This document shows, piece by piece, positions 1 to 64,000 of a stretch of 64,000 nucleotides of DNA (positions within the stretch are counted from its first letter, which is position 1; each line of letters opens with the position of its first letter). The stretch spans positions 434,001 to 498,000 of the IMG/VR virus record IMGVR_UViG_3300046517_002304. One strand, written 5' to 3'. The notes under the pieces were generated by a model. It ran no database searches and was not told the origin of the DNA. It worked only from the letters and a program-made list of their open reading frames with translations. This stretch comes from a virus. A program made the position numbers and the translations under genes.

Positions 1-484
1 CAAAAGCACAAATGGGAAAATCAACCCCTGTCGCCACTTCCTTACGATAATAACCATAGCCTACTCCTCCGCCTGTATCTTTTTTTTCAACTGATTCTGA
101 AGAAGTATCTCCGTCATGCATAAGCCGCTTCTTAACAGAAAAATTATAAGGATGCGACATTCTAACAATAAACTTAGCGGCATCCGTACGATGCACTGAT
201 GGGCAAAGAACAACACGTTTATTGCCATACTCATTATTTAATGCAATAACAGGAAGACAAGTTTTCTGACAAATAATGTCAGGCAAATCATTATCTACAG
301 CGCAAGACGCAAGAATACAAGGAGAAAAAATACTTTCTGCCCTTGCTAAAACAGTGTCTAACGCCGGACCAATGTTGGGTATGCGAAAAATTTGATGAGG
401 AATATTCCAAAACGACAAATCATTGGATAAGTACCCAACATCATCGCTCTCTTTATTAGTGGTTATTATAAATACGGGTTTCAC
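1..484 (-). CDS. Partial protein, weakly AIR-carboxylase(PurE)-like layout, N-terminal part only
   Basis: The frame is open from a GTG at 484 to the window edge (about 161 residues), so the C-terminus is missing. The GTG overlaps the upstream stop as GTGA, which indicates translational coupling. The protein starts KPVFIITTNKESDD, has WNIPHQ near residue 26 and NDLPDIICQKTCLPVIALN around residues 68-86. This order resembles PurE (an early S-D, then I-P, then H-L-P and L-P-V-I), but the SAHR motif and the glycine-rich GxGGxxHLP motif of PurE are absent. The resemblance may be chance. I see no other family. That the frame is real is fairly sure; the function is not. Confidence 0.6.
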   Translation of the reverse strand, partial: MKPVFIITTNKESDDVGYLSNDLSFWNIPHQIFRIPNIGPALDTVLARAESIFSPCILASCAVDNDLPDIICQKTCLPVIALNNEYGNKRVVLCPSVHRTDAAKFIVRMSHPYNFSVKKRLMHDGDTSSESVEKKDTGGGVGYGYYRKEVATGVDFPICAF

Positions 485-1395
485 GGCTTCACCAACACCT
501 TCTCGGCACTTTTGTCACAGTATACGAATGTGTTCACCCAACCGGTTTCTTCCTTGCCAACAAACTTTGTATATCCATCTAAAAATCTGGTAATATACTT
601 GTTTGTCTGAGCGGAATAAGTATATGACCTCAATGCGTCTTTATAATTATCTTTCTTCTGATCATACAAAAGACCAGCTCTTACCAATATGGTAAACAAA
701 GATCTCTTCAGGGTATCGGCCCTCCAAAAACCAGATGGATCAATTTCAATAATATTGTACTGATTGGTTTCGTAAAACTTGGTGAACTCTTTTAATCCAA
801 GCTTTACTTCAAGTCTATGGATGAACCTAGCAACCCGACGAGATCTAAGACGGTAATCATTATAATTCTTAGCAGTTCCTTTGCTAATACTTACCGTACA
901 AAAGAACATCTTTTCCGTTTTTGCATGGAATGACTTAGCAAACTCTTCTCTACAATGAAACCACTTAACCGTACTGTTTTTCTCGTTATCAAACACCCCT
1001 AAGTGCTGACCTTGCGGCTCGTAGATAGAAAAGCAACATGCCCGCATTGGGCGAACCATTGGAATAATATACTTCGCCGACAAACTATCATATGTCTTTT
1101 TAATTTCTTCATTTTCCAACGTAGTTTTTGCAAACTCGCAACATTCATCTATAATATTTTGGTAGTTGCTTCTTTTAGCATCAATTCTATCAAACTTCGT
1201 ATAGATAGGCTCCCACTTGTCGCCCTTTTGATTCAAAACTAAGTAAACTGCGGTGTCTGTAGACAAAGGTTTCTTGGCAGCAACTACAGTTAACTTTCGC
1301 GTTGTTAAAAACACCCGTCCAGGCTTTACGAAATGCATCGTAACTTTGCCGGAACAATTATCAGATTTTAATTCGCAACTTCCAAGTAATCTCAT
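481..1395 (-). CDS. Unknown protein, founding distant member of a four-gene paralogous family (family B)
   Basis: A 304-residue protein with no known domain. It shares a pattern with the three proteins at 57596-58129, 58584-59204 and 59209-59748: a Cys-Arg-acidic-x-Phe motif (CREEF, near residue 149), then about 60-80 residues later Phe-Trp followed by Arg-x-Ser-(Leu/Val) and a hydrophobic helix ending in Arg-Ala-Gly (FWRADTLKRSLFTILVRAG, near residues 223-241). It is longer than the other copies because of about 100 extra N-terminal residues. The ATG at 1395 lies 10 bp after the metallophosphoesterase-like gene, and the stop overlaps the next gene. Function unknown. The low-complexity basic stretch near residues 180-200 could contact nucleic acid, but that is a guess. 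Confidence 0.85.
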   Translation of the reverse strand: MRLLGSCELKSDNCSGKVTMHFVKPGRVFLTTRKLTVVAAKKPLSTDTAVYLVLNQKGDKWEPIYTKFDRIDAKRSNYQNIIDECCEFAKTTLENEEIKKTYDSLSAKYIIPMVRPMRACCFSIYEPQGQHLGVFDNEKNSTVKWFHCREEFAKSFHAKTEKMFFCTVSISKGTAKNYNDYRLRSRRVARFIHRLEVKLGLKEFTKFYETNQYNIIEIDPSGFWRADTLKRSLFTILVRAGLLYDQKKDNYKDALRSYTYSAQTNKYITRFLDGYTKFVGKEETGWVNTFVYCDKSAEKVLVKP

Positions 1396-1404
1396 GATTA
1401 TCCC

Positions 1405-2136
1405 TTAGACATCAAGGATACGAACAGTACGACCAACGTTAGTTTTAACCTGAATAACTTTATTAATATAAGCATCTTCACGACCGGCGCATAAACTGAG
1501 CACTTCGGTTCTACCTTTAGATACTTCTCTTAAAACGTCATCTAGTTCTTTTGAGAAGAGAGCCTTGTTTTCATCTAACGCTATCTTGCTACATGGAGGG
1601 TAAGATGACAAAGATACAACCTTGCAATCAGATGTGTAATAATTATCAAAATACTCCTTAACACTGACAACTGTATTGTAATATGCATTCTTTGCGTAAA
1701 CCGGGGGATTATCACGAAGCATGGCTAAGGATAAATCATCAATATTATTGTGAGTATAATTACCAGCAGGAATATTATGGGGGAAAATTTCACATCCCAG
1801 TATCATCAGTTTTTCGCCATTATTAAATATGGCCCCAGAATTAGAAACATAATGCAACTTCGGGTATTTAGCACAAACCTTGATTATACTTTGACGCATA
1901 TGGTTAAGCGTGTAAAAAGCAAAATCATTAGCCCCGAGTATAAAATAAATATGGCAAGCTGAAACGCCGTGTATGACACGCAGATAATACTCAACAGAAT
2001 CATGTGCCGCAATATTACCGGCAATACATAAAACATCTAGTTTCTTTGTCTCAGTAGACAAATGGTCCAAAAATGCCTCTAAATTTTCAGAAGAAGCAAC
2101 GTGCAAATTGATGTTCGCTAAAAGTCCAATTTTCAT
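1405..2136 (-). CDS. Calcineurin-like metallophosphoesterase fold, metal ligands lost (probable pseudoenzyme)
   Basis: A 243-residue protein with the metallophosphoesterase layout: beta strand plus DxH-like motif, GD-like motif, GNHD-like motif, a late H-x-P-P-like segment and a GHxH-like end. Every signature has lost its ligands. The first is ANINLH (residues 7-12) where ADxHxH is expected, the second AGNI (39-42) instead of AGDI, and the third GAND (68-71) instead of GNHD. The segment SLSSYPP replaces THHPP, and CAGRED replaces the GHTH region. The fold assignment is inferred from spacing and hydrophobic context. Loss of the metal site is read directly. The ATG at 2136 overlaps the previous stop as ATGA, which favours it over the in-frame ATG at 2148. 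It probably binds rather than hydrolyses something. Confidence 0.8.
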   Translation of the reverse strand: MKIGLLANINLHVASSENLEAFLDHLSTETKKLDVLCIAGNIAAHDSVEYYLRVIHGVSACHIYFILGANDFAFYTLNHMRQSIIKVCAKYPKLHYVSNSGAIFNNGEKLMILGCEIFPHNIPAGNYTHNNIDDLSLAMLRDNPPVYAKNAYYNTVVSVKEYFDNYYTSDCKVVSLSSYPPCSKIALDENKALFSKELDDVLREVSKGRTEVLSLCAGREDAYINKVIQVKTNVGRTVRILDV

Positions 2137-2741
2137 GAACGATCCCATAAAATAGTTTTTTGAATTTGTTTTAAGCCGACATTTGTTTCATAGTTGGAAT
2201 ATATCCAAGCTGGAATAATAGGATACTCCAAAAACGTATCTGGGTCAATATCTAAATTTCTTTCACCATCTAACCGATTTTGCTCATAAAAAATTGATTG
2301 GAAATTTTTGGGCAAAAGATTGACCGCTACGAGCGTTCGTACATAACCATATTCCCAAGGATATTCTATACAAAAACCCTCAAGGCGATCTACGCGGTCA
2401 ATCATCAAATCCCAATTCGCCTGGTTATAGAAAAAAACTTCTAGCGCGCCAGATGAATTTTTGTCAAAAGTCAATCCAAGTCCACGAGGAACAACGTGTG
2501 GGATAAATGCCTTGCTGTGACCATAATAACAATGATGCTCATGTCCTCTAGACGGGCAATCTTTGTGAACTCCCATTAGATAAGAATTAACATGCCGTCT
2601 CGGGAGATTCCTTAAAGTCCCAAACACTGCCATAGGAAATGGGAAGGCGTATCTCTGGCTTACAGGCGCAGCCAGAAAGCGATCATACAACTTCCAAAGA
2701 CCTTTGAGTTTAGGCGACAACCAACGCTCCCTTTTCTTCAT
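2133..2741 (-). CDS. Gamma-glutamylcyclotransferase/AIG2-like protein
   Basis: A 202-residue protein. The family's substrate loop (typically Y-G-T-L-R) is recognisable as VFGTLRN. Further on, a hydrophobic strand, the segment MIDRVDRLEGF and YGYVRTLVAV match the GGCT pattern of strand, D-x-L-E-G, and Y-x-R-x-x-V. Members of this fold cyclise gamma-glutamyl groups or act on branched amines. The extension after the core ends DGERNLDIDPDTF and is unusual. The ATG at 2741 was chosen because longer versions start at a non-standard codon deep inside the preceding co-chaperonin gene. It overlaps that gene by 32 bp and the next gene by 4 bp (ATGA). Substrate unknown. Confidence 0.7.
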   Translation of the reverse strand: MKKRERWLSPKLKGLWKLYDRFLAAPVSQRYAFPFPMAVFGTLRNLPRRHVNSYLMGVHKDCPSRGHEHHCYYGHSKAFIPHVVPRGLGLTFDKNSSGALEVFFYNQANWDLMIDRVDRLEGFCIEYPWEYGYVRTLVAVNLLPKNFQSIFYEQNRLDGERNLDIDPDTFLEYPIIPAWIYSNYETNVGLKQIQKTILWDRS

Positions 2742-3051
2742 TGTCGTCGTCGGATGATTCGTAAACAGCAATCACGTCTTCAACTGGAATAAGGAACCGA
2801 TTCTCGCCGTCTTCATACGATGCAGGCATAGATCTAGCTAAACTACAAATAGCCTTTGAATACTTTCTAATGTTTACGTAATCAAAATCATGTTCTACCT
2901 GAGGCGAAACAGCAAGAATTCTACAATTTCTAGTAGGAATTTTAGCGGTATCGGGTAATGCAATTCCACCTTTTGTCATACCTGAATCGGCCTCTTTAAG
3001 CACCAATACTCTCGGGCCGGACGGAACAATAGAAGTTAATTCTTTTTTCAT
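2710..3051 (-). CDS. GroES-like co-chaperonin (Cpn10)
   Basis: A 113-residue protein starting MKKELTSIVPSGPRVLVLKE, followed by TKGGIALPDTAK. This matches the Cpn10 start (P-L-x-D-R-V-L-V, then T-x-G-G-I-x-L-P-D-x-A). The end, FLIPVEDVIAVYES, matches the family's terminal strand (L-x-x-x-D-I-x-A-V). The middle shows K-Y-S-K-A-I where the family has K-Y-x-G-x-x. An acidic C-terminal tail (SDDDNEEKG) is an addition. T4 gp31 and related phage proteins cap host GroEL to fold the capsid protein, and a similar role is likely. No GroEL gene is seen here, so it would work with the host chaperonin. It sits in one run with ClpX and an I78-like inhibitor. Confidence 0.85.
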   Translation of the reverse strand: MKKELTSIVPSGPRVLVLKEADSGMTKGGIALPDTAKIPTRNCRILAVSPQVEHDFDYVNIRKYSKAICSLARSMPASYEDGENRFLIPVEDVIAVYESSDDDNEEKGALVVA

Positions 3052-3056
3052 AGTTT

Positions 3057-3290
3057 TTATCCAAAGGTAAGAGTGGTAATTATATTGTCTTCGTCAAGAC
3101 CAACATTTAATCTACTTGACACAAAGTCACATGTATAAACTGATCCTGGCTTAAGCACCCGCACTTTAGTAGCTTCTTTAATTACGGTTTTAATTCCTTC
3201 TCGCGTAATATCGTTTTCCTCTAAAGGAATCTCTACAAGTCTTCTGCCTAGTAAAACACTAGCCCCTTTTATTGATTGGCTGCTGCTCAT
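3057..3290 (-). CDS. Peptidase inhibitor I78-like small protein
   Basis: A 77-residue protein. The C-terminal half reads VRVLKPGSVYTCDFVSSR, then LNVGLDED, a hydrophobic strand and a final Gly. This matches the I78 family (R-x-x-x-P-G-x-x-x-T-x-D-x-x-x-x-R-L-N-x-x-x-D, ending C-G). Here the terminal Cys is replaced (TFG), so the usual end motif is partly lost. There is no signal peptide, so it would act in the cytoplasm. I78 members inhibit serine peptidases. Placement between GroES-like and ClpX genes suggests a role in controlling proteolysis, but the target is unknown. A strong SD (AAGGAG) precedes the ATG by 6 bases. Confidence 0.7.
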   Translation of the reverse strand: MSSSQSIKGASVLLGRRLVEIPLEENDITREGIKTVIKEATKVRVLKPGSVYTCDFVSSRLNVGLDEDNIITTLTFG

Positions 3291-3303
3291 TTTATTCTCC
3301 TTA

Positions 3304-3723
3304 TTAGTCTCTTCGGTTTTTTTCGTACCATTCTCTCAAATTTTCATCTGTAAAAACAAGCCATATATCTTTTTGCCACTTATTAGATGGTCCGATAATA
3401 CATCCGTATGCGTATAGCTCTCGTCCATAAGGCGCTTTTGGATTCTTAAAATACCACACTCCAGATCCTTCCTCAATGCCAGTAAATGCAAATATTTGTC
3501 CTGTTTTCTTATTAAGGCCAGACTTTAATGGATGATATGAGCCAAGGCTGCATGTCCCGGATACCATCACCGTCAAATCAACGCCTAAAGGAATTTTTTT
3601 AATGTCTTCTAAAAATAATTGATTTAAATTCTCTGGCTTTTCCGATTTATGTCTTTCAGTAGGATATTTTAAACCATGTAATTTTCTATCTCTAATGAGT
3701 TTTTCAATGTCGCGCTGGCTCAT
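3304..3723 (-). CDS. Unknown protein
   Basis: A 139-residue protein of no recognised family. The N-terminal 40 residues are charged and helical. The centre contains LTVMVSGTCSLGSYHPLK and TGQIFAFTGIEEGSGVWYF, suggesting a compact beta-rich domain, and the end is IWLVFTDENLREWYEKN. The ATG at 3723 is preferred over a GTG at 3732 because a GAGG sequence sits 11 bases upstream of it. It follows the clpX gene and precedes the I78-like gene, co-directional with both. Confidence 0.75.
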   Translation of the reverse strand: MSQRDIEKLIRDRKLHGLKYPTERHKSEKPENLNQLFLEDIKKIPLGVDLTVMVSGTCSLGSYHPLKSGLNKKTGQIFAFTGIEEGSGVWYFKNPKAPYGRELYAYGCIIGPSNKWQKDIWLVFTDENLREWYEKNRRD

Positions 3724-3744
3724 AGAAATCACAGCCTCAAATTC

Positions 3745-4959
3745 TCAAGCAACTTTTTTAGGCATACAGTGCAATTTTGCACTACCGCAAACAGATTCCT
3801 TGGTAACTACATAATCCATCGGCAAAATGTCAACCATTGTATCCAACAATAAGTTTTCAATAATAGTTTTTAGCGCTCTTGCTCCAGTTTTTTCTGCATG
3901 CGCTTTTTCGGCGATAGCTATAAGCGATTCTTCTGTAAAGTCTAAGCTGGCACCAGATAGCTTAAATATCGCGTCATACTGCTTGCAAAGAGAATTCTTG
4001 GTATCTCGCAAAATACTCACAAGAGCAGAAACGTCTAAGCTGGATAAAACCGTTTTCACTGGAAGTCTACCGACAAACTCTGGAATAAGACCATATTCAA
4101 TTAAGTCTTCATTAATAACGTCGGCTAATATATGTTCATTAAATCCATCGCTACCAAAACCGATTCGTTTTCTATTAGTTCTTTTAGCAACAATCTTATC
4201 AAGGTGAGTAAAAGCGCCGCCACAGATAAAAAGAATATTTGTAGTATCAACTGGAATATATGCTTGCTCAGGATGCTTTCTGCCACCTGCCGGAGGCACA
4301 TTAGCAATAGTGCCTTCCAGCATCTTTAGTAAAGACTGTTGAACTCCTTCTCCAGAAACATCCCTCGTAATTGAAACATTACTACTAGTTTTACTAATTT
4401 TATCTATTTCATCAATAAAGATAATTCCTCTTTGTGCCACTTCTACATTAAAGCTGCAATTATGCAACAATTTAAGAATTAAATTTTCAACGTCCTCTCC
4501 GACATACCCTGCTTGCGTCAGCGTAGTAGCATCGCCAATCGCCAACGGCACCGACAATATTTTTGCTAAGTTCTTAACTAAGGCTGTCTTACCGACGCCG
4601 CTGGGTCCGATCATTAAAACATTTGATTTTTCAATCTCTACATCTGTAGATGTAGAGAAAATTCTTTTATAGTGATTACTAACAGCAACCGATAAAACTT
4701 TTTTAGCATGACTCTGGCCGATGATATAATCGTCTAGTCTTTTAATAATCTCTAATGGTGATGGAATACTTTCCATCGTTTCCTGATTTAGATTTACTAT
4801 TGAGTTTTCTTTAAATATCCTTGTGCAATCTGATACGCAATCCAAACAAATATGGGTGCTTTCATCTTGCCCATGTACTAACTGCTTTGTCGCATTACCA
4901 ACTCCACAGAATGAACATTTTTTGCTGGGCATTTTTCGTCTTCGTGTGCTTTTCGCCAT
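3745..4959 (-). CDS. clpX: ATP-dependent Clp protease ATP-binding subunit ClpX
   Basis: A 404-residue full-length ClpX. The N-terminal zinc-binding domain has Cys15, Cys18, Cys38 and Cys41 (CSFC and CLDC). Walker A is GPSGVGKT near residue 118. The pore-loop segment GYVGEDVEN follows, and Walker B is FIDEIDK near residue 185. The sensor region and the C-terminal segment with the ClpP-docking area are present (FVGRLPV, then EKTGARALK). ClpX unfolds substrates and feeds them to ClpP. No clpP gene is visible in the window, so it would pair with host ClpP or act alone as an unfoldase. Phage-encoded ClpX is uncommon and suggests redirected host proteolysis. Confidence 0.97.
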
Positions 4960-4970
4960 TTGATAATCTT

Positions 4971-5297
4971 CTAAAAATAAAAAGAATAAAGAAATAATTC
5001 ATACAAACAAACTGCCGACAACAAAACGTTGGCTGTTGGAATAAGCCAAGCGCGGCCAAAAGAAATAATCCAACTTGGCCTGTGCTTTGAATAAAGCACA
5101 TAAACGCTAATGCCGACTACAAACATTGTAAGCAAAAACTTGAAGAAACACAACCCCAAAAACCCAAATTTTACCAGAAAAAACTCAGCAAATACGTTCA
5201 ATTCGTAAAAATTGTTAGGGCAATCAACCACTAGTAGTTTAGTTAGATATAAATCAATACAACTGAGAAAGATAAACAAAACATAATTTCGTATCAT
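4971..5297 (-). CDS. Integral membrane protein, DUF5658-like
   Basis: A 108-residue protein with about three hydrophobic segments: 1-25, 35-67 and 85-108. A short pattern in the first half, (L/I)xxxDLYxT then ELN then FxxxK, resembles DUF5658 membrane proteins, whose function is unknown. It is Phe- and Leu-rich with few charges. The start overlaps the preceding saccharopine-dehydrogenase-like stop as ATGA. It would sit in the host inner membrane. It could in principle be a lysis or exclusion protein, but nothing shows this. Confidence 0.75.
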
Positions 5298-6415
5298 TGC
5301 ATCAATTTAGTGTTCATTCCTCCAATTTTATCTAAATTATCAAAAAATAGCTTCATGGGAATATCACCACATCCCAAAACAGCTTTCTTACTTGAGAGAC
5401 TCTTATTGGCTATCAGGCTTGTGACTGATGCTGCCGTAAAGCCAGTTGTTTTCTGCATAGCAGTAAAAATGTCATCGTGCTCAACGCAAACACGACGAAC
5501 CCAATGTCCATTTTTATTCACGATACTTGCGCTAATTAAAACTTTATCTTTTCTCGTCTTCGGGCATGCGTTTTTAACCGCTCTACGAAACGTATCTTCA
5601 TCCATTTTACAATCGCCCAACAAAAATTTAATCAGCTTACAATGGCCACCATATCTTATTGTTTTATAATCACACTCTTTAACCCCGCGAGTCATTAGAG
5701 ATGGCAACAAGCCACCGACTCCACCTTTAGTATTAAATGCCTCAAGATATTCTACGGTACAAAAATTTTTAGTGCTTACGTCACATAAAAATTCTATTTG
5801 TTCTATATCCTCTAACGCTGTAACCTTGGTAATTTTTGAATCTTTAATCGCATCGCATTGACCGACATATTCATTATAAAGACCATCCAAACTAAAGACT
5901 TGATTATACTGCAATAAATTGTTCGGATTAATCGGCAATCCGCCTACTCTTAACTTTATTACCGCATTACTTAAGTCTGATACAGTTTGTATACCATTTT
6001 CTAATATTAAACCAACTAATCCAGGTGCCAATCCCAATGAAACAAAGCAAGATTGCTCGCTGTTATAAAATCCACCTTCATTAAAATAACCCTCAATCTC
6101 CTGGTCTACCACTGGATTGCCGCCTAAATCTGTATAGCTACGTTTTAATTCAATACAATTTTTAGCAATATCCTGATTAGCCCAATATGGCGCAGCCGAT
6201 ATTACCGTAGCATCTTTGACCTCAGATAAATCTTCTAAATCTTCAGCAACCCCATCAATACCAATTTGGTTGCAATCAAAGAATGCAATGGCGTCTAGCA
6301 AAGAGCTACTATTAGGTTCTACCATATAAATAGGGTGATTCAATTTAGACAAGCCATAAACAATGGCCCGACCCATTTCACCACCAGCACCGACCACAAT
6401 AACGGGTTTATTCAT
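5294..6415 (-). CDS. Saccharopine dehydrogenase-like NAD(P)-dependent oxidoreductase
   Basis: A 373-residue protein. The Rossmann start is VIVVGAGGEMGRAIVYGL (GxGGxxG, residues 5-22), with an acidic residue at the end of strand 2 (VEP) favouring NAD. The family signatures S-Y-T-D-L-G-G-N (near 92-99) and L-G-L-A-P-G-L-V (near 127-134) match saccharopine dehydrogenase and related carboxynorspermidine-type enzymes. These reduce or cleave amino-acid adducts of lysine or polyamines. The specific substrate cannot be told. It is the first gene of its transcription unit, with a sigma70-like promoter at 6449-6476 and an AGGGA ribosome site before the ATG. Confidence 0.85.
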   Translation of the reverse strand: MNKPVIVVGAGGEMGRAIVYGLSKLNHPIYMVEPNSSSLLDAIAFFDCNQIGIDGVAEDLEDLSEVKDATVISAAPYWANQDIAKNCIELKRSYTDLGGNPVVDQEIEGYFNEGGFYNSEQSCFVSLGLAPGLVGLILENGIQTVSDLSNAVIKLRVGGLPINPNNLLQYNQVFSLDGLYNEYVGQCDAIKDSKITKVTALEDIEQIEFLCDVSTKNFCTVEYLEAFNTKGGVGGLLPSLMTRGVKECDYKTIRYGGHCKLIKFLLGDCKMDEDTFRRAVKNACPKTRKDKVLISASIVNKNGHWVRRVCVEHDDIFTAMQKTTGFTAASVTSLIANKSLSSKKAVLGCGDIPMKLFFDNLDKIGGMNTKLMQ

Positions 6416-6448
6416 TTTATTTCCCTGTCAAATTGATTTTCAAATGAC

Positions 6449-6476
6449 ATTATACCACAAAACAGATAATAATCAA
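6449..6476 (-). promoter_or_regulatory. Sigma70-like promoter with extended -10
   Basis: On the minus strand, TTGATT is followed by 16 bases and TATAAT. TGTGG lies directly before the -10, giving a TGn extended -10. Transcription would start near 6440 and read into the saccharopine-dehydrogenase-like gene. The same TGG-TAnnnT arrangement recurs at 25098, 31975 and 60010. Confidence 0.75.
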
Positions 6477-6479
6477 TAG

Positions 6480-6509
6480 AAAAAGCGGCAGGATTTCCTG
6501 CCGCTTTTT
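6480..6509 (-). terminator. Rho-independent terminator after the histone-like gene
   Basis: The inverted repeat GCGGCAGGA / TCCTGCCGC is flanked by A5 on one side and T5 on the other, so it can act in both directions. It lies 20 bases beyond the histone-like stop and just upstream of the next unit's promoter. Confidence 0.9.
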
Positions 6510-6528
6510 CTGGAAAACTTCGGGTTGA

Positions 6529-7014
6529 CTAGGCCGCTTTGTAGAGCTTCTTGCGACCTTCACCGCTCGGAACCGAGACGATTTCCTTGTTCGTGCGCAG
6601 CTTGTGAATGAGCTGGCCGAGAACGGGGGCAAAACTGTCAGACTTCGACTTGTAGCCAGCAGCCGCGACCTTATCACAAGCATCCTCAAGGGTCAGGCCC
6701 TTCGGATTCTTGGCGAGCACCTTCTTGAAGACAACTTCAAGGGTCGGCTTGCCGTTGCGTTCAGGACGGCTTCCGGCGCGACCAGTCGCGGTCTTCTTAC
6801 TTGTGCGAGCCACCTTGGTGGTCGCGCCGTTCAGTGCTTCAACAGCCGCAATGGCAGTCTCAAGCAACTGCTGTCGCTTCGTGAGCGAAGCCGATTCAGC
6901 GACAAGCTGACTCAACGACAAGAGGCCCTTGGGACTCTTGGCAGGCTTGCTGACCTTCTTGGCGGGGGTTTTGACAACCTTCTTGACGGACTTCTTCGCG
7001 GTCTTCTTAGCCAT
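6529..7014 (-). CDS. Histone H1-like / lysine-rich DNA-binding protein, GC-rich
   Basis: A 161-residue protein. The first 45 residues are Lys/Ala/Pro-rich repeats (AKKTAKK, KTPAKK, KPAKSPKG) like bacterial H1-type nucleoproteins. The last 65 residues (from TLEVVFKKVLAKNPKG to KKLYKAA) look like a small helical, winged-helix-type domain. The ATG at 7014 has AGGAAAC 7-13 bases upstream and begins MAKKTAKK. Its composition differs sharply from all neighbours: codons mostly end in G or C. This points to recent transfer, probably from a GC-rich host. It probably coats or compacts DNA in the phage or host nucleoid. It has its own promoter (7130-7159) and terminator (6480-6509). Confidence 0.85.
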   Translation of the reverse strand: MAKKTAKKSVKKVVKTPAKKVSKPAKSPKGLLSLSQLVAESASLTKRQQLLETAIAAVEALNGATTKVARTSKKTATGRAGSRPERNGKPTLEVVFKKVLAKNPKGLTLEDACDKVAAAGYKSKSDSFAPVLGQLIHKLRTNKEIVSVPSGEGRKKLYKAA

Positions 7015-7129
7015 GGTTCTGTGTTTCCTGTTAAGTCCCTGTCCACTCTTAGGAAAGGCATAGAGTAAGTAAAAAAGCTGGGACATGCTTTTTCTTTTTC
7101 TCTATCCTACTTGCTGCGTCTCTGTCTTA

Positions 7130-7159
7130 ACTATACGACAAAAATTATAAAAGGGAAGT
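7130..7159 (-). promoter_or_regulatory. ACTTCC-N18-TATAGT promoter candidate
   Basis: On the minus strand, ACTTCC is followed by exactly 18 bases and TATAGT. The same arrangement occurs at 10383-10412 and 42899-42928, each time upstream of a minus-strand gene at a divergent boundary. It would drive the histone-like gene with a leader of about 100 bases. Confidence 0.6.
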
Positions 7160-7207
7160 AAAATCTTCTAAAATAATGAAAAAATAGCAAAATATCGCAC
7201 GCTATAT

Positions 7208-7234
7208 TATCTTGTGTACAAATCATACAAGATA
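7208..7234 (+). repeat. Inverted repeat covering the tnpB start codon
   Basis: Perfect 8-bp arms TATCTTGT (7208-7215) and ACAAGATA (7227-7234) are separated by 11 bases. The GTG start codon at 7214 lies in the left arm and loop. It could be the left-end hairpin of the element, or it could mask the start codon. Confidence 0.55.
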
Positions 7235-8386
7235 GAGCTAGCCCCAAACAACAAGCAAAAGACACGATTCTATCAATGTGCCGGTACAGCTAGATTCATA
7301 TTTAACTGGGGATTATTTAAGATTTCATCCGCTTACAGCAAAGATAAAACAAAAATAACGACATTTGAATTAAGTAATCAACTAACTCAACTCAAAAAAA
7401 CAAAAGAATATATTTGGTTAAAAGAAATTTCTTCTTGGGTACCGATTTATGCCTTGCAAAATCTTAATTCGGCATTCAAAAATTTTTTCCGAAATTGCAA
7501 GCAAAATAAAAAGGGCAAAAAAGGCTTCCCTAAGTTTAAACAAAAAGGCAAAGCCTTAAATAACTTTACCGTGAGCGATGTGTTCTACGGCCCAAAACAC
7601 GTTAAGCTACCAAGGATAGGTAAAATACGACTCAAGGAACATGGTTACATTCCAGCTAACTCTAAAGTCGTCAATGCAACAATAACTGAACATGCGGGAC
7701 GATGGTTCATATCAATGCTAATAAATGAACCAGAGCCAAATTTTCAAGGTGCCAAAGACAAATACTCGCAAGTAGGCGTTGATCTAGGAATTAAAACACT
7801 TGCTGTAATTAGTGACGGACAAGAATTTCAGAGTCCTAAGCCACTTAAAAAGCACACTAAAAAACTCAAAAAACTACAACGAAAACACGCTAGATGTAAA
7901 GGAGTCAAAAACAGAGAAAAAGCAAGAAAAAAACTGGCAAAATGCCATTATCGCGTAACATGTATTCGCAAGGATACATTGCATAAAATTACTACACACT
8001 TAACGAAAACCAAGTCAAGAATAGTAATTGAAGATTTAAACGTTTCGGGAATGATGAAAAATCATAAGTTGTCAAGAGCAATCTCAGATTTAGGCTTCTA
8101 TGAATTTCGCAGACAGCTTGAGTATAAAGGAAGATGGTATAATTGTGAAATTATACTGGCCGATAGATTTTTTCCATCTAGTAAAACTTGTCCGTGTTGC
8201 AACGATATTTATAAGGACTTAACACTTGATCAAAGAGAATGGAATTGTGCCAACTGTAATACCCTGAACCTAAGAGATTCAGCCGCAGCAAAAAACCTAG
8301 AAGTCTATCCTGAAAAACACGCACACAAATATAATAAACAAAGTACCGTGAGTTCCACGGAAGCTGACAAAGTGTCTACGACTTAG
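7214..8386 (+). CDS. tnpB: TnpB, IS200/IS605-type RNA-guided nuclease
   Basis: A 390-residue protein starting at a GTG. The N-terminal OrfB helix-turn-helix part contains TARFIFNWGL. The RuvC-like nuclease follows with Asp190 in VGVDLGIKT, Glu273 in IVIEDLNVSGM and Asp355 in RDSAAAKNL, so all three catalytic acids are present. The zinc ribbon between them is CPCC...CANC, slightly different from the usual CxxCG pairs. No TnpA transposase is adjacent, so this is a solo element. It lies between the histone-like and csrA genes, transcribed opposite to both. The encoded RNA is expected to overlap the 3' end, where hairpins are seen. It looks intact. Confidence 0.93.
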   Translation: MYKSYKIELAPNNKQKTRFYQCAGTARFIFNWGLFKISSAYSKDKTKITTFELSNQLTQLKKTKEYIWLKEISSWVPIYALQNLNSAFKNFFRNCKQNKKGKKGFPKFKQKGKALNNFTVSDVFYGPKHVKLPRIGKIRLKEHGYIPANSKVVNATITEHAGRWFISMLINEPEPNFQGAKDKYSQVGVDLGIKTLAVISDGQEFQSPKPLKKHTKKLKKLQRKHARCKGVKNREKARKKLAKCHYRVTCIRKDTLHKITTHLTKTKSRIVIEDLNVSGMMKNHKLSRAISDLGFYEFRRQLEYKGRWYNCEIILADRFFPSSKTCPCCNDIYKDLTLDQREWNCANCNTLNLRDSAAAKNLEVYPEKHAHKYNKQSTVSSTEADKVSTT

Positions 8387-8430
8387 GAAAAGAAAGCTCT
8401 GGCTTACAATGGGTAAGCGAAACTGGCTTT
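8346..8430 (+). ncRNA. Hairpins at the tnpB 3' end, possible guide-RNA scaffold / right end
   Basis: Two short hairpins flank the tnpB stop: CCGTG/CACGG with a 5-base loop (8346-8360) and GCTTAC/GTAAGC with a 5-base loop (8402-8418). The second lies inside a weaker AAAGC/GCTTT pairing (8393-8430). In the family the guide RNA and right end sit exactly here. The guide and the true element boundary cannot be read from this sequence alone. Confidence 0.35.
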
Positions 8431-8443
8431 TATGATTAAGTAA

Positions 8444-8821
8444 TTAAGCAGGTAAAGTACCGTCACTCTTAAGGAGCGATAATTTTTGCAAAACTTCTTT
8501 TCGCATGATTTTGACGCTTGTCGGAGCATCAATCCCAATTCGCGTTGAATCCCGAGAAACTCTGACACATGTAATGCCAACATCTATATCAGCACCACCA
8601 TCATCAAGCTTTAGCTGTACGCTATCTTTAGGATTCAGCGTAAATTCATGCCATCCACCTTCTGATATTTCGAAATCAGGGAAGATAACTTGAGGGTGAG
8701 CGCTAATACCCAAATGAGCTTGGCCATTCCTAGCGGAAAAACAAATCAACGTAACGTCCGCAATATTAGCGCCTGTAGACAACTTGATCTCTTCTCCGGC
8801 TTTCCTCGTCAAAACCAACAT
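8444..8821 (-). CDS. CsrA-family RNA-binding regulator, tandem (single-chain) form
   Basis: A 125-residue protein, twice the usual CsrA length (about 60). It starts with the perfect CsrA signature MLVLTRKAGEEI. A first CsrA-like unit runs to about residue 52 (ADVTLI, then AHLGISAHPQVIF). A second starts near 66 (SVQLKLDD, then VGITCVRVS, then TRIGIDAPTSVKIMRKEVL). In CsrA each RNA site is built from strand 1 of one chain (Leu4, Arg6) and strand 5 of the other (Arg44). Here copy 1 keeps the strand-1 residues and copy 2 keeps the Arg of the last strand (Arg107), while copy 1 lacks it. One chain could therefore form one site. It probably represses or stabilises host or phage mRNAs. It is downstream of parB in the same direction, with AAGGAAAGGG before the ATG. 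Confidence 0.85.
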   Translation of the reverse strand: MLVLTRKAGEEIKLSTGANIADVTLICFSARNGQAHLGISAHPQVIFPDFEISEGGWHEFTLNPKDSVQLKLDDGGADIDVGITCVRVSRDSTRIGIDAPTSVKIMRKEVLQKLSLLKSDGTLPA

Positions 8822-8844
8822 GGCTTTTCCCTTTCCTTGGATTA

Positions 8845-9987
8845 TTATCGGAATTTTTTGTCGGCAACTGACGGAATCGCTTCATGGTCTTCTAAGTCAG
8901 ATTCTCTCAGAACAAGCTGAAGAAGGCTAAGCATAACAAAATAGTCGCGCTTCAAAGTCTTTTGTTTCACACCCTTAATTTTCGTTTCAAGGTCAGAACG
9001 AATATCTCTGATCTGCTTGGTGGAAAGAGGACGACCCTTTCCAGTTCTTGCGCCAAGTGTTTCATTTACTTCACCGATTACATCTGCCGTAATCGTCTTG
9101 TTGCCACTGGCCTTATTTAACGCCGCCATTCTCTCTTTGGCAGTGCTTAAGTCTGACGATGTGCTTTTCAGAACCTCCGTAGACTTCTTGAGGATACCGC
9201 TTGCCTCTGCTTTTCGGGAAAGCGGAGCACGTTTAACCATCACCTCTGCTACTTCAACATCAGTTTGAGCCTGCTCAACCTTTTCCTTCAGAGTCTCCAC
9301 TTGATCTATGGCGCTTTGAAGCCTGTTGGCATAATCCTTCTCCACCAAATTTCGAGCAAAGTCTATTACTGATTTAATCTTAGAAGAATTTGTCTTCAAC
9401 AACTGCAAGGCAGAACTACGGTTAATTATTCCAGAATTAAGAGCCTCCAATGCATACCTCGGTAAATTACCGATGCTGATTGTTTGAGAAACCCAACTGG
9501 GCGATGTGTCAAATATTCCAGCGATCTGGTCCCGAGTAAATGCCTTTTCGCCTTTTTCATTTGTCTCATTATCCAATCGCATACAAGCTTCAATACGTTC
9601 TATCTCTGTTAAGTCTACTCTCTCCAAATTATCGGAGTAAGCAATTCCAAGTGCGGTCATATCATCGCACTCAAAACACTTAACGTCTACGTTCGCAAAA
9701 ACCTCTTTCGCGGGCAACTTCTTCTGATGCTGCTGAGAATAACACGACTCTCCATCTTCTAGAAGCTTATAAATAGATCGTAAGCGACGTTCCCCACCAA
9801 GAAGCAGGTATTCGTTGTTTAATTTTCTAACGATGAGAGGATAAAGCAACCCTTGTGCGCAAATACTAGTTCTTAACGACTTCATCCTTTCGCTATTAAA
9901 AACAGTTCTCGCATTCTGCAAACTACCTCTATTAATAATCTTGATTTCGCCAACCGACAACTTCAGATGTTTAACGCTGCTTTCCAT
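8845..9987 (-). CDS. parB: ParB/Spo0J-family DNA-binding CTPase-like protein
   Basis: A 380-residue protein. The N-terminal ParB domain has LLLGGERRLRS near residues 61-71, matching the GERRxR nucleotide-binding motif, and DNLERVDLTEIE near 117-128, matching the NxxRxDLxPxE box. The helix-turn-helix (FTRDQIAGIFDTSPSWVSQTI) follows near residues 152-172. The C-terminal half, about 210-330, is a charged coiled-coil. No ParA gene is adjacent, so it may act in gene regulation or DNA organisation rather than segregation. The unit has an AAAGGAAC ribosome site. Confidence 0.9.
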   Translation of the reverse strand: MESSVKHLKLSVGEIKIINRGSLQNARTVFNSERMKSLRTSICAQGLLYPLIVRKLNNEYLLLGGERRLRSIYKLLEDGESCYSQQHQKKLPAKEVFANVDVKCFECDDMTALGIAYSDNLERVDLTEIERIEACMRLDNETNEKGEKAFTRDQIAGIFDTSPSWVSQTISIGNLPRYALEALNSGIINRSSALQLLKTNSSKIKSVIDFARNLVEKDYANRLQSAIDQVETLKEKVEQAQTDVEVAEVMVKRAPLSRKAEASGILKKSTEVLKSTSSDLSTAKERMAALNKASGNKTITADVIGEVNETLGARTGKGRPLSTKQIRDIRSDLETKIKGVKQKTLKRDYFVMLSLLQLVLRESDLEDHEAIPSVADKKFR

Positions 9988-10032
9988 CTTTGTTCCTTTC
10001 CATGGGCCAGAAATTTCAATCTGAACGATTCA

Positions 10033-10359
10033 TTAATGGTCTAAATCATAAGCAGAATAACCAAATCCACCCGTAGCCTGTCCAGAATTCATGTGGCTAG
10101 AATGACTGCCTGAATGACTGCCTGGATGAATACCAGTAATCCCAACTCCTCCAACTGCGCCATGCGTCCCCTGCAACGGATACTTAGGAGTAGGCACTGT
10201 AGCAACTTCTTTTTTCGGAAGAGTCGGCTGATGCTTCGGATCAGTCGGAAAAATAACTTTGCCACAACCAGAACAAACAACCCCAACATCAAGATTAATT
10301 TTATATCCGGTAACATCTTTACGGTGCGTTTGACAGTTAGGACAAAAAATTGCTTGCAT
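10033..10359 (-). CDS. Small zinc-ribbon protein with Gly/His-rich tail
   Basis: A 108-residue protein starting MQAIFCPNCQTHRKD. CPNC near residues 6-9 and CSGCG near 29-33 form a zinc ribbon. The tail is low complexity, rich in Gly, His and Ser (HPGSHSGSHSSHMNSG). The ATG at 10359 was chosen because a CAGGAAAC ribosome site lies just upstream, whereas longer reading frames cross the promoter. Transcribed from the ACTTCC-type promoter at 10383-10412. Function unknown; zinc ribbons of this size often bind RNA polymerase or nucleic acid. Confidence 0.75.
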   Translation of the reverse strand: MQAIFCPNCQTHRKDVTGYKINLDVGVVCSGCGKVIFPTDPKHQPTLPKKEVATVPTPKYPLQGTHGAVGGVGITGIHPGSHSGSHSSHMNSGQATGGFGYSAYDLDH

Positions 10360-10382
10360 ATTTCGTTCGTTTCCTGTGAAGA

Positions 10383-10412
10383 ACAATAGGCCAAAATGCG
10401 ACAAAAGGAAGT
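10383..10412 (-). promoter_or_regulatory. ACTTCC-N18-TATTGT promoter candidate
   Basis: ACTTCC, exactly 18 bases, then TATTGT on the minus strand. The start point would be near 10376, leaving a leader of about 17 bases with a ribosome site before the zinc-ribbon ATG. Same spacing as at 7130 and 42899. Confidence 0.65.
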
Positions 10413-10454
10413 AAAAAATGGAAATTTTGTGAAAATCACCATAATTTACACTGT

Positions 10455-10808
10455 ATGAGCGATTTTACAACATGTCCATATAGAAGTCAAGGCCAAAATG
10501 GCGATATTGTCTGTAATCTGGCGGCTTCAATTATCAAAAGCTCTGATAACTCCCTTTGCGTCATAAACGACACTGTATGCCAAGCATGCTATGAGACAAA
10601 TGAAATTCCTAACGAAAAAAAAATAAATACAATAGTAGCAAGAGTACTCCAAGTGGCGGCTGGTCAAATCATCAAAAGAAATGAACCACCAGATGAAGTG
10701 CAAAGAGCAAATGACTTACTGCAATACATAAAAGATCAACTGCCAGAAAAATGCAACTGCGGGAACAAGCGAAAAACCATTATTAGAAAAATAGGAAAAA
10801 TACGATGA
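10455..10808 (+). CDS. Unknown cysteine-containing protein heading the plus-strand unit
   Basis: A 117-residue protein. The N-terminal half has five cysteines (TCPYRSQ, IVCNLA, LCVIND, VCQACYE), and the C-terminus is basic with a CNCGNKRK motif, so metal binding is plausible. No ribosome site is seen before the ATG. It overlaps the next gene by 4 bases (ATGA), forming a unit with it and the adenylate-forming enzyme. Function unknown. Confidence 0.75.
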   Translation: MSDFTTCPYRSQGQNGDIVCNLAASIIKSSDNSLCVINDTVCQACYETNEIPNEKKINTIVARVLQVAAGQIIKRNEPPDEVQRANDLLQYIKDQLPEKCNCGNKRKTIIRKIGKIR

Positions 10809-11044
10809 GCGAATTTGATTTTGTTATTGCGCAGGCTAAAGGAAATTGCGGCGGGTCTGTTCTTTATAAATGTACCTTAAGCCAAGTGGACGGTAGCACT
10901 AATTGGCAACAAATTTCAGGTAGTTGCTCGGGCACATGTATACAAGTAGGTAAAAGTTGCGGGCAACAAAATATCAGCGTATTAGACAACTGCACTAATA
11001 ATAACGTGGGCCAAGAGGGTAGCGTCGGATGTATCTGTTCCTAA
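10805..11044 (+). CDS. Small cysteine-rich protein
   Basis: A 79-residue protein with nine cysteines spread through Gly/Ser/Asn-rich sequence (for example SGSCSGTCIQVGKSCGQQ and a final CICS). The content resembles small secreted or virion-surface proteins such as those at 54052 and 38876, but no signal peptide is present. It is translationally coupled to its upstream neighbour and is followed one base later by the adenylate-forming enzyme gene. Function unknown. Confidence 0.65.
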   Translation: MSEFDFVIAQAKGNCGGSVLYKCTLSQVDGSTNWQQISGSCSGTCIQVGKSCGQQNISVLDNCTNNNVGQEGSVGCICS

Positions 11045-11045
11045 G

Positions 11046-12170
11046 ATGTTAAAACAAAATAAAAATATATCAGAGTTAATTAATGACTACACAAAAATAT
11101 GCGATACTCTACTTTATACTTCACCAGAGCAAATACAAAAAACGACCAGCCATCTCCAACAAAGTATAAGTAGGCATTTTGGCTACACCGGTAAAATCCA
11201 CACAAAAGACGACTTATCTATAAAGAACGATTGGCTTAATAAGAGCAGGCCGCACTTTCCGGCCAAGACATCTGGAACAACATCCGGCCAATCATTCAAC
11301 TACTTGATTGACTCACAATTTTATCAATTCGTAGAGTTTAATTGCCGCTATCAAAAAATAATAGACGAATTCAAGGTTAATTGCCAAAACATCCTGTTCT
11401 TACTAAAAACACAAACAGGCAAAAAACAAAACATAAAAAATAAAAACAACGCTCCATCCCTAAACTCTCATGGAACAACAGGAACATATACTCATTACCT
11501 AGAATGGTCAAATAACCTAGTAGATGATATGGATATCATCACAAAATATCTTGATGACAATAAAATTGATGTCGTGCTAACGGACGGATCTGTAGTAAAT
11601 GTTCTAGCCAGGTATATTAAGAAACACAATCTAAAAAATAAAATATGCACACTTTTATCCAGCACAAACGAAAAGTTAAATTCAGAAGATGCCAACTTTC
11701 TTTTATCTAACGGAAATATCAATTACTGGTGCGACCACATGAGATGCTGGGATGGCGGCGCGGCATTTATGACTTGTCCTTTTTACACGCGCCATTTGTT
11801 AGAGAATTTATCTTACGTTTCCTCAAAAGATGAAAAACTAATATCTACTGATTACTTCAACCTAGCATCACCGTTTATAGACTACTGGAATGGAGATTAC
11901 TGTAGTCTGGACGATAATTATCAATTATGCGCTTGCGGAAGATGGTATAGAAACTTTGAACTATCAAGATGCAGGGATTGGTCAGTTCACGGAATAACAA
12001 GTACAGAAATCAAAAATAGAATACAAGCACTAAAAATACATGGCATTAGACAAGTGAGATGTGACGACCGAAATATTACAATTATATCACATCAACCAAT
12101 AAGCGCTAATAATCAACAAAAAATATTAGAACAACTAACGAACTTCACGATTAACTTTGTTAATGAGTGA
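11046..12170 (+). CDS. Adenylate-forming enzyme of the PaaK/CapK type
   Basis: A 374-residue protein. The AMP-binding signature TSGTTSGQ (near residues 78-85) matches the P-loop of phenylacetate-CoA ligase and CapK-type proteins. Near the C-terminus, CACGRWYRNFE and a basic stretch match the C-x-C-G-R and G-R-x-x-D region. CapK-type proteins are found in polysaccharide and capsule loci, where they activate a carboxylic acid. The start of the downstream glycan cassette supports such a role. The 3' end overlaps the convergent GT9-like gene by 36 bases. Substrate unknown. Confidence 0.75.
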   Translation: MLKQNKNISELINDYTKICDTLLYTSPEQIQKTTSHLQQSISRHFGYTGKIHTKDDLSIKNDWLNKSRPHFPAKTSGTTSGQSFNYLIDSQFYQFVEFNCRYQKIIDEFKVNCQNILFLLKTQTGKKQNIKNKNNAPSLNSHGTTGTYTHYLEWSNNLVDDMDIITKYLDDNKIDVVLTDGSVVNVLARYIKKHNLKNKICTLLSSTNEKLNSEDANFLLSNGNINYWCDHMRCWDGGAAFMTCPFYTRHLLENLSYVSSKDEKLISTDYFNLASPFIDYWNGDYCSLDDNYQLCACGRWYRNFELSRCRDWSVHGITSTEIKNRIQALKIHGIRQVRCDDRNITIISHQPISANNQQKILEQLTNFTINFVNE

Positions 12171-12812
12171 GTAGTATACCTTTTTCAAATCTTCAAGCTT
12201 TGTCACGAAATGAATATTATCATTACCGTTATAACGGTTCCAAGTAACCGGTGGCCCAATAACTATAGTTGGTGTATCAGTCATAGCCGCTAGATGAGCG
12301 GTTCCGGTATCAGTGCTTATATTCAATTTGGCGGATGCCAACCATTTAAACTTTTCACAAATACTATCGCTACATTTATTGTGTAAATTATCAACCTGAC
12401 TTATTTCATAAGACGAAAGATTAATCAGTTTTTCACCAGACAACATTTGAAAAATATCACGCAAAACACTTTTATGCAATCTTCTAGAAAGATTATGCTC
12501 AAATATAGTCTCACCTGTGCTAATTAACGATACTGTGATATAATCCTTTTTCTTAAAGTTATCAAGTAAATTTGACTTGACATATGGCAAATAATCTGTG
12601 TGCCACCAATGAGAGCGAACGGAGATAGGCTTATCACAACTCTCCACTAAGGTAATGTCATTCTCAAACAACGACAATATCATAGAAATGGTGCACCTAT
12701 ATTCTGGAAGCCAATGAGTCATAAAGCGTTTGTCTGTGGACTGACAATACTGAATTGTACTAATAAAATCTCCCAGCCCAGGATCTTTAGGAGTATAGCA
12801 CGGCTCTATCAT
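12135..12812 (-). CDS. Glycosyltransferase family 9-like (heptosyltransferase type)
   Basis: A 225-residue protein. The C-terminal signature NISTDTGTAHLAAMTDTPTI, followed by VIGPP, is the GT9 donor-binding motif. Near the N-terminus PGLGDFI resembles the family's G-x-G-D loop. It is shorter than bacterial heptosyltransferases (about 320-350), so the N-terminal domain is reduced. The ATG at 12812 overlaps the previous stop as ATGA; a longer version would use TTG. It overlaps convergently with the adenylate-forming enzyme gene. It probably adds a sugar in the phage glycan cassette. Confidence 0.85.
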   Translation of the reverse strand: MIEPCYTPKDPGLGDFISTIQYCQSTDKRFMTHWLPEYRCTISMILSLFENDITLVESCDKPISVRSHWWHTDYLPYVKSNLLDNFKKKDYITVSLISTGETIFEHNLSRRLHKSVLRDIFQMLSGEKLINLSSYEISQVDNLHNKCSDSICEKFKWLASAKLNISTDTGTAHLAAMTDTPTIVIGPPVTWNRYNGNDNIHFVTKLEDLKKVYYSLINKVNREVR

Positions 12813-13522
12813 AACATCAAACAACCATAATTCGTATACTGATTATAAGCTTTATCATGACCCTTATTAATCCCACAAAAATGAGTGGCAAACTGAGATG
12901 GGTTGTATTCGGGGTACGAAATAGAAACCGAAGCTTGTGATATTTGTATATAATTATTAGTATTTAAAATAATGGTAGCCAAAACTCCTTGATCGTCATT
13001 CCAATGCCGCCAAAAATTACCTGACTCTCTACTCAAAACATCACTAATAGCCTGTTGCAAATCAAATCCAGGCGGGTATCCTACAATGCCTGAGTTTAAT
13101 CTCATCCCTTTCGGGACATACTGATCAAATTTGCCAAGATTTCTTTTTCTACCATCACAAACTAAAAACTTACTGTCGGCAAGAAACTCATCAATTTCGG
13201 GTAATTTCTTAAACCATAAAATATCATTATCTAAAATTATCTCATGTGTATCCATTCGCATTCGTGGTGGATATAACTTCCACTTACTGTCAGAAGGAGG
13301 GTATTTAATCTCATTATTATAAGAAACATTATGAAGTGGCACCCCCAAAGATGCTATCTCATTTACCTGAGATTCATCTAAGCTATTATGAGCAATTACA
13401 TAGTCAAAGGTATCAGTATAAATATTAGTAAATGAATTAACCGCTTCTTTAAGTGTCCTAAAACCAAGCGCGTGAACCTGTCCTATAGTCCAACGAACCA
13501 AAGGCTTCATTGTTTCCGTCAT
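12809..13522 (-). CDS. Putative GT-A-type glycosyltransferase
   Basis: A 237-residue protein. The segment EIILDNDILWFKKLPEIDEFL (near 93-113) places a D-x-D motif at the end of a hydrophobic strand, as in GT-A enzymes. Further on, RLNSGIVGYPPGFD matches the N-S-G loop after the catalytic site. The family is not certain. It is linked by ATGA overlaps to the genes on both sides, so the three glycosyltransferases are one translational unit. Confidence 0.65.
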   Translation of the reverse strand: MTETMKPLVRWTIGQVHALGFRTLKEAVNSFTNIYTDTFDYVIAHNSLDESQVNEIASLGVPLHNVSYNNEIKYPPSDSKWKLYPPRMRMDTHEIILDNDILWFKKLPEIDEFLADSKFLVCDGRKRNLGKFDQYVPKGMRLNSGIVGYPPGFDLQQAISDVLSRESGNFWRHWNDDQGVLATIILNTNNYIQISQASVSISYPEYNPSQFATHFCGINKGHDKAYNQYTNYGCLML

Positions 13523-14343
13523 AGAAATTTCCTTGTGTCTAGTTCTCTAAAAATATCTACCAGGTCTTGCGGGAATAAATGCAAGCTATTTCTTACTTCA
13601 TGCAGCAAAATACTACTTTCTCTGTCAATCGGCAGCTTACATTTCTTAAAATATTTGACAGCATTAATAGCGGTCATAATTTTAAAATTGTCAACTTTCT
13701 GCCCTTTCCAATAAACATTCTTATGATGATATAAATGAAGTTCGTCGTCGTCCAAATATACTTGCTCATATCCCTTGCTTATTATATTATGAGTTTGATA
13801 ATTATCTGTAAATCCATACCCAGAAAAGGTTTCATCCATTCCATCGGTCGCCAGGTAATCGTTCTTATAAAAAACTGTATTCCCAGAAAACAAATTTTTA
13901 CTTCTACCTACGTTTGCAATAGAGCGATAATCCTGCACTTTGTCAATATGATTAGATTCAATTTCATAATCAGAATAAGGCTTGGCCAAATCATACAAAT
14001 ACTTAGTTGTTATAAACTGCTTAGGACGAAGCCCGTTCACGCATTTATGGAAATAACCATGAGGAAGAATGCGATCAGAGTCTAGTAATACAATGACGCT
14101 ACCGGAGGCATTTTGTACTCCATAATTACAGAACTTGGCCTTATTATACGTTAAATCGCCAAAATTGTAAACACTATTTACGGCAAATTTAGTGTCAATT
14201 TTCTCGCAATTATCGTGGCACAGCAAAAAAAGCTCACTACCTAAAAGATCAGGTTCCCGATTTTCCAGGAACCTGATAGATTGGCACAAATTATCTAACC
14301 GAGAAGAATGAAAGTAAATAACAAATGAAACTGTGTTTTGCAT
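13519..14343 (-). CDS. Glycosyltransferase family 2-like (galactosyltransferase-type)
   Basis: A 274-residue protein. It starts as a GT2 enzyme (VSFVIYFHSSR, then a strand with LLCHDNC), has the donor motif LLDSDRILPHGYF near residue 85, and later ATDGMDETFSGYGFTDNY, the acceptor segment of C-terminal galactosyltransferase domains. It is the first gene of the three-glycosyltransferase run. No strong ribosome site is seen, only GGAATGAG just before the ATG. Confidence 0.8.
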   Translation of the reverse strand: MQNTVSFVIYFHSSRLDNLCQSIRFLENREPDLLGSELFLLCHDNCEKIDTKFAVNSVYNFGDLTYNKAKFCNYGVQNASGSVIVLLDSDRILPHGYFHKCVNGLRPKQFITTKYLYDLAKPYSDYEIESNHIDKVQDYRSIANVGRSKNLFSGNTVFYKNDYLATDGMDETFSGYGFTDNYQTHNIISKGYEQVYLDDDELHLYHHKNVYWKGQKVDNFKIMTAINAVKYFKKCKLPIDRESSILLHEVRNSLHLFPQDLVDIFRELDTRKFL

Positions 14344-14372
14344 CTGCTCATTCCACTCAATAACCTATTTTT

Positions 14373-14519
14373 TTATAGACTCTGCTGGCATACATTGATA
14401 GCAGGGAGATAAGCGAACGAAAAAGTGCTGCAAAACAAGTTGTTTTTAGGGCAATTTGCGTAGAAAATCTTCCAATTTACCTGTGTTTGTGAAGCATCAC
14501 CGTGTTTACAATTAATCAT
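14373..14519 (-). CDS. Small protein, 48 residues
   Basis: An open frame in the otherwise empty 14344-14610 gap. It starts ATG at 14519 behind a strong ribosome site (CAGGAG, 7 bases before the ATG) and encodes 48 residues beginning MINCKHGDASQTQ with four cysteines. No family recognised. It could instead be a leader peptide for the glycosyltransferase run that follows 30 bases later. Confidence 0.5.
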   Translation of the reverse strand: MINCKHGDASQTQVNWKIFYANCPKNNLFCSTFSFAYLPAINVCQQSL

Positions 14520-14610
14520 TTTAAGTCTCCTGAGCTGACATCAATATATATTCACTTTATCTAGGTAAATTTTAAAACGTCAAAACAGCCGCCTTATATC
14601 ACATATATCG

Positions 14611-16113
14611 TCAAATAATGTCACTCTTTTTATAATATTTCTTATACATGCTAACCAAGTCATTTTTAATCTGGCCTTCGGGAATATCCGACCAAGATAA
14701 GCTGCACATATCTACAACAGAATTACACTTGGTATTCTTATAATAATTTAAACTATTCTTCCCTATCAGCTTAATAAAGCTTACTACGTTGTTTTCTACA
14801 CAAAACCTAATATACGGCTTTTCTTCTTTTACGGACTCTATCATCTGATTCCAATGCACATAATAATATGCTGCACGAAGCAATGGGTCAGAAATATCCC
14901 GTAATTCAGGCAGATATTTTAAAATGTATTTTTCGTAATCACTCTCAAAATCCTTAAAGTACCCGATACCATTCACAAAAGAATTAATCACATTTATCGG
15001 ATGCCTCACTAAATGCACTACTCTTGCTTCACCGAGAAATTCATCACGCAAATATGGCGCTGCCATATAACTAGCTTCGGCATCTAATGGAATAGTAGGA
15101 TCTTTAATCTGCTTTATACCAGCCCATTCTGATGATCCGCTGTTATATCCATAATTTTTATAAGTGCATCCTTTATTAATGAATATTCTTTCATGACCAC
15201 AAGAAACGCCAACACTATTAAGCAAGCCGGTAAAATATGCAGTTCCGCTCCTGCCAGTTCCGCATACAATGTACTGTAGCTTCTTATCTGGAGGATTAAT
15301 TTCAACGCCTTCAATCACCTTATCCGACCAAGACAAATACTTCTCTCTCATCTTCTTGTATTTAATTCTCACTGAACAATCAGAAATAACCTTAAGCGGA
15401 TGAACAACAGATGCATTGGTCGCAAGGTCTGTTATTTCAATGTTCGGACGAAACCTCATTAGGTATCTTGTGTTAGACCAAACATCCTTCCGCCATGCAC
15501 CAATCTCAAATACGTTTCCGCCAAAATGCTTAACAAGAGTGGGGTAAAGAGTTTCCTCAAAAGCATATCCTCTATAATCTGGAAATTTACCTTTCTCAAA
15601 TGTAGATGTAGCTTCCAAAAATCTATTAAAAAAATTAGTGTCAATTAACTTTTTAATAAACTTTCCAGAATAAAAAACACAACACCCAAGCATCGTAGAG
15701 TATTTCTCTATTTTTTCACCTATAATTTTATCTAATACCGGCAAGTCTCCACTATGATGCCTAATATCACAAGCCAGACAAGATATGCCGGTCTTATTTT
15801 TTAAATCATCTAAAAAACTACTAGAAGTAAAAAGACAATCATATTCAACATAAATGTACCAATCATAATCTGGAAATAATTCGTATATCTTCTGAAGTCC
15901 AAAAGAAACACTACGATAAGGAGATTTATGAAAATTATGAAAAAGACCCCTAATAACCTTTGTATTACCCCAGTGTATGAAGGAAAACTTATTCCATCCA
16001 GCATCATCTATCATTATAGCAACATCGTCCGAAACCCATGTCCGAATAGACTCTAGTGTATCCAAAACAAGGTTGGGATAATCATGACAATTTAATAATA
16101 CGGCAATTTTCAT
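14611..16113 (-). CDS. Fusion of a glycosyltransferase-like domain and a sulfotransferase
   Basis: A 500-residue protein with two domains. Residues 1 to about 240 resemble a GT-A glycosyltransferase: MKIAVLLNCHDYP, then WYIYVEYDCLF near residue 90 as the D-x-D-like motif. Residues 280-480 are a PAPS-dependent sulfotransferase: YIVCGTGRSGTAYF is the 5'-phosphosulfate-binding loop and VVHLVRHPINVINSF near 361-375 is the 3'-phosphate-binding segment. Such a protein could add and sulfate a sugar. The arrangement in one chain is unusual. It lies between the methyltransferase gene and the small protein, in the same direction. Confidence 0.85.
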   Translation of the reverse strand: MKIAVLLNCHDYPNLVLDTLESIRTWVSDDVAIMIDDAGWNKFSFIHWGNTKVIRGLFHNFHKSPYRSVSFGLQKIYELFPDYDWYIYVEYDCLFTSSSFLDDLKNKTGISCLACDIRHHSGDLPVLDKIIGEKIEKYSTMLGCCVFYSGKFIKKLIDTNFFNRFLEATSTFEKGKFPDYRGYAFEETLYPTLVKHFGGNVFEIGAWRKDVWSNTRYLMRFRPNIEITDLATNASVVHPLKVISDCSVRIKYKKMREKYLSWSDKVIEGVEINPPDKKLQYIVCGTGRSGTAYFTGLLNSVGVSCGHERIFINKGCTYKNYGYNSGSSEWAGIKQIKDPTIPLDAEASYMAAPYLRDEFLGEARVVHLVRHPINVINSFVNGIGYFKDFESDYEKYILKYLPELRDISDPLLRAAYYYVHWNQMIESVKEEKPYIRFCVENNVVSFIKLIGKNSLNYYKNTKCNSVVDMCSLSWSDIPEGQIKNDLVSMYKKYYKKSDII

Positions 16114-17010
16114 TTAATGCCTTAAAACAAACTCGCAAAACCTTTGCTCTATCTGAAATATCGGCAATCTGCGGCCAGAGCTTAAGTCGTCATCTGGGGA
16201 TAATAACCACCTTTGCTTAATTCTATTGGCAATAATAGGGGTTTGAAAAAATGGCTCTACGTGGTCTTTCACTATCTTTTCATTCACTCTCCGCAACCCA
16301 GCCATATCAAACATTTTATAATATTCACCAAGAGGATGTATGATTTTTCTGGTATAAGTAAGCTTATATCCCATTTTTTCTATTTCATCGTCAGTAAAAA
16401 CAAGATGAATATACGCCTTATTAATTTGTTGATACAAATGAGAGCCATGCTTAGAGCACCACGGATGACATACTACGTAAATCTTACCAGAATCGGCTAA
16501 GATAGATTTAATGCTTTGCATCATACTATACGGCGAAAGAGAGTGATCTATAACATCATATAAAAAAATAACATCATACTTGCGACTTGATATACTTTGG
16601 AAATCACCGGTCAAAAACAAATTATCATTTTTAGCCCGCTTATCCCATCCAGAAGAAGAAATATCATATCCATAAGACGCCTTAACTCCCCAGTCTAGCG
16701 CTCTTTCACAAATATGCGCCTCTCCGCACCCGAAGTCAAGGAATACCTTATCTTTTAATTCGATAGATGCCTCGGCCAAAATAGCATCGGCTCTACTAAA
16801 TTTATCATCTTCGGAATTAGAGTCACATATAAAAGACGGATCAACCGCTGCTGGCCAAGCATCACTATGGAGCATTTTTACAAGACTTTGATATTCAATT
16901 TCTCGTAAAAACGAAGATATGTCGCTTATTTTTATATTGTCATCCAGTATTATGTCTGGATCTAAGGACGACAGCAACGGCCAAGTGTTATTAAGTTCTG
17001 ATATTCTCAC
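16114..17010 (-). CDS. SAM-dependent methyltransferase
   Basis: A 298-residue protein. Motif I is VFLDFGCGEAHICERAL, near residues 93-109. The motif II acidic end is YDIS near 120, and YDVIFLYDVIDHS near 145-157 is the post-II segment typical of class I methyltransferases. No acceptor-specific domain is seen; in this context a sugar or lipid-linked glycan is likely. The start is GTG at 17010, with no ribosome site but a TAAATA octamer ending 4 bases before it. Followed immediately by the glycosyltransferase-sulfotransferase fusion. Confidence 0.85.
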   Translation of the reverse strand: MRISELNNTWPLLSSLDPDIILDDNIKISDISSFLREIEYQSLVKMLHSDAWPAAVDPSFICDSNSEDDKFSRADAILAEASIELKDKVFLDFGCGEAHICERALDWGVKASYGYDISSSGWDKRAKNDNLFLTGDFQSISSRKYDVIFLYDVIDHSLSPYSMMQSIKSILADSGKIYVVCHPWCSKHGSHLYQQINKAYIHLVFTDDEIEKMGYKLTYTRKIIHPLGEYYKMFDMAGLRRVNEKIVKDHVEPFFQTPIIANRIKQRWLLSPDDDLSSGRRLPIFQIEQRFCEFVLRH

Positions 17011-17014
17011 ACAC

Positions 17015-17022
17015 TATTTATC
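17015..17022 (-). promoter_or_regulatory. T4-late-like octamer GATAAATA, 4 bases from a GTG start
   Basis: GATAAATA is followed by GTGT and the GTG start of the methyltransferase gene. In T4 late promoters this octamer is centred at -10, which would place the start point at the start codon. Confidence 0.5.
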
Positions 17023-17932
17023 ATTCATTCCGAAAACTATACCATACACCGTAGTTATAGAATAAACTAAACTCACCTCTACAGGGAATTCGCGCCCATT
17101 CAACGTCTGCTGTTTTAATCTGCTGAATAGTGTTAACTTGATCAAAGCCATATATTCTATAGTATTTAAGCGATTTGGTAGCAACATCAAGTCTAGTAAA
17201 TCCGCCTAATGGCAAAATATCACCAAACATTTTCTTTCCAGCAAACATCAAGCATTGATAAAAATCTGGAATAAACGGAAAATTCCTTCTTCCGTTCAGC
17301 TTATCCACACGGATCAAATGATATGACGATTTTATCTTGTGGACTTCTTTATCTTTATCAAGCGCACCCATTTTAGCTGGCACCCAATCGGGCGCAGGGA
17401 TATGTTTTTTGTTCTTATCTATGAGAACAACCGACGCACAGGAAGCAAGGCTGCTATGTGCAATTTTTTCTATCTCAATTACGCTTACGGTATGAGGGAT
17501 ATCTGATATAGGAATCTTACTGCAATAACGACCATCCATGTATTCTTCAAGATAATCAACTGGACTATCATGGTCCTCACAACAATTATATTTAAAATGA
17601 CGCAGTGTCTCTGGGCCACCGTTATCATCACCGTAATAATGGCTTCCTACAATCTTACTTCTGTAATTATCAGACTTTCCATTTAGCCACTTCCCGCCGC
17701 GCCACAAAATACAATCTTCTTCACCATAATCAAGGACAAAATCTTTTATGCATGACCGCCAATTCACATCGTCTAGCGTGCTGTATTCATAGTACTTCTT
17801 AATATCCCCCCTATAGCAAACTAAATAACTCAAATCATAAAGATCTATATTAGCCGGCATATTATAGCCGCAATCTATGAATTCAAATACCGTATCTTCA
17901 CTCAGTTTTTGGGCTTTGCGTCTTCTAGACAT
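17021..17932 (-). CDS. Unknown protein
   Basis: A 303-residue protein, acidic with many Tyr and Trp residues and no recognised motif. The N-terminus is basic (MSRRRKAQK). The segment RGGKWLNGKSDNYRSK and the C-terminal WARIPCRGEFSLFYNYGVWY are the most distinctive parts. It sits between the methyltransferase and the 956-residue protein, in the same direction with short gaps. It could be a virion or glycan-related protein; nothing decides it. Confidence 0.75.
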   Translation of the reverse strand: MSRRRKAQKLSEDTVFEFIDCGYNMPANIDLYDLSYLVCYRGDIKKYYEYSTLDDVNWRSCIKDFVLDYGEEDCILWRGGKWLNGKSDNYRSKIVGSHYYGDDNGGPETLRHFKYNCCEDHDSPVDYLEEYMDGRYCSKIPISDIPHTVSVIEIEKIAHSSLASCASVVLIDKNKKHIPAPDWVPAKMGALDKDKEVHKIKSSYHLIRVDKLNGRRNFPFIPDFYQCLMFAGKKMFGDILPLGGFTRLDVATKSLKYYRIYGFDQVNTIQQIKTADVEWARIPCRGEFSLFYNYGVWYSFRNE

Positions 17933-17934
17933 TG

Positions 17935-20805
17935 TTAATTTTCTAAGAACGCTTTTATTCGGACGATCTTACCAGTGCTAGACATAAAAATTAACCAATC
18001 GTCTGCTGTAGCAGGCGCTAAGGATGTGTTAACTCTAAACACAAAAGTCCTCTTGGTTTCTGTAAAATATACACCCAGTAAATTAAGCCAATACGGCATT
18101 ACTATAGGGTGTAAATTCATCTGATCATCAAAAGACATACGATATTCCTGATTACTACACAGAGTAACATTAGAAATATCCGTATAATTATTCAACTCCA
18201 CCACTTCTAAGTCACTAGACTCAGGCATATTTACTTCTAACTGATCGGCAAAATATTCCGCATATAAATATAACTTTTTAACATATCTCTGTCTTGTTTT
18301 AACTAATGTTCCTCCCACCACTCTTTCTTGTGGCACTATATCGCTTCTAAAAATTATTTCACCGATAGGAAGATTCAAAACACCATAATAATCATGGTAT
18401 AGCTCTGTCATTTCATTAAACAGCGGCTGGTACTTTTTAGGCGATGCTAATGTAAAGCTACGAACGGCTGACGAAGGAAGTAAGTCTTCTGGCCACCATG
18501 GATTTAATCTGTCAACACCAGATGCATCCTTTAATTTATCCCAAACTTCATCGGGAATAGGATACTGCTTAAGACTAATGTTCCATTTACCATTTGCAAA
18601 ACTTAAATCCAAACTATCTTCTTTTATGGTAGGCAAATTAATAGTCAAAGATGAATCCCAATCAAGAGATATGCCAGCCTCATGTTTTAAATTAGATGCT
18701 ATAACGTCCTTGTTTTCTATGGTTTTACAAATGCCTATCTGAGGGAATTTAGCCGCATTTGCACCATCGGCTACATCTAGATAATTAGACACTAACCCAT
18801 TTTTATTAAATGACACCGTTTCGTCAATCGCACTGTTGTTAATCAAATGAACGGCAACGTACTTAGTCTTCAATCCCTTATTAAATTTAATTCCACCAAG
18901 GAATATAGGCCATTCATTACTAATAGGTAGATAGCTTGGATTTAAACTAAACTCAAATTCTTGCACAAACCTAGAATCGCTCTTATATGCGATCAAGCTA
19001 GTCTGAAGAATAAATGTTTTATCCTGTACAACATTGCAGACCCACATACTAGGGCCTTCACTTACAGCATCATCCATCACCAAACGGATTTTCTCATCCC
19101 GCGTCATCCTAACCGGAGTAACGACAGCAACAGGATTCACATGAATGACATTACCTGTTCTGGCAGATGAAGTTGAGGATGTTGCGGAGCAGGTAGTGCT
19201 CTTCGTGTTTTTTTTTACGTCTATGGGAACCGGATGATTATAAATAGCCGGAGTAGACACAGCGGTCTTCGCAGACGTAGTGGTATATTCTGCCCTAATA
19301 TCGGACAACTTCTTAATTAAGAACTTATCATCTTTGCTTATTTTATTAATCTTAACATCAGCAAGATAATCGGTATGAACATGATTACCATATGAGCTGC
19401 TACCAGTTTGATCTGAATTATAATACCCGCTTGTACGAGGCGCCCTATTTTTATAAGAGCTTCTTTTAAAAGCATTTATAGAAACTTCAATCTCACGTTG
19501 AAAAGTAGTCCCATTAAATTCACAACTTAAAATTACTTTACCGAAAATTGACCGATATGTCACTTTGCCGTGAGTATTAACATATACTCGGAATCTACTA
19601 ATTTTATATTTATTTGTGTTGTCAACTGAAAGGTCGCAAAAATTATCTGGCAAAGAAGATATGGTAAAACTACTAGGAAATCCAACGGAATGAATAGACG
19701 TTAACTGAGAGCTAGCAGTCCATTTTAACCCAATTTCCTTAACCTCAGGAAACCAAAGGCTCGGATCAGAAATTTCAATAGTAAAATCTAAATATGGCTC
19801 ATAAATCTCAATAGAATCACGACTATTCGGATTTACCAGAACTCTAGTTTCACTATCCCAATATTTGGTAGTCAAAGCATTCTTAGTAAAGTCCTTGATG
19901 CATATCTTATTCTGCTCAACGCTGCTTTTTGAGAATTTCAGCGGAACCATCAGTTGGAGAAACCCGGAATCTTTAATCATGATGTCTTGCCCATCAAGAC
20001 AACGTTTTTCATTACCGGTGAACTCAATTGTTCCGCCATGGTAAACATCATCGCAAATTTTGTCAATTTTAAATCCATGTTTCGGCTTTACCTGAAAGAA
20101 ATACTGACACTCATTTTTAGGTACAGACTTATCTGAACCATCTAGAGAAAGCATTCTTCCTTTTAATAAAGGTAAATTGTTTGTCAAATAATTGATCAAC
20201 ACAGTAGGGCCAGCTTCCGTGCTGCCATTTGAATGTGAAATCACAATTCTTCCGGCATCCTGCAAGTCAAAGTTCTCAGACTCTTTATTAATATTATAGC
20301 AATATTCGGCACTGTCAATAGCAGAATCAAACAATACTACGTGTAAAATACTATTAATTGGCACTTTGACAATAGAGTTTTTTGGGTTGATCACCGTGGT
20401 TATATGACGACTCTTCTCGTTAGACGACAACAAATATATCTGACTGCGAACATAAGTGCCTGCGGTATTAACCCATATTTCTCCCAAAAATAAAGACGAA
20501 TGCAGCGCCCAAGAAGACAAATCATACTTTTGATTTACATGATACTGTACGCTAACCTCCTCTTTGCCATTAACAACTTTGGCCTTGGAATGCTCTATTC
20601 TATCTAAATATAAAAAATCACTATCAATAATTACCCTATCTTCTTCAGCAATACCTTTAATCTCTGACAAACTAAAATAAAAATCTTGTCTCGGATGAAG
20701 AACAATAGAGTAGCCGTCACCTACCGATGGATCTTTGACTCTAACTGGGTTCATGTGCCGGTTCACTCTCGGCCATTTTTTACCTGGTAAGGCTACGGTT
20801 TTCAT
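17935..20805 (-). CDS. Large beta-rich unknown protein, possibly virion component
   Basis: A 956-residue protein with no recognised domain. It is rich in alternating hydrophobic and polar residues and Asn/Ser, like phage baseplate or fibre proteins. A Ser/Thr-rich linker lies near residues 528-546 (STTCSATSSTSSARTG), dividing it into two halves. No signal peptide. The ATG at 20805 overlaps the preceding stop as ATGA, so it is coupled to the 357-residue protein with similar composition. A structural role is inferred only from size, composition and position. Confidence 0.7.
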   Translation of the reverse strand: MKTVALPGKKWPRVNRHMNPVRVKDPSVGDGYSIVLHPRQDFYFSLSEIKGIAEEDRVIIDSDFLYLDRIEHSKAKVVNGKEEVSVQYHVNQKYDLSSWALHSSLFLGEIWVNTAGTYVRSQIYLLSSNEKSRHITTVINPKNSIVKVPINSILHVVLFDSAIDSAEYCYNINKESENFDLQDAGRIVISHSNGSTEAGPTVLINYLTNNLPLLKGRMLSLDGSDKSVPKNECQYFFQVKPKHGFKIDKICDDVYHGGTIEFTGNEKRCLDGQDIMIKDSGFLQLMVPLKFSKSSVEQNKICIKDFTKNALTTKYWDSETRVLVNPNSRDSIEIYEPYLDFTIEISDPSLWFPEVKEIGLKWTASSQLTSIHSVGFPSSFTISSLPDNFCDLSVDNTNKYKISRFRVYVNTHGKVTYRSIFGKVILSCEFNGTTFQREIEVSINAFKRSSYKNRAPRTSGYYNSDQTGSSSYGNHVHTDYLADVKINKISKDDKFLIKKLSDIRAEYTTTSAKTAVSTPAIYNHPVPIDVKKNTKSTTCSATSSTSSARTGNVIHVNPVAVVTPVRMTRDEKIRLVMDDAVSEGPSMWVCNVVQDKTFILQTSLIAYKSDSRFVQEFEFSLNPSYLPISNEWPIFLGGIKFNKGLKTKYVAVHLINNSAIDETVSFNKNGLVSNYLDVADGANAAKFPQIGICKTIENKDVIASNLKHEAGISLDWDSSLTINLPTIKEDSLDLSFANGKWNISLKQYPIPDEVWDKLKDASGVDRLNPWWPEDLLPSSAVRSFTLASPKKYQPLFNEMTELYHDYYGVLNLPIGEIIFRSDIVPQERVVGGTLVKTRQRYVKKLYLYAEYFADQLEVNMPESSDLEVVELNNYTDISNVTLCSNQEYRMSFDDQMNLHPIVMPYWLNLLGVYFTETKRTFVFRVNTSLAPATADDWLIFMSSTGKIVRIKAFLEN

Positions 20806-21875
20806 CGGCAATGTTTTCTACCGCTTACCATTATATGGTCATCTTCAAAAGAAATATAAACCCACATTTTTCTTTTATGCAAGTTTAAGTTTAAAGCACC
20901 GTCTGATAAAGTAGTGATAATACCATCTGCGGATGTAATTTTAAAATGAGATAAGGACTTGCCGCGTAATTCTAGAACCAAACGATCTAAGCTGGCTGTA
21001 TATACGTAAGTATGTGAAGCGCCTTTATGATAAGAGCATTTTAAATAACCTGTTCCATCATCAACCGGAAAGGTAAGTATAGTTGACCCTGGACGATCAT
21101 CCAAATTTCCGTCCACAAATACTGCCGACCCAGGAGCGCTGGATTCGTTCAGGCACTTGTAAAGTGAATGTCTAAGCTGTACGTCGGCCTTTGTTAAATG
21201 AGAATGAGATTCTGATTTAAAAAATGAAAAAGACTTGTCATTCACAGAATGCTCCAACGTAGTAATCAGATGAAGCTTCTGCATATGACTACTCGGAATA
21301 AAAATTCTTTTGGGGTTATCGTTAATAAACACTACGGCATTATTTAACAAACCTTTAGCGCCATGCTCGTCTCGGGCTATATTAAATGTAATAATGTCAT
21401 TCTTTTTATAAGTACGACCTTCATAATGAATCGGGGCATCAAATGGTGATATAATATGCAAGTGGCCACTCAAAAAACTATCCTGAAAAAATATCAAAAA
21501 TCTTTGTTCTGAATAAGATTGATTGCCTCTTTTAAAGTAGGCTCTCGTCGCCTGATTCTTAATAAAAATACCTTCCGACCAGGTCAAAGAATCCCACCAA
21601 TCAGAGCGATCTATCGGAACATGAGAAGTGGATTTCAAAAATATTTCAAGGCACTTTCGGCCATTTATAATAATAAAAGACTGATCATTCGGACAATCAA
21701 TACCCATATATCCTGATGAATCTTCATCGTAAACAAAGTATGATGAAGATTCACTGGACTTTTTAATTTCCGATAAAGTCGTACATTCTACGCCATTAGG
21801 TAGCGGTTCTCTAATTTTTGTAAGAGAAACGACGCACGAAAGCTTCGGACCATAATCACATGTTCCTGACCACAT
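20802..21875 (-). CDS. Unknown protein, possibly virion component
   Basis: A 357-residue protein of unknown family, beta-rich, beginning MWSGTCDYGPKLSC. It is coupled by ATGA to the downstream 956-residue gene. The hydrophobic and polar alternation resembles that protein, so the two may form one complex. No enzyme motifs seen. Confidence 0.7.
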   Translation of the reverse strand: MWSGTCDYGPKLSCVVSLTKIREPLPNGVECTTLSEIKKSSESSSYFVYDEDSSGYMGIDCPNDQSFIIINGRKCLEIFLKSTSHVPIDRSDWWDSLTWSEGIFIKNQATRAYFKRGNQSYSEQRFLIFFQDSFLSGHLHIISPFDAPIHYEGRTYKKNDIITFNIARDEHGAKGLLNNAVVFINDNPKRIFIPSSHMQKLHLITTLEHSVNDKSFSFFKSESHSHLTKADVQLRHSLYKCLNESSAPGSAVFVDGNLDDRPGSTILTFPVDDGTGYLKCSYHKGASHTYVYTASLDRLVLELRGKSLSHFKITSADGIITTLSDGALNLNLHKRKMWVYISFEDDHIMVSGRKHCR

Positions 21876-21905
21876 GAATCAACACTTTCAGTTAGTCCGT
21901 GGTTA

Positions 21906-22499
21906 CTAAAACCAAGTCTTAATCCAACTACAATAGTTGTCTGGCGAAACATATTTTTTAACCTGCTTCCATGATTCGTTTAGTGCTGTCCTATCGCCCA
22001 TCTGCAAAAATGTTTTCTCAAATTTATCAGCAGCGTGAACCCGATCCTCAATATCTGTTGCCGGATTAACCACATCATAATACGTAGGCAAAACAGTATC
22101 TTTATGGGACTCAATAAAATGAGAGCACCACATATAAACAAACATTTCTACAGCAGCGACCCGAGCCTCTGCTAACCCAAATACCGGCAAGTATTGATTT
22201 TTCCGATAGGCATCAATTTTTGCCTTGATGGTCGGCTGATAATTATCAAAATTCATAGGGGTGTGCTGCGTATTATACGCCCCCTTATGATTATTATAGC
22301 CATTGTAATTAGGCGTATATTCCAATAACAAGCTATCGCTTGGATGGTTGTTCTGCGGCTGTTCTTGTATGCCAAGAATAGCCCACTTCGGCTTAACATC
22401 ACGTTTTTCCGAACGAAGAATCAAATATCCTTCTTTGACATACTTAACAACCGGACATTTCAACAAATGCCTTTTGAAATATTCTTCTTGCAGATTCAT
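21906..22499 (-). CDS. Unknown protein
   Basis: A 197-residue protein. The middle is Asn/Tyr/His-rich (YTPNYNGYNNHKGAYNTQH) and the C-terminal part is helical with Trp and Cys (VEMFVYMWCSHFIESH and SPDNYCSWIKTWF). No family recognised. It is the first gene after the promoter at 22545-22573, with AAGGTG 9 bases before the ATG. Confidence 0.75.
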   Translation of the reverse strand: MNLQEEYFKRHLLKCPVVKYVKEGYLILRSEKRDVKPKWAILGIQEQPQNNHPSDSLLLEYTPNYNGYNNHKGAYNTQHTPMNFDNYQPTIKAKIDAYRKNQYLPVFGLAEARVAAVEMFVYMWCSHFIESHKDTVLPTYYDVVNPATDIEDRVHAADKFEKTFLQMGDRTALNESWKQVKKYVSPDNYCSWIKTWF

Positions 22500-22544
22500 G
22501 GTTTTAGCACCTTGAGACTGATGTTATTGATTACGCAGATTACA

Positions 22545-22573
22545 ATTTTAATACAAAGGGGAGTAAATGTCAA
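22545..22573 (-). promoter_or_regulatory. Sigma70-like promoter, TTGACA-N17-TAAAAT
   Basis: A perfect TTGACA, 17 bases, then TAAAAT on the minus strand, lying inside the 3' end of the upstream gene. The start point would be near 22538, giving a 38-base leader to the 197-residue protein gene. Confidence 0.75.
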
Positions 22574-23369
22574 GATAGTATTTCTTTGGAGTTTTGCCAG
22601 ACTTCATATCGTGCGATAAATCAAATACATACTTCTCAAACTGATGATTGAACTCTTCGTATGAAGAAAAACCGTAATATTCCTTCACTACTTGTAGTGG
22701 CCCCATCGCACAAAAAGACTCCATGTCTTTCGCTGGAAATTCTTTTTTCAGAAAAAGACACAACATTGTGCTTTGCACTCTATTCCATTTGTCAATATTT
22801 TTAGAATTAACATCTTGCTGAAGAATTTCATCCGCCGTGCAATGCTCATCTTTCAACATGTCCTCTGCCTGCATAAGAGTTTCATATATGTCTGATTCGC
22901 TTCCATTCAAAACAGAAATGCCAGTAATCATCCACTTAGGAAACTTTATCTTATTCGCTATTTCATATTCACGCAAACATGCTTCCGTCAATTTTTCTGA
23001 TAAATCTGAGTCTCTCCAATCGCCATCTACGCAAGTCCAAATAACAGAAATATCTTTTCCATCATGTATTAACGAAGCGCGATAAACTGACTTGTCAAGG
23101 TTAAAAAACTTCTTATATAGATCCTTATTGTCAATACAAATAACCATACACTTTCTTGAGAATTTAATATCATCAAATCCCCATCGCTTAAATATAGACT
23201 CTTTCATAAACTCTACGTGCTGAGACAAATACTCAGATTTGCCTTCGTGGTTTGATAAGATTTCAAAATTATTCGTCTCATTAGAATAAAGCTTAACCTT
23301 CTGATCGCCAATTTCTACATGAGTATCTGCCGCAACAAACAAAAGTGCGAAAGCAAGCAAGTTATACAT
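22548..23369 (-). CDS. Secreted protein, peptidase-MA-like fold without the zinc site
   Basis: A 273-residue protein with an N-terminal signal peptide (YNLLAFALLFVAADT). Its course (FEILSNHEGKSEYLSQHVEF, then KFPKWMITGISVLNG) resembles gluzincin 'peptidase MA' proteins, where the latter segment is normally followed by a Glu and preceded by HExxH. Here neither HExxH nor the E-G-x-x-E motif is present, so it would not be an active metallopeptidase. The resemblance is weak, and it may be another secreted protein. It follows the sigma factor gene with an 8-base overlap. Confidence 0.65.
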   Translation of the reverse strand: MYNLLAFALLFVAADTHVEIGDQKVKLYSNETNNFEILSNHEGKSEYLSQHVEFMKESIFKRWGFDDIKFSRKCMVICIDNKDLYKKFFNLDKSVYRASLIHDGKDISVIWTCVDGDWRDSDLSEKLTEACLREYEIANKIKFPKWMITGISVLNGSESDIYETLMQAEDMLKDEHCTADEILQQDVNSKNIDKWNRVQSTMLCLFLKKEFPAKDMESFCAMGPLQVVKEYYGFSSYEEFNHQFEKYVFDLSHDMKSGKTPKKYYLDIYSPLY

Positions 23370-24009
23370 TTACGCTACTCTCCTTAAAAAAAGATTGATT
23401 TGTTCTAAAAAAGTGAATTGACCTTGGACTAGATACATCAAAAATATCATGCTGAGAATCAGCATAAACATTTTTAATAATATCTCTAGCCTCAGATGCA
23501 ATCTGTGAAATACGTGAATCACAAACACCAATTTTACTCCCGATTTCCTTCATAGATAATCCCAAAACATAATATGAGTATATGATCTTCTGTTGAATTG
23601 GTGTTAGATGCTTCATAATTTTCTTATATGAATCATCATTGTCCACTCTAGAAATTCCATCATCTTTTGCTATTAAATTCTCGCTTATGGGTGAAGACTG
23701 ATGAAAATTAATGCTGTAGGTTGGGACATCAAGCGACCAAGATGTTATTCTATGTCTTTTTCTACTTCCGCTATACTTCCGTAAAAAATCATTGATTTCG
23801 CCATGTATTCTATACCGAGCATACATGGCGAAAACGCCTTTGGTTTCATCAAACTTAGTTGCTGCATCAATTAATCCCATATATGCAGCAGATTTTAATT
23901 CCGATAATTGTATCCCTCTAACACACCCAGACTTTCTTTTTTTAGCAATTTTATCCGCAAGGTGCTTGTACTCCACAACTAATTTGTTTCTTTCTTCAAT
24001 ACTTCTCAT
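23362..24009 (-). CDS. RNA polymerase sigma factor, sigma-70 family (FliA/SigF-like)
   Basis: A 215-residue protein. Region 2 is ELKSAAYMGLIDAATKFD, then FAMYARYRIHGEINDFLR (residues 36-76). Region 4 is the helix-turn-helix LTPIQQKIIYSYYVLGLSMK, EIGSKIGVCDSRISQIASEA, near residues 130-169. Region 3 is short and poorly conserved, and region 1 is absent. The layout is like small alternative sigma factors. It probably redirects host RNA polymerase to a class of phage promoters. Region 4 is present, unlike T4 gp55. Upstream of it lies the amidoligase-like gene. Confidence 0.93.
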   Translation of the reverse strand: MRSIEERNKLVVEYKHLADKIAKKRKSGCVRGIQLSELKSAAYMGLIDAATKFDETKGVFAMYARYRIHGEINDFLRKYSGSRKRHRITSWSLDVPTYSINFHQSSPISENLIAKDDGISRVDNDDSYKKIMKHLTPIQQKIIYSYYVLGLSMKEIGSKIGVCDSRISQIASEARDIIKNVYADSQHDIFDVSSPRSIHFFRTNQSFFKESSVNV

Positions 24010-24029
24010 AATAATAAATTTTCAAATCA

Positions 24030-25073
24030 TTAAATTAAATCTCCAAGAGTCTTTTTTGCCTCGTCAATTAATGACAAATTAGTTGAGTACTTCAAAATTC
24101 TTCTTAGAAACCATATCTTCGTAGCCCGAAGATGTTTACTTAGTATATAAAACTGATCACTTCCTTGCAACCCCAATATTTCAAGGGTTTTAGTCAAATT
24201 TGCCGGAGACACATCTAATTTGTCTGCCACCTCCTTGTATTCAGGCGCATACTTTTTAAATCGCTCCATAGATGCCGCTAATAATTCTGTATCATCATAA
24301 TCATAGCCATATTTCGTAATGTCCGGTCTCTTTTTCTCATTATTCTTAACCTCTGCCCGCTTAGAAATTGCAACAAAGTTAATAAACAAACGAATCCAGT
24401 GCTTTACCGTATAATGGTTAAGCGTACTCTCTGGCAAACGCAATTCTACAGTCCTAATATCACCACCCTGAACGTAATTGCAGAAATTCAACGAAACCCT
24501 TCTATCATGTTCGGCGGCTGTGTGTGTCCCCAATCTACTTTGTAATTCTGTGCTTGATAAGTAATCTAGTTTGCCAAGTTTAATTTTTTTACGCATTGAC
24601 ACACAATATATGTTTTCTCTGCGATGTTCAGGAACTGCCTCATAAACTATCGGCTCAATCCTCAGCCAATTAGCCAAAAGTTGCGTTGCCATTTTAAATG
24701 AATAATCACGAATATCTGCATGAATATGAAGTCCACAATTTTTATTAACCTGAGCGCCAGCTACTCTCAAGGCATTTACAGCGCGACCCACTGCACATAA
24801 GTCTTTATACCCGCTGGCGACAAATGACGCGACTTCAAAACCACCAGTATCTTTTTTATATCCTAAATCTCCACAAGTAGAGTCTGTCTTAACATGCCAA
24901 TAACTGTTATTTCTTGTGTGGCCCCATCCACTAACCACAACCTCACGAACAGGATCAGTCTTTTTGATCGCGTTCTTAATGATTGCTTGGCTAATAGCAG
25001 AGTTCATTTCAATTTCAACGCCAAAATGTTTTTTTGACGTAAAACCGACATAACGAATTTTGGGAGTGGTCAT
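24030..25073 (-). CDS. Amidoligase-like (COOH-NH2 ligase) protein
   Basis: A 347-residue protein. The signature KHFGVEIEMN (residues 15-24) matches the F-G-x-E-x-E start of Amidoligase_2. The segment WHVKTDSTCGDLG near 59-71 matches the W-x-x-x-D-x-S step. KNCGLHIHADIRDY near 115-128 matches C-G-x-H-x-H. These belong to the carboxylate-amine ligase fold related to glutamine synthetase, which joins amino groups to carboxyls on peptides or cell-wall precursors. The substrate is unknown. The family is common in phages and prophages. Promoter at 25098-25125. Confidence 0.8.
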   Translation of the reverse strand: MTTPKIRYVGFTSKKHFGVEIEMNSAISQAIIKNAIKKTDPVREVVVSGWGHTRNNSYWHVKTDSTCGDLGYKKDTGGFEVASFVASGYKDLCAVGRAVNALRVAGAQVNKNCGLHIHADIRDYSFKMATQLLANWLRIEPIVYEAVPEHRRENIYCVSMRKKIKLGKLDYLSSTELQSRLGTHTAAEHDRRVSLNFCNYVQGGDIRTVELRLPESTLNHYTVKHWIRLFINFVAISKRAEVKNNEKKRPDITKYGYDYDDTELLAASMERFKKYAPEYKEVADKLDVSPANLTKTLEILGLQGSDQFYILSKHLRATKIWFLRRILKYSTNLSLIDEAKKTLGDLI

Positions 25074-25097
25074 TCAGCACCTAAGGTCCATACGCCA

Positions 25098-25125
25098 ATT
25101 CTACCACAATTTCAAAGTACCGCAA
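25098..25125 (-). promoter_or_regulatory. Sigma70-like promoter, TTGCGG-N16-TAGAAT with extended -10
   Basis: TTGCGG, 16 bases, then TAGAAT, with TGTGG directly before the -10. It would start near 25091 and drive the amidoligase-like gene and probably the sigma factor gene. Confidence 0.65.
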
Positions 25126-25147
25126 GCGGATTTTTTACTGCAAAAAA

Positions 25148-28100
25148 TCAAGAACAGTCAGAAACCGCAAAAAATTGGGCCGTAACATCAGTCAAGGTAT
25201 TGCAATTTACGCTTTGCGTTTTGGTAAAATCACTAAGAAAAACAGGGTTGCTGTACATTTTTACGCTTGCGATGTTCGTTATTATACCAGCTTTTTTCAA
25301 CTTTGAACAGACCTCTTCCAAAGAACGCGCCGGAATTGTCATGACTTGACGAGACAAGCAGGATGCAGTGCTGTCACTAAGCGGAGGGCATGTTTGAGTA
25401 GAACAATTTGTTTCCACAGTATAAAACATCATTGACCCTTGCCCAATGCTCCATGACAAAACAAGCGTCGTAGAAAGATTGGCGTTCACATTCCAGCTTA
25501 TTGGAAGACTGATAACATACGTAACTTGTCCGCCGGTAGATCCGCCACCGAATATTAGGCCGCCGGTTCCAGTATATGAATGTGATAAAACAATACAATC
25601 GGCTTGTCCACCGAAGATAAGACCGCCAGTACCAAAATATATCCTTGTCTCAACATCAGCATCAGCGCTACCACTAAATATCAATCCGCCTGTTCCGATG
25701 TAAGAAAGTTGGAAGCTGGCATCACTACTACCACTAAATATCAATCCGCCAGATGTGTTGATCCACGTAAGAATATGGTTCACTATTCCTGTACCGCCCA
25801 GCATAAGACCGCCAGAGCCGTCTACAACAAAGTTAGGAATATAATACCCTGATGGGAAAGACGCATGATAATCAAATGCAATTTCATCGGGATCTGAATA
25901 ATCACTATAAACTATGACTTCATCAATTAAATTATTAAACCGATTTCCGCTGCCTGTTGACGGACCATCAATATACCTTGTGCCATTATTCTTAGCACCA
26001 ATACTAATCGCATCGTGCGACCCAACATTATCTGCAAGACCGCCATGAATGCCAAATAAAACGCCGTTCAAATACCCGGCGATAACATGTCCGGCAGCGT
26101 GGAACGATAATGCAGCATGATATCTTTGATGTGATTGTAAAATTGGGGAACTAAAGACATAGTGGAATCCCCAAGCCGGACTGCCGGAATCAGCCGTCAT
26201 GTTCCAAACAATCATGACAATTACATAAGAATCTAAATATATCCCAAACCCGCGAGTAATATCACCTTCTTCATAAAGAGTTCGGCGAGTAACAACATCG
26301 GCGCCGGTCCTAAACCAAAGTTCGATAGTTCTCTGAGTATATGGAGTACTGCTATTTATCGCGACATTATCCGGCGATAAAAGATAACTACTAGTTCCAC
26401 CAAACAGAACAGAAGCATTACTAGGATCAGACAAAATTAAACTTGTCTGATTTAAAGTAAAGTCACCATGGTAAGTCCCATTCATCGCAGAACCAAGCGA
26501 GCCTGAGTTTACCGCAGTTGTCCCAGATGGATCGTCCAACCTATACCACACTAACGGATTTCTTGACGTAATAGCATTAGCAAATGACGGAAACGTGTTA
26601 AAGAATATCCCGCCAGATGGATAAAAATTCATTACGGGATAAGAATGAGCGCTGCCCCCAAAATTTAAACCACCACTGCCAAAAAATGGCGTAATAACAA
26701 ATCCGTTTGCGCCTATAAATGAATTGGCTCTTATGGCACACGTAGCAATGTGATTTACCATCGGCATCGCACCAATACTGGCTACACAAAGTAATGGAGC
26801 TGCGGCAGGACCATAAACAAAACTAAAATTTATCGGTTTGCTAGTTCTATTTATTAAATTAGGATATGACGCCAAGCTATTTGTATAGCTGGCAAGTACC
26901 GTGTTCGCTGGTAAAGCACGATTATAAATCCTAACATCATCTAAGTACCCTGTAACAAATGATGTGATCTGGTTATAAGATCCGATAACCAAAGGTTGCC
27001 CGGAGTCAGATCCATGTGTACCAGTCCCGTCTGTCGCCCCGGAATAAGATACTTCCACACCATTATAATAAACATGAATATTAGATGCTGCGCTTCCCCC
27101 GCGCCATGTAACCACAACATGAGTCCAAGATCCAAACGGTGGAGGTGCACAACTTCTGGTGCAGTCTGTTCCATTAAATACAACAGCAACAAGTAGAGAC
27201 GGAATGTTTACTTGGATGTATAGACCAGCGCTAGCGTTATTGTCGGTCTTATAAATAACCGTACCACTAGAAACTCCCATTATCCAAAAACTAACAGTAA
27301 ATGGCCCAGTACCGATTAATTCATTGGGTGGACCAACTGCCCCCTGTGATGCTCCTCCGAAAAATAAAATGCTACCAAAGCCACCCTTGCGGGATGTGGG
27401 GCGATACCCCCCAAGAAAACGTTGTTGCAGATTTGCAAATAATGCATGATGCTTGCCGACTATATCATACCAATATAAGCCTTGGCTGGTTACCGGCGAT
27501 GCCAAATACCACGCAGTCAGCCCCTGCGCTAACGGATGTTTAAAGTTAACTTGTCTGGCAAAGTTAGTGTTGTTAATCGTAATAGGAAAAGTGCGACTGG
27601 CGTTTTGCGCAAACCCGGCTCTTTGTAGAGTATTGCCGCCTTCTACATGATCTACTCTTGCATTTAAAATAGCAGATGAACTATTGGCTACTCTGCATAT
27701 CTGGCCCTCAATTATTACACAATCGCCTCTGCATACAATATGAGTAGTTGCTATATGGGCCACTCTGGCGTTGGGCGTAGCGATATTAGAGACAACCGTT
27801 AAGTGAGCAGTGCCAACACGTTGACCGGGACTGAATGCTATAATTGTGGAATTACATATTACGGCACAGGCGCTCTTAATAGTATTCTTGGCCCGGGGAT
27901 TTAGGCTAACGCTATTTAATACTACACATGTTGCTACGTGAGCCACTTTAGATCCAGCAGTGCCAATACTTGACGAACAAATAATAGATGTATTGTTGTT
28001 AGATGCTACGTGTCCGCTAGCCCCAATGAATGAATTACAAACTATCGTCCAATTACCGGGGGCAACTATAGTATTAAAATTTATATATTTATTAGCCCTA

Positions 28101-30085
28101 TTGATAAGTCCAGGGTATGATGTAATGCTATTCTGGTAAAGTAAGTTGGTTTCGCCACGAGATAGTTCTCGGTTATAGATCCTAATGTCGTCCATATAAC
28201 CAGTTAAATTCTGAGTTGACTGGTTATACGAACCTATAACTAACGGAGATCCAGCATCAGTTAATCGCGTTCCGTTTCCATCAGATGTAGTTTGATATGC
28301 TTGTTCTACACCATTATAATAAATGTGAATGCCAGAAGCTAAACTAGACCCATTCCATGTTAAAGTTATATGTACCCAAGCATTAACTGGAGGTACTGGA
28401 GAAGACCTGATACAATCATTGTTTTGAAAAGTAATATTCAGCGCAAGTCCGCCGCTATTATAATCTATAAACCATCCCGATTGAACATCATTATCTGTTT
28501 TATACAAAAGAGTTGTGGCGGTTGATATTGAAATATACGTCCAAAAACTAACCGTGAACGCACCGGTACCAGTTAAAGCAGTTCTAGGGCCAAGTATATA
28601 AGATGTTCTGCTGCCCGTAAAATGAAAACTACCAAAACCACCTCTGTGACTAAGGACATTAAATCCATCGCCTTGGGCAGCAAACATATTTGTCAACACA
28701 CCATTATTACTGCGCGTAGTCAAATCATATACTATGGTAGATCGACTCTTCTGCGGTAGAGCCATATACCACAAAACTAATCCCTTAGACAAACAATTAC
28801 CGCTATTAACCGGATAGCTAAAATTAATATTATTAGAATCAGTCGGAAAACTCTTTCTATACTTTTGAACAAACCCAGCATTTTGCGTAACTATTCTAAG
28901 TCCAGAAAAATGAGACACCCTACAATTAGGTGTAGATATACTGGAATTACAAATAACAGCGACGGAATCAATGTGGGCTACTTTAGCGCTAGCCCCAATG
29001 TTACTATTACATTTTACTGCACAAGTCGCAACATGTGTAACTCTACAATTAGGCGTCGTAATGCTAGAGCTACACTTAACATCACAAATACCAAAAACAA
29101 AGTTTTGTAATGCAAAGTAAGGTATAAGAGAAGGCTGAGAATAAAGTTCGTCAGGGTACCGCCAAAGTTCAAAAACCTGTCCTGCCGTAAAAGGTTCGGC
29201 GTAAAGACGGAAGTCACGTATCGGTCCTACGAAGTCATGGCTTGCACTAGCTCCGCTAGTGGCAACCTGCCCACCGATGGTAATAGCCTGATTAGCACAA
29301 GATAATACTCCAGCAGCGTTTGCGCTGCTGGAGTTACTCGTAGCAATTAATTGTCCATTAATATAAAAAGACTGAGGTCGTGGTGATGGAAATCCTGTAA
29401 ACTTACTTACAACACAAGCATGTATCCATTCGCCAGGATTATCATCAATCCTAATAACAAAGTCATTACCGGCATAAATGTTATCGATCCAGTGTAATTC
29501 ACGAGTATGAGGATCGTACCAGAGGTACCATCCTTGAATTGTCGCTGGCCCACTATCATGAGGAACATGATTGCCAACAATAACATAGGTAAAACCAATA
29601 GAAGCTTGGTCCGGCGGTATCATAAACCAAATTGACATTGTCCAGCCGACTGATTCTGAATTTACAATTTGCGGAATAGAGCACTGGGTAGGTACAGTAA
29701 TATAATTACTGACGGCGGTCATATTAAACACCATACCGAAATATGTGTCATATATCCACTGACCAGTTAGATGACCTGTCAACGAGCCGTTAAAGTGGTT
29801 TGGTCCTACGTCCCTAACTGGCCAGCCGCCGGAAGTGCTGGTCCCGTTGGAATCTCCAGAACCATCGTTCAACGGCATGGCCAACACAAGTGTTGGCGTG
29901 AACTGTGAACTACCTTCGTTAATGCCAGGACACCAGCGTCCTCCCCACTCTACGTTTGTAATACAAGGACGAACATCGGGGACTGAGCCAGAGAACGACT
30001 GGATAGAAACTAGCTGACCGTCCGTACTGGCCGTGAAAGTAGGATTAATAGTAGAAAATGTGGGCAAAGTACGGACTAGGGCCAT
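25148..30085 (-). CDS. Large LamG-repeat protein, probable virion adhesin or fibre
   Basis: A 1645-residue protein. Four LamG/concanavalin-type domains are seen near 65-310, 435-660, 855-1080 and 1175-1410. Each opens with a strand before W-Y or S-F-W/S-I-W and ends with a D-x-R-(I/L)-Y motif. Domains 2 and 3 are close duplicates (GLVLWYMALP and GLTAWYLASP; both end in R-I-Y-N-R). Between them are short Cys-containing repeats of the form C-x-V-x-x-N-S-x-I with A-R-V-x-H. From about 1415 come five copies of a roughly 21-residue unit with GGLIFSGSADA-like cores. No signal peptide. LamG domains bind glycans, so host-surface adhesion is likely. A TAAATA octamer lies 4 bases before the ATG. Confidence 0.9.
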   Translation of the reverse strand: MALVRTLPTFSTINPTFTASTDGQLVSIQSFSGSVPDVRPCITNVEWGGRWCPGINEGSSQFTPTLVLAMPLNDGSGDSNGTSTSGGWPVRDVGPNHFNGSLTGHLTGQWIYDTYFGMVFNMTAVSNYITVPTQCSIPQIVNSESVGWTMSIWFMIPPDQASIGFTYVIVGNHVPHDSGPATIQGWYLWYDPHTRELHWIDNIYAGNDFVIRIDDNPGEWIHACVVSKFTGFPSPRPQSFYINGQLIATSNSSSANAAGVLSCANQAITIGGQVATSGASASHDFVGPIRDFRLYAEPFTAGQVFELWRYPDELYSQPSLIPYFALQNFVFGICDVKCSSSITTPNCRVTHVATCAVKCNSNIGASAKVAHIDSVAVICNSSISTPNCRVSHFSGLRIVTQNAGFVQKYRKSFPTDSNNINFSYPVNSGNCLSKGLVLWYMALPQKSRSTIVYDLTTRSNNGVLTNMFAAQGDGFNVLSHRGGFGSFHFTGSRTSYILGPRTALTGTGAFTVSFWTYISISTATTLLYKTDNDVQSGWFIDYNSGGLALNITFQNNDCIRSSPVPPVNAWVHITLTWNGSSLASGIHIYYNGVEQAYQTTSDGNGTRLTDAGSPLVIGSYNQSTQNLTGYMDDIRIYNRELSRGETNLLYQNSITSYPGLINRANKYINFNTIVAPGNWTIVCNSFIGASGHVASNNNTSIICSSSIGTAGSKVAHVATCVVLNSVSLNPRAKNTIKSACAVICNSTIIAFSPGQRVGTAHLTVVSNIATPNARVAHIATTHIVCRGDCVIIEGQICRVANSSSAILNARVDHVEGGNTLQRAGFAQNASRTFPITINNTNFARQVNFKHPLAQGLTAWYLASPVTSQGLYWYDIVGKHHALFANLQQRFLGGYRPTSRKGGFGSILFFGGASQGAVGPPNELIGTGPFTVSFWIMGVSSGTVIYKTDNNASAGLYIQVNIPSLLVAVVFNGTDCTRSCAPPPFGSWTHVVVTWRGGSAASNIHVYYNGVEVSYSGATDGTGTHGSDSGQPLVIGSYNQITSFVTGYLDDVRIYNRALPANTVLASYTNSLASYPNLINRTSKPINFSFVYGPAAAPLLCVASIGAMPMVNHIATCAIRANSFIGANGFVITPFFGSGGLNFGGSAHSYPVMNFYPSGGIFFNTFPSFANAITSRNPLVWYRLDDPSGTTAVNSGSLGSAMNGTYHGDFTLNQTSLILSDPSNASVLFGGTSSYLLSPDNVAINSSTPYTQRTIELWFRTGADVVTRRTLYEEGDITRGFGIYLDSYVIVMIVWNMTADSGSPAWGFHYVFSSPILQSHQRYHAALSFHAAGHVIAGYLNGVLFGIHGGLADNVGSHDAISIGAKNNGTRYIDGPSTGSGNRFNNLIDEVIVYSDYSDPDEIAFDYHASFPSGYYIPNFVVDGSGGLMLGGTGIVNHILTWINTSGGLIFSGSSDASFQLSYIGTGGLIFSGSADADVETRIYFGTGGLIFGGQADCIVLSHSYTGTGGLIFGGGSTGGQVTYVISLPISWNVNANLSTTLVLSWSIGQGSMMFYTVETNCSTQTCPPLSDSTASCLSRQVMTIPARSLEEVCSKLKKAGIITNIASVKMYSNPVFLSDFTKTQSVNCNTLTDVTAQFFAVSDCS
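25525..25825 (-). repeat. Tandem repeats encoding GGLIFSGSADA-like units
   Basis: The DNA for protein residues of roughly 1415-1520 holds about five 63-base units, each encoding a Gly-Gly-Leu-(Ile/Met)-(Phe/Leu) core. The cores are visible on the plus strand as repeated CCxCCxGxxCC-like tracts. Confidence 0.8.
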
Positions 30086-30089
30086 ATAT

Positions 30090-30097
30090 TATTTAGA
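30090..30097 (-). promoter_or_regulatory. T4-late-like octamer TCTAAATA, 4 bases from ATG
   Basis: TCTAAATA, then ATAT, then the ATG of the LamG protein on the minus strand. There is no ribosome site at the usual distance. Confidence 0.5.
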
Positions 30098-30113
30098 GAA
30101 TCTCAACTATATT

Positions 30114-30965
30114 ATGGGCATGCCGCCAGATATAGCTCCAATAAGAAATAAAACAGCAAAAGATAAACCATGGGAAGGCAATATAAGTAAGAAACCATGG
30201 GATTATCAGGTGAGCGCCACGATAGCAGTATTAGACGCTGTAGAGCCACTAAAACTCGCCGTCCAGTTACTACAACTACAAACAATCAAGCCTTATATCA
30301 TTTTAGTAGATACTGGGAGTACGCCAGAAAACTACAAGGAAATAGAACAACTAAGATCTGAAAACATAGAAGTCCATTCTTTAAAACTAAATGCAGTAGA
30401 GCACCCCTCAGACTTTGTGGCGATGGCATGTGATTTAGCCGGGTCGGTATGTAGAACAAAGTATATGCTATGGACACATGCCGATTGTTTCTTAACACGA
30501 AGAGATGTAATAGAAGAATTACTTGAATTATGCGACACAGAAAATCCGGTTGTCGGCTACCGATTATCGCCTAGAGCACACGACAACTGGAAAGATATGT
30601 TCGGCCATACGCTGACTATGACTGAAATGAGCAAGTACTTAGAATACAGAATAATGTGGAATTTAAAACAATTCTGTAATTTTTATGGCTTCCCAAATCA
30701 CAAGCCAGATGAATCGCGGCCCAATTTACCAGACACAGAATATTTTGCTAATTTAATATACCAAGACTGTGGGGTTAAAGCCACACTAATCGGCGACGAA
30801 GAAAACTTCAAGAGAAATATAACAGATCATTTTGACCATTGTAGATCTTTTGCATCAGGCATGCTGTACGCGCCGGAATACTATAAAATATGCCAAACAT
30901 GGATGAATGATGCCATGAAAGATGCGAGAGCTAGAATTAAAGAGTGGGGAAAAGATGGATTGTAG
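30114..30965 (+). CDS. Glycosyltransferase-like protein
   Basis: A 283-residue protein. The segment VSATIAVLDAVEPLKLAVQL, then YIILVDTGST, matches the start of GT2 enzymes. MLWTHADCFLTRRD near residue 120 is a D-x-D-like motif at the end of a strand. The end contains HFDHCRSFASG. The ATG at 30114 is chosen to avoid overlapping the divergent LamG start; an ATG 6 bases later is also possible. It is a lone plus-strand gene between minus-strand units. Its role may be in decorating the LamG protein or the host surface. Confidence 0.7.
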   Translation: MGMPPDIAPIRNKTAKDKPWEGNISKKPWDYQVSATIAVLDAVEPLKLAVQLLQLQTIKPYIILVDTGSTPENYKEIEQLRSENIEVHSLKLNAVEHPSDFVAMACDLAGSVCRTKYMLWTHADCFLTRRDVIEELLELCDTENPVVGYRLSPRAHDNWKDMFGHTLTMTEMSKYLEYRIMWNLKQFCNFYGFPNHKPDESRPNLPDTEYFANLIYQDCGVKATLIGDEENFKRNITDHFDHCRSFASGMLYAPEYYKICQTWMNDAMKDARARIKEWGKDGL

Positions 30966-30981
30966 AATGTTTTAGTATATT

Positions 30982-31662
30982 CTACATCTCTAATCTTGTT
31001 AATATTCTACTGATAATTTCATGACGAACAATATCTTCTGGTCCAAGTCTGATAACGCTTATTAAATCTAGGCCCTCTAATTTAGATGCCAATGATTCTA
31101 AAGCGCCCTGTTTAAATTTAGGAAGATCAGACTGGACCGTGTCTCCAGTAATCACCATCTTAGAACCCTCGCCGAACCGAGTTAACAACATTTTAATCTG
31201 TTCAAGTGTAGCATTCTGGCATTCATCCGCGATAATAAATGCATTTTTAAATGTACGACCACGCATATAATTAAGAGGCAATATTTCAATCTGCTCTATT
31301 TCAGAAACATCACGCCTTGACGAGTTTTTAATTTCATCAAATAATGGGTGCATATAAGGCTCTATTTTTTCCAGGGCTGACCCAGGAAGATATCCGAGAC
31401 TTCCGCCGGCTTCAACAACTGGCCTTGTCAATATAATTTTATCAACAAACTTATTGTGAAGATGCTCGGCGGCCGTCGCGGCTGCAATAAAAGTTTTGCC
31501 GGTTCCAGCACCACCAAGAACAAATGTAATTAAATTAGCGTTAATAGCATCAATTAATAAAGCTTGATTTTTAGTCCTAGGAATTAATTTTCTAGGAGGC
31601 AAAGGCTGATTTTCAGGTTTCCCTTTCCCCGACGACGCTTTTGCACGTTTGCGATTTGCCAT
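30982..31662 (-). CDS. phoH: PhoH-like ATPase
   Basis: A 226-residue protein. A basic, proline-rich N-terminus precedes the PhoH ATPase core: FVLGGAGTGKT is Walker A (near 47-57), ILTRPVVEAG follows, and FIIADECQNAT is Walker B (near 142-152). MVITGDTVQSDLP is the PhoH-specific motif near 171-183. PhoH-like genes are frequent in large phages of aquatic bacteria, where their role is not settled. The ATG at 31662 is preferred over a TTG at 31665; GATAAATA lies 6 bases upstream. Confidence 0.92.
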   Translation of the reverse strand: MANRKRAKASSGKGKPENQPLPPRKLIPRTKNQALLIDAINANLITFVLGGAGTGKTFIAAATAAEHLHNKFVDKIILTRPVVEAGGSLGYLPGSALEKIEPYMHPLFDEIKNSSRRDVSEIEQIEILPLNYMRGRTFKNAFIIADECQNATLEQIKMLLTRFGEGSKMVITGDTVQSDLPKFKQGALESLASKLEGLDLISVIRLGPEDIVRHEIISRILTRLEM

Positions 31663-31688
31663 CAAGTATATTTATCGTTATCAATATC

Positions 31689-31721
31689 AAAAAAAAATAG
31701 CCGTCATTTGACGGCTATTTT
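31689..31721 (-). terminator. Rho-independent terminator
   Basis: AAAATAGCCGTC (31694-31705) pairs with GACGGCTATTTT (31710-31721), with a 4-base loop. On the minus strand a run of nine T follows (31697-31689). It ends transcripts coming from the right. Confidence 0.92.
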
Positions 31722-31968
31722 TAGCGAAAGACTTCGTAAACTTAAGCCGTTAGGCTTGCGGAAGAGAAGAATCACATAATATTGGATTCCTAGAATGAAA
31801 TAAAACTTTGCGAAGATTTAACCTGTGATGAATCAAATCTAGTTTTAGATCATTCCGAAAGGCAATAAAGCATACGCTAAAAACAATTTAATCAAAATCC
31901 TACCGCAACTATCTTGCTCTTTAACGTAAGCAAACTTCCCAACAACAACGATTGGTCTCGCTTATTAA
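31692..31968 (-). ncRNA. Putative phage non-coding RNA of about 275 bases
   Basis: The 330-base gap between the phoH and GT2 genes has no open frame longer than a few codons. It is bounded by a strong promoter (TTGACA-N16-TAAAAT, 31975-32002) and a strong terminator (31689-31721), both on the minus strand. The transcript would be about 275 bases with several hairpins, including ATCTA/TAGAT and AAGCC/GGCTT. It does not resemble a tRNA, tmRNA or RNase P RNA that I recognise. It could alternatively be a leader or tail of a longer mRNA. Confidence 0.6.
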
Positions 31969-31974
31969 TTGTGT

Positions 31975-32002
31975 ATTTTACCAGAAAAATCAATAATGTC
32001 AA
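31975..32002 (-). promoter_or_regulatory. Sigma70-like promoter, TTGACA-N16-TAAAAT
   Basis: Perfect TTGACA at 31997-32002 on the minus strand, 16 bases, and TAAAAT with CTGG before it. The TGA stop of the GT2-like gene lies inside the -35. The only sequence downstream before a terminator is the non-coding gap. Confidence 0.8.
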
Positions 32003-32754
32003 GACGACTTTACCAAAGACGATATCTCTGGCATTTTACGCATCTGAGCAGGAATTTCTAGTGCGGCTTGCTCAGCAAATCTTTCATACAAAGAAACATC
32101 TAGTCCCGAAATATGATAATGATGAACAATGGATGCTTTCACGGCACGCGGCTTATACCCCTTACCCGTCGCAGAAAGAGTGAATAAGAAAGATGCTCCA
32201 ATGTGTGGTAGCGCTTCATTGAACGGCCCAACCTCGTCCCAGCACTTCCTGGTGACCATCAGGCACCAATCCTGCAAATAGTCAATCTTCTGATCCTGCA
32301 TTACATAATGATGCATCTGTGTTCCTACAATACCAGAATCCGATGAATCAGATACGCCAATCAATAAATCAAGCCAAGCAGGATTGAGAACGCTAGTATC
32401 GGCATGCATAAAAACTAAATACGCCGAATTCTTATCCGCTGCTTTTGCGCCTTGATTAGCAGCTTTGGTCCAGTAAAGGTTCTTCTCATTTCTGATTATC
32501 TTAATTCTACCATCATCTAATGTATCAAGGTAATCCTTAGAATCTTTGCTGGTTGACCCATTATCTACGACAATAATTTCATAATTATTATTCACGCTAC
32601 AAATAGAAATCGTTTGTAGGCACACACTAAGATACTCAGGCTTATCATTATGAACTACGATAATAGAAACTTGCTCGTCGGTTGCATCGCCAGTTAAATC
32701 AATTACTAAATCAGGTCTAGCACCTTCAAGTGGGTTATGTGGTTTATTTGCCAT
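31999..32754 (-). CDS. Glycosyltransferase family 2
   Basis: A 251-residue protein with clear GT2 signatures: VSIIVVHNDKPEYLSVCLQT, then YEIIVVDNGST (near 58-68), NLYWTKAANQGAKAA, and the donor motif VFMHADTSVLNPAWL near residue 115. The later segment CWDEVGPFNEALPHIGASF matches the acceptor region. It has AAGGAA 9 bases before the ATG. It is separated from the other glycan genes and followed by a probable non-coding RNA. Confidence 0.92.
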   Translation of the reverse strand: MANKPHNPLEGARPDLVIDLTGDATDEQVSIIVVHNDKPEYLSVCLQTISICSVNNNYEIIVVDNGSTSKDSKDYLDTLDDGRIKIIRNEKNLYWTKAANQGAKAADKNSAYLVFMHADTSVLNPAWLDLLIGVSDSSDSGIVGTQMHHYVMQDQKIDYLQDWCLMVTRKCWDEVGPFNEALPHIGASFLFTLSATGKGYKPRAVKASIVHHYHISGLDVSLYERFAEQAALEIPAQMRKMPEISSLVKSS

Positions 32755-32784
32755 TTTTATAACATTCCTTCAAAACTATTATAG

Positions 32785-32994
32785 TCAATCAATCTCTATT
32801 TTGTATACTCCCACTTCACAAGCACAAGAAATAGAACCGGCACCAGGCACATCTATCTTTTGTCTCGGATTAACTGCAAGAGCCTTGGCATATTCTTCTG
32901 CCTTAGCCTTATCCGAAAAGCCTTTTTCTGACTTAATAAAAATCATTTCACCATACTCTTGGCGAGCTACCGTCATCACTACCCATGCCGTCAT
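32785..32994 (-). CDS. Unknown small protein
   Basis: A 69-residue protein (MTAWVVMTVARQEYGEM...), ending CACEVGVYKIEID. The layout, a strand, a charged region, an amphipathic helix with DKAKAEEYAKAL and two strands, resembles small 'SPOR' or ferredoxin-like modules but no family is recognised. Start overlaps the upstream stop as ATGA. Confidence 0.65.
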   Translation of the reverse strand: MTAWVVMTVARQEYGEMIFIKSEKGFSDKAKAEEYAKALAVNPRQKIDVPGAGSISCACEVGVYKIEID

Positions 32995-33209
32995 GAATTT
33001 TTACTCCTTATATTTTGAATTTTATTATTTAATCCTTGCATAAAACCACTCAAAGCACTATCTGGACAAGCGGCCATATCTTTAAACAAAGTATTATATG
33101 TCTTTTCGTCTAAATTCAATGATTTCAGATAAGATATAGAGCAATCCCTACTTACCCCTATATTTTGAGCATCTATTTGCTGATTATAATTTATGGCAAT
33201 TCTTGACAT
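32991..33209 (-). CDS. Unknown small protein
   Basis: A 72-residue, mostly helical protein with no known motif (CSISYLKSLNLDEKTYN and MAACPDSALSGFMQGL). It is coupled by ATGA to the 69-residue gene. It is divergent from the plus-strand gene that begins 19 bases away. Confidence 0.6.
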   Translation of the reverse strand: MSRIAINYNQQIDAQNIGVSRDCSISYLKSLNLDEKTYNTLFKDMAACPDSALSGFMQGLNNKIQNIRSKNS

Positions 33210-33227
33210 TTATCTAAATATAGTAGT

Positions 33228-33509
33228 ATGAACTTTTTGGAATTCTTATATCATCATGGATCGGGCGTAAGCCTAGCTCTGCCAACCGATATTATCATCG
33301 GCAAAATTACCGGAATATCGTATAAGACTAATCCTATACAACTAACGGTGCAAAAAAAGGACGGCGGAAGTATTACCGCATCCTTTAAAGACAGATTTGT
33401 ATATGACTATATGGTCAGAAAGCAAAACCCAGAAGTGGGCAAAAATATAGAAATGCATCTGGGACCAGATAAAGTAATCAAATCAATAAAGATTACTTCT
33501 TCTCGCTAA
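33228..33509 (+). CDS. Unknown small beta-rich protein
   Basis: A 93-residue protein. IIIGKITGISYKTNPIQLTV and a repeat of alternating residues suggest a small beta barrel, but no family is recognised. No ribosome site precedes the ATG; TCTAAATA lies 7 bases upstream, suggesting a near-leaderless transcript. The last 17 bases overlap the convergent 77-residue gene. Confidence 0.6.
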   Translation: MNFLEFLYHHGSGVSLALPTDIIIGKITGISYKTNPIQLTVQKKDGGSITASFKDRFVYDYMVRKQNPEVGKNIEMHLGPDKVIKSIKITSSR

Positions 33510-33726
33510 GAAATTTTTTCCAAGCATCTTGTCCGGGTCCGTATGGAGAACGATACCCGTCAGACATATGATGAGAGACTCCCTTAATTAATCCATCATG
33601 ATTAGAGAGCTTGTCTGCCAACTTAGCAACAACAAAATCAGACAAAGAAAACTGTGAAAAGCGAACGCAATATAGGATTACGGATAGAACTAAGATAACG
33701 GCTATTTTTTTAATCATACTTTTCAT
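33493..33726 (-). CDS. Small membrane-anchored protein
   Basis: A 77-residue protein. One N-terminal membrane segment (IKKIAVILVLSVILYCVRF) is followed by a short polar tail with SPYGPGQDAW near its end. The start overlaps the dnaJ stop as ATGA. Function unknown. Confidence 0.65.
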   Translation of the reverse strand: MKSMIKKIAVILVLSVILYCVRFSQFSLSDFVVAKLADKLSNHDGLIKGVSHHMSDGYRSPYGPGQDAWKKFLSEKK

Positions 33727-34784
33727 GCTCCAATAGTAAATTCAGTAACACTTTCTCTGAATATATCTATTGTTTTGCACGATAAGTTATTATTCTGCGT
33801 TAAGAAATCCTTGTAATTATCATTTATCTCATCTGGCAAGCATAATTTAACCCTTACGATGAATTGGCCTGCATTACAATCACATATCACAAACTCTTTT
33901 CCATGCGAAGTAAAAGCAGGAATAGCCAAATTATGTAATTTTCCGTTAATATGAGGAACGTCTATGCTGCCGCCCAACACAGCCAAATGATATGAAATCG
34001 GCAAATCGCAAATAACATTTTGTTCTTCTCTATAAAAAAGCGGATGATTGGCAACATTAATAGTACAATATATGTCTCCATACTGACCATACGACCAACA
34101 GTTGCCAGCTCCAGCTAAGACAAACTGAGAATGATTATTGGTTCCAGCCGGTATTTTAACCTGGAAAGTTTCAGTATTAGATTTCAGGCAACTTCCCGAA
34201 CATGACTGACATTTCTCTTTAATTGTTCTTCTCGCGCCGCCACAAGCCGCGCAGGATGTAGATACTACAAACGGGCCTTGCCTGGTAGTAGACGAACCAG
34301 TGCCATTACAAACAATACATGTATTAAATGAATTTCCTAAATGGGAACCATTCCCCTTACAATCTTGACAAGCATTATGTCTGTTGACTATGATATGCTT
34401 ATCACAACCAAAAGTAGCTTCCAAAAAACTAATTTCCATATCATATGCGATATGGGGATCTACATTATAAGTTTGTTGGCGATGATTATGGTTAAAGAAT
34501 CCATTAAAGAATCCTCCAGCCATATCTGCGCCGAATGGATTACCGTATCCAGAAACACCATCTCTCTTATCCACGCGGCCATACATATCAAACTGACGCT
34601 TAGATTCAGCATCGCCTAATATGTCATATGCTTCACTCACATCCTTGAAATTATCGGAAGCACCGGTATCCTTATTGGAGTCGGGATGATATTTTTTAGC
34701 AAGCTTTTTATAAGCTTTTTTTATTTCGTCTGCCGATGCGTTCGGATCAACATCTAATACTTCATAAGGATTTAAATTAGGCAT
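33723..34784 (-). CDS. dnaJ: Chaperone DnaJ (Hsp40)
   Basis: A 353-residue protein. The J domain has the HPD motif in AKKYHPDSNKD (near 32-38), a Gly/Phe region follows, then a cysteine-rich zinc domain with four C-x-x-C units (CQDCKGNGS, CIVCNGTGS, CAACGGAR, CQSCSGSC), then the C-terminal substrate domain. All parts of a full type-I DnaJ are present. It would stimulate host DnaK and help in phage assembly or replication. No dnaK is seen. It overlaps the 77-residue membrane gene by 4 bases. Confidence 0.95.
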   Translation of the reverse strand: MPNLNPYEVLDVDPNASADEIKKAYKKLAKKYHPDSNKDTGASDNFKDVSEAYDILGDAESKRQFDMYGRVDKRDGVSGYGNPFGADMAGGFFNGFFNHNHRQQTYNVDPHIAYDMEISFLEATFGCDKHIIVNRHNACQDCKGNGSHLGNSFNTCIVCNGTGSSTTRQGPFVVSTSCAACGGARRTIKEKCQSCSGSCLKSNTETFQVKIPAGTNNHSQFVLAGAGNCWSYGQYGDIYCTINVANHPLFYREEQNVICDLPISYHLAVLGGSIDVPHINGKLHNLAIPAFTSHGKEFVICDCNAGQFIVRVKLCLPDEINDNYKDFLTQNNNLSCKTIDIFRESVTEFTIGA

Positions 34785-34805
34785 ACAATATAATAGCGAA
34801 AGCTA

Positions 34806-35108
34806 TTACTTCTTATCAAACGATATACCAACAAGATTGCCGTCATCTACGAAATCAATCGTAGTTCCCTTGACCTTTTCTTTGGACTCTTGGTCGCATA
34901 TAAACTTTAATCCACCGTGCTCACAAACTAAATCACCAGAATCCTTTTCCGATGTAATTTGAAACGTATACTGAAAATCATCATCGTCAGAAATAACGCC
35001 TATTCTAACAAAAATATCAGCCCCACCCTTTTTGGCATCTGCCCAAATTGGCGAAGAGTCAATAGCCTTTTTAATTTCCGTAGACGCCTTATCTGTAATC
35101 GTTAGCAT
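34806..35108 (-). CDS. A-type Fe-S carrier (IscA/HesB) fold lacking the cysteine ligands
   Basis: A 100-residue protein. It starts MLTITDKASTEIKKAI, the HesB/IscA opening, and has GGLKFICD, then KVKGTTIDFVDD, the family's middle and late strands. The usual ligand cysteines (one near residue 40 and C-x-C at the end) are missing: the end is ISFDKK and the first position is in RIGVISDDDD. Cys62 and Cys71 are present but not at the ligand positions. It could be a fold-only relative that binds a partner. Confidence 0.75.
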   Translation of the reverse strand: MLTITDKASTEIKKAIDSSPIWADAKKGGADIFVRIGVISDDDDFQYTFQITSEKDSGDLVCEHGGLKFICDQESKEKVKGTTIDFVDDGNLVGISFDKK

Positions 35109-35133
35109 GTTTTTTTCCTTACCTTAATTAATT

Positions 35134-36348
35134 TCAGCACCAGTAGCACAAGAAGAAGCACTCACCGTTTCGTTCACCGAGAACGACAGGAGTTATAAAT
35201 TCTGATTTAGTCAAATGCTGGTCAAGTGCAACAGAGGCAGGGTTAATTTCACTCTTTTCCTTGCTCTGGTGCCAATTTACCGCTACTTCTTTTCCGTCAA
35301 TCATCAAGAGCCATTTTTCAGATTTTTTATCATGACAAAACTCACGAGCATCAAGATGAAAGCTCGGACAAACAACCCAGTAATGATCAAAAATTGCTTT
35401 GCCGCCGGTCGCCGGGTAATGCTCAACTAACTTAAGAAGCTTCTCAACGCGAGGAGGCATAGGGGCATCAAAGGAATAAAGAGGATACTTATTAGGCTGA
35501 TACTTTAAATTAGGTAAACCATAAGTATCAGCAATTTTCCAGAAAGCCAATTTGGCAGGAACCAAATCTCTAGAAACCTGTATGCAACGAGCGCCACTTT
35601 CCCATCTGAGGCCCATAGATTTAGCTAAGATCATTGCCGCGTCTACCATTTTTAATCTTACGAACCCATAATATTGTTCGGATACTCTTTTCTTTGTGTA
35701 ATCCATTTTAGTAGAAATCGCTCTACTAAAGGCTGCTGCCTGCACATCATCAAATGCACTAAGCATTTTCTCTTGCGCGGCCAGTTCATCTACGTAATCA
35801 TATCCACAATAATATGATTTAAAGGAATCAGGATGTACAGAGCATGGAGTCGCTTCCAAAACTCCGGCAAACGGAATACTATTTGGCTTTTTGATCTGCC
35901 TGGCTTTAATCCGCTCTTTATCGCTCTTTAAAATTCTAACTGGGGGACGAGAAATTTCGTGACAAAAGTTCTTAGAAACTTCTTTAAACTTAGTAAACTG
36001 ACTACGAATTAATTCTGATAATTCAGCGGTATTGTGGTCCCTAATATAAGCCGCAGATCCAATGGCTTCGCAAATCAAGGAAAACTTCTTGCGAGTTATG
36101 CCATGCTGACTAATAAAAGTAGCTAAATGTGGGTGGTCAACATCCACTCTCTGACAGAATGAATTGATGCTTCTGCCAAACTTGCCCAAAACCAACTGGC
36201 AATCTTCTTCCTCTTGCCTAGCAATCCACTCCATCTTGCCGCTAATTTCGCGGTCTATAACGGTAGTGTCGCCATGTTTATTCTTAGCAATCTTGCCAGC
36301 GTCGGCTAAAATTGCTTCCTGAAATTCATCAACTTCTCTAACCGCCAT
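35134..36348 (-). CDS. Unknown protein, 404 residues
   Basis: A 404-residue protein of no recognised family. It is helical in the first 170 residues with a basic stretch (KSDKERIKARQIKK). The second half contains WESGARCIQVSRDLV and a C-terminal FFLCYWC. Its start overlaps the IF-3 stop by 11 bases. It lies between the IF-3 gene and the Fe-S-carrier-like gene. Confidence 0.75.
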   Translation of the reverse strand: MAVREVDEFQEAILADAGKIAKNKHGDTTVIDREISGKMEWIARQEEEDCQLVLGKFGRSINSFCQRVDVDHPHLATFISQHGITRKKFSLICEAIGSAAYIRDHNTAELSELIRSQFTKFKEVSKNFCHEISRPPVRILKSDKERIKARQIKKPNSIPFAGVLEATPCSVHPDSFKSYYCGYDYVDELAAQEKMLSAFDDVQAAAFSRAISTKMDYTKKRVSEQYYGFVRLKMVDAAMILAKSMGLRWESGARCIQVSRDLVPAKLAFWKIADTYGLPNLKYQPNKYPLYSFDAPMPPRVEKLLKLVEHYPATGGKAIFDHYWVVCPSFHLDAREFCHDKKSEKWLLMIDGKEVAVNWHQSKEKSEINPASVALDQHLTKSEFITPVVLGERNGECFFLCYWC

Positions 36349-36982
36349 TAGGCACCTTATTTTCGCTTGTTAAGGATTTAGGTGAGGGAGTAATCGCCTT
36401 CTTAGGCGAAAGTTTCGCTATAATAGAACGTTCACTAAACGCAGGCTTACTCGTAACTTCAGATACATCAGAAACGGCAGCTATTACAGAATTAATAATT
36501 TCAAACCACCTGTCTTTATGTGGTTGTATTTTTCTCTTCTTGGCTCTGACCTTCAACTGAACATGAAAGCCTTTGGCAAGAAATTCTCTTAGTTTATTAA
36601 TCTGAACATCTAAGTCATGTTGTTCAATATTAGGCGAAAACAATAACTCTTTTTCCGAAACAGAAACTTGACTTTTCCGTTTCTGCTTTTCCTTAAGACA
36701 CTGTTCGTATTTAAACTTTCCATAATCTGCAACAATGCATATTGATACATTATCCTGTTTCGTAATTTCAATTAAGTCCAATCCGAAACCTTTTGCATAT
36801 GTCAAAGCATCTTGCTTTGACATAACGCCTATCTGCTCCCCGTCTTTAACAACACGGATCTTAAATGCGTAAATAGAATGGTTAATGTTGTTAGTCGCGT
36901 TTTTTGCAGAAAAATCTGAATTTCTCAAAGATTGTTCCTTAGAAGTACCCTTCTCGCTCAAGTTCCACGAACCTGAATTCAC
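36338..36982 (-). CDS. infC: Translation initiation factor IF-3
   Basis: A 214-residue protein. The N-terminal IF-3 signature KIRVVKDGEQIGVMSKQDAL, then AKGFGLDLIEIT, DYGKFKYEQ and K-E-K-Q-K-R-K is clear. The C-terminal domain follows: FSPNIEQHDLDVQINKLREF, then AKGFHVQLKVRAKKRKI. The end is near SIIAKLSPKK, with about 20 extra residues before and after. IF-3 binds the 30S subunit and checks the start codon. A phage-encoded copy suggests altered selection of initiation sites. That fits the many near-leaderless phage genes here, but it is inference. The start is GTG, overlapping the upstream gene by 44 bases. Confidence 0.92.
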   Translation of the reverse strand: MNSGSWNLSEKGTSKEQSLRNSDFSAKNATNNINHSIYAFKIRVVKDGEQIGVMSKQDALTYAKGFGLDLIEITKQDNVSICIVADYGKFKYEQCLKEKQKRKSQVSVSEKELLFSPNIEQHDLDVQINKLREFLAKGFHVQLKVRAKKRKIQPHKDRWFEIINSVIAAVSDVSEVTSKPAFSERSIIAKLSPKKAITPSPKSLTSENKVPNGG

Positions 36983-37226
36983 CAGAATTCATCATATCAG
37001 TAGCGATGGAAAGAGTCAATGCGGATTCTACGTAAATTTCAAAAATACCAGGCTGAAAAAAACTTCTAATAGTACAATTTGGAGCAAACGATTTTACTAA
37101 GTACGATCCATAATCTTGCTCCACTCCAAGCTTTGTGCAGACATAAAGCTTCCCTGGTCTAAACTTAACCTCGCGACCGTTCCAAGTAGTCGTTTCACTT
37201 TTTCTGAAAAAACCATCACTCTTCAT
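36939..37226 (-). CDS. Unknown small protein
   Basis: A 95-residue protein starting MKSDGFFRKSETTTWNGREV. Beta-rich with no recognised family. It overlaps the IF-3 gene by 44 bases, in the same direction. Confidence 0.65.
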   Translation of the reverse strand: MKSDGFFRKSETTTWNGREVKFRPGKLYVCTKLGVEQDYGSYLVKSFAPNCTIRSFFQPGIFEIYVESALTLSIATDMMNSGEFRFVELEREGYF

Positions 37227-37241
37227 AAAGACCTAACTTTC

Positions 37242-38864
37242 TTAAATAATTTTTTGCAACTTAGATGTCATACGCTCTAGTGTAGCAGAACGATCTTTTT
37301 TGTCAAGAACAACATTGATAATATACAAATCTTTACTCAATAAAGCTTCAGAGAAGGCAGAGTCTAATTCTGTTTCGGTGTTAACAAGCCGCCCGACACC
37401 ACGACCAATAATCTGAGGCAACAAGTGGTACTGCCAATTAGGAATATCGTTAAAACTACCGTCAATCAAAAATCGCTCTACCGTATAGCCGCCGTTATTC
37501 AGCACAACAATAATAGGATTTAGCTTATTGCTAGCTATCGTTGATATTTCCATTCCAGTCATCTGAAATGCTCCATCGCCAACCAATACAATCGGTCTAA
37601 CATCCGGTTTAGCAATCTGAACACCCAGGGCAGCAGGAATAGAGAATCCCATGGATGTATAAAATGCCTGTGATAAAAAGTTGTTACTGTGATGAACAAC
37701 TAGCTCATTAGAGCCGAATAAGCTGTCGCCTATGTCTGCAATTATTGCCATATTCTTGTCTAAAACAGCATTAATTTTTTCAAATAATCTCTTGACCGTA
37801 ATTTTCTCATTCTTAGGAGAAAAAACTGCTCTTGTCTTCATTTCGCCAACAATCGGAATTCGATCAGAAGAAATATTAGACTTAATTAACCCATTAACAA
37901 AATCTTGGAAAAGAACATTTTCATAGTAATGATTTCGCACTCCCATTTTTTCAGTAGTGCAAAATATCGTTCTATCTTTACGAAGAACAGATGGCTTAAA
38001 TCCAAAGTTAATGTCAGTAATCATCACGCCCAACATAATTAAGCAATCTGATTCCTCAACCTTTTGCTTAACTTCTGGGCTACTAGCATCCCCACAATAA
38101 ACACCTATAGATATCGGATGATTTTCATTTGTCAAACTCTTACTCAACATAGTTGTAGCAATGGGAATATTATACTTTCTAGCAAACTTGGTAATGACTT
38201 CGCCCATACCAAATCTAGCTAATTCAATGCCCGCCAAAATTACAGGGTTTTTACTTGAGTTGATCCAATTAATAGATTCCTGCAAAGCTTCCGCTAAATT
38301 TATCTTATCACTCTCTGTAGCTTTAGGAGAGCCGACCGTAAATGCATCATAGCTAATAGTTGTGTCCACCATATCTCTGGGGACTTCAATATAAACAGGT
38401 TGCTTATGCTGCTTCATGGCCAGAAGCACCCGATCAATTTCATAAGCCGCCATTACCGGATTATCTAATACACAAGAAGCGCAGGTCACATGTTTAAAAA
38501 TCTCAAACTGAGTATCATAAGAACCAACAGCATGATGCAGCGTCATTCCGCCGGCTCTCTCCTTTTTCCCGGGAGAACCGCTAATAACAACAACCGGAGA
38601 TTTTTCTGCGAAAGCGCCCCCGATAGAATTTAATAGTTTAAACCCACCGACGCAATAAGTGGTGCATACACAGCCAATACCGTTAACTCTGGCATATGCG
38701 TCAGCGGCGAACCCAGCGCACTGTTCGTCAGTAGTGCCGATTACAGGAAGAGATTTAGAAAACTGATTATACAAATTAAGAACGAAATCGCCAGGAACTC
38801 CAAAAATATGCTTTACACCACACTCTTTAAGACGAGAAATCAAAAATTGTGCAACTGTTGGCAT
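37242..38864 (-). CDS. ThDP-dependent 2-oxoacid decarboxylase (indolepyruvate/pyruvate decarboxylase family)
   Basis: A 540-residue protein of full family length. The pyrimidine-binding half starts VAQFLISRLKECGVKHIFGV and contains TDEQCAGFAADAYARVNG with the conserved Glu. The H-H pair is in TLHHAVG. The pyrophosphate motif GDG starts VGDGAFQMTGMEISTIAS, then NNGGYTVERF near residues 461-470, keeping the catalytic Glu of the N-x-G-Y-T-x-E motif. It decarboxylates an aromatic or branched 2-oxo acid. Its presence near an indoleamine dioxygenase suggests aromatic amino-acid chemistry, but the substrate cannot be fixed. Ribosome site AGGAGAGAG. Confidence 0.92.
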   Translation of the reverse strand: MPTVAQFLISRLKECGVKHIFGVPGDFVLNLYNQFSKSLPVIGTTDEQCAGFAADAYARVNGIGCVCTTYCVGGFKLLNSIGGAFAEKSPVVVISGSPGKKERAGGMTLHHAVGSYDTQFEIFKHVTCASCVLDNPVMAAYEIDRVLLAMKQHKQPVYIEVPRDMVDTTISYDAFTVGSPKATESDKINLAEALQESINWINSSKNPVILAGIELARFGMGEVITKFARKYNIPIATTMLSKSLTNENHPISIGVYCGDASSPEVKQKVEESDCLIMLGVMITDINFGFKPSVLRKDRTIFCTTEKMGVRNHYYENVLFQDFVNGLIKSNISSDRIPIVGEMKTRAVFSPKNEKITVKRLFEKINAVLDKNMAIIADIGDSLFGSNELVVHHSNNFLSQAFYTSMGFSIPAALGVQIAKPDVRPIVLVGDGAFQMTGMEISTIASNKLNPIIVVLNNGGYTVERFLIDGSFNDIPNWQYHLLPQIIGRGVGRLVNTETELDSAFSEALLSKDLYIINVVLDKKDRSATLERMTSKLQKII

Positions 38865-38875
38865 TATACTCTCTC

Positions 38876-39676
38876 CTATGTAAGAGATTCCGATGTTGGT
38901 GATTGTTGAACCTTGATGACAAAACTGCCATCTGTAGGAAACCTACGAACCCATTCCACGCCTTCGCCAATAAAACATCCATATTCACTAGGAGTAAAAC
39001 TAGTAAAGCTTGGTGTTGAAATTGATAATGAATTTACCATACTCATAGATGTCGTCATCTTTAATAACTTAAACTCAAAATTAAAACACCCAGGAACACA
39101 AGTATCATTAGAGAGCCATTCATAAACAAGTTGGCTTTTAGTTAAAACATTAGTAGAAACTGTTCCATCAACCTGAAGCTGATCTTCGTAAGTTAACTCC
39201 GTCTGAGCAACAGAATTCAAAACCCTAAATATTTTTAAACAAGTGCCCTTTTTATAATCGCCAACTGGTGTACCATTATACCCTCTAAGAACTTGCACCA
39301 ACTTAAGATTTTCGTCAAACCCAGTAATTAGCATCTGCTCTGGATTACGAACTCTACTCACAACTATAATATCGCCAACCAACGCCTGCTGAAAACCAAT
39401 ACCGTCTGCTAAAGCAAAATAAGTGTCTGTAGACGTAATAGCTGATTTAAGCTTCGCATTCGCCCACATACTCGCTTCTAATACAAGTCCAGTTAAATCT
39501 ATCGGACCATTACAATCTGAAATAGCAACTTTAAACGGAGGCTTGGTGTCATGCTGTTTGATCTGGAAATCTGGGCAACTTCCATCACAATTAAACTCAT
39601 CGGGACACCCGCCATTACAATTAGTTGAACTAGCAAAACTGTTTAAATTACTTGAATTACTTTGAGAGCATGTCAT
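38876..39676 (-). CDS. Probable tail/baseplate protein with Cys-rich N-terminus
   Basis: A 266-residue protein. The first 35 residues are Ser/Asn-rich with five cysteines (CNGGCPDEFNCDGSCPDF). From residue 37, FQIKQHDTKPPFKVAI and IDLTGLVLEASMWA resemble the N-terminus of phage baseplate upper proteins (BppU-type). The rest is beta-rich. It probably is a virion surface protein. Upstream of the ATG a TATA-rich octamer lies at about 4 bases. Confidence 0.65.
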   Translation of the reverse strand: MTCSQSNSSNLNSFASSTNCNGGCPDEFNCDGSCPDFQIKQHDTKPPFKVAISDCNGPIDLTGLVLEASMWANAKLKSAITSTDTYFALADGIGFQQALVGDIIVVSRVRNPEQMLITGFDENLKLVQVLRGYNGTPVGDYKKGTCLKIFRVLNSVAQTELTYEDQLQVDGTVSTNVLTKSQLVYEWLSNDTCVPGCFNFEFKLLKMTTSMSMVNSLSISTPSFTSFTPSEYGCFIGEGVEWVRRFPTDGSFVIKVQQSPTSESLT

Positions 39677-39699
39677 ACCATTATATATCTTGCACTAAA

Positions 39700-40245
39700 T
39701 CAAGAAAATAATTCTGGCACTTGCAACTCCATAATCCCTATCTTATCTTTAACCCAATGAAGGTTGCCGCCATATCTCTCTATTTTAACGCTATGATAAG
39801 ATTTGCTTAAAAACTCAAAAGTTTTTTTATAGTCTTTAGGCAGACCATAAGGCTTTTTAGGTGCATATACAATCCGCCGAATGCCACGATCAAGTATGTT
39901 TACCACCGAGTCAGGATGAGGAATAGTAGTAATATACAAACTAAACGCAAAAAAATTAGTTTCCTTATCAGAAAGCGCTCTTAAAACCTTGATTTCAGCA
40001 GGAACGATAAAATCATAAATTTTTGGATTGTCCCAAGACAATTTAAACGGATTGGCAGCATAAGTTGGGACATCACCTATCGGATAGGTGAAAGCCATAG
40101 CTCTTATTTCTTCCTTATCCGCTAAAACAGCTCCAGACTGGCAATAAGGATCTACCGATGCCCATGACGCAATTACAGCGTGCATCATCATCCGATGATC
40201 TAATGCGACAATATCCCTGGCATTCTTTTCCTGAAACTGAAACAT
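39700..40245 (-). CDS. Cytidine/dCMP deaminase fold with lost zinc site (pseudo-deaminase)
   Basis: A 181-residue protein. The layout is that of phage dCMP deaminases: helix, then SGAVLADKEEIRAMAFT (strands before G-x-N), the H-A-E helix, and the P-C-x-x-C helix before RIVYAPKKP. The ligand residues differ: VPAEIKV at residues 81-87 replaces HAE, keeping the Glu but losing the His. PHPDS at 109-113 replaces PCxxC, losing both cysteines. The zinc site is therefore gone. The fold assignment comes from the ordered matches. It ends at the ATG of the dioxygenase gene. Confidence 0.7.
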   Translation of the reverse strand: MFQFQEKNARDIVALDHRMMMHAVIASWASVDPYCQSGAVLADKEEIRAMAFTYPIGDVPTYAANPFKLSWDNPKIYDFIVPAEIKVLRALSDKETNFFAFSLYITTIPHPDSVVNILDRGIRRIVYAPKKPYGLPKDYKKTFEFLSKSYHSVKIERYGGNLHWVKDKIGIMELQVPELFS

Positions 40246-41411
40246 TATTCCGTCTTCAGCAGGTAAGACTTAGTTTCTTCCGTAAGCTCTTTAAGCCACT
40301 TAACATAGGGCGTTCCACCAGTACCGGTAGGATTATCACACTTTTTCTGGATATAGTCAACAGCATACCCAAAGTGAATTTCCCGAAATCGGCATAACTG
40401 AAGAATGATGTTATTATAAGTAGCTCTTACATACTTGTCAAGTTTATTATTAATAATTCCATCTCTGATATTAACCGATGATCCTTCAAGGTGCGAAACA
40501 AACCCACGGTGATTCCTGGGCATATACTTTCTCATATCATCAAGATGATGAGTCAAAATAGACTGCTGATGCTTAACTCCGAAAGCTGCCAATACAGCAG
40601 GAACAATAGAACTTTGAGCACCCGTTTCGCCTCTAAAAGACTGCTCTTTTGCACCACTAAAGAACGAACAGCTCGGAACATTTTCATACACTACATTTTC
40701 AAAACCAAAAATATAAGGTCTAACCTTACGGAAATAAACATCTGGGCTACACTTTTCTGGCATCCTTTCTAAAACCGTATTAATCCCTTTAAAAGAACTG
40801 CATATAACCTCTAGATTCTCGGCAAAGAAATCATCATTTGGCGCTTTACCGCTATCAAGAAACTCCGTTAAATTATAAATGCTTTTCAGCAATCTCCCTG
40901 CCCTAGCTTCAATTTCAACATGAACTAGAATAAACCAATCTTCATCATAAATATTATTAAATTTTTGAATTAACTGAATATTACCAAGCGATATATCAGA
41001 ATTCTTATCGATTCTCTTCCAGTTGTTCAATGCATAATCAGCATACGACAAAATCGGCGGTCTACCAACAATCTCTGACAAAGCACAAAGAGGACGAGCA
41101 ATCGCACTAGGGATATGCTTAACAACTCCAGCTTGGCCGTGCACATAAGCAGATGCAAAATAAGCATAAATCATCCTAAGTCGGTTTAAAACACCGCGCT
41201 CTTTATGCTCTTTAAGAGCCGAATAAGAGATATCGTATATCGGCAAGGTGTCTAGGGTAATTCTTACCTTACTGGACTGAACATGAGAAGGTAATTCATA
41301 GGCCACCTTATCCAAATAACTAAACCCAGAACCACTGGGCAATCGCTCAATCGGGTCTGGGCTAGCAAGAAATCCTCTGTCTTCATGAACGGTGGGATAA
41401 AATTCAGTCAT
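40245..41411 (-). CDS. Indoleamine 2,3-dioxygenase-like heme enzyme
   Basis: A 388-residue protein of typical IDO length. The family signature FRGETGAQSS, then PAVLAAFGVKH, is at about residues 258-281. MRKYMPRNHRGFVSHLEG, then a helix and CRFREIHFGYAVDYI with the proximal heme His near 346, follow. The terminal GTGGTPYVKWLKELTEET matches the substrate loop. IDO opens the indole ring of tryptophan to N-formylkynurenine. All key residues I know are present, so it may be active. The stop overlaps the pseudo-deaminase start as TAATG, and its start overlaps the upstream stop as ATGA. Confidence 0.9.
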   Translation of the reverse strand: MTEFYPTVHEDRGFLASPDPIERLPSGSGFSYLDKVAYELPSHVQSSKVRITLDTLPIYDISYSALKEHKERGVLNRLRMIYAYFASAYVHGQAGVVKHIPSAIARPLCALSEIVGRPPILSYADYALNNWKRIDKNSDISLGNIQLIQKFNNIYDEDWFILVHVEIEARAGRLLKSIYNLTEFLDSGKAPNDDFFAENLEVICSSFKGINTVLERMPEKCSPDVYFRKVRPYIFGFENVVYENVPSCSFFSGAKEQSFRGETGAQSSIVPAVLAAFGVKHQQSILTHHLDDMRKYMPRNHRGFVSHLEGSSVNIRDGIINNKLDKYVRATYNNIILQLCRFREIHFGYAVDYIQKKCDNPTGTGGTPYVKWLKELTEETKSYLLKTE

Positions 41412-41782
41412 TGTGATTTAGACCTTAAAAAAGAAGGCGGGGAATTTGCGAGTGAAACTATACCGTCCATAGCAATATACTTTATTTTTTTTCTTTTGCC
41501 GATATACCGAGAAATAGGCCACAAATTGTCAAATTCTACCCAATAATAGCTATCATCGGCATACTTCAACAACTTTACAGCGCCGGAATCACCCTGATAA
41601 AAATCTGGGGCTAAAATCGCCATCTTATTAAAAAATACTTTATAACAAGACCCTTTGCACCAACTATAAACAAAAGCACCAAAATTCTCAGCATTAACGC
41701 CGTCAATAATTTCTTGCGACCAAAACCCTATATTATGCTTATGAAAAACCTGAAACGGGCGCATCGGGAGTGCTACTGGCAT
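41408..41782 (-). CDS. Unknown protein
   Basis: A 124-residue protein, beta-rich with many Tyr, Phe and Trp residues (HKHNIGFWSQEI, SYYWVEFDNLW). No family recognised. The ATG at 41782 is preferred because longer versions start at a non-ATG codon. It is coupled by overlap with the dioxygenase and by a short overlap with the upstream 195-residue gene. Confidence 0.7.
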   Translation of the reverse strand: MPVALPMRPFQVFHKHNIGFWSQEIIDGVNAENFGAFVYSWCKGSCYKVFFNKMAILAPDFYQGDSGAVKLLKYADDSYYWVEFDNLWPISRYIGKRKKIKYIAMDGIVSLANSPPSFLRSKSQ

Positions 41783-42360
41783 TTTACTTTCTCTGACCAA
41801 GCATAGTGGGTGCCCTTTTTACAAATAAGATTGATGCTGTTCGGGTTCTTATTAGAAATAAACCAACTACATTCTTCAAGACTACAATTTCGGTGCTTTC
41901 CTGTTGATACTTGAATTTTTTCTTTTATCCTACTAACCTGTTCTGGATATTTCTCCAACGCATCGCAATAATCAATACGCTTGTCAAAAGCGAACAACTT
42001 TTGTTCACTGAATAATCTAATTTTGGCTGAATGTAAATCGCTAAGAACTTCAAAGTCACAATTCAATTTAGCACTCTTCATAATTCTATCTAAATACTCA
42101 ATTTTGTCAATAGCTTTATAGAAAAACGTGGCGTACGTTGTTTCACCAGTAAAATCTCTAAAACAAGTCAGCAATTCGTACTTTTGATTTTTATAATCAC
42201 TGTAAAATGGCTGCAATAGGCATAAAAAAACCAAAATGCGCGATTCTTTCTCGCCTAAATAAATCTCCATCCACTTTTTATCTTCGGGCAGGAAGTCATA
42301 ATGAAGTGAGTTTTTGGAGTAAATTCTTAAAAATACTAAGTCTTTTTCACTAACACGCAT
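41773..42360 (-). CDS. Unknown protein
   Basis: A 195-residue protein, helical and charged, with a Cys/Lys-containing tail (KHRNCSLEECSWF, INLICKKGTHYAWS). No recognised motif. Its start overlaps the upstream gene by 11 bases. Confidence 0.75.
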   Translation of the reverse strand: MRVSEKDLVFLRIYSKNSLHYDFLPEDKKWMEIYLGEKESRILVFLCLLQPFYSDYKNQKYELLTCFRDFTGETTYATFFYKAIDKIEYLDRIMKSAKLNCDFEVLSDLHSAKIRLFSEQKLFAFDKRIDYCDALEKYPEQVSRIKEKIQVSTGKHRNCSLEECSWFISNKNPNSINLICKKGTHYAWSEKVKCQ

Positions 42361-42865
42361 CGGCCAGTTCTGGTGTTTTCTTTGTTTCTTTAACCTTAAC
42401 CATTAATGCAGTCCAATCTAACGGAATTCCAACAACAACATCCAAATAAATCAAAAGTATTCCGCCGATTCTATTTTGAGGAATCCGCTTTGCCTCACAT
42501 TCCAGCATCAATTTACGAAGGAGTACCATATCATAGTATTTCCCATCACTAAAAAGCTCTCCACACAGCCTAAAATCAGGATTTTTATCAGCCATCAACT
42601 TAATGGCCTCATAAAACAAATCCACGGCCGTCACAAACTCAATCTGTTCAATAATATCAATTTTTTCTTGGGAAATCAACGCTCGCTGCGGAATAGCTCC
42701 GCCGCAATGCCATTTACGCCCTTCAAAAAAGTGCAAAATACATTCCTTCGCATGTTCATCAATTTCCGCCATTAAGTCAATTACGTTTTGCTCAGCGTCT
42801 GTCCATTCATCATCAAAATCGTCATAATCGTCGTCGTTAAAAACAGGGCTTTCGGAAATCGGCAT
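42350..42865 (-). CDS. Unknown protein heading the dioxygenase operon
   Basis: A 171-residue acidic protein (MPISESPVFNDDD...), helical, with one weak pattern FFEGRKWHCGGAIPQRAL. The ATG at 42865 is preceded by CGGAGAACAAA; a TTG 21 bases upstream is the alternative. It is the first gene behind the ACTTCC-type promoter at 42899-42928. Confidence 0.75.
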   Translation of the reverse strand: MPISESPVFNDDDYDDFDDEWTDAEQNVIDLMAEIDEHAKECILHFFEGRKWHCGGAIPQRALISQEKIDIIEQIEFVTAVDLFYEAIKLMADKNPDFRLCGELFSDGKYYDMVLLRKLMLECEAKRIPQNRIGGILLIYLDVVVGIPLDWTALMVKVKETKKTPELADAC

Positions 42866-42898
42866 TTTGTTCTCCGTGATGTTCAAATCGTTTACTTA

Positions 42899-42928
42899 AC
42901 AATACTCCAAAAATTTCAAAAAGGAAGT
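42899..42928 (-). promoter_or_regulatory. ACTTCC-N18-TATTGT promoter candidate
   Basis: ACTTCC, exactly 18 bases, then TATTGT on the minus strand. It would start near 42892 and drive the run containing the dioxygenase and decarboxylase. It overlaps the plus-strand octamer used by the lipoprotein gene. Confidence 0.65.
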
Positions 42929-42934
42929 AAAATC

Positions 42935-42942
42935 CATAAATA
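42935..42942 (+). promoter_or_regulatory. T4-late-like octamer CATAAATA, 4 bases from ATG
   Basis: CATAAATA, then TTTT, then the ATG of the lipoprotein gene. There is no ribosome site at the usual distance, so a leaderless transcript is suggested. Confidence 0.55.
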
Positions 42943-42946
42943 TTTT

Positions 42947-43417
42947 ATGAAATACCTACTTGCTGCATTTGTGTGTCTATTCGTTGCCGGTTGCAATGTG
43001 TCCCCATTTTCTCCTAATACCAAACAAGAGGTACAAAATCAAGGGGGAAGTATCGATGAAATAAAAAACAATACCAATGGTATTATGTCAGAAATTGGAA
43101 CGATGAAACAAAAATTGGATATTCACGCCAGTAAAATAGGCGAAATCCAAGAGGGGATTGCAAACCTAAAAGTAAAAATAGGAGGGAATGAAAATAACGG
43201 AACACAAATACTGTCCGGTGACGGTGCTCTTTTATCCATATTTGCCATAGCAGTGATAGGAATGCTTCTTTTCTACTTCTACAAGGAAAAGAAAATCACT
43301 AAGATATTGGCTACAGAAATCAAAAACAGAAACGATGTATCTTTACACGAAGGGGTGATTCGCGCAGCATCATACACAATGGTTGAAAAAGATGTTTATA
43401 ATTTATTGTATAAGTAG
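42947..43417 (+). CDS. Lipoprotein with coiled coil and membrane segment, spanin-like candidate
   Basis: A 156-residue protein. A lipoprotein signal peptide ends at the lipobox VAGC (Cys16). Residues 28-85 are a coiled-coil-like stretch (DEIKNNTNGIMSEIGTMKQK, then KIGEIQEGIANLKVKI), and a membrane segment (LLSIFAIAVIGMLLFYFYK) lies at about 99-117, followed by 39 residues. The order outer-membrane anchor, coil, inner-membrane segment is that of unimolecular spanins, which fuse the two membranes at lysis. The long C-terminal tail after the membrane segment is unusual for them. The host would need to be Gram-negative. Function is inferred. Confidence 0.65.
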   Translation: MKYLLAAFVCLFVAGCNVSPFSPNTKQEVQNQGGSIDEIKNNTNGIMSEIGTMKQKLDIHASKIGEIQEGIANLKVKIGGNENNGTQILSGDGALLSIFAIAVIGMLLFYFYKEKKITKILATEIKNRNDVSLHEGVIRAASYTMVEKDVYNLLYK

Positions 43418-43507
43418 ACCATTTAACATAGGCGAAAATACGCCGGTAAGCCAAATTACAACAATCAACGAAATAAGAGCGAAAAACCAAATTTTATCTT
43501 TTTTCAT
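43403..43507 (-). CDS. Small single-pass membrane protein, 34 residues
   Basis: Starts ATG at 43507 behind a strong ribosome site (TAGGAGTGG) and encodes 34 residues with one membrane segment (WFFALISLIVVIWLTGVF). The last 15 bases overlap the lipoprotein gene on the other strand. It could be a holin-like or regulatory peptide; no direct evidence. Confidence 0.55.
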   Translation of the reverse strand: MKKDKIWFFALISLIVVIWLTGVFSPMLNGLLIQ

Positions 43508-43516
43508 AATCCACTC

Positions 43517-43618
43517 CTAGTTAATACGATATAAAATTAAAACACCCACAGCCAATGCTGTAAAAACCAAAACTGCTAAAAAAGCAGCCCCCTTCCAATC
43601 ATCGTCTGGCGATTCCAT
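43517..43618 (-). CDS. Small single-pass membrane protein, 33 residues
   Basis: Starts ATG at 43618 behind AAGGAG and encodes 33 residues beginning MESPDDDWKG with a membrane segment AAFLAVLVFTALAVGVLIL. It is transcribed in the same direction as the 34-residue gene with a 9-base gap. Confidence 0.6.
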   Translation of the reverse strand: MESPDDDWKGAAFLAVLVFTALAVGVLILYRIN

Positions 43619-43629
43619 TATCAATCTCC

Positions 43630-43770
43630 TTAGTATCGTTCATCTTCGTAGTCGTCGTAAGAATCTTCTTCGCACCATCCACAGGTGCACCAATATAATT
43701 CATCGCCATTATAATCATACTTGCTAGTGGCAGTAATCTGACAGTTTTTACCACAATTAGGGCAAATCAT
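43630..43770 (-). CDS. Small zinc-ribbon protein, 46 residues
   Basis: Starts ATG at 43770, overlapping the upstream stop as ATGA, and encodes 46 residues. CPNC near residues 3-6 and CTCGWC near 28-33 form a zinc-ribbon-like pair, and the tail is acidic (DSYDDYEDERY). Function unknown. Confidence 0.6.
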   Translation of the reverse strand: MICPNCGKNCQITATSKYDYNGDELYWCTCGWCEEDSYDDYEDERY

Positions 43771-44072
43771 ATAATCTCATCTCCAGAAAACATCGGGAAA
43801 TAACCAGTCATATTAAACTTGGCTCTGTGTTTTTTAAGATCCAAATTCATTTCTTCTTGGCGGTCTTTTGCATACTGTAACGCTAATTCTACCTTATTTT
43901 TAGAAAGGCGAGCAGTATATTGTTCTCTACATAATTCTTGAACGTTCATCCCAGCCCTATGATTAAACCAAATATGCCATACTGGAACCTCAATAATATG
44001 CGGAATACCATTATTGGATTCAACTTTTATAACCATCTGGCCAGAATCATTTTTTTCTAAGAACTGGGCCAT
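43767..44072 (-). CDS. Unknown protein
   Basis: A 101-residue protein. PVWHIWFNHRAGMNVQELCREQYTARLS-type sequence followed by a charged helix resembles short phage regulators, though no family is recognised. It has AGGAAG 6 bases before the ATG. First in a run of small genes reading left. Confidence 0.65.
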   Translation of the reverse strand: MAQFLEKNDSGQMVIKVESNNGIPHIIEVPVWHIWFNHRAGMNVQELCREQYTARLSKNKVELALQYAKDRQEEMNLDLKKHRAKFNMTGYFPMFSGDEII

Positions 44073-44077
44073 TTTGC

Positions 44078-44254
44078 TTACTTCCTATTAGCTGATTTTA
44101 TAGTAATAGCAGAACATTCTTCGTCGTACCAATGCCTCTCATTAGGACAACCACAATGCCAACCTTCTATAATTCCGTCATACCAAAATGGCTTGCAGCC
44201 ATTAGATTTTGCAATTTTATAAATCAATTTATCGTGTTTGGTTTCTTCGGGCAT
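44078..44254 (-). CDS. Small Cys/His-containing protein
   Basis: A 58-residue protein starting MPEETKHDKLIYKIAK. WHCGCPNERHWYDEECS places three cysteines and two histidines in a possible zinc knuckle. Its ATG overlaps the upstream stop as TAATG. Confidence 0.6.
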   Translation of the reverse strand: MPEETKHDKLIYKIAKSNGCKPFWYDGIIEGWHCGCPNERHWYDEECSAITIKSANRK

Positions 44255-44517
44255 TACTGACAATCCTCGCTAGAATTTTGCATATCCTTAACTGCACTTG
44301 CAACATCATCTAAAGATAACCCATATACATCCCAAAGACTTTCCTCTAATGTAACTAATCGCTCTAATCTTTCGCTCACACATCCAGTATGATGATATTT
44401 AACAACCCCAGGTTCATCTGAATGGCATAATGGAATGGGCCACAAATTAGGGTTTCCATGAAGACTATTACATGGCTCTCCGCAATAATAGCATGGCTCT
44501 TTATGTCCTTCGCTCAT
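44254..44517 (-). CDS. Zinc-binding small protein
   Basis: An 87-residue protein. CYYCGEPCNSLHGN near residues 9-22 and HHTGC near 42-46 suggest a zinc finger, followed by an acidic helical tail. Its start overlaps the upstream stop as TAATG. Function unknown. Confidence 0.6.
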   Translation of the reverse strand: MSEGHKEPCYYCGEPCNSLHGNPNLWPIPLCHSDEPGVVKYHHTGCVSERLERLVTLEESLWDVYGLSLDDVASAVKDMQNSSEDCQ

Positions 44518-44780
44518 TATTTCACCTTAACATAATTGTTATCATCAGAGCAAACGGACAAATAATGAATTTCATACTTTCCGTTTTTTCTCTTAAATTT
44601 AACCTTATACCAAGGAGTTCCATGTTCATCAATTTCATCAATTAAAACAGGTTTGCCTCTAGCAATAATTTTATTGAACACTCTTACAGTATCTTTGTGA
44701 ATACAATATCCTGGCGTACCATGTAGAACTGGCAAAGATACAATCTTAATTGTATCGCCGATTTTTAACTTTTTATTCAT
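44517..44780 (-). CDS. Unknown small beta-rich protein (possible KOW/SH3-like)
   Basis: An 87-residue protein starting MNKKLKIGDTIKIVSLPVLH. The opening K-x-G-D-x-(I/V)-x-I, plus GKPVLIDEIDEHGTPWYKVKF, resembles small SH3-like barrels of phage proteins. It overlaps both neighbours as TAATG. Confidence 0.65.
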   Translation of the reverse strand: MNKKLKIGDTIKIVSLPVLHGTPGYCIHKDTVRVFNKIIARGKPVLIDEIDEHGTPWYKVKFKRKNGKYEIHYLSVCSDDNNYVKVK

Positions 44781-45001
44781 TACAACATCGCTCCACAAAA
44801 TGGACAATATTTAATTTTAATAAAACTACTTCCACCATCTAAAACAGGCATGCCCCAACGATGCTTGCCATGCCACTCAATCCTTACCTCATACTGACAC
44901 GCGCTCGTAGCTCTTGCGAATCTTTCACAACAAGCAATCCAGCCGCGTTTAGGGGCCTGCGGAATACCTTCAAGGCATTTACTGCCATCAGGATGCTTCA
45001 T
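44780..45001 (-). CDS. Small zinc-ribbon protein
   Basis: A 73-residue protein. The terminal IKIKYCPFCGAML is the phage zinc-ribbon ending, and an earlier pair is IACCERF. A Gly/Trp-containing centre (IEWHGKHRWGMPVLDGG) separates them. Function unknown. Confidence 0.7.
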   Translation of the reverse strand: MKHPDGSKCLEGIPQAPKRGWIACCERFARATSACQYEVRIEWHGKHRWGMPVLDGGSSFIKIKYCPFCGAML

Positions 45002-45004
45002 AAA

Positions 45005-45313
45005 TCACCCAAGTATGTTCCAGTTAGAGATAAACAAGAAGTTACCATTGTAGCCATAGACATCACCGCTGCACTCAATTTTATGACCAACTAACTGACG
45101 CAATATATCATCATGAAACGGACTTCCGCCTGGACGACGCATCTCAATATCTCTGTTGTCAAGGTATCTACTATTTTTGATATTAGCCAAAAAAACAGCA
45201 TCGCGCTCGGACTTACTGCCAATATCAACCTTTTTAAGAACAACATCTCCGCGGTACTGCATCACTGATGATGTCCATACCTCATCGGGATAATAATTAC
45301 GGCTTCTTGACAT
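45005..45313 (-). CDS. Unknown protein
   Basis: A 102-residue protein starting MSRSRNYYPDEVWTSS. The ATG at 45313 is chosen because longer starts run far into the upstream gene; a 17-base overlap remains. No recognised family. Confidence 0.6.
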   Translation of the reverse strand: MSRSRNYYPDEVWTSSVMQYRGDVVLKKVDIGSKSERDAVFLANIKNSRYLDNRDIEMRRPGGSPFHDDILRQLVGHKIECSGDVYGYNGNFLFISNWNILG

Positions 45314-45584
45314 TTTGATCATACCCCTGCTTAACAGTTTTGAGATATGGGTACCCGGGACAGTTTCCGCCGTCGCCACAAGGCACACCAAGCATTGAAA
45401 TGTCTTGGCCGTTTTTCTTGTTCTTGGCTGTGAAATCTTTTACCTTAGCATCAATAGATGCTTTTTGACCTGTTAGTTTTAAACAAACGCAGGTCGTGTA
45501 ATTAATTTCGTCCAAGTACCTACAGGTCTTCGCCCCGCCGTAACGGAGACAGACATTCTTAAGCTGTTTTTCGCTAAGAGCCAT
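45297..45584 (-). CDS. Cysteine-rich small protein
   Basis: A 95-residue protein with six cysteines (VCLRYGG, TCRYLDE, TCVCLKL, then VPCGDGGNCPGYPYL). No signal peptide. Possibly metal-binding; no family recognised. AAGGAA precedes the ATG. Confidence 0.65.
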   Translation of the reverse strand: MALSEKQLKNVCLRYGGAKTCRYLDEINYTTCVCLKLTGQKASIDAKVKDFTAKNKKNGQDISMLGVPCGDGGNCPGYPYLKTVKQGYDQNVKKP

Positions 45585-45586
45585 GC

Positions 45587-46084
45587 TTAATTCCTTGCTT
45601 TTGCAGGGGAACCAATTTTGTCAATTGTAATTCCAAAACTATGATCAATCTCATGGGCATAAACAGCCGCAAAATCTGAGACTACCATATCAACATCTTT
45701 CAACACAATTTCATTTTTAGCAATAATTTGCTTACCAATCACTCGGATGCTTTTATGACGAGAAACGACGTAAAACTTCAAGTTACCACTGGCATCTTTC
45801 AAAGATAAACATCCTTCATAAGATTCATACACTTCTTCGCCCACTGGCTCGTACCTACAGTTTACCCAATGCGAAAAGCCATGTAAATAGTTTTCTGAAG
45901 AAAGACTGTTTTTTATCACAAAAAGATTAAGCGGAATGCCAACTTGTGTTGCGGATAATCCAACGCCCTGCTCTTTTACGCACAAAACACTTAGCGCTGT
46001 AGCCAGCTTAAAAGCATCAACCAACTTGGTTTCATCAACAGCTTCAGCTAACGGAATTTTATCAGGAGCAACCAGCTTATACAT
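45587..46084 (-). CDS. def: Peptide deformylase
   Basis: A 165-residue protein with the three deformylase motifs: GVGLSATQ (residues 40-47), EGCLS (90-94, with the metal ligand Cys92) and HEIDH (144-148, with both His ligands and the catalytic Glu). It removes the formyl group from nascent peptides. Phage deformylases are known in cyanophages. All active-site residues are kept, so it is probably active, in contrast to other metalloenzyme-like genes here. It overlaps the next gene by 8 bases. Confidence 0.95.
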   Translation of the reverse strand: MYKLVAPDKIPLAEAVDETKLVDAFKLATALSVLCVKEQGVGLSATQVGIPLNLFVIKNSLSSENYLHGFSHWVNCRYEPVGEEVYESYEGCLSLKDASGNLKFYVVSRHKSIRVIGKQIIAKNEIVLKDVDMVVSDFAAVYAHEIDHSFGITIDKIGSPAKARN

Positions 46085-46466
46085 TTTTGCTTCCTAACTT
46101 GCCAACAATCTTGTCTACTCGCTCTTTAAACCAAGTGGTTAAAGCAGCAACATTCATTCCCTTTGGGATATTCAAGATCACAGTATGCATTTTATCATTT
46201 GGCAAAACTTTGTCAAGTAGATTTGCCAAAAATAATTCAATAGCAACACCTTCTTTTTCAGCCGCAACCTTCAACTTCTGAATAACTGCATCGGCTAAAA
46301 CCAATCCGTTATTCACAGCCGGGGGCAATCCGTCCATTCCACTACTGCCAACAGCCCAATTCTCCATAATGGTTTTAGCCATCACAGATGCAGGAACTGC
46401 TTCGCCAGCCTGTGCTTTAATAGCATCAAATACTGAATCCTCTACTTTAAACCTTAACTCTTTCAT
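46077..46466 (-). CDS. Unknown protein
   Basis: A 129-residue protein, Ala/Val-rich and helical. The first 35 residues (LRFKVEDSVFDAIKAQ) could be a ribbon-helix-helix-type start, but this is not certain. It lies between the S21-like and deformylase genes and overlaps both, so it may be part of the translation group. Confidence 0.65.
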   Translation of the reverse strand: MKELRFKVEDSVFDAIKAQAGEAVPASVMAKTIMENWAVGSSGMDGLPPAVNNGLVLADAVIQKLKVAAEKEGVAIELFLANLLDKVLPNDKMHTVILNIPKGMNVAALTTWFKERVDKIVGKLGSKNV

Positions 46467-46699
46467 AATCGGTCCTTTTGCTTGTGCTGTGCGCGGTTTC
46501 TTTCGATCTTATCACGTTGCCGACGTTTTTCAGATGGCTTGCAGTATCGTTCATACTTATCAATTTGATCCTTCACGCCGCCTGTCTCTGAATAGAGAGT
46601 ACGAAACATCTTCATCATCTTGTCCAAGTTACGCTTCTGTTCTTCATAAGAAGCGTTCGGACTTAACCGACTAGTAATTTTAATGTTAACCACACTCAT
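46463..46699 (-). CDS. Ribosomal protein S21-like
   Basis: A 78-residue protein. The second half (QIDKYERYCKPSEKRRQRDK, then IERNR) closely matches bS21 (R-R-x-x-Y-x-K-P-S-E-K-R-R-R-K). The first half (SVVNIKITSRLSPNASYEEQ) keeps only the general layout: short strand, helix. S21 takes part in mRNA binding at initiation, and phage copies are known from marine phages. The ATG at 46699 has an AAGGTG 7-12 bases upstream; a GTG 9 bases earlier is possible. Confidence 0.75.
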   Translation of the reverse strand: MSVVNIKITSRLSPNASYEEQKRNLDKMMKMFRTLYSETGGVKDQIDKYERYCKPSEKRRQRDKIERNRAQHKQKDRL

Positions 46700-46704
46700 A
46701 ATTT

Positions 46705-47844
46705 TCACACCTTTTCATTATTGACCTTAATAAAATTTAGACCAATCTTTCTGGTCTTTCTCTTGCGTACATTGTCGTACACTAATATATCGTCCGTCTC
46801 AACGGCAGACTTGAGATTATTTCGGTCAATAGTCGGAAGAAACTGCTTTAGCTTAATCAGAACTTGTATTAGAGCATAATTCCAATCAATTTCAATAGCA
46901 TTATTGAATAAAAATGCATATTTTTTCTGGATTCCTACGGCACATAAGTCATCTAACTCATACTCTTTTGTACCAAAATACCTTTGGCGTATATCCGCAC
47001 ATAAATATGGAGCGCGAGCCATAATGGCAAACTTTGATAGACCTGAACAGATGTCTAGCACGCAACTGCTGGCGCGCATAGCCGAAAGCACAGATAAAGA
47101 GTTCGCCTCCGTCACATAAGCGCACTTGTCGGTAAAAATACTAGACACATCGTATGCCGATGAACTAAGCCAAACTACTGGAAAAACTCCTTCGGCAATA
47201 AGAGAATTAATTAGTGTGTGCCAAAGATGAATGCTTACAGATGCGATTTCTTCACGCCCATTACGCCATATCTTAATCTGCGGAGATGGACAAATAAAAA
47301 CACTATAATTAAACTTAGATATCTTTTTAGCCAACTCCAAAGATGGTGAAGGAATAGAAGGCAAAAAGTAATTAATTTCCTTATAATCATCAAAGAATTT
47401 TTGTGTAAGTCCATTATTGTAATAAATCGCAAACATAGATCCATTAATTACTTCGCCAGGAAAATATCGTAATAGATTAGACTCATACACAGAAAGTGAT
47501 GAAGAGTTATTCTTAAACCCATCTGCCTTTTTGAAAATCTCAGAAGCTGAAACAGAATCGGTTAATTGCCAGTATTCATTCACGCCAGCATATGGAAATA
47601 AACTAGAATTCCCTGGGTGTGAACAAAGTATAACATACCTTGGCCTACGAATCTTCTTAATATAATTCTTTAGCAATAACGACGACAAAATAAAGGTCGC
47701 TTTGCAATCACCGAAAAAGAATATTACCAATATGTCGCTAAGATTCGTTGGTATCTGCGACTCTTCATATTTTACTCTAGTAAACCCGGTGCGCTCTGCT
47801 GCTCTAGAAAGAAACTCGGCTGGATTAAAAATTTCAGATGTCAT
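46705..47844 (-). CDS. GT-B-like glycosyltransferase, family uncertain
   Basis: A 379-residue protein. FNYSVFICPSPQIKIWRNG, then a helix and SSCVLDICSGLSKFAIMARA near residues 262-281, follow the GT-B/GT9 order, but the normal D-T-G/S-x-x-H motif is altered. It is coupled by ATGA to the next glycosyltransferase-like gene. It may be a degenerate or specialised transferase. Confidence 0.6.
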   Translation of the reverse strand: MTSEIFNPAEFLSRAAERTGFTRVKYEESQIPTNLSDILVIFFFGDCKATFILSSLLLKNYIKKIRRPRYVILCSHPGNSSLFPYAGVNEYWQLTDSVSASEIFKKADGFKNNSSSLSVYESNLLRYFPGEVINGSMFAIYYNNGLTQKFFDDYKEINYFLPSIPSPSLELAKKISKFNYSVFICPSPQIKIWRNGREEIASVSIHLWHTLINSLIAEGVFPVVWLSSSAYDVSSIFTDKCAYVTEANSLSVLSAMRASSCVLDICSGLSKFAIMARAPYLCADIRQRYFGTKEYELDDLCAVGIQKKYAFLFNNAIEIDWNYALIQVLIKLKQFLPTIDRNNLKSAVETDDILVYDNVRKRKTRKIGLNFIKVNNEKV

Positions 47845-48956
47845 TTTGGAATTAAGAATTCATTTTGCTTGAGTAGAAACTTAATATAGTCCGGATTTTC
47901 TACTTGTCCTATAATCGGAGCAAAATTATTTTGTTCAATCTCTTGGAGCGCTTGAAGGACTAGCTCTATACATTTATCCTGTGCATAATAAGCATTCCAA
48001 AAATGCGAGATAATAATCTTACGCTTGTTATCTTTATCGGCCAAGAACATTCTATAGCCTTCTTGTCCACTAGCCGTTTTAGACAGGACTTGCTGATCTG
48101 ATTCTGTAATAATGTGTGGCGTGCCCGACATCGCAGCTATTCTATGCGATGCAGTAAAAAATTGCACAGTTGCCTTAACCTGACTAGTTAAGGCAAAAGT
48201 ACATTCTATATCTTTAGACTCAGGTGTTTTAGTAAAATCAATTACATCGCCAGGAGGACACGGCAAGCTCGTTTCATCTCCGGTCCATATCACATTATAG
48301 CCTTTATCTTTTATAGATTTAATTAAATTTCCATAAAACTCAGGACTTAGGTTTCTACCATAACAAGCACGATTCCTACCGGTGACAATCACGCTATTTG
48401 ACTTGATGTACTTTCTAATAGAATCCATCTTATCTTGAGAAGGTGTCGGAGGAAAAACTGTATCTAATTTAACATCGGGTATCTTCGGATATATTTCCGT
48501 AAGAGCAATCTTTCCTAGTTCATTAGCACCAATGACCGTTCCATGATAATCTAATAAAACTTCTAAGCGTTTTAAGTTCTTGCTGTTGTGATGAAATGCA
48601 CGAGTATATTCTTTTAAATATCCATGCTCTGGAAAAATCTCTATTATTTCATCTACCAAATGTTTGTATAAATAAGAAGTTCCTGGCCAAGTCAAAACAG
48701 TAGAATATTTCCCAGCATAACGGTCCCGCATCAAAAAACTGATACAGGCTATTCCAGCGATTGTGTTAGATCCGAATTCGCCCATTAAACTAAATATTAC
48801 ACAATTACGCCTGCCTGGTTTAGGGCGATTATTACACTTTATAATCTTGAAATTCATGCTGCCCAGCATTTTTTCTACTGGTGTGGGCAATCTTGAACCA
48901 ACATTGTATATCTTGCCATCAACTATCGTATGTGGATATATTTTGGTCTGGAACAT
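47841..48956 (-). CDS. GT-B-like glycosyltransferase, family uncertain
   Basis: A 371-residue protein. NSVIVTGRNRACYGRNLSPE near residues 208-227, NVIWTGDETSLPCPPGD near 239-255 and ASHRIAAMSGTPHIIT near 291-306 are consistent with a two-domain GT-B donor region. No family signature is certain. It starts at ATG 48956, or GTG 48959. Confidence 0.6.
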   Translation of the reverse strand: MFQTKIYPHTIVDGKIYNVGSRLPTPVEKMLGSMNFKIIKCNNRPKPGRRNCVIFSLMGEFGSNTIAGIACISFLMRDRYAGKYSTVLTWPGTSYLYKHLVDEIIEIFPEHGYLKEYTRAFHHNSKNLKRLEVLLDYHGTVIGANELGKIALTEIYPKIPDVKLDTVFPPTPSQDKMDSIRKYIKSNSVIVTGRNRACYGRNLSPEFYGNLIKSIKDKGYNVIWTGDETSLPCPPGDVIDFTKTPESKDIECTFALTSQVKATVQFFTASHRIAAMSGTPHIITESDQQVLSKTASGQEGYRMFLADKDNKRKIIISHFWNAYYAQDKCIELVLQALQEIEQNNFAPIIGQVENPDYIKFLLKQNEFLIPK

Positions 48957-48990
48957 CACAAATTAACCTAGTAATTCGTCCACAGAACTT

Positions 48991-49416
48991 CTAGCCATCT
49001 AAACAGCAATCCTTTATTTCAACTACAAATAAACCCTTCGTTTGCTCAATTTCGGGAGGATCGTATCCATCCATTTTAGCACTGCCTTCTCGTAAATAAT
49101 TTCCAATTTTATCTTTAAAGTTATTTTTGTTCGTTGTTCCGTATTGCCAGCCATTTCGGAACTTTACATTCTCATGGAGCCAATCATAAAAGTGGGCATC
49201 TGGAATATTAATATTGTCAACAAATGTTCCCGTATAATCCATTTTTTCTTTTACACACTTTGCAATATGCTTGCCTGCTTGATCTATAAAATTTGTAGCA
49301 TCTTCTTTCGATGCAAATGATGCTACAAAATCAATATATTCAATATATGAAAAGTCATCCGCCACAGGTGAGGGATAATAAGAACAATTCGGTCTAACTA
49401 CAGCAAAACAACTCAT
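48991..49416 (-). CDS. Unknown protein
   Basis: A 141-residue protein starting MSCFAVVRPNCSYYPSPVAD. Acidic and aromatic, no recognised motif. Overlaps the upstream stop as ATGA. Confidence 0.7.
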   Translation of the reverse strand: MSCFAVVRPNCSYYPSPVADDFSYIEYIDFVASFASKEDATNFIDQAGKHIAKCVKEKMDYTGTFVDNINIPDAHFYDWLHENVKFRNGWQYGTTNKNNFKDKIGNYLREGSAKMDGYDPPEIEQTKGLFVVEIKDCCLDG

Positions 49417-49724
49417 TGAATCTTCTCCATTTCCTTAATCTGCTTGTACATGTTATATCTTTTAAACCCATCGAAAGTAGTATTCCTACGAATATCGGAA
49501 TACTTGTCACTCCAAACAATTCCATATCTTATCTGCGCAATCCCACTAGCCATGCATCCATCATAATCATCTGGAATATAAACATAATCATCGCTAGCAA
49601 AAACATAACCTGCGTCTAAAACGATCTGCTTCTCCTCAAGAGATAAGGGGCGATTCATGTATTCATTAAATTCTTTAATCTCTTGTTCTGTAGGCATAAC
49701 CTGCACATTACTCTCAATTTTCAT
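49413..49724 (-). CDS. Unknown protein
   Basis: A 103-residue acidic protein (VFASDDYVYIPDDYDGCM). No recognised motif. It overlaps both neighbours by 4 to 11 bases. Confidence 0.7.
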   Translation of the reverse strand: MKIESNVQVMPTEQEIKEFNEYMNRPLSLEEKQIVLDAGYVFASDDYVYIPDDYDGCMASGIAQIRYGIVWSDKYSDIRRNTTFDGFKRYNMYKQIKEMEKIQ

Positions 49725-50130
49725 AAATCAAATTTTTTTCTTTTAAAAATGAAACAATGCTAAAATGATTGTTATCTTCAAGTGCATTACTTGCCACCTT
49801 GCCATAAACATCCACCAAAATACCATCTTTTGATTTAGAATGCACAAACAAATTAGCACTGCTACAACTCTGAAGCACATCTGCCATAGCGTCACGGCCA
49901 CCTTCTTTGACCTTTAAATATAACTTTACAAAGTACGACTTTCCATCAATCATAACAGACAAATCGTTATCAGATAAAATATTAAGATTTTCCAGCGGGT
50001 ATTCTTTGCCAACATCCAATGAAGACATAACTGTAGCTGTCGGCGTATGAAAGTAATTCTTAATTCTCTCTCTTCCAAGCCATAACACTAATAAAAGCAA
50101 CGCCGCTAATGCCATGAGTTCAATTTTCAT
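49714..50130 (-). CDS. Membrane-anchored unknown protein
   Basis: A 138-residue protein with one N-terminal membrane segment (ELMALAALLLLVLWL) and a periplasmic or cytoplasmic remainder of about 115 residues without known motifs. Coupled to the upstream gene by ATGA. Confidence 0.7.
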   Translation of the reverse strand: MKIELMALAALLLLVLWLGRERIKNYFHTPTATVMSSLDVGKEYPLENLNILSDNDLSVMIDGKSYFVKLYLKVKEGGRDAMADVLQSCSSANLFVHSKSKDGILVDVYGKVASNALEDNNHFSIVSFLKEKNLIYEN

Positions 50131-50657
50131 GCCTGCTTCTCCTCATGCTCATCAATAGCCTGCTTAATCTGAAGCAAGTCTTCATACCAAAGACCGTACC
50201 GAGAAATTGACTTGGAGAATACAGAGATATCAAGTTGCGCAACTTCCCAGCATACGCTTCCATCATCATTGTACTTAATGTTTGTAGAGTATTTTGTACA
50301 ACCGCGTTCATCCTTTACTTTTACCTGCTTACCGTTCTCCTCTATTGTCTCGGGAAGATACTTCGGACTTATCCTTGATAAATTAAGATCTAAAAGTGCT
50401 TCGCGCTGAGCGTCATTGCATATATCAAGCCAGGCATCAGATGAAATAACAATCGCCATTTCATACTGTTCGCCAATCCATATCTTGGATAGCGGCGAAA
50501 ACTTAGATACCTTACCCCAATTAAATTTATTTCTTATAAACGGCTTAGCATCACAAAAAGCCAGCGCAATCGTGGCCAACTCAAGATTTGGGTGATTCTT
50601 TAATTTAACTTCCTGAAGCTTAGCTGCTTCAACTGGACCGGCTTTCCAAATTAACAT
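50127..50657 (-). CDS. Phage metallopeptidase-like fold without the HExxH site
   Basis: A 176-residue protein. Its course (SKIWIGEQYEMAIVISSDAW, then CNDAQREALLD) matches the putative phage metallopeptidases, whose next residues are H-E-L-x-H. Here they are LNLSR (residues 91-95), so both histidines and the Glu are lost. The fold assignment comes from the surrounding match, and loss of the site is read directly. Ribosome site AGGAGAGAT, 5 bases before the ATG. Confidence 0.75.
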   Translation of the reverse strand: MLIWKAGPVEAAKLQEVKLKNHPNLELATIALAFCDAKPFIRNKFNWGKVSKFSPLSKIWIGEQYEMAIVISSDAWLDICNDAQREALLDLNLSRISPKYLPETIEENGKQVKVKDERGCTKYSTNIKYNDDGSVCWEVAQLDISVFSKSISRYGLWYEDLLQIKQAIDEHEEKQA

Positions 50658-50718
50658 ATATCTCTCCTAATTGTTTTAGATAATATGTTATCGGTAGAAT
50701 AAAGAAAGGAGTTTAACC

Positions 50719-51183
50719 CTAAACTCTATCGCCCATTAAATCATCACTCAAGAAATCAATCTTGGCGCGCATTTCATCAAGGAGCTTTTTAACTTCGGCT
50801 GCACTTTCCTTAGTTAAATTAGAATTTAAGGCAAATATTCCATTAGTAGAGATGTGATGTAATCTTTCAAGTACCTCAACAGAAACCTTAAGATTATGCA
50901 ACGCATCTAACTTTGGACCAAAAGAAAAATCGGGAGTCGCCTTATTATCGCCGTCATTTCCAAGCGTATATGTATCAACTGGATTATCGGCCATTCCTTT
51001 AGGCTTAAAAGAAAGCCTATGAACCTTCTCTTCTGGACTATACTGATCTTTGTCATAGTAATCAACAGACTGATTGCCGAAAGCATCATTGGCTCTCTGT
51101 GTGCCATTCATTAGCTCTGCCTCCTGCTCTTCTTTAGACAGTGCCGCAGAATAAGCCTCAATCAATTCTCTCATAGATTCCAT
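50719..51183 (-). CDS. Unknown acidic protein
   Basis: A 154-residue protein. The first 30 residues form a charged helix (MRELIEAYSAALSKEEQEAE), and a second helix follows near 95-150 (LDALHNLKVSVEVLERLHHI, then AAEVKKLLDEMRAKIDFL). Resembles scaffold or chaperone-like virion proteins but no family is recognised. Preceded by GGAGG 9 bases from the ATG and CATAAATA 18 bases upstream. Confidence 0.75.
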   Translation of the reverse strand: MESMRELIEAYSAALSKEEQEAELMNGTQRANDAFGNQSVDYYDKDQYSPEEKVHRLSFKPKGMADNPVDTYTLGNDGDNKATPDFSFGPKLDALHNLKVSVEVLERLHHISTNGIFALNSNLTKESAAEVKKLLDEMRAKIDFLSDDLMGDRV

Positions 51184-51201
51184 ATAGATTTTCCTCCATA
51201 T

Positions 51202-51209
51202 TATTTATG
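51202..51209 (-). promoter_or_regulatory. T4-late-like octamer CATAAATA
   Basis: CATAAATA on the minus strand 18 bases before the ATG at 51183, leaving room for a short leader with a GGAGG ribosome site. Confidence 0.5.
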
Positions 51210-51238
51210 CCGCCCACAACAAAAACCGATAAACTAAC

Positions 51239-53689
51239 ATGGAAGATTGTAAGCGACTAGTACTTCTGTGCCAAGAAGCACTAAAAACAAAAGGCATAGA
51301 CGACACAATACACAATAACCGCCTCAGGTGGGAACTCAAGGAATTACAGGTCAAAAATGACTGCGGATATTTCCTGAACATCCATGATAAAGGCGTTAAA
51401 AACCAACCTAACCATAAAAATGTATTAGTTCCCTATTTGCTTGATATCTGTAATGAATTTGATATTACCAAGCTTCCAGAATTCCTAATGGGAGAAATGC
51501 CAGATATTGACGTTGACTACCTCCCAGAAATACAACAATATCTCAAAAATGATTATGTTCCCAAAGCGTTCGGAGCAGAATACGTTTGCAATATAGGAAG
51601 CCACAATACGCTTGGCGTAAAATCTGCGCTTATCGACACAGTAAGAATTTATAGCAAAGATAGAGACGAAATTCTTAAGATTACAACTAAACTCCAAGAC
51701 AAGAATGACGAAGGCAAGCCTATTTCCTTTGAAGAAGCGATTAACTCTAATTCCGACTTAAAGAAGTATTTGGCCGAAAATCCAGAAATTAAAGAAGCAG
51801 CGGGAAAGCTGGTCGGTAAAACTAGAAGCTTTGGGCAACATGCGGCTGGTGTTATCATATCCAGCGTACCTTTAAAAACCCTAGTGCCACTTATTTCCGG
51901 CAAAGATGGGATGCAATGTAGCGCATGGGGCGAAGGACAGCATAGCCTAGATTTAAGTACAGTAGGATTAATTAAATTTGACTTTCTAGGAAGCGAATCC
52001 TTAAACAAAGTCATGCAATGCCTTAAGCTTATAAAAGAAAGACATGGTATTGAAAAAGTATGTGCGGCACCAGGTGGAGACAACTGGTCAGACATTTCTT
52101 ATCTTAACGATCCAAAATGCCTAGAAATGGCTAGTAAAGGCGATCTCAAAACTATTTTCCAGTTTGATTCCGACGTTGCGCGTAAAATGTGCAAAGATGG
52201 TGGCGTTGATAGATTTGAAGATTTGGTAGCCTATACGTCATTAAACCGCCCAGGATGCTTGGAAATGGGTACAGATGTGGAATTCATCAAGCGCAAAAAG
52301 GGCGCTTCATATGAGGTCCACCCGCTTCTAGAGCCTATCCTAAGAGATACTTACGCGCTAATGTTATATCAGGAGCAACTCTTCCGTATTCTTAACGTGG
52401 TGGGCAAAATTCCAGAACATCAATGCATGGAGGTTCAAAAAGCAGTATCTAAGAAAAAAGTAGATAAGTTCGCAAAATATAAAGAAATGTTCGTAGAAAA
52501 TGGCCAAAAAGTATTAAACCAATCAAAAGAAGAACTAGAAAAACTTTGGGCATTAATTGAAGCGTTCGCCAAGTACTCCTTCAACCTCGCGCACGCCTGT
52601 AGCTATACCTATGTTTCTTCCAGAATGTTATGGTTAAAATGCCACTACCCACTTGAATGGTATGCGGCCTGTATGTCGTCTTTAAAAACAGCCGATTCTA
52701 AGCTACAAGAGTATCGTTACGATGGTGTTAAGCATGATATAGTTTTTAACCGTCTTGACATTAACAAATCCAAGAGTAATTTTGCTATCGCAGAAGACAA
52801 CTCAATCTACTATGCTTTCTCTAAGATTAAGGGAATCGGTGATGATATTGCGGATAGAATTACATCATTGCAACCCTATGCTGATTTAAAGGATTTTCTA
52901 CATAAGTTCGGAGTTCTTTCTAATACACTAAAGCCGCTTATAGCACTAAGAATATTCGGCGATGACACAGTTTCTCTATGGAAGGAATATGAAAGATTTA
53001 AAGATGGCATTGACCAGAAAATAGAAGATTTAAACACTAAGCACGCTGAAACAATAAACAAGCACGCTTCGGAATTAATGTCTCTGCTTCCAGAACAATT
53101 GATGGATATCAATTCAATAAGTGAAATAGACAAATTAGAAAACATTATAGATGCTAAAATCTATAAGAAGTTATTAAAAATTAAAGAAAAAAACGGCAAA
53201 ACGATTGAGACATTTAATAAGAAACTAGCCAAACTTGAGAATTATGAAGTTAAAATTGAGCCTGAATACGAAAAGCTACTCCTAGACAAAGATGCAGCGG
53301 AAATCGCATTTTACGGATTTCCTTGGGACAGCCCATTATCCAAATACGTATCGGCAGAAGAACATCACTTTGACTGGATGGATGCTAACGGATTAGAAGT
53401 AGCGCCCATTAATGTAAGAATTACAAACATACAAGAAAAACAGGGAAAAGTTAAGTTTTATCAATTAACGGTTCAGGATATTTTAGGTGCGGAAAAGAAA
53501 GCAAACATATGGAACTCTGACTATAATATCTGGAAGGAATTGTTAGTAGTTGGTGCGCTAATAAGAATACAGTTAAAGGCTCCAAATGGCGGTTTTCCAA
53601 CTTATACGATGACATCGGAACGATTTAAAAAATATGTACGTGGAGTTAACGATTTTAGAATAGTGAATTTAGCAGGAGAAGTAAAATGA
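51239..53689 (+). CDS. dnaE: DNA polymerase III alpha subunit, catalytic core without PHP domain and without the G-S loop
   Basis: An 816-residue protein against about 1160 for DnaE. It starts inside the palm: RLRWELKELQVKNDCGYFLN aligns with the palm start. The palm acids are present: MPDIDVDY (Asp89, Asp91, Asp93) and KFDFLG (Asp248). Then come fingers (SLNRPGCLEMG, then ALMLYQEQLFRI), the tail FAKYSFNLAHACSYTYVSSR, the helix-hairpin-helix (KIKGIGDDIADRI) and an OB fold to the end. The N-terminal PHP domain and the conserved G-P-G-R-G-S loop, between GYFL and the PDIDVDY motif, are missing. The missing half may be encoded elsewhere, or the enzyme may be altered. The in-frame stop just upstream shows the start is genuine. 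Confidence 0.9.
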   Translation: MEDCKRLVLLCQEALKTKGIDDTIHNNRLRWELKELQVKNDCGYFLNIHDKGVKNQPNHKNVLVPYLLDICNEFDITKLPEFLMGEMPDIDVDYLPEIQQYLKNDYVPKAFGAEYVCNIGSHNTLGVKSALIDTVRIYSKDRDEILKITTKLQDKNDEGKPISFEEAINSNSDLKKYLAENPEIKEAAGKLVGKTRSFGQHAAGVIISSVPLKTLVPLISGKDGMQCSAWGEGQHSLDLSTVGLIKFDFLGSESLNKVMQCLKLIKERHGIEKVCAAPGGDNWSDISYLNDPKCLEMASKGDLKTIFQFDSDVARKMCKDGGVDRFEDLVAYTSLNRPGCLEMGTDVEFIKRKKGASYEVHPLLEPILRDTYALMLYQEQLFRILNVVGKIPEHQCMEVQKAVSKKKVDKFAKYKEMFVENGQKVLNQSKEELEKLWALIEAFAKYSFNLAHACSYTYVSSRMLWLKCHYPLEWYAACMSSLKTADSKLQEYRYDGVKHDIVFNRLDINKSKSNFAIAEDNSIYYAFSKIKGIGDDIADRITSLQPYADLKDFLHKFGVLSNTLKPLIALRIFGDDTVSLWKEYERFKDGIDQKIEDLNTKHAETINKHASELMSLLPEQLMDINSISEIDKLENIIDAKIYKKLLKIKEKNGKTIETFNKKLAKLENYEVKIEPEYEKLLLDKDAAEIAFYGFPWDSPLSKYVSAEEHHFDWMDANGLEVAPINVRITNIQEKQGKVKFYQLTVQDILGAEKKANIWNSDYNIWKELLVVGALIRIQLKAPNGGFPTYTMTSERFKKYVRGVNDFRIVNLAGEVK

Positions 53690-54048
53690 ATGTAATGTTA
53701 TTTGTGTTAGGAACAATTGGAGCTTCGTTTATTCTAGTAGACAGCACTTTATTTGCTCCAATTAGAAGCAAGCTAGAAAAATATGAATACCTATATTCTA
53801 TGGTTACTTGCTATCAATGCAACTCTTTCTGGCTCGGAATGCTATTTGGATTCTTTTTAATTTCCAGTAATTTGTTTAGCGTATTTGCTTGTGGTTGCGC
53901 TGCAAGTTTTCTTAGCATCTTTGCGGCAGCTTTTATCAATGTATTTGAATCGTTTACTAGCAGAATGCAATCGCTTGGATCTCCCTTCCCGCAAAACGTT
54001 CCATGCGTTAACTGCGGCAAGAAACAAACAGAAGAAGCGTCTAAATAA
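53686..54048 (+). CDS. Small membrane protein, DUF1360-like
   Basis: A 120-residue protein. A first hydrophobic segment (LFVLGTIGASFILVD), then APIRSKLEKYEYLYSMVTCY, QCNSFWLGMLFGFFLI, and a further hydrophobic segment match small membrane proteins of the DUF1360 type (APIR...C-x-x-C-x-x-F-W-x-G). The end has a CVNCGKKQ tail. The start overlaps the dnaE stop (ATGA) with GGAG before it. Function unknown. Confidence 0.8.
   Translation: MNVMLFVLGTIGASFILVDSTLFAPIRSKLEKYEYLYSMVTCYQCNSFWLGMLFGFFLISSNLFSVFACGCAASFLSIFAAAFINVFESFTSRMQSLGSPFPQNVPCVNCGKKQTEEASK
54040..54047 (+). promoter_or_regulatory. T4-late-like octamer TCTAAATA, 4 bases from ATG
   Basis: TCTAAATA, then ACAT, then the ATG at 54052. 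The octamer lies over the preceding gene's end, whose stop is within it. Confidence 0.5.
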
Positions 54049-54051
54049 CAT

Positions 54052-54732
54052 ATGACGTGCAGAAAATACGTACGCGGATCATACCCCACTAAAGGGAAGT
54101 GTTCGCCTTGTGGCGTTTCATTGTGTAATTCTAAATTGCTACAATGCTGCGGTAAAATCTGTCCGCCTCCAGCGTGCCCGCAAATAGAAAATCAATATGG
54201 CATCGGCTGCTGCGCAATCATTGTAGATGGCGCAAGAACTATGAATTACTCTATAGAATCATCGTGTCCATGCCTAGATGGACTTACCGGCACATTTCAA
54301 GCTCTGGGGAATGGGGGTGAGGTAACATCTTGGGGAGAGGATGGCCATCACCTCGCTAGCCCTCAGTGCGACTGTCGGGAAGGCGGATGCCTAGGACTTC
54401 CAGATACATTCAATAAATCTACATTCAGCATGACGATCAGGTGCGACAGTGGTGGATTTTCGCTACTGGCGCAAACTTTCGGCGGGAACAACCGAATGTG
54501 CGAAGGCGGCTCCTGGGTATGCCAAATGTCTGCAAATGCATCATGGGTGTGCTGCGATACATCCATGCCGTTACCACTAGAGCCAATAGGCATTGACGGA
54601 CAAGCATGCGATAGTTTTTCTTACACCTTTGAGGGATTTATGATGAAGCCTGATTCTTTTTTTAATAGAAATACATGTGGCTGTCCATGTGCTCAAGGAT
54701 CTTCTATATCCGTTACAGTTACAAATATATAA
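54052..54732 (+). CDS. Very cysteine-rich protein, possible virion surface protein
   Basis: A 226-residue protein with 24 cysteines, including CC pairs and C-x-C motifs (LQCCGKICPPPACP, IGCCAIIV, CGCPCAQ). No signal peptide and no known domain. Composition suggests a disulfide- or metal-stabilised structural protein. No ribosome site; a TAAATA octamer lies 4 bases before the ATG. It is followed at 4 bases by a similar smaller gene. Confidence 0.7.
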   Translation: MTCRKYVRGSYPTKGKCSPCGVSLCNSKLLQCCGKICPPPACPQIENQYGIGCCAIIVDGARTMNYSIESSCPCLDGLTGTFQALGNGGEVTSWGEDGHHLASPQCDCREGGCLGLPDTFNKSTFSMTIRCDSGGFSLLAQTFGGNNRMCEGGSWVCQMSANASWVCCDTSMPLPLEPIGIDGQACDSFSYTFEGFMMKPDSFFNRNTCGCPCAQGSSISVTVTNI

Positions 54733-54735
54733 AAT

Positions 54736-55260
54736 ATGACAAGATGTAACACGCCAGGCAATCAAAAGTCCTGTTATGTAATAATAGGATTTACAAGTAA
54801 CATCAAACTAGAGGCCGGAAGCCCAAATACATTTGACCTCCATTGCGTAAATCAATTCTACTCAATCGGCGATCAAACAATAACTGAAAATGATATCATA
54901 AAAAAATATTACTGTAGTGATGGTAGTGACGGACATCTACCCTGCAATGTATCATCGGAATGGGCGAATTGTAGCGTACAAGGTGTAACAGTATATCTCA
55001 ATATCGGAGGACCATACTTAACGCCGCCGGTTGATGTGCATGATGGAGACAATATAACAGTGATAGTCACCTTTCCCGGAGATGCACCAATAAACCCCCC
55101 CCTGTCCTTAGGAAGATTTCCTGACGGCATTGAGTGCGTACAGTCTATGCCTATGTTCGTCTTTAGCTACTATAAGCCTAGCCAAAACAAGATAGTTATA
55201 AACAGACAGGCATTAATTAGACAAATTAAAGCCGACCAAAAACGTAGAAATATCCGATAG
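54736..55260 (+). CDS. Unknown beta-rich protein, possibly virion
   Basis: A 174-residue protein with six cysteines, beta-rich (VYLNIGGPYLTPPV, ITVIVTFPGDAPINPP) and ending in a basic tail (QIKADQKRRNIR). Its octamer AATATATA is 4 bases from the ATG. It resembles its upstream neighbour in composition, and both are probably structural. Function unknown. Confidence 0.65.
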   Translation: MTRCNTPGNQKSCYVIIGFTSNIKLEAGSPNTFDLHCVNQFYSIGDQTITENDIIKKYYCSDGSDGHLPCNVSSEWANCSVQGVTVYLNIGGPYLTPPVDVHDGDNITVIVTFPGDAPINPPLSLGRFPDGIECVQSMPMFVFSYYKPSQNKIVINRQALIRQIKADQKRRNIR

Positions 55261-55323
55261 TCTTAAAATATACCTTTTCCACAATATATAATACGTACAG
55301 TAATTTAATAGGATAATCTAAAA

Positions 55324-56196
55324 ATGAGTCTAAAATCATTCGAAGAGTTTGTAAAAAATAAAGGTGGAGTTCCTTACGTGTTTTCGGAAAAGATTCCACC
55401 AAAGTCAATTTCTGCTGATTCAGAAGGCGATGAAGAAGGCATGGGATTGCTTGGAAGTCCTCAGATGATGGACAAAGAACAACCCCCACTAACGCGGGTT
55501 GAGAAAAAGGACATGGCCGATCCAGAGTATACGAAGAATGGCGAAAAACTAAAGACTCAAAAAGAAGGCGTTGAACTAGTTGAGCATCGTGGCGAAAGCG
55601 ATGATTTATCAATGTCAAGTATTGATGGCGGAAAATTTTCGCCATCAATTAGCGAAGTTGCTTCATATACGGCTAAGTTAATTAAGAAGCACCCTCATAC
55701 AGCAGAGCACTTTGTTAGAAACCTAAAGAAGCACGGCAGTTTTGAGGGATTTATCGCTGAGGCCGTTGAGCACCCAGAAACATTCGCGTGTCTAGCAAAT
55801 CACATCGGGCATGACGAACATGGTCCCCGCCATTCAAAAAAGATGGTCAAGGCCCTAATGGCGCATCACACTGCAAAACATGCTATTAAAGAAAGCGTTG
55901 ATGGTCCTCGTGGTGGCGATTTCGGTGGCGGAATGCCTTCGGCTCCTCCAGCACCAATGGGAGTTGCGCCAATGCCAGTTAATTCAGATCCTACCGGGCT
56001 TTCACCAACGACCGGAATGAGTGGGATGGGTGGAAGCGGGAACCTGAGTACAAGCCAAGCGCCGCCGGCCGTTCAGATGCCTGCTCCATCCGAGTCAGCA
56101 CACAAGGGCGAAGGGTACCACAACCTGGTATCAGAAATGAGCAAGGAGCCGGAAATGCACGATGCGATGCGTGAATGTTGCGGCATGGGATACTAA
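55324..56196 (+). CDS. Probable virion protein with capsid-targeting-like N-terminus
   Basis: A 290-residue protein. The N-terminus SLKSFEEFVKNKGG resembles the K-x-(F/Y)-x-E-(F/W) start shared with the two following genes. The middle (residues about 100-200) is His-rich and helical (SYTAKLIKKHPHTAEHFVRN, then HIGHDEHGPRH), and the C-terminal quarter is Gly/Pro/Met-rich and disordered-looking. It is followed by a bidirectional terminator. A structural or internal protein is likely; no family is recognised. Confidence 0.7.
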   Translation: MSLKSFEEFVKNKGGVPYVFSEKIPPKSISADSEGDEEGMGLLGSPQMMDKEQPPLTRVEKKDMADPEYTKNGEKLKTQKEGVELVEHRGESDDLSMSSIDGGKFSPSISEVASYTAKLIKKHPHTAEHFVRNLKKHGSFEGFIAEAVEHPETFACLANHIGHDEHGPRHSKKMVKALMAHHTAKHAIKESVDGPRGGDFGGGMPSAPPAPMGVAPMPVNSDPTGLSPTTGMSGMGGSGNLSTSQAPPAVQMPAPSESAHKGEGYHNLVSEMSKEPEMHDAMRECCGMGY

Positions 56197-56210
56197 CTTA
56201 GTCATAAGTT

Positions 56211-56239
56211 AAAAAAAGCCGCTTTAAGCGGCTTTTTTT
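56211..56239. terminator. Bidirectional rho-independent terminator
   Basis: AAAAAAAGCCGCTT (56211-56224) and AAGCGGCTTTTTTT (56226-56239) form a perfect hairpin with A and T runs at both ends, lying between two convergent genes. Confidence 0.95.
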
Positions 56240-56245
56240 ATTCGA

Positions 56246-56788
56246 TCAATCCCCATTACCCTTTTTGTAAATTTTCTTGATCTGGGATAAATCTTCCTTA
56301 GACGGCTTGCTACCACGATACTTCTGATATAATGGCTGCGCCTTGCACTTATGCTTCCAAAACTTCTCAGTAGCAATCTGTATTTCACATATCATGCCAC
56401 CAATTACAATATCTACATGCACAGTTCCATAATAGCCAAACTCATACTCATTAGGACTATCATTATGGGCGACCTTCTTAACAATGAAATGCTTCTTGAT
56501 ATTATCAACAATTTTAGATATTTGATTTTTGGTATCTACAAGAATCGCGGCCCTTAATATGTCAAATACCTTAGATGGAGACTTATTCCTTTTCTTGGTT
56601 TTATTATTAAACGACTTCTCGCTTTTAATATCTATGACAATCTTATGTCCATCAGCAGAATGCTTGAGTAGCGTAGCAAATTTTGGCTTCAATTCTAAAG
56701 CCATTTTCTTTGCTTTATCATAAGTTTGAAAATCCTGCTTTTTAGCAATCGGCTGAGGATTTTTCTCTATCCATTCTTTAAAGTCCAT
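56246..56788 (-). CDS. RelA/SpoT-like nucleotidyltransferase-domain protein
   Basis: A 180-residue protein. KKRNKSPSKVFDILRAAILV near residues 66-85 matches the D-x-x-R segment of RelA/SpoT synthetase domains, EFGYYGTVHVDIVI near 116-129 matches G-Y-R-x-x-H, and GGMICEIQIATEKFW near 130-144 matches E-I-Q-x-x-T. The catalytic Asp and Glu are both kept. The final helix contains LYQKYR. The N-terminus MDFKEWIEKNPQ resembles neighbouring virion-type starts. Such small domains make or modify nucleotides, or act as toxins. That it is injected with the DNA is speculation. A CATAAATA octamer lies 4 bases from the ATG. Confidence 0.75.
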   Translation of the reverse strand: MDFKEWIEKNPQPIAKKQDFQTYDKAKKMALELKPKFATLLKHSADGHKIVIDIKSEKSFNNKTKKRNKSPSKVFDILRAAILVDTKNQISKIVDNIKKHFIVKKVAHNDSPNEYEFGYYGTVHVDIVIGGMICEIQIATEKFWKHKCKAQPLYQKYRGSKPSKEDLSQIKKIYKKGNGD

Positions 56789-56792
56789 ACAT

Positions 56793-56800
56793 TATTTATG
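56793..56800 (-). promoter_or_regulatory. T4-late-like octamer CATAAATA, 4 bases from ATG
   Basis: CATAAATA, then ATGT, then the ATG of the RelA/SpoT-like gene. No ribosome site is present. Confidence 0.5.
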
Positions 56801-56802
56801 AA

Positions 56803-56997
56803 CTAGGATTTCTTCTTTTTCTTTTTACGATGTTCGGCCCTATCACCAGCACTACCAATCGGCCAACCTTCCATTGAAACTCCGGCAACACCTGCCGAGC
56901 CAGCAATATTAAAACCGAGTTTCTGCAACCTGCTTTTTGGCACGGTCCCTACAATAATTGCCCCGCCTTCTTTTAGCCATTCTTGAAACGTTTTCAT
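56803..56997 (-). CDS. Small protein with T4-internal-protein-like N-terminus
   Basis: A 64-residue protein starting MKTFQEWLKEGGAII. The first ten residues closely resemble the capsid-targeting sequence of T4 internal proteins (MKTYQEFIAE), including the L-x-E cleavage pattern. The end is a strongly basic tail (AEHRKKKKKKS), which suits DNA or capsid-interior packing. The octamer GTTATATA lies 4 bases before the ATG and a strong terminator just upstream separates it from the next unit. Confidence 0.7.
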   Translation of the reverse strand: MKTFQEWLKEGGAIIVGTVPKSRLQKLGFNIAGSAGVAGVSMEGWPIGSAGDRAEHRKKKKKKS

Positions 56998-57013
56998 ATA
57001 TTATATAACAAAA

Positions 57014-57038
57014 GCGGCCTAGGAAATTCCTAGGCCGC
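57014..57038 (-). terminator. Rho-independent terminator
   Basis: GCGGCCTAGG pairs with CCTAGGCCGC across a 5-base loop, and a TTTTG tail follows on the minus strand. It ends the transcript of the duplicated-gene region just before the small-protein start. Confidence 0.9.
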
Positions 57039-57100
57039 TCACTATCCAAAAAGGAGACTTGGCTCCTGACAGAAATTATATACCAACTACGCTTTAATAA

Positions 57101-57595
57101 TTAAAAGCCGCCAACTATTTCATGCACTTCATCAACACTAATTCCTAACACTTTAGAAGCATTTTTAATCTTCTTATGAAGAAGGGTATAATTAGCCTTC
57201 ATTCGCTTTACGTGCTCTTTCAACTGAGGGTGATCGGTATTATATAAAGCGTCCTCTCCCGCGTCCCAAACATCAGCATATGCATCGGCAACATCAATTT
57301 CACCAGAGCTAAAATAAGCACAAGCCAAAGATACATTATACACAATCGGGTGTTGAACTGTGACCTGTATATCGGTACTAGCCGTAACCGAAATAAGAGA
57401 CTTTATTTCTCGTATAAGAGGATGTCCCGCTAGTTTGTTTTGTTCATCATACTGAATATGGTAAATTTTCTGATTAATCTTGCTCTGCAACGCCTGCAAA
57501 GCTTTTAAATCATTAACGCTATCTATATCAACGCCTTTTTTAGCGCCCTTGATTTTAGTTTTAATAGCTTTAACTTTAGTTTTCATATTTTTCAT
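57101..57595 (-). CDS. Unknown protein, family A copy 1
   Basis: A 164-residue protein. It and the gene at 58126-58587 share a helix VNDLKALQALQSKINQKI / INDRKVLTKLRESIDNKI, a segment with D/N-H-P and a terminal L/F-G-I-S-x-x-x-V-x-x-I-V. The N-terminus is very basic (KNMKTKVKAIKTKIKGAKK). Function unknown. It lies downstream of a family B gene with a one-base gap. Confidence 0.8.
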   Translation of the reverse strand: MKNMKTKVKAIKTKIKGAKKGVDIDSVNDLKALQALQSKINQKIYHIQYDEQNKLAGHPLIREIKSLISVTASTDIQVTVQHPIVYNVSLACAYFSSGEIDVADAYADVWDAGEDALYNTDHPQLKEHVKRMKANYTLLHKKIKNASKVLGISVDEVHEIVGGF

Positions 57596-58129
57596 TTAAT
57601 CGCCTATTAATTGTTCAAGATCATGCATTCTAAGATTTGATACAAAGCCACATCTATCATTATAATGGTATCTTGTATTCACGCAACCAGATGCAAACCG
57701 ATTAATAAACTTACGCTTTTTACCAAACGGCCAAACTCTATATTTTAACAAATAACTTAATACCGACCATCGCATAGAACTACCGCGCCAAAACTCGCCA
57801 GGCTCAATGCAAAAGGTGTGCTGGTTGGTAGTACAGTAAATCACAGCAGGGTTTTTTAACTTTAACTTGGCTTCAATATCGGACACGACCTTAATGCGTC
57901 CTGGATTATTTGTCGTAATAAAAAATGCTTTAAACTTTCCACTTCGGAAGTAATGTAAGTAACCCTGAAAAGAATCCCGACATGACATAGGATTCCATCC
58001 ATTGGCCGAATAAACACTAGGAAGATAAAAACTAAAAGATGAGTCTACCGGAAACGGAACTCCTTCTGGAAGTTCCGGCAAACTTTCTATGTAATTACGA
58101 GAAAACATGGCATCTCTCATTGTCCTCAT
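57596..58129 (-). CDS. Unknown protein, family B copy 1
   Basis: A 177-residue protein with the family B pattern: SCRDSF, then FWRGSSMRWSVLSYLL. After the F-W segment it has FASGCVNTRYHYNDRCGF, shared with the gene at 59209 (FKSGCVNTAIHYNPDFGIF). The ATG at 58129 overlaps the preceding stop as ATGA, so it is coupled to family A copy 2. Function unknown. Confidence 0.8.
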   Translation of the reverse strand: MRTMRDAMFSRNYIESLPELPEGVPFPVDSSFSFYLPSVYSANGWNPMSCRDSFQGYLHYFRSGKFKAFFITTNNPGRIKVVSDIEAKLKLKNPAVIYCTTNQHTFCIEPGEFWRGSSMRWSVLSYLLKYRVWPFGKKRKFINRFASGCVNTRYHYNDRCGFVSNLRMHDLEQLIGD

Positions 58130-58587
58130 AAATTGACTATGTCCCAAACATCGCCCTCTGATATGCCGAATTCTTTCGCAGTCTTTAATACTTTTTCTCT
58201 AATCTGTTTTTGAATTATTCTAATATCCTTAATCCTTTGTTTTATTACAGGATGATTGCCACCCTGTATTTTATTCTCTTCTACAGCAGGATAATAATCC
58301 CCTTTAAGTTCCACGTAGTCTACTGCAATTTCGCTGCCTTGATCGTATGAATCTACGATTAGAGAAACTCTAAATTCCAGTGCTTTTTTAGAGGGCACAG
58401 TAACATCAAACTCACACCTTCCATTAATCTGCTGTGCCAATAAACGAATTTCTTTTACCAATGAAAAGCTTGAAAGCTTATTCTTCTTAGCACGATCCTG
58501 ACTATCAATCTTAGATATTTTATTATCAATACTTTCTCTAAGCTTAGTCAAAACCTTACGATCATTAATTTTTTCAACATCAATCAT
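58126..58587 (-). CDS. Unknown protein, family A copy 2
   Basis: A 153-residue protein homologous to 57101-57595 (see the shared helix and the final FGISEGDVWDIV). It is coupled by ATGA overlaps to both flanking family B genes. Confidence 0.8.
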   Translation of the reverse strand: MIDVEKINDRKVLTKLRESIDNKISKIDSQDRAKKNKLSSFSLVKEIRLLAQQINGRCEFDVTVPSKKALEFRVSLIVDSYDQGSEIAVDYVELKGDYYPAVEENKIQGGNHPVIKQRIKDIRIIQKQIREKVLKTAKEFGISEGDVWDIVNL

Positions 58588-59204
58588 ATCGCATCTCCCA
58601 TAATTTTCTTGAGTTCTTTACGATTCACAAAGCATTTATCAACTTGCTTCGGAGTTAAATTATAAAAATGATCACACCAGCCAGTAAATTTAGGCGCATC
58701 ATAATAACTATAACCATTATTATGCCTAAAAGTCTGATAGCGTACATAATGATTGCCGTTTAAAAACTTATTAACGGCAACCCTCGTATTGCGCGATGAA
58801 AAATACTCTGACCTACGTATCGTAGAAACAACGTTGGCCCTATAGCTTCTACCGGCTCTTATTAAAGCTGTCAGTAAAGAAAACCTAACTCTCTTCATCC
58901 AAAAACCGGTCAGCTTAATACAAACAATATTCTTTCCGTCAGTTCTATATCCATTACACCGAAATCTTTTGGGTACCTTAGACTTAATCTGAAAATCTTT
59001 CAAAAATTTTATAATATTTCCTAAGTGAGCGCCACTCTTACACTGATAAAACAATCTTCTCGGATACGGATTATAGCGAAACGTATCATCCACAGATTCA
59101 CGACAATACTCCCAATACTGGTAATTGTCGTTTACTAAATAAAATGAATCTTTATATTCTCCATAAATATCATCGTTAGATGGAGCTTTAATCAATCTTT
59201 TCAT
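58584..59204 (-). CDS. Unknown protein, family B copy 2
   Basis: A 206-residue protein with the B pattern: YCRESV, then FWMKRVRFSLLTALIRAG. The C-terminal part (VNKFLNGNHYVRYQTFRHN) is basic and aromatic. It is coupled to family A copy 2 by ATGA. Function unknown. Confidence 0.8.
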   Translation of the reverse strand: MKRLIKAPSNDDIYGEYKDSFYLVNDNYQYWEYCRESVDDTFRYNPYPRRLFYQCKSGAHLGNIIKFLKDFQIKSKVPKRFRCNGYRTDGKNIVCIKLTGFWMKRVRFSLLTALIRAGRSYRANVVSTIRRSEYFSSRNTRVAVNKFLNGNHYVRYQTFRHNNGYSYYDAPKFTGWCDHFYNLTPKQVDKCFVNRKELKKIMGDAI

Positions 59205-59208
59205 TAAG

Positions 59209-59748
59209 TCACCTACAGATTAACTTGGAAACATCAGGAAGTAATTTTAAATTTTCAAAAATACCAAAATCAGGATTGTAATGAATCGCCGTGTTCACAC
59301 AGCCTGATTTAAACTTTGCTAAAAATTCTTTTTTCAAATCAGTATCAAAGTATGGGCCAACATACCCCCGAGCCTTAAATACAGAACTAAAAACAGAAAG
59401 CCTCATCGGACTAGCAAGCCAAAATTTGCTCATTTCAATATAAGTGATACGTTTCTCATCAGTAGGAAAAAAATTAGTGCGATCTAAAGTATCAATATTT
59501 AATTCTTGTTCAATATCTTGAACCGGCTGAATATGCATTTTAGATGCACCCTCTGGTGCTCTCAAATAAAGAATGTGTCTTTTATCTTCGCTAATTTTCA
59601 AAATTCTGCTCTGAAATACGTCCCTGCAAAGATACCACGCTTTATCTGTAAAGCTGAGAAAGTCAGCTATTAAAAATGGATACGACGAGAAATCATAATT
59701 AGCATGTGTTGGGGGTATCTTTACACTAGATTTAAATGGCCAAAACAT
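59209..59748 (-). CDS. Unknown protein, family B copy 3
   Basis: A 179-residue protein starting MFWPFKSSVKIPPTH. It has the B pattern LCRDVF, then FWLASPMRLSVFSSVFKARG, and the shared FKSGCVNTAIHYN. The ATG at 59748 has AGAGGT upstream; a longer version would run into the WGR gene. Function unknown. Confidence 0.8.
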   Translation of the reverse strand: MFWPFKSSVKIPPTHANYDFSSYPFLIADFLSFTDKAWYLCRDVFQSRILKISEDKRHILYLRAPEGASKMHIQPVQDIEQELNIDTLDRTNFFPTDEKRITYIEMSKFWLASPMRLSVFSSVFKARGYVGPYFDTDLKKEFLAKFKSGCVNTAIHYNPDFGIFENLKLLPDVSKLICR

Positions 59749-59749
59749 A

Positions 59750-59983
59750 TTAGACCTCTTTATAACCTTTTGCCGTTTTCTCTTTAACCATCTTAGACAC
59801 ATGCTTAATGGCATCGTCGTTACTTGAGAATTCCTTAATACTAAAACTGCCAGCAGCGCCTATCTTGCCATACTTAAAAAATACTACGTCTTCTTCACAA
59901 AAAACGCTCCAGAACTTATTAGACCGCCCCTTCGTAAATTCAAACCTACGAAAGACTTCTTTAACGCCATCTAGTTTTTTCAT
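59750..59983 (-). CDS. WGR-domain protein, stand-alone
   Basis: A 77-residue protein. VFRRFEFTKGRSNKFWSV, then VVFFKYGKIGAAGS, then VSKMVKEKTAKGYKE closely follow the WGR domain: an E-x-x-x-x-x-S-x-K-F-W strand, a (W/K)-(G/Y)-(R/K)-I-G turn, and the final K-x-x-K-G-Y. The Trp of the name motif is replaced here by Lys-Tyr-Gly-Lys. WGR domains bind nucleic acid ends, as in PARP proteins. A stand-alone copy could compete for DNA ends or modulate ADP-ribosylation; inference only. The ATG at 59983 is preferred over a longer GTG start, and its promoter lies at 60010-60038. Confidence 0.8.
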   Translation of the reverse strand: MKKLDGVKEVFRRFEFTKGRSNKFWSVFCEEDVVFFKYGKIGAAGSFSIKEFSSNDDAIKHVSKMVKEKTAKGYKEV

Positions 59984-60009
59984 AATTGTACTTTTAGAAA
60001 GGAAGGCCA

Positions 60010-60038
60010 AATATACCACATTTTGTCAAGCCGGTCAA
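60010..60038 (-). promoter_or_regulatory. Sigma70-like promoter, TTGACC-N17-TATATT with extended -10
   Basis: TTGACC, 17 bases, then TATATT with TGTGG directly before it, on the minus strand. The start point would be near 60003, leaving a leader of about 20 bases to the WGR gene. Confidence 0.7.
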
Positions 60039-60072
60039 TCTCTCCTAAGCAGAATTTTTGTGGTAAAGCCGC

Positions 60073-60546
60073 CTATTGTGATACAAAAACAGCACACCAA
60101 TAATACATGCTATTATCGCCGCAGGCAACACCTATTCCAATATGAGAATAATCTCCTAGCATATTTTTTCTATGACCAGAAGAATTTTCCCACATAGTAA
60201 TTACTGCTTCGGGGTCATACCAAGATTCGTCGGCGATATTTTCACCTATCGCACTAAAAGACTTTCCGACTTTCTCTACTCTGTCCCATGGCTCTTCGCC
60301 ATTATCATTTTTGTGAGAAAGCTTGCCTGCACGCGCCATCCAGTCAGCATGTCGTTGAGCAACAGAACAAATAATAGCATCCTTAGTTAAATCAGCTTTC
60401 CCATTATTAAAACGAAAAGCATTAACGTAATGGAGCAGCTTATCTGTTTTTTCATCATAGGCTGACACCGCAGTATTAAACGGCGTCTGATGATGGCAAC
60501 TTACCGCGCAACATAAGAAAAGAATAATAACGATTTTTTGGAACAT
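60073..60546 (-). CDS. CAP-domain (SCP-like) lipoprotein
   Basis: A 157-residue protein. A signal peptide ends in AVSCHHQ (lipobox-like Cys near 17). The CAP domain is clear: LLHYVNAFRFNNGKADL, then AQRHADWMARAGKLSH, GENIADESWYD, WENSSGHRKNMLGDYSHIGI, and YYWCAVF. The putative catalytic His and Glu residues are present. CAP proteins bind peptides, sterols or cell-wall material and are secreted; a phage-encoded copy could affect the host envelope. Starts ATG at 60546 with AGGGA upstream. Confidence 0.9.
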   Translation of the reverse strand: MFQKIVIILFLCCAVSCHHQTPFNTAVSAYDEKTDKLLHYVNAFRFNNGKADLTKDAIICSVAQRHADWMARAGKLSHKNDNGEEPWDRVEKVGKSFSAIGENIADESWYDPEAVITMWENSSGHRKNMLGDYSHIGIGVACGDNSMYYWCAVFVSQ

Positions 60547-60555
60547 TTTCAATCC

Positions 60556-60762
60556 CTATAAATGGCTAATGTCTGCATCATGCTGCCTTGGCAGATTCTT
60601 AGCATCATTTTCATCCATGATGATAAGCTCGGGAACCCCATCTTGCCAAACAGTAATGCCAATTACGTTGTCTAAGTTAGAGCACTTGACGCAGGTCTTG
60701 GTACTAGGAAGAGCTTCAAGGCGCTCTTTAGGAATCTTCTTACCGCAGGTTTCGCACAACAT
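60556..60762 (-). CDS. Small DksA/TraR-type zinc-finger protein
   Basis: A 68-residue protein starting MLCETCGKKIPKERLEALPS, then TCVKC. This is the C-terminal DksA/TraR zinc finger (C-x-x-C-G, P, R-L-x-A-x-P, C-x-x-C). The coiled-coil part of DksA is missing, and a different tail follows. TraR-like proteins bind RNA polymerase and change promoter use. Whether this one does is unknown. Confidence 0.85.
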   Translation of the reverse strand: MLCETCGKKIPKERLEALPSTKTCVKCSNLDNVIGITVWQDGVPELIIMDENDAKNLPRQHDADISHL

Positions 60763-60785
60763 AATCTGTATCTAGAATAGTAGTC

Positions 60786-60980
60786 CTAGTTTTTAAAATC
60801 ACTACGACTAAAAATTATAATAGGAAACGCTATAAAAAAATACAAAGATGCTGCGGCACAAACCCATATTGCCCTACCGTCTAATACATTCAACCAGCAC
60901 ATAGCTTGCAAAAGCCAAGCCCCAATGTAGTCAAAAGAAAACCAAGTTTTCTTAAAGTACTTAAAGTACTGGCGAAACAT
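60786..60980 (-). CDS. Small membrane protein
   Basis: A 64-residue protein with two hydrophobic segments (AWLLQAMCWLNVL and WVCAAASLYFFIAFPIIIF). Function unknown. Confidence 0.65.
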   Translation of the reverse strand: MFRQYFKYFKKTWFSFDYIGAWLLQAMCWLNVLDGRAIWVCAAASLYFFIAFPIIIFSRSDFKN

Positions 60981-60982
60981 GA

Positions 60983-61234
60983 TTATCGTCCGAATCGGAA
61001 CCCGAAGCCAAAATATGGCTGGTAGTATGGCTGATTATAGTAATAAGGGTTATTATAATAATACGGCTGGTTGTAATAGGGGCGATTGTAGTATGGGTTC
61101 CCATAATACTGGCGACCATATGGGCGATTATAATTGTTATTCGGCCCACCTACACCAACTCCAAGTCCCCATCCCGCATCACTTACGGCGGGAGCACACA
61201 AAAATAAAGCAACAGCAATCAATAGTTTTTTCAT
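60983..61234 (-). CDS. Secreted Tyr/Pro/Asn-rich repeat protein
   Basis: An 83-residue protein: signal peptide MKKLLIAVALFLCAPAVSDA, a Gly-rich stretch, then repeats of the type NPYYN-RPYY-NQPYY, ending FGFRFGR. Low-complexity repeats of this kind occur in bacterial surface proteins; a role in the virion or envelope is guesswork. The ATG at 61234 has GGAGA and is preceded by TATAAATA (61253-61260). Confidence 0.7.
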   Translation of the reverse strand: MKKLLIAVALFLCAPAVSDAGWGLGVGVGGPNNNYNRPYGRQYYGNPYYNRPYYNQPYYYNNPYYYNQPYYQPYFGFGFRFGR

Positions 61235-61252
61235 GATTTTTTTCTCCAATTA

Positions 61253-61260
61253 TATTTATA
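61253..61260 (-). promoter_or_regulatory. T4-late-like octamer TATAAATA (exact)
   Basis: The exact T4 late consensus TATAAATA on the minus strand, 18 bases before the ATG at 61234, followed by a GGAGA ribosome site. Confidence 0.6.
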
Positions 61261-61540
61261 TTTCCGAACGAACATCTTCAACAAGCATCACGTACTCTTG
61301 TGCTTTTTTCAGTACTTTCAGACAAAGACTTTTGACAATGCTATCATAATTATTCCGCAAAGTGCCAACCTCAAACCTGTTATAAACTAAATAACCGCCA
61401 TTATTAGTATCAATAATACCTATATTCCATAGGCCCATATCGTATATTCCAACGGATAATCCCCGGCGTGAAAACTGGTAGCCATTCAGGCTCTTCCTTG
61501 CGAAACCTTTTTCCATCAAATAAGCCATATCATCTTCCAT
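61256..61540 (-). CDS. Unknown small protein
   Basis: A 94-residue protein starting MEDDMAYLMEKGFARK. The order Y-L-x-x-x-G-F, then a W-x-I strand, then a terminal helix is also seen in the gene at 62013-62339, so they may be distant copies. The end overlaps the next promoter. Confidence 0.65.
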   Translation of the reverse strand: MEDDMAYLMEKGFARKSLNGYQFSRRGLSVGIYDMGLWNIGIIDTNNGGYLVYNRFEVGTLRNNYDSIVKSLCLKVLKKAQEYVMLVEDVRSEI

Positions 61541-61543
61541 ACT

Positions 61544-61903
61544 TCACCATCCCATAGTTCTTTTAGCGCCATCACGATATTCTTTGGTCAAATGATTTAA
61601 CTGAAATAAAGTACGATTTGCGTTGAATTGCTTAAGCACTTTATTATCGTGAGACGCCATCATCTTGTCACTAATCGCATCAACGCCTTCAAGGCCAGAG
61701 TCTATATTTCGCATGTCTACCATAATTCTATACTCAGAAGAATTACGCCACTCTTGAATTGACTTAAACTTTTTTCCGTCAACAATGAATCCAGAAGTGC
61801 TTCTTTTCTCAAAAAGGCCAGGGCGAGGTGGATGAGGAATCTTATCCGCAGCCATAACCAAAGTAGAACTCCACACCAACACCGCAAACGTAAAAATACG
61901 CAT
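61544..61903 (-). CDS. Secreted unknown protein
   Basis: A 119-residue protein with signal peptide MRIFTFAVLVWSSTLVMAAD. The rest is charged with no known motif. CAGGAGAAAG precedes the ATG. Confidence 0.7.
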   Translation of the reverse strand: MRIFTFAVLVWSSTLVMAADKIPHPPRPGLFEKRSTSGFIVDGKKFKSIQEWRNSSEYRIMVDMRNIDSGLEGVDAISDKMMASHDNKVLKQFNANRTLFQLNHLTKEYRDGAKRTMGW

Positions 61904-61918
61904 GATCTTTCTCCTGTA

Positions 61919-62020
61919 TTAGAAAAAATAGTTCCAGTGCTTTTTAACCCATCGGTAAGCAAATGGAAAGCCAATGATGCAAGCCAAAATAACAAACAAT
62001 TGAAGTATTAAATCAAACAT
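61919..62020 (-). CDS. Small single-pass membrane protein, 33 residues
   Basis: Starts ATG at 62020 with GGAG 7 bases upstream and encodes 33 residues: a membrane segment (LILQLFVILACIIGFPFAY) followed by a basic end (RWVKKHWNYFF). The start overlaps the upstream gene's end by 8 bases. Confidence 0.6.
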   Translation of the reverse strand: MFDLILQLFVILACIIGFPFAYRWVKKHWNYFF

Positions 62021-62339
62021 TTTTTAACTCCTCCCGCCAATCATTCAAGCCACAAATAATTTCATAATATTCCAAAATTGATTTTCTTAAACTATTTTCT
62101 AGTTGTTCCTCAAGCTGGCCCAGGGGAACATAGAAGGCAAATTTTCCGCCAACAGCAATAGTCCAATTACCATAACCAGTATTGGTAATTTTTATTTTAC
62201 TGTTTTCATATGTTTCAGCAGGTGTTTGGAATGAAAATAAGCTAACAGAATGGCTATTGACCGAAAACGGAGAGTTAAGATTAGCCTTAACCGCAATTTT
62301 TTCAAATCCAATGCTTAATAAATAATCATAGTCACTCAT
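62013..62339 (-). CDS. Unknown small protein
   Basis: A 108-residue protein starting MSDYDYLLSIGFEKI. See the gene at 61256 for a possible distant relation. Start overlaps the upstream stop as ATGA. No known motif. Confidence 0.7.
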   Translation of the reverse strand: MSDYDYLLSIGFEKIAVKANLNSPFSVNSHSVSLFSFQTPAETYENSKIKITNTGYGNWTIAVGGKFAFYVPLGQLEEQLENSLRKSILEYYEIICGLNDWREELKNV

Positions 62340-62623
62340 TGCTTGTACTCATCTAAATCGCCATTTTTAACAATACACTTATCCTCATACGGAGCCACTA
62401 GTCTACGATTAAACTCTAAGCCAGCAGCATTGAATACTTCCTGTGCTCGGCTAAGATTAGCGTATCGCCAGCCGGCATCTGGCTTCATTGAAGCCGCAAC
62501 AATTCTAGTAATCGTATAATTACAATTACCCTCTAAGCTATCTGGATAAGACTTCAATAAAGTAATTAGCTCATCAATTTTAGGATTTAATACTGATCGA
62601 ATATCAATAGGAACGTACGGCAT
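62336..62623 (-). CDS. DUF6899-like phage protein
   Basis: A 95-residue protein. CNYTITRIVAAS near residues 34-45, GLEFNRRLVAPYEDKCIVKN near 69-88 and a final NGDLDE-type end fit a small family frequent in phages (N-Y-x-I-T, then E-F-x-R-R-x-x-x-P-Y-E-D, then N-G-D). The function of the family is unknown. Confidence 0.75.
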   Translation of the reverse strand: MPYVPIDIRSVLNPKIDELITLLKSYPDSLEGNCNYTITRIVAASMKPDAGWRYANLSRAQEVFNAAGLEFNRRLVAPYEDKCIVKNGDLDEYKQ

Positions 62624-62649
62624 AATAACTACCTTTAATAAAAAACTAA

Positions 62650-62871
62650 TTAATCAACTGTAAAGCTTGCAATAACATCATTATCAAAACGAACTTCTAC
62701 ATCCACATATTCACCACCAGCATGACTTACTTGCTGAAAAGTAAGTCTTTGTTTTAAAACCTGCTTTACCAATTCGGTAAAGCACTCCATTTGTTTCACA
62801 GACTGATTGCTACCCGGCAACCAAGTGCAGTTATTGCCAAACAAACCCGCCAACGCTTGTTCTGTTTTCAT
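62650..62871 (-). CDS. Unknown small protein
   Basis: A 73-residue protein with the segment SHAGGEYVDVEVRFDNDVIA at its end. No recognised family. AGGAAC precedes the ATG and the promoter at 62904-62932 lies upstream. Confidence 0.65.
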   Translation of the reverse strand: MKTEQALAGLFGNNCTWLPGSNQSVKQMECFTELVKQVLKQRLTFQQVSHAGGEYVDVEVRFDNDVIASFTVD

Positions 62872-62903
62872 GACTTGTTCCTAGATTATGGATACTTTTA
62901 CCA

Positions 62904-62932
62904 ATTTTACTAGAAAAAACCCAACAATGCAA
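62904..62932 (-). promoter_or_regulatory. Sigma70-like promoter, TTGCAT-N17-TAAAAT
   Basis: TTGCAT, 17 bases, then TAAAAT on the minus strand. It would start near 62897 and drive the 73-residue gene. Confidence 0.6.
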
Positions 62933-62934
62933 TA

Positions 62935-64000
62935 TCAATTTTTGGGTTTTGAGAATTTTGTTAAAAACTCATTAACTGTTTGATCAAAAACATTTTTAGT
63001 TTTTTTAGTGAAGGCGCATGGCAATGAAACCTGTTTAATCGCTTCCACAATCTTCTGGTCACTTTTAGCCAAAACATCCTTCAACTTATCAAAGAAGACA
63101 CTAGAGTTTGCTTTAGTGATTTTCTTCATTCCACTAAAATTCTCCTGCCATATCTTTTGAGTAATTTGCTTATTCTCCTCATACTTTTCTTTATACTCGG
63201 CATTTATCTGATTAACTTTATCAATAGAATCTTGCGCTAAAGATTTAGTCCAGTTCCATGCCTGTAATGCAGGAATGGTACAAATAAACTTCATCATCTG
63301 ATCTTCTAGCTCATACATTTCGTCCGGGCCATCGCCAGCAAAAAAATCTTCTATCTGCTTAGAGTTCATGCCTTTGAGAAATTCTTCTTCTAACGTTTCG
63401 CTGATTAATTCAAAAACATCAAAATCATATGTGATATGGCGCACTTCGCGGCCTGGTTCATGAACATCAAAAGACTCGCCAGTATAACAACTATAAAGCC
63501 ACTCGCCCAAAAACTCAAAACTCAAAAGACGATCTGATTTTCCAGTATTAACAAACTCTAGTTCGCCAGAACAATCCCACTCTGGATCTTTATCATAATT
63601 AACATTAAAAGTTGGTCCTTCTAATACCCACTCGGAATACATCTGACAAATAACAAGAGCAATTTTCTTTCTTAGAGAACATCTAACTTTTAGAAAATCA
63701 AACTTATCTCTATTTTTTGCGTACCAAGTAGATTCATTAAATATAACTTCTTTATACTTAACTTCCTCCGAATGCATCAATTCATGTTCTGAAAATTGTT
63801 CCTGCAATATATCAGACGTTCGCTCTGGATAATCGTACTCCAACAAAGCCTGGTTTAAAAAACTATCGGCATAAAATTTCTCCCCACAAGTGTCGCAAGT
63901 AGAGAATATATTAAATAAATTATGATCATCTAATTCTGCCGGAAGCCTATGGCCATGATGAATTTCTTTAGAAAGATACTCTACAAACTCTTCTTTACGC
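62935..64000 (-). CDS. Unknown protein, N-terminus outside the window
   Basis: The reading frame is open from the stop at 62935 to the window edge, so at least 354 codons are present. The visible N-terminal part includes CDTCGEKFYADS, a C-x-x-C that may bind zinc, and HHGHRLPAELDDHN. The rest is helical and acidic with the segment FDVHEPGREVRHI. A start inside the window would be only at TTG codons near 63846, so continuation is more likely. No family recognised. Confidence 0.8.
   Translation of the reverse strand, partial: RKEEFVEYLSKEIHHGHRLPAELDDHNLFNIFSTCDTCGEKFYADSFLNQALLEYDYPERTSDILQEQFSEHELMHSEEVKYKEVIFNESTWYAKNRDKFDFLKVRCSLRKKIALVICQMYSEWVLEGPTFNVNYDKDPEWDCSGELEFVNTGKSDRLLSFEFLGEWLYSCYTGESFDVHEPGREVRHITYDFDVFELISETLEEEFLKGMNSKQIEDFFAGDGPDEMYELEDQMMKFICTIPALQAWNWTKSLAQDSIDKVNQINAEYKEKYEENKQITQKIWQENFSGMKKITKANSSVFFDKLKDVLAKSDQKIVEAIKQVSLPCAFTKKTKNVFDQTVNEFLTKFSKPKN

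Follow-up and report, generated by a model that had tools for sequence, protein, structure and literature searches.

A natural tandem CsrA in a megaphage genome: a single chain of two CsrA units and no more than one complete canonical RNA-binding site

CsrA proteins and their one-site derivatives

Members of the CsrA/RsmA/RsmE family, such as E. coli CsrA and P. protegens RsmE, are homodimers of ~60-amino-acid chains with two identical RNA-binding sites. Strands beta1 and beta5 of opposing protomers build each site, with L4 and R44 as critical residues (PMC7652899), so that the cross-protomer architecture assumed in the preliminary description of the present gene is established. Both surfaces of the dimer are required for full repression of glgC, while one site suffices for hfq (PMC7652899). 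The requirement at glgC was shown with a CsrA dimer in which one subunit carries R44A (Mercante 2009, as recounted in PMC7652899). A layout with two units in one chain has also been engineered: Re-CsrA is composed of a helix-deleted CsrA, the linker GGGGSGGGGS and a full CsrA, and is a stable protein (PMC5864733) designed to leave one CesT-binding site.

Natural variations are known as well. RsmN/RsmF of Pseudomonas aeruginosa has a rearranged CsrA fold with altered site sharing; it is a single unit with an inserted helix and still a two-site homodimer (PMC3791407). CsrA is found in phages, in 30 of 2517 phage genomes according to an earlier survey (PMC7366521), and the phage genes inspected in families phrog_9500 and phrog_5527 (e.g. 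that of phage F116) code one unit each. Phrog_5527, whose length of 123 amino acids made it a candidate tandem family, was rejected as such: the phage F116 protein is one unit with an unrelated tail.

The gene described here, found in a very large phage genome, codes a 125-amino-acid chain whose two units belong to the CsrA family by sequence and predicted fold, and in which the positions of L4, R6, R44 and E46 can be identified. Unlike the members of the family, it appears to combine one chain with one complete site. It has the layout of Re-CsrA, with a helix-less first unit, a short linker (~9 residues versus 10) and a full second unit. Re-CsrA is artificial and its first unit keeps R44; in the phage chain this position is Asp, and the R6 position of unit 2 is Pro. 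The likeness to the one-R44A dimer, in the account of PMC7652899, would be one functional RNA surface per dimer; that dimer was an artificial two-chain mixture, while the phage would manage with one natural gene. The two-unit layout and the one-site dimer were already engineered, whereas no described natural tandem was found in the open-access literature.

The carrier phage and the neighbourhood of the gene

The window, i.e. the whole stretch of DNA analysed, comprises 64,000 nucleotides (positions 434,001 to 498,000 of IMG/VR record IMGVR_UViG_3300046517_002304). The record has 511,233 bp and codes a large terminase and a DnaE-like polymerase. The carrier of the tandem csrA is a phage, and one of the huge or mega-phage class, with packaging and replication genes in more than 500 kb. 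In the phage collection the nearest relative of the terminase (43% identity) belongs to the 595-kb uncultured phage LR756511.1, likewise the source of the nearest relative of the polymerase. Two other records, IMGVR_UViG_3300047312_000527 and IMGVR_UViG_3300046792_000449, code DnaE-like and terminase proteins 100% identical to those of the carrier. As they come under two other sample numbers, the phage recurs. The csrA locus lies outside both fragments, and no second assembly of it was found.

The features of the locus are the following (window coordinates):

3745..4959, minus strand: ClpX-like gene, one edge of the conserved gene block
6529..7086, minus strand: conserved gene on the side away from parB, coding a basic histone-H1/AT-hook-like protein
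7214..8386, plus strand: IS200/IS605-type TnpB element, inserted beside the 3' end of the tandem csrA, with the H1-like gene on its other side
8444..8821, minus strand: tandem csrA gene (125 amino acids), an ORF with ATG start and two stretches matching Pfam CsrA (PF02599)
8660..8821, minus strand: CsrA unit 1, residues 1-54, with L4 and R6, D49 for R44 and no C-terminal helix
8648..8674, minus strand: linker, residues 50-58 (FEISEGGWH), standing where the helix of unit 1 would be, as placed by alignment and predicted strand ends
8447..8647, minus strand: CsrA unit 2, residues 59-125, with P64 for R6, R107 (equivalent to R44), E109 and helix 108-120
8845..9987, minus strand: ParB-like gene (Pfam ParB_N, 6.5e-10), directly upstream of the tandem csrA with a gap of 23 nt
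16114..17010, minus strand: methyltransferase-like gene that served to find relatives and bounds the conserved block on the opposite side

The order ClpX, H1-like, CsrA, ParB, g14611, methyltransferase is common to the window and LR756511.1. Orthologues of the ParB-like gene stand beside CsrA genes in LR756511.1 and other phages, and the H1-like protein has weak matches at the same position in LR756511.1 and in the related records G302 and G310. The TnpB element, with NCBIfam TnpB matches around 1e-89, was not found at this position in the mapped related phages. A search of the window with Rfam gave no match, hence no known CsrB-type sponge RNA lies within it.

The window also codes an indoleamine 2,3-dioxygenase family protein, unexpected in a phage (40245-41411, minus strand; Pfam IDO, 9e-71), with a thiamine-pyrophosphate enzyme gene nearby (37242-38864). 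Amidoligase-like (24030-25073), DnaJ-like (33723-34784) and saccharopine dehydrogenase-like (5294-6415) genes are found in the same stretch, all on the minus strand. The families of the methyltransferase-like gene and of g14611 (14611-16113) are multi-copy in related phages, several copies, often in alternating orientation, being present in loci L168-L173 of G308, G318 and G328.

Two CsrA units in one chain

The presence of two CsrA units in one chain is confirmed. The 125-residue protein matches PF02599 in two separate stretches (8.2e-19; 67.8 bits against a cut-off of 27). In a profile search of the 511,233-bp record, in which the tandem is the only CsrA gene, the CsrA matches cover residues 80-113 (9.8e-11) and residues 1-45 (9.3e-7), each half on its own being above the family cut-off. 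Alignments to E. coli CsrA have z-scores of 11 for unit 1 and 10 for unit 2, and none of 2000 shuffled sequences scored equally well; the two units align to each other without gaps (z = 7 against shuffles). The initial observation of a protein of about twice CsrA length with two CsrA-like units therefore stands. One open reading frame thus holds both units, in departure from the family norm of a homodimer of ~60-residue chains, and the score to the NCBIfam csrA equivalog TIGR00202 (52.6 bits) is below the cut-off of 70.1, which places the protein outside the equivalog.

The start codon is preceded directly by the purine-rich, Shine-Dalgarno-like sequence AAGGAAAGGG; the folding of the leader gives no clear signal (z = -1.7). 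That two ordinary genes were joined by a frameshift or by misassembly was considered and rejected because unit 2 has no relic start and the site losses of both units, described below, occur in none of 52 reference single units.

RNA-contact residues

The reference set comprised 52 single-unit CsrAs of phages and bacteria, in which L4, R6, A36, R44 and E46 are 100% conserved. Unit 1 keeps L4 and R6, while D49 occupies the R44 position. Its flanking positions have drifted further, with F47 for V42 and P48 for H43. In unit 2, L62 corresponds to L4, R107 to R44 and E109 to E46, while P64 stands at the position of R6. Of the two site arginines that are invariant in the reference set, each unit therefore lacks one. 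The core residues G33, A36 and E46 are present in both. The residues of unit 1 agree with the first reading, which had described a strand-1 signature without the strand-5 Arg. For unit 2 that reading was right about the Arg and too broad about strand 1: R6 is replaced but the leucine is retained.

The set L4, R6 and R44 is complete in neither unit, and units 1 and 2 jointly supply one set. There is good support for no more than one complete canonical site in the chain; the reading of one site per chain is thereby upheld in this form, by residue alignment and the predicted fold. If two of the four half-sites were lost at random, one complete site would remain in 2 of 6 cases, so that with a 1-in-3 chance of complementary decay the pattern of losses on its own is suggestive, is no proof and is statistically not strong.

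Predicted structure

When given an alignment, AlphaFold2 predicts a pair of CsrA units with a helix in the second only (pLDDT 87.5, pTM 0.75). The alignment was built from CsrA fragments of the collected loci, which biases the model towards CsrA; on the single sequence, without alignment, the model is uninformative, at pLDDT 41. Unit 1 is predicted to have strands at residues 2-7, 11-16, 22-31 and 34-42, a short beta5 and no helix, and unit 2 strands at 57-62, 67-73, 78-88, 92-98 and 103-107 with a helix at 108-120. In this model the second half, whose CsrA nature had been the point to check by structure prediction, has the five strands and C-terminal helix of the family. A Foldseek search with the model found no PDB match below 0.001; the best CsrA-family fold matches were RsmN/RsmF, with E values of about 0.1-0.24.

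The known geometry of the CsrA dimer (PMC7652899) suggests that beta1 of unit 1 lies beside beta5 of unit 2. With beta1 and beta5 pairing across protomers, the strands joined by the linker, beta5 of unit 1 and beta1 of unit 2, would be those of the decayed site.

When compared to BFVD, the model superposes over most of its two units, near full-length and at 15-24% identity, with four phage proteins of 81-114 amino acids (A0A6J5RUQ1, A0A6J7WXS8, A0A6G5YEX0 and A0A2I7QSD7). These structural matches may represent further single-chain CsrA-like proteins. A weaker match, ORF38 of Acinetobacter phage Loki, features neither CsrA motifs nor a match to the family.

Searches for other tandems

No other tandem was found in the following collections and genomes. 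Phage, viral-contig and genome-contig collections have no close relative of the protein, and the plasmid collection gave weak half-length matches only. With the tandem protein as query no second tandem was detected in 35 related records, nor was one present in 12 other viral contigs. Scans of the collections with CsrA profiles found single units only. The P0001 search, which covered 399 genomes of Pseudomonadota and 392 of Planctomycetota, revealed no tandem, and PF02599 in 294 Planctomycetota gave no adjacent same-frame pairs among the matches listed. No close homologue for a selection test on the fused gene was found.

In the open-access literature no described natural tandem CsrA was found, and the words 'tandem' and 'fusion' are absent from a survey of Pseudomonas and phage CsrAs published in 2020 (PMC7366521). 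The remark that a single chain with one site is unfamiliar among described CsrA proteins holds for the natural proteins of that literature, but engineered equivalents exist.

Paired csrA genes of related megaphages and the origin of the tandem

LR756511.1 codes, in its 193-205 kb region, a CsrA that is a single 60-residue unit. Further related IMG/VR records were found through the methyltransferase and the terminase, and CsrA was searched in 35 of them. It is present in 16, of which 13 have two or three copies; several of these records are near-copies, which reduces them to about nine independent cases. All their CsrAs are separate single units with L4, R6 and R44 intact. Type A is canonical and has the helix, while type B is shorter and has a longer beta2-beta3 loop. 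Genes of the two types flank parB in G302 (62-92 kb region), G318, G308 and G310. Two distinct csrA genes, in several records placed around parB within the ClpX/H1-like/ParB/methyltransferase block, are a habit of this megaphage clade that is apparently undescribed. This lineage shares the genomic block of the tandem and is its likely source, but its csrA genes are separate and each has the full set of site residues. The tandem takes the place of type B, directly downstream of parB and on its strand; the type-A slot is empty.

Most likely the tandem arose when a single csrA of this phage lineage was duplicated internally. The longer beta2-beta3 loop is shared, with equal length, by both units and, together with their gapless alignment, this makes internal duplication the simplest origin. 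The duplicate within the chain would render a separate second csrA copy unnecessary. Fusion of the parB-flanking paralogues, type B followed by type A, is a possible but less likely alternative that would make the chain a covalent version of a natural CsrA heterodimer. It would accord with the two paralogues present per genome in most relatives, with the slots that the tandem fills and leaves empty, with the lack of a helix in unit 1, a feature largely shared by type B, and with the mixed dimers possible for plasmid and host Rsm proteins (PMC9928087). The type-A profile, however, outscores the type-B profile on both units (24.8 versus 17.3 and 37.7 versus 27.1 bits), the loop has identical length in the two, and a tree places neither unit, its end branches having about 9-10 changes per column. 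The fusion concerns the origin only and is compatible with the mechanism proposed below.

Proposed mechanism and alternatives

The phage probably codes a CsrA pseudo-dimer made of a single chain, in which one RNA-binding surface is functional. Everything in this proposal beyond two CsrA units in one chain is interpretation. Units 1 and 2 would fold on each other like the protomers of a CsrA dimer; beta1 of unit 1 (L4, R6) and beta5 of unit 2 (R107) would form one site for GGA-containing RNA, and the second site, at the linker joining beta5 of unit 1 to beta1 of unit 2, would have decayed. Such a protein might bind ANGGA elements singly, would not bridge two mRNA sites and would form no mixed dimers with host CsrA. 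During infection it could repress translation in monovalent fashion, or compete, for instance with host CsrA, by covering GGA/Shine-Dalgarno sites of host or phage mRNA. Given the difference between the two-site target glgC and the one-site target hfq, repression or protection by a monovalent protein would be confined to single-site targets, without bridging. Potential targets exist, as 13 of the window's 53 start codons have ANGGA upstream (2.9 +/- 1.7 in random 20-mers), an enrichment that mainly reflects general Shine-Dalgarno sequences.

The intramolecular pairing of this pseudo-dimer has to be weighed against pairing between chains. CsrA protomers are intrinsically domain-swapped (PMC7652899) and the ~9-residue linker could permit exchange, so that unit 1 of one tandem chain might pair with unit 2 of another. 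This arrangement seems rather improbable, and with it the two intact sites per two-chain complex, wider apart than in normal CsrA, that it would create: the engineered tandem with a 10-residue linker is one recombinant dimer unit (PMC5864733), and the helix loss of unit 1 and the decay on the linker side fit pairing within the chain. Slightly more improbable still is a lost or vestigial RNA site, with the protein serving protein contacts only (e.g. to titrate a CsrA partner) or its gene decaying beside a transposon. Of the four site arginines expected from the invariant positions, two are indeed missing, and the TnpB element directly adjoins the 3' end of the gene, but the reading frame is intact with its Shine-Dalgarno-like leader, the remaining L4, R6, R107 and E109 amount to exactly one complete site, and core residues G33, A36 and E46 are kept in both units.

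The single-chain pseudo-dimer can be extended to a wider, tentative proposal, whose probability falls short of that of the pseudo-dimer itself. The protein might be a natural, obligately monovalent CsrA, for which megaphage evolution fused two units and did away with one site and with the helix of the first unit. It would bind single GGA elements, escape bridging and the sponge logic of the CsrB/RsmZ type, and outcompete or evade the host Csr system during infection.

Whether CsrA has to be a dimer with two sites is a question of long standing, so far probed only with engineered mixed dimers. If the proposal is true, a one-chain, one-site CsrA would be evolution's version of the mixed-dimer experiment and a ready tool, with simple GGA blocking separable from bridging and from sponge titration. 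In the clade at large, the csrA pair flanking parB suggests that post-transcriptional takeover through Csr belongs to the biology of these megaphages.
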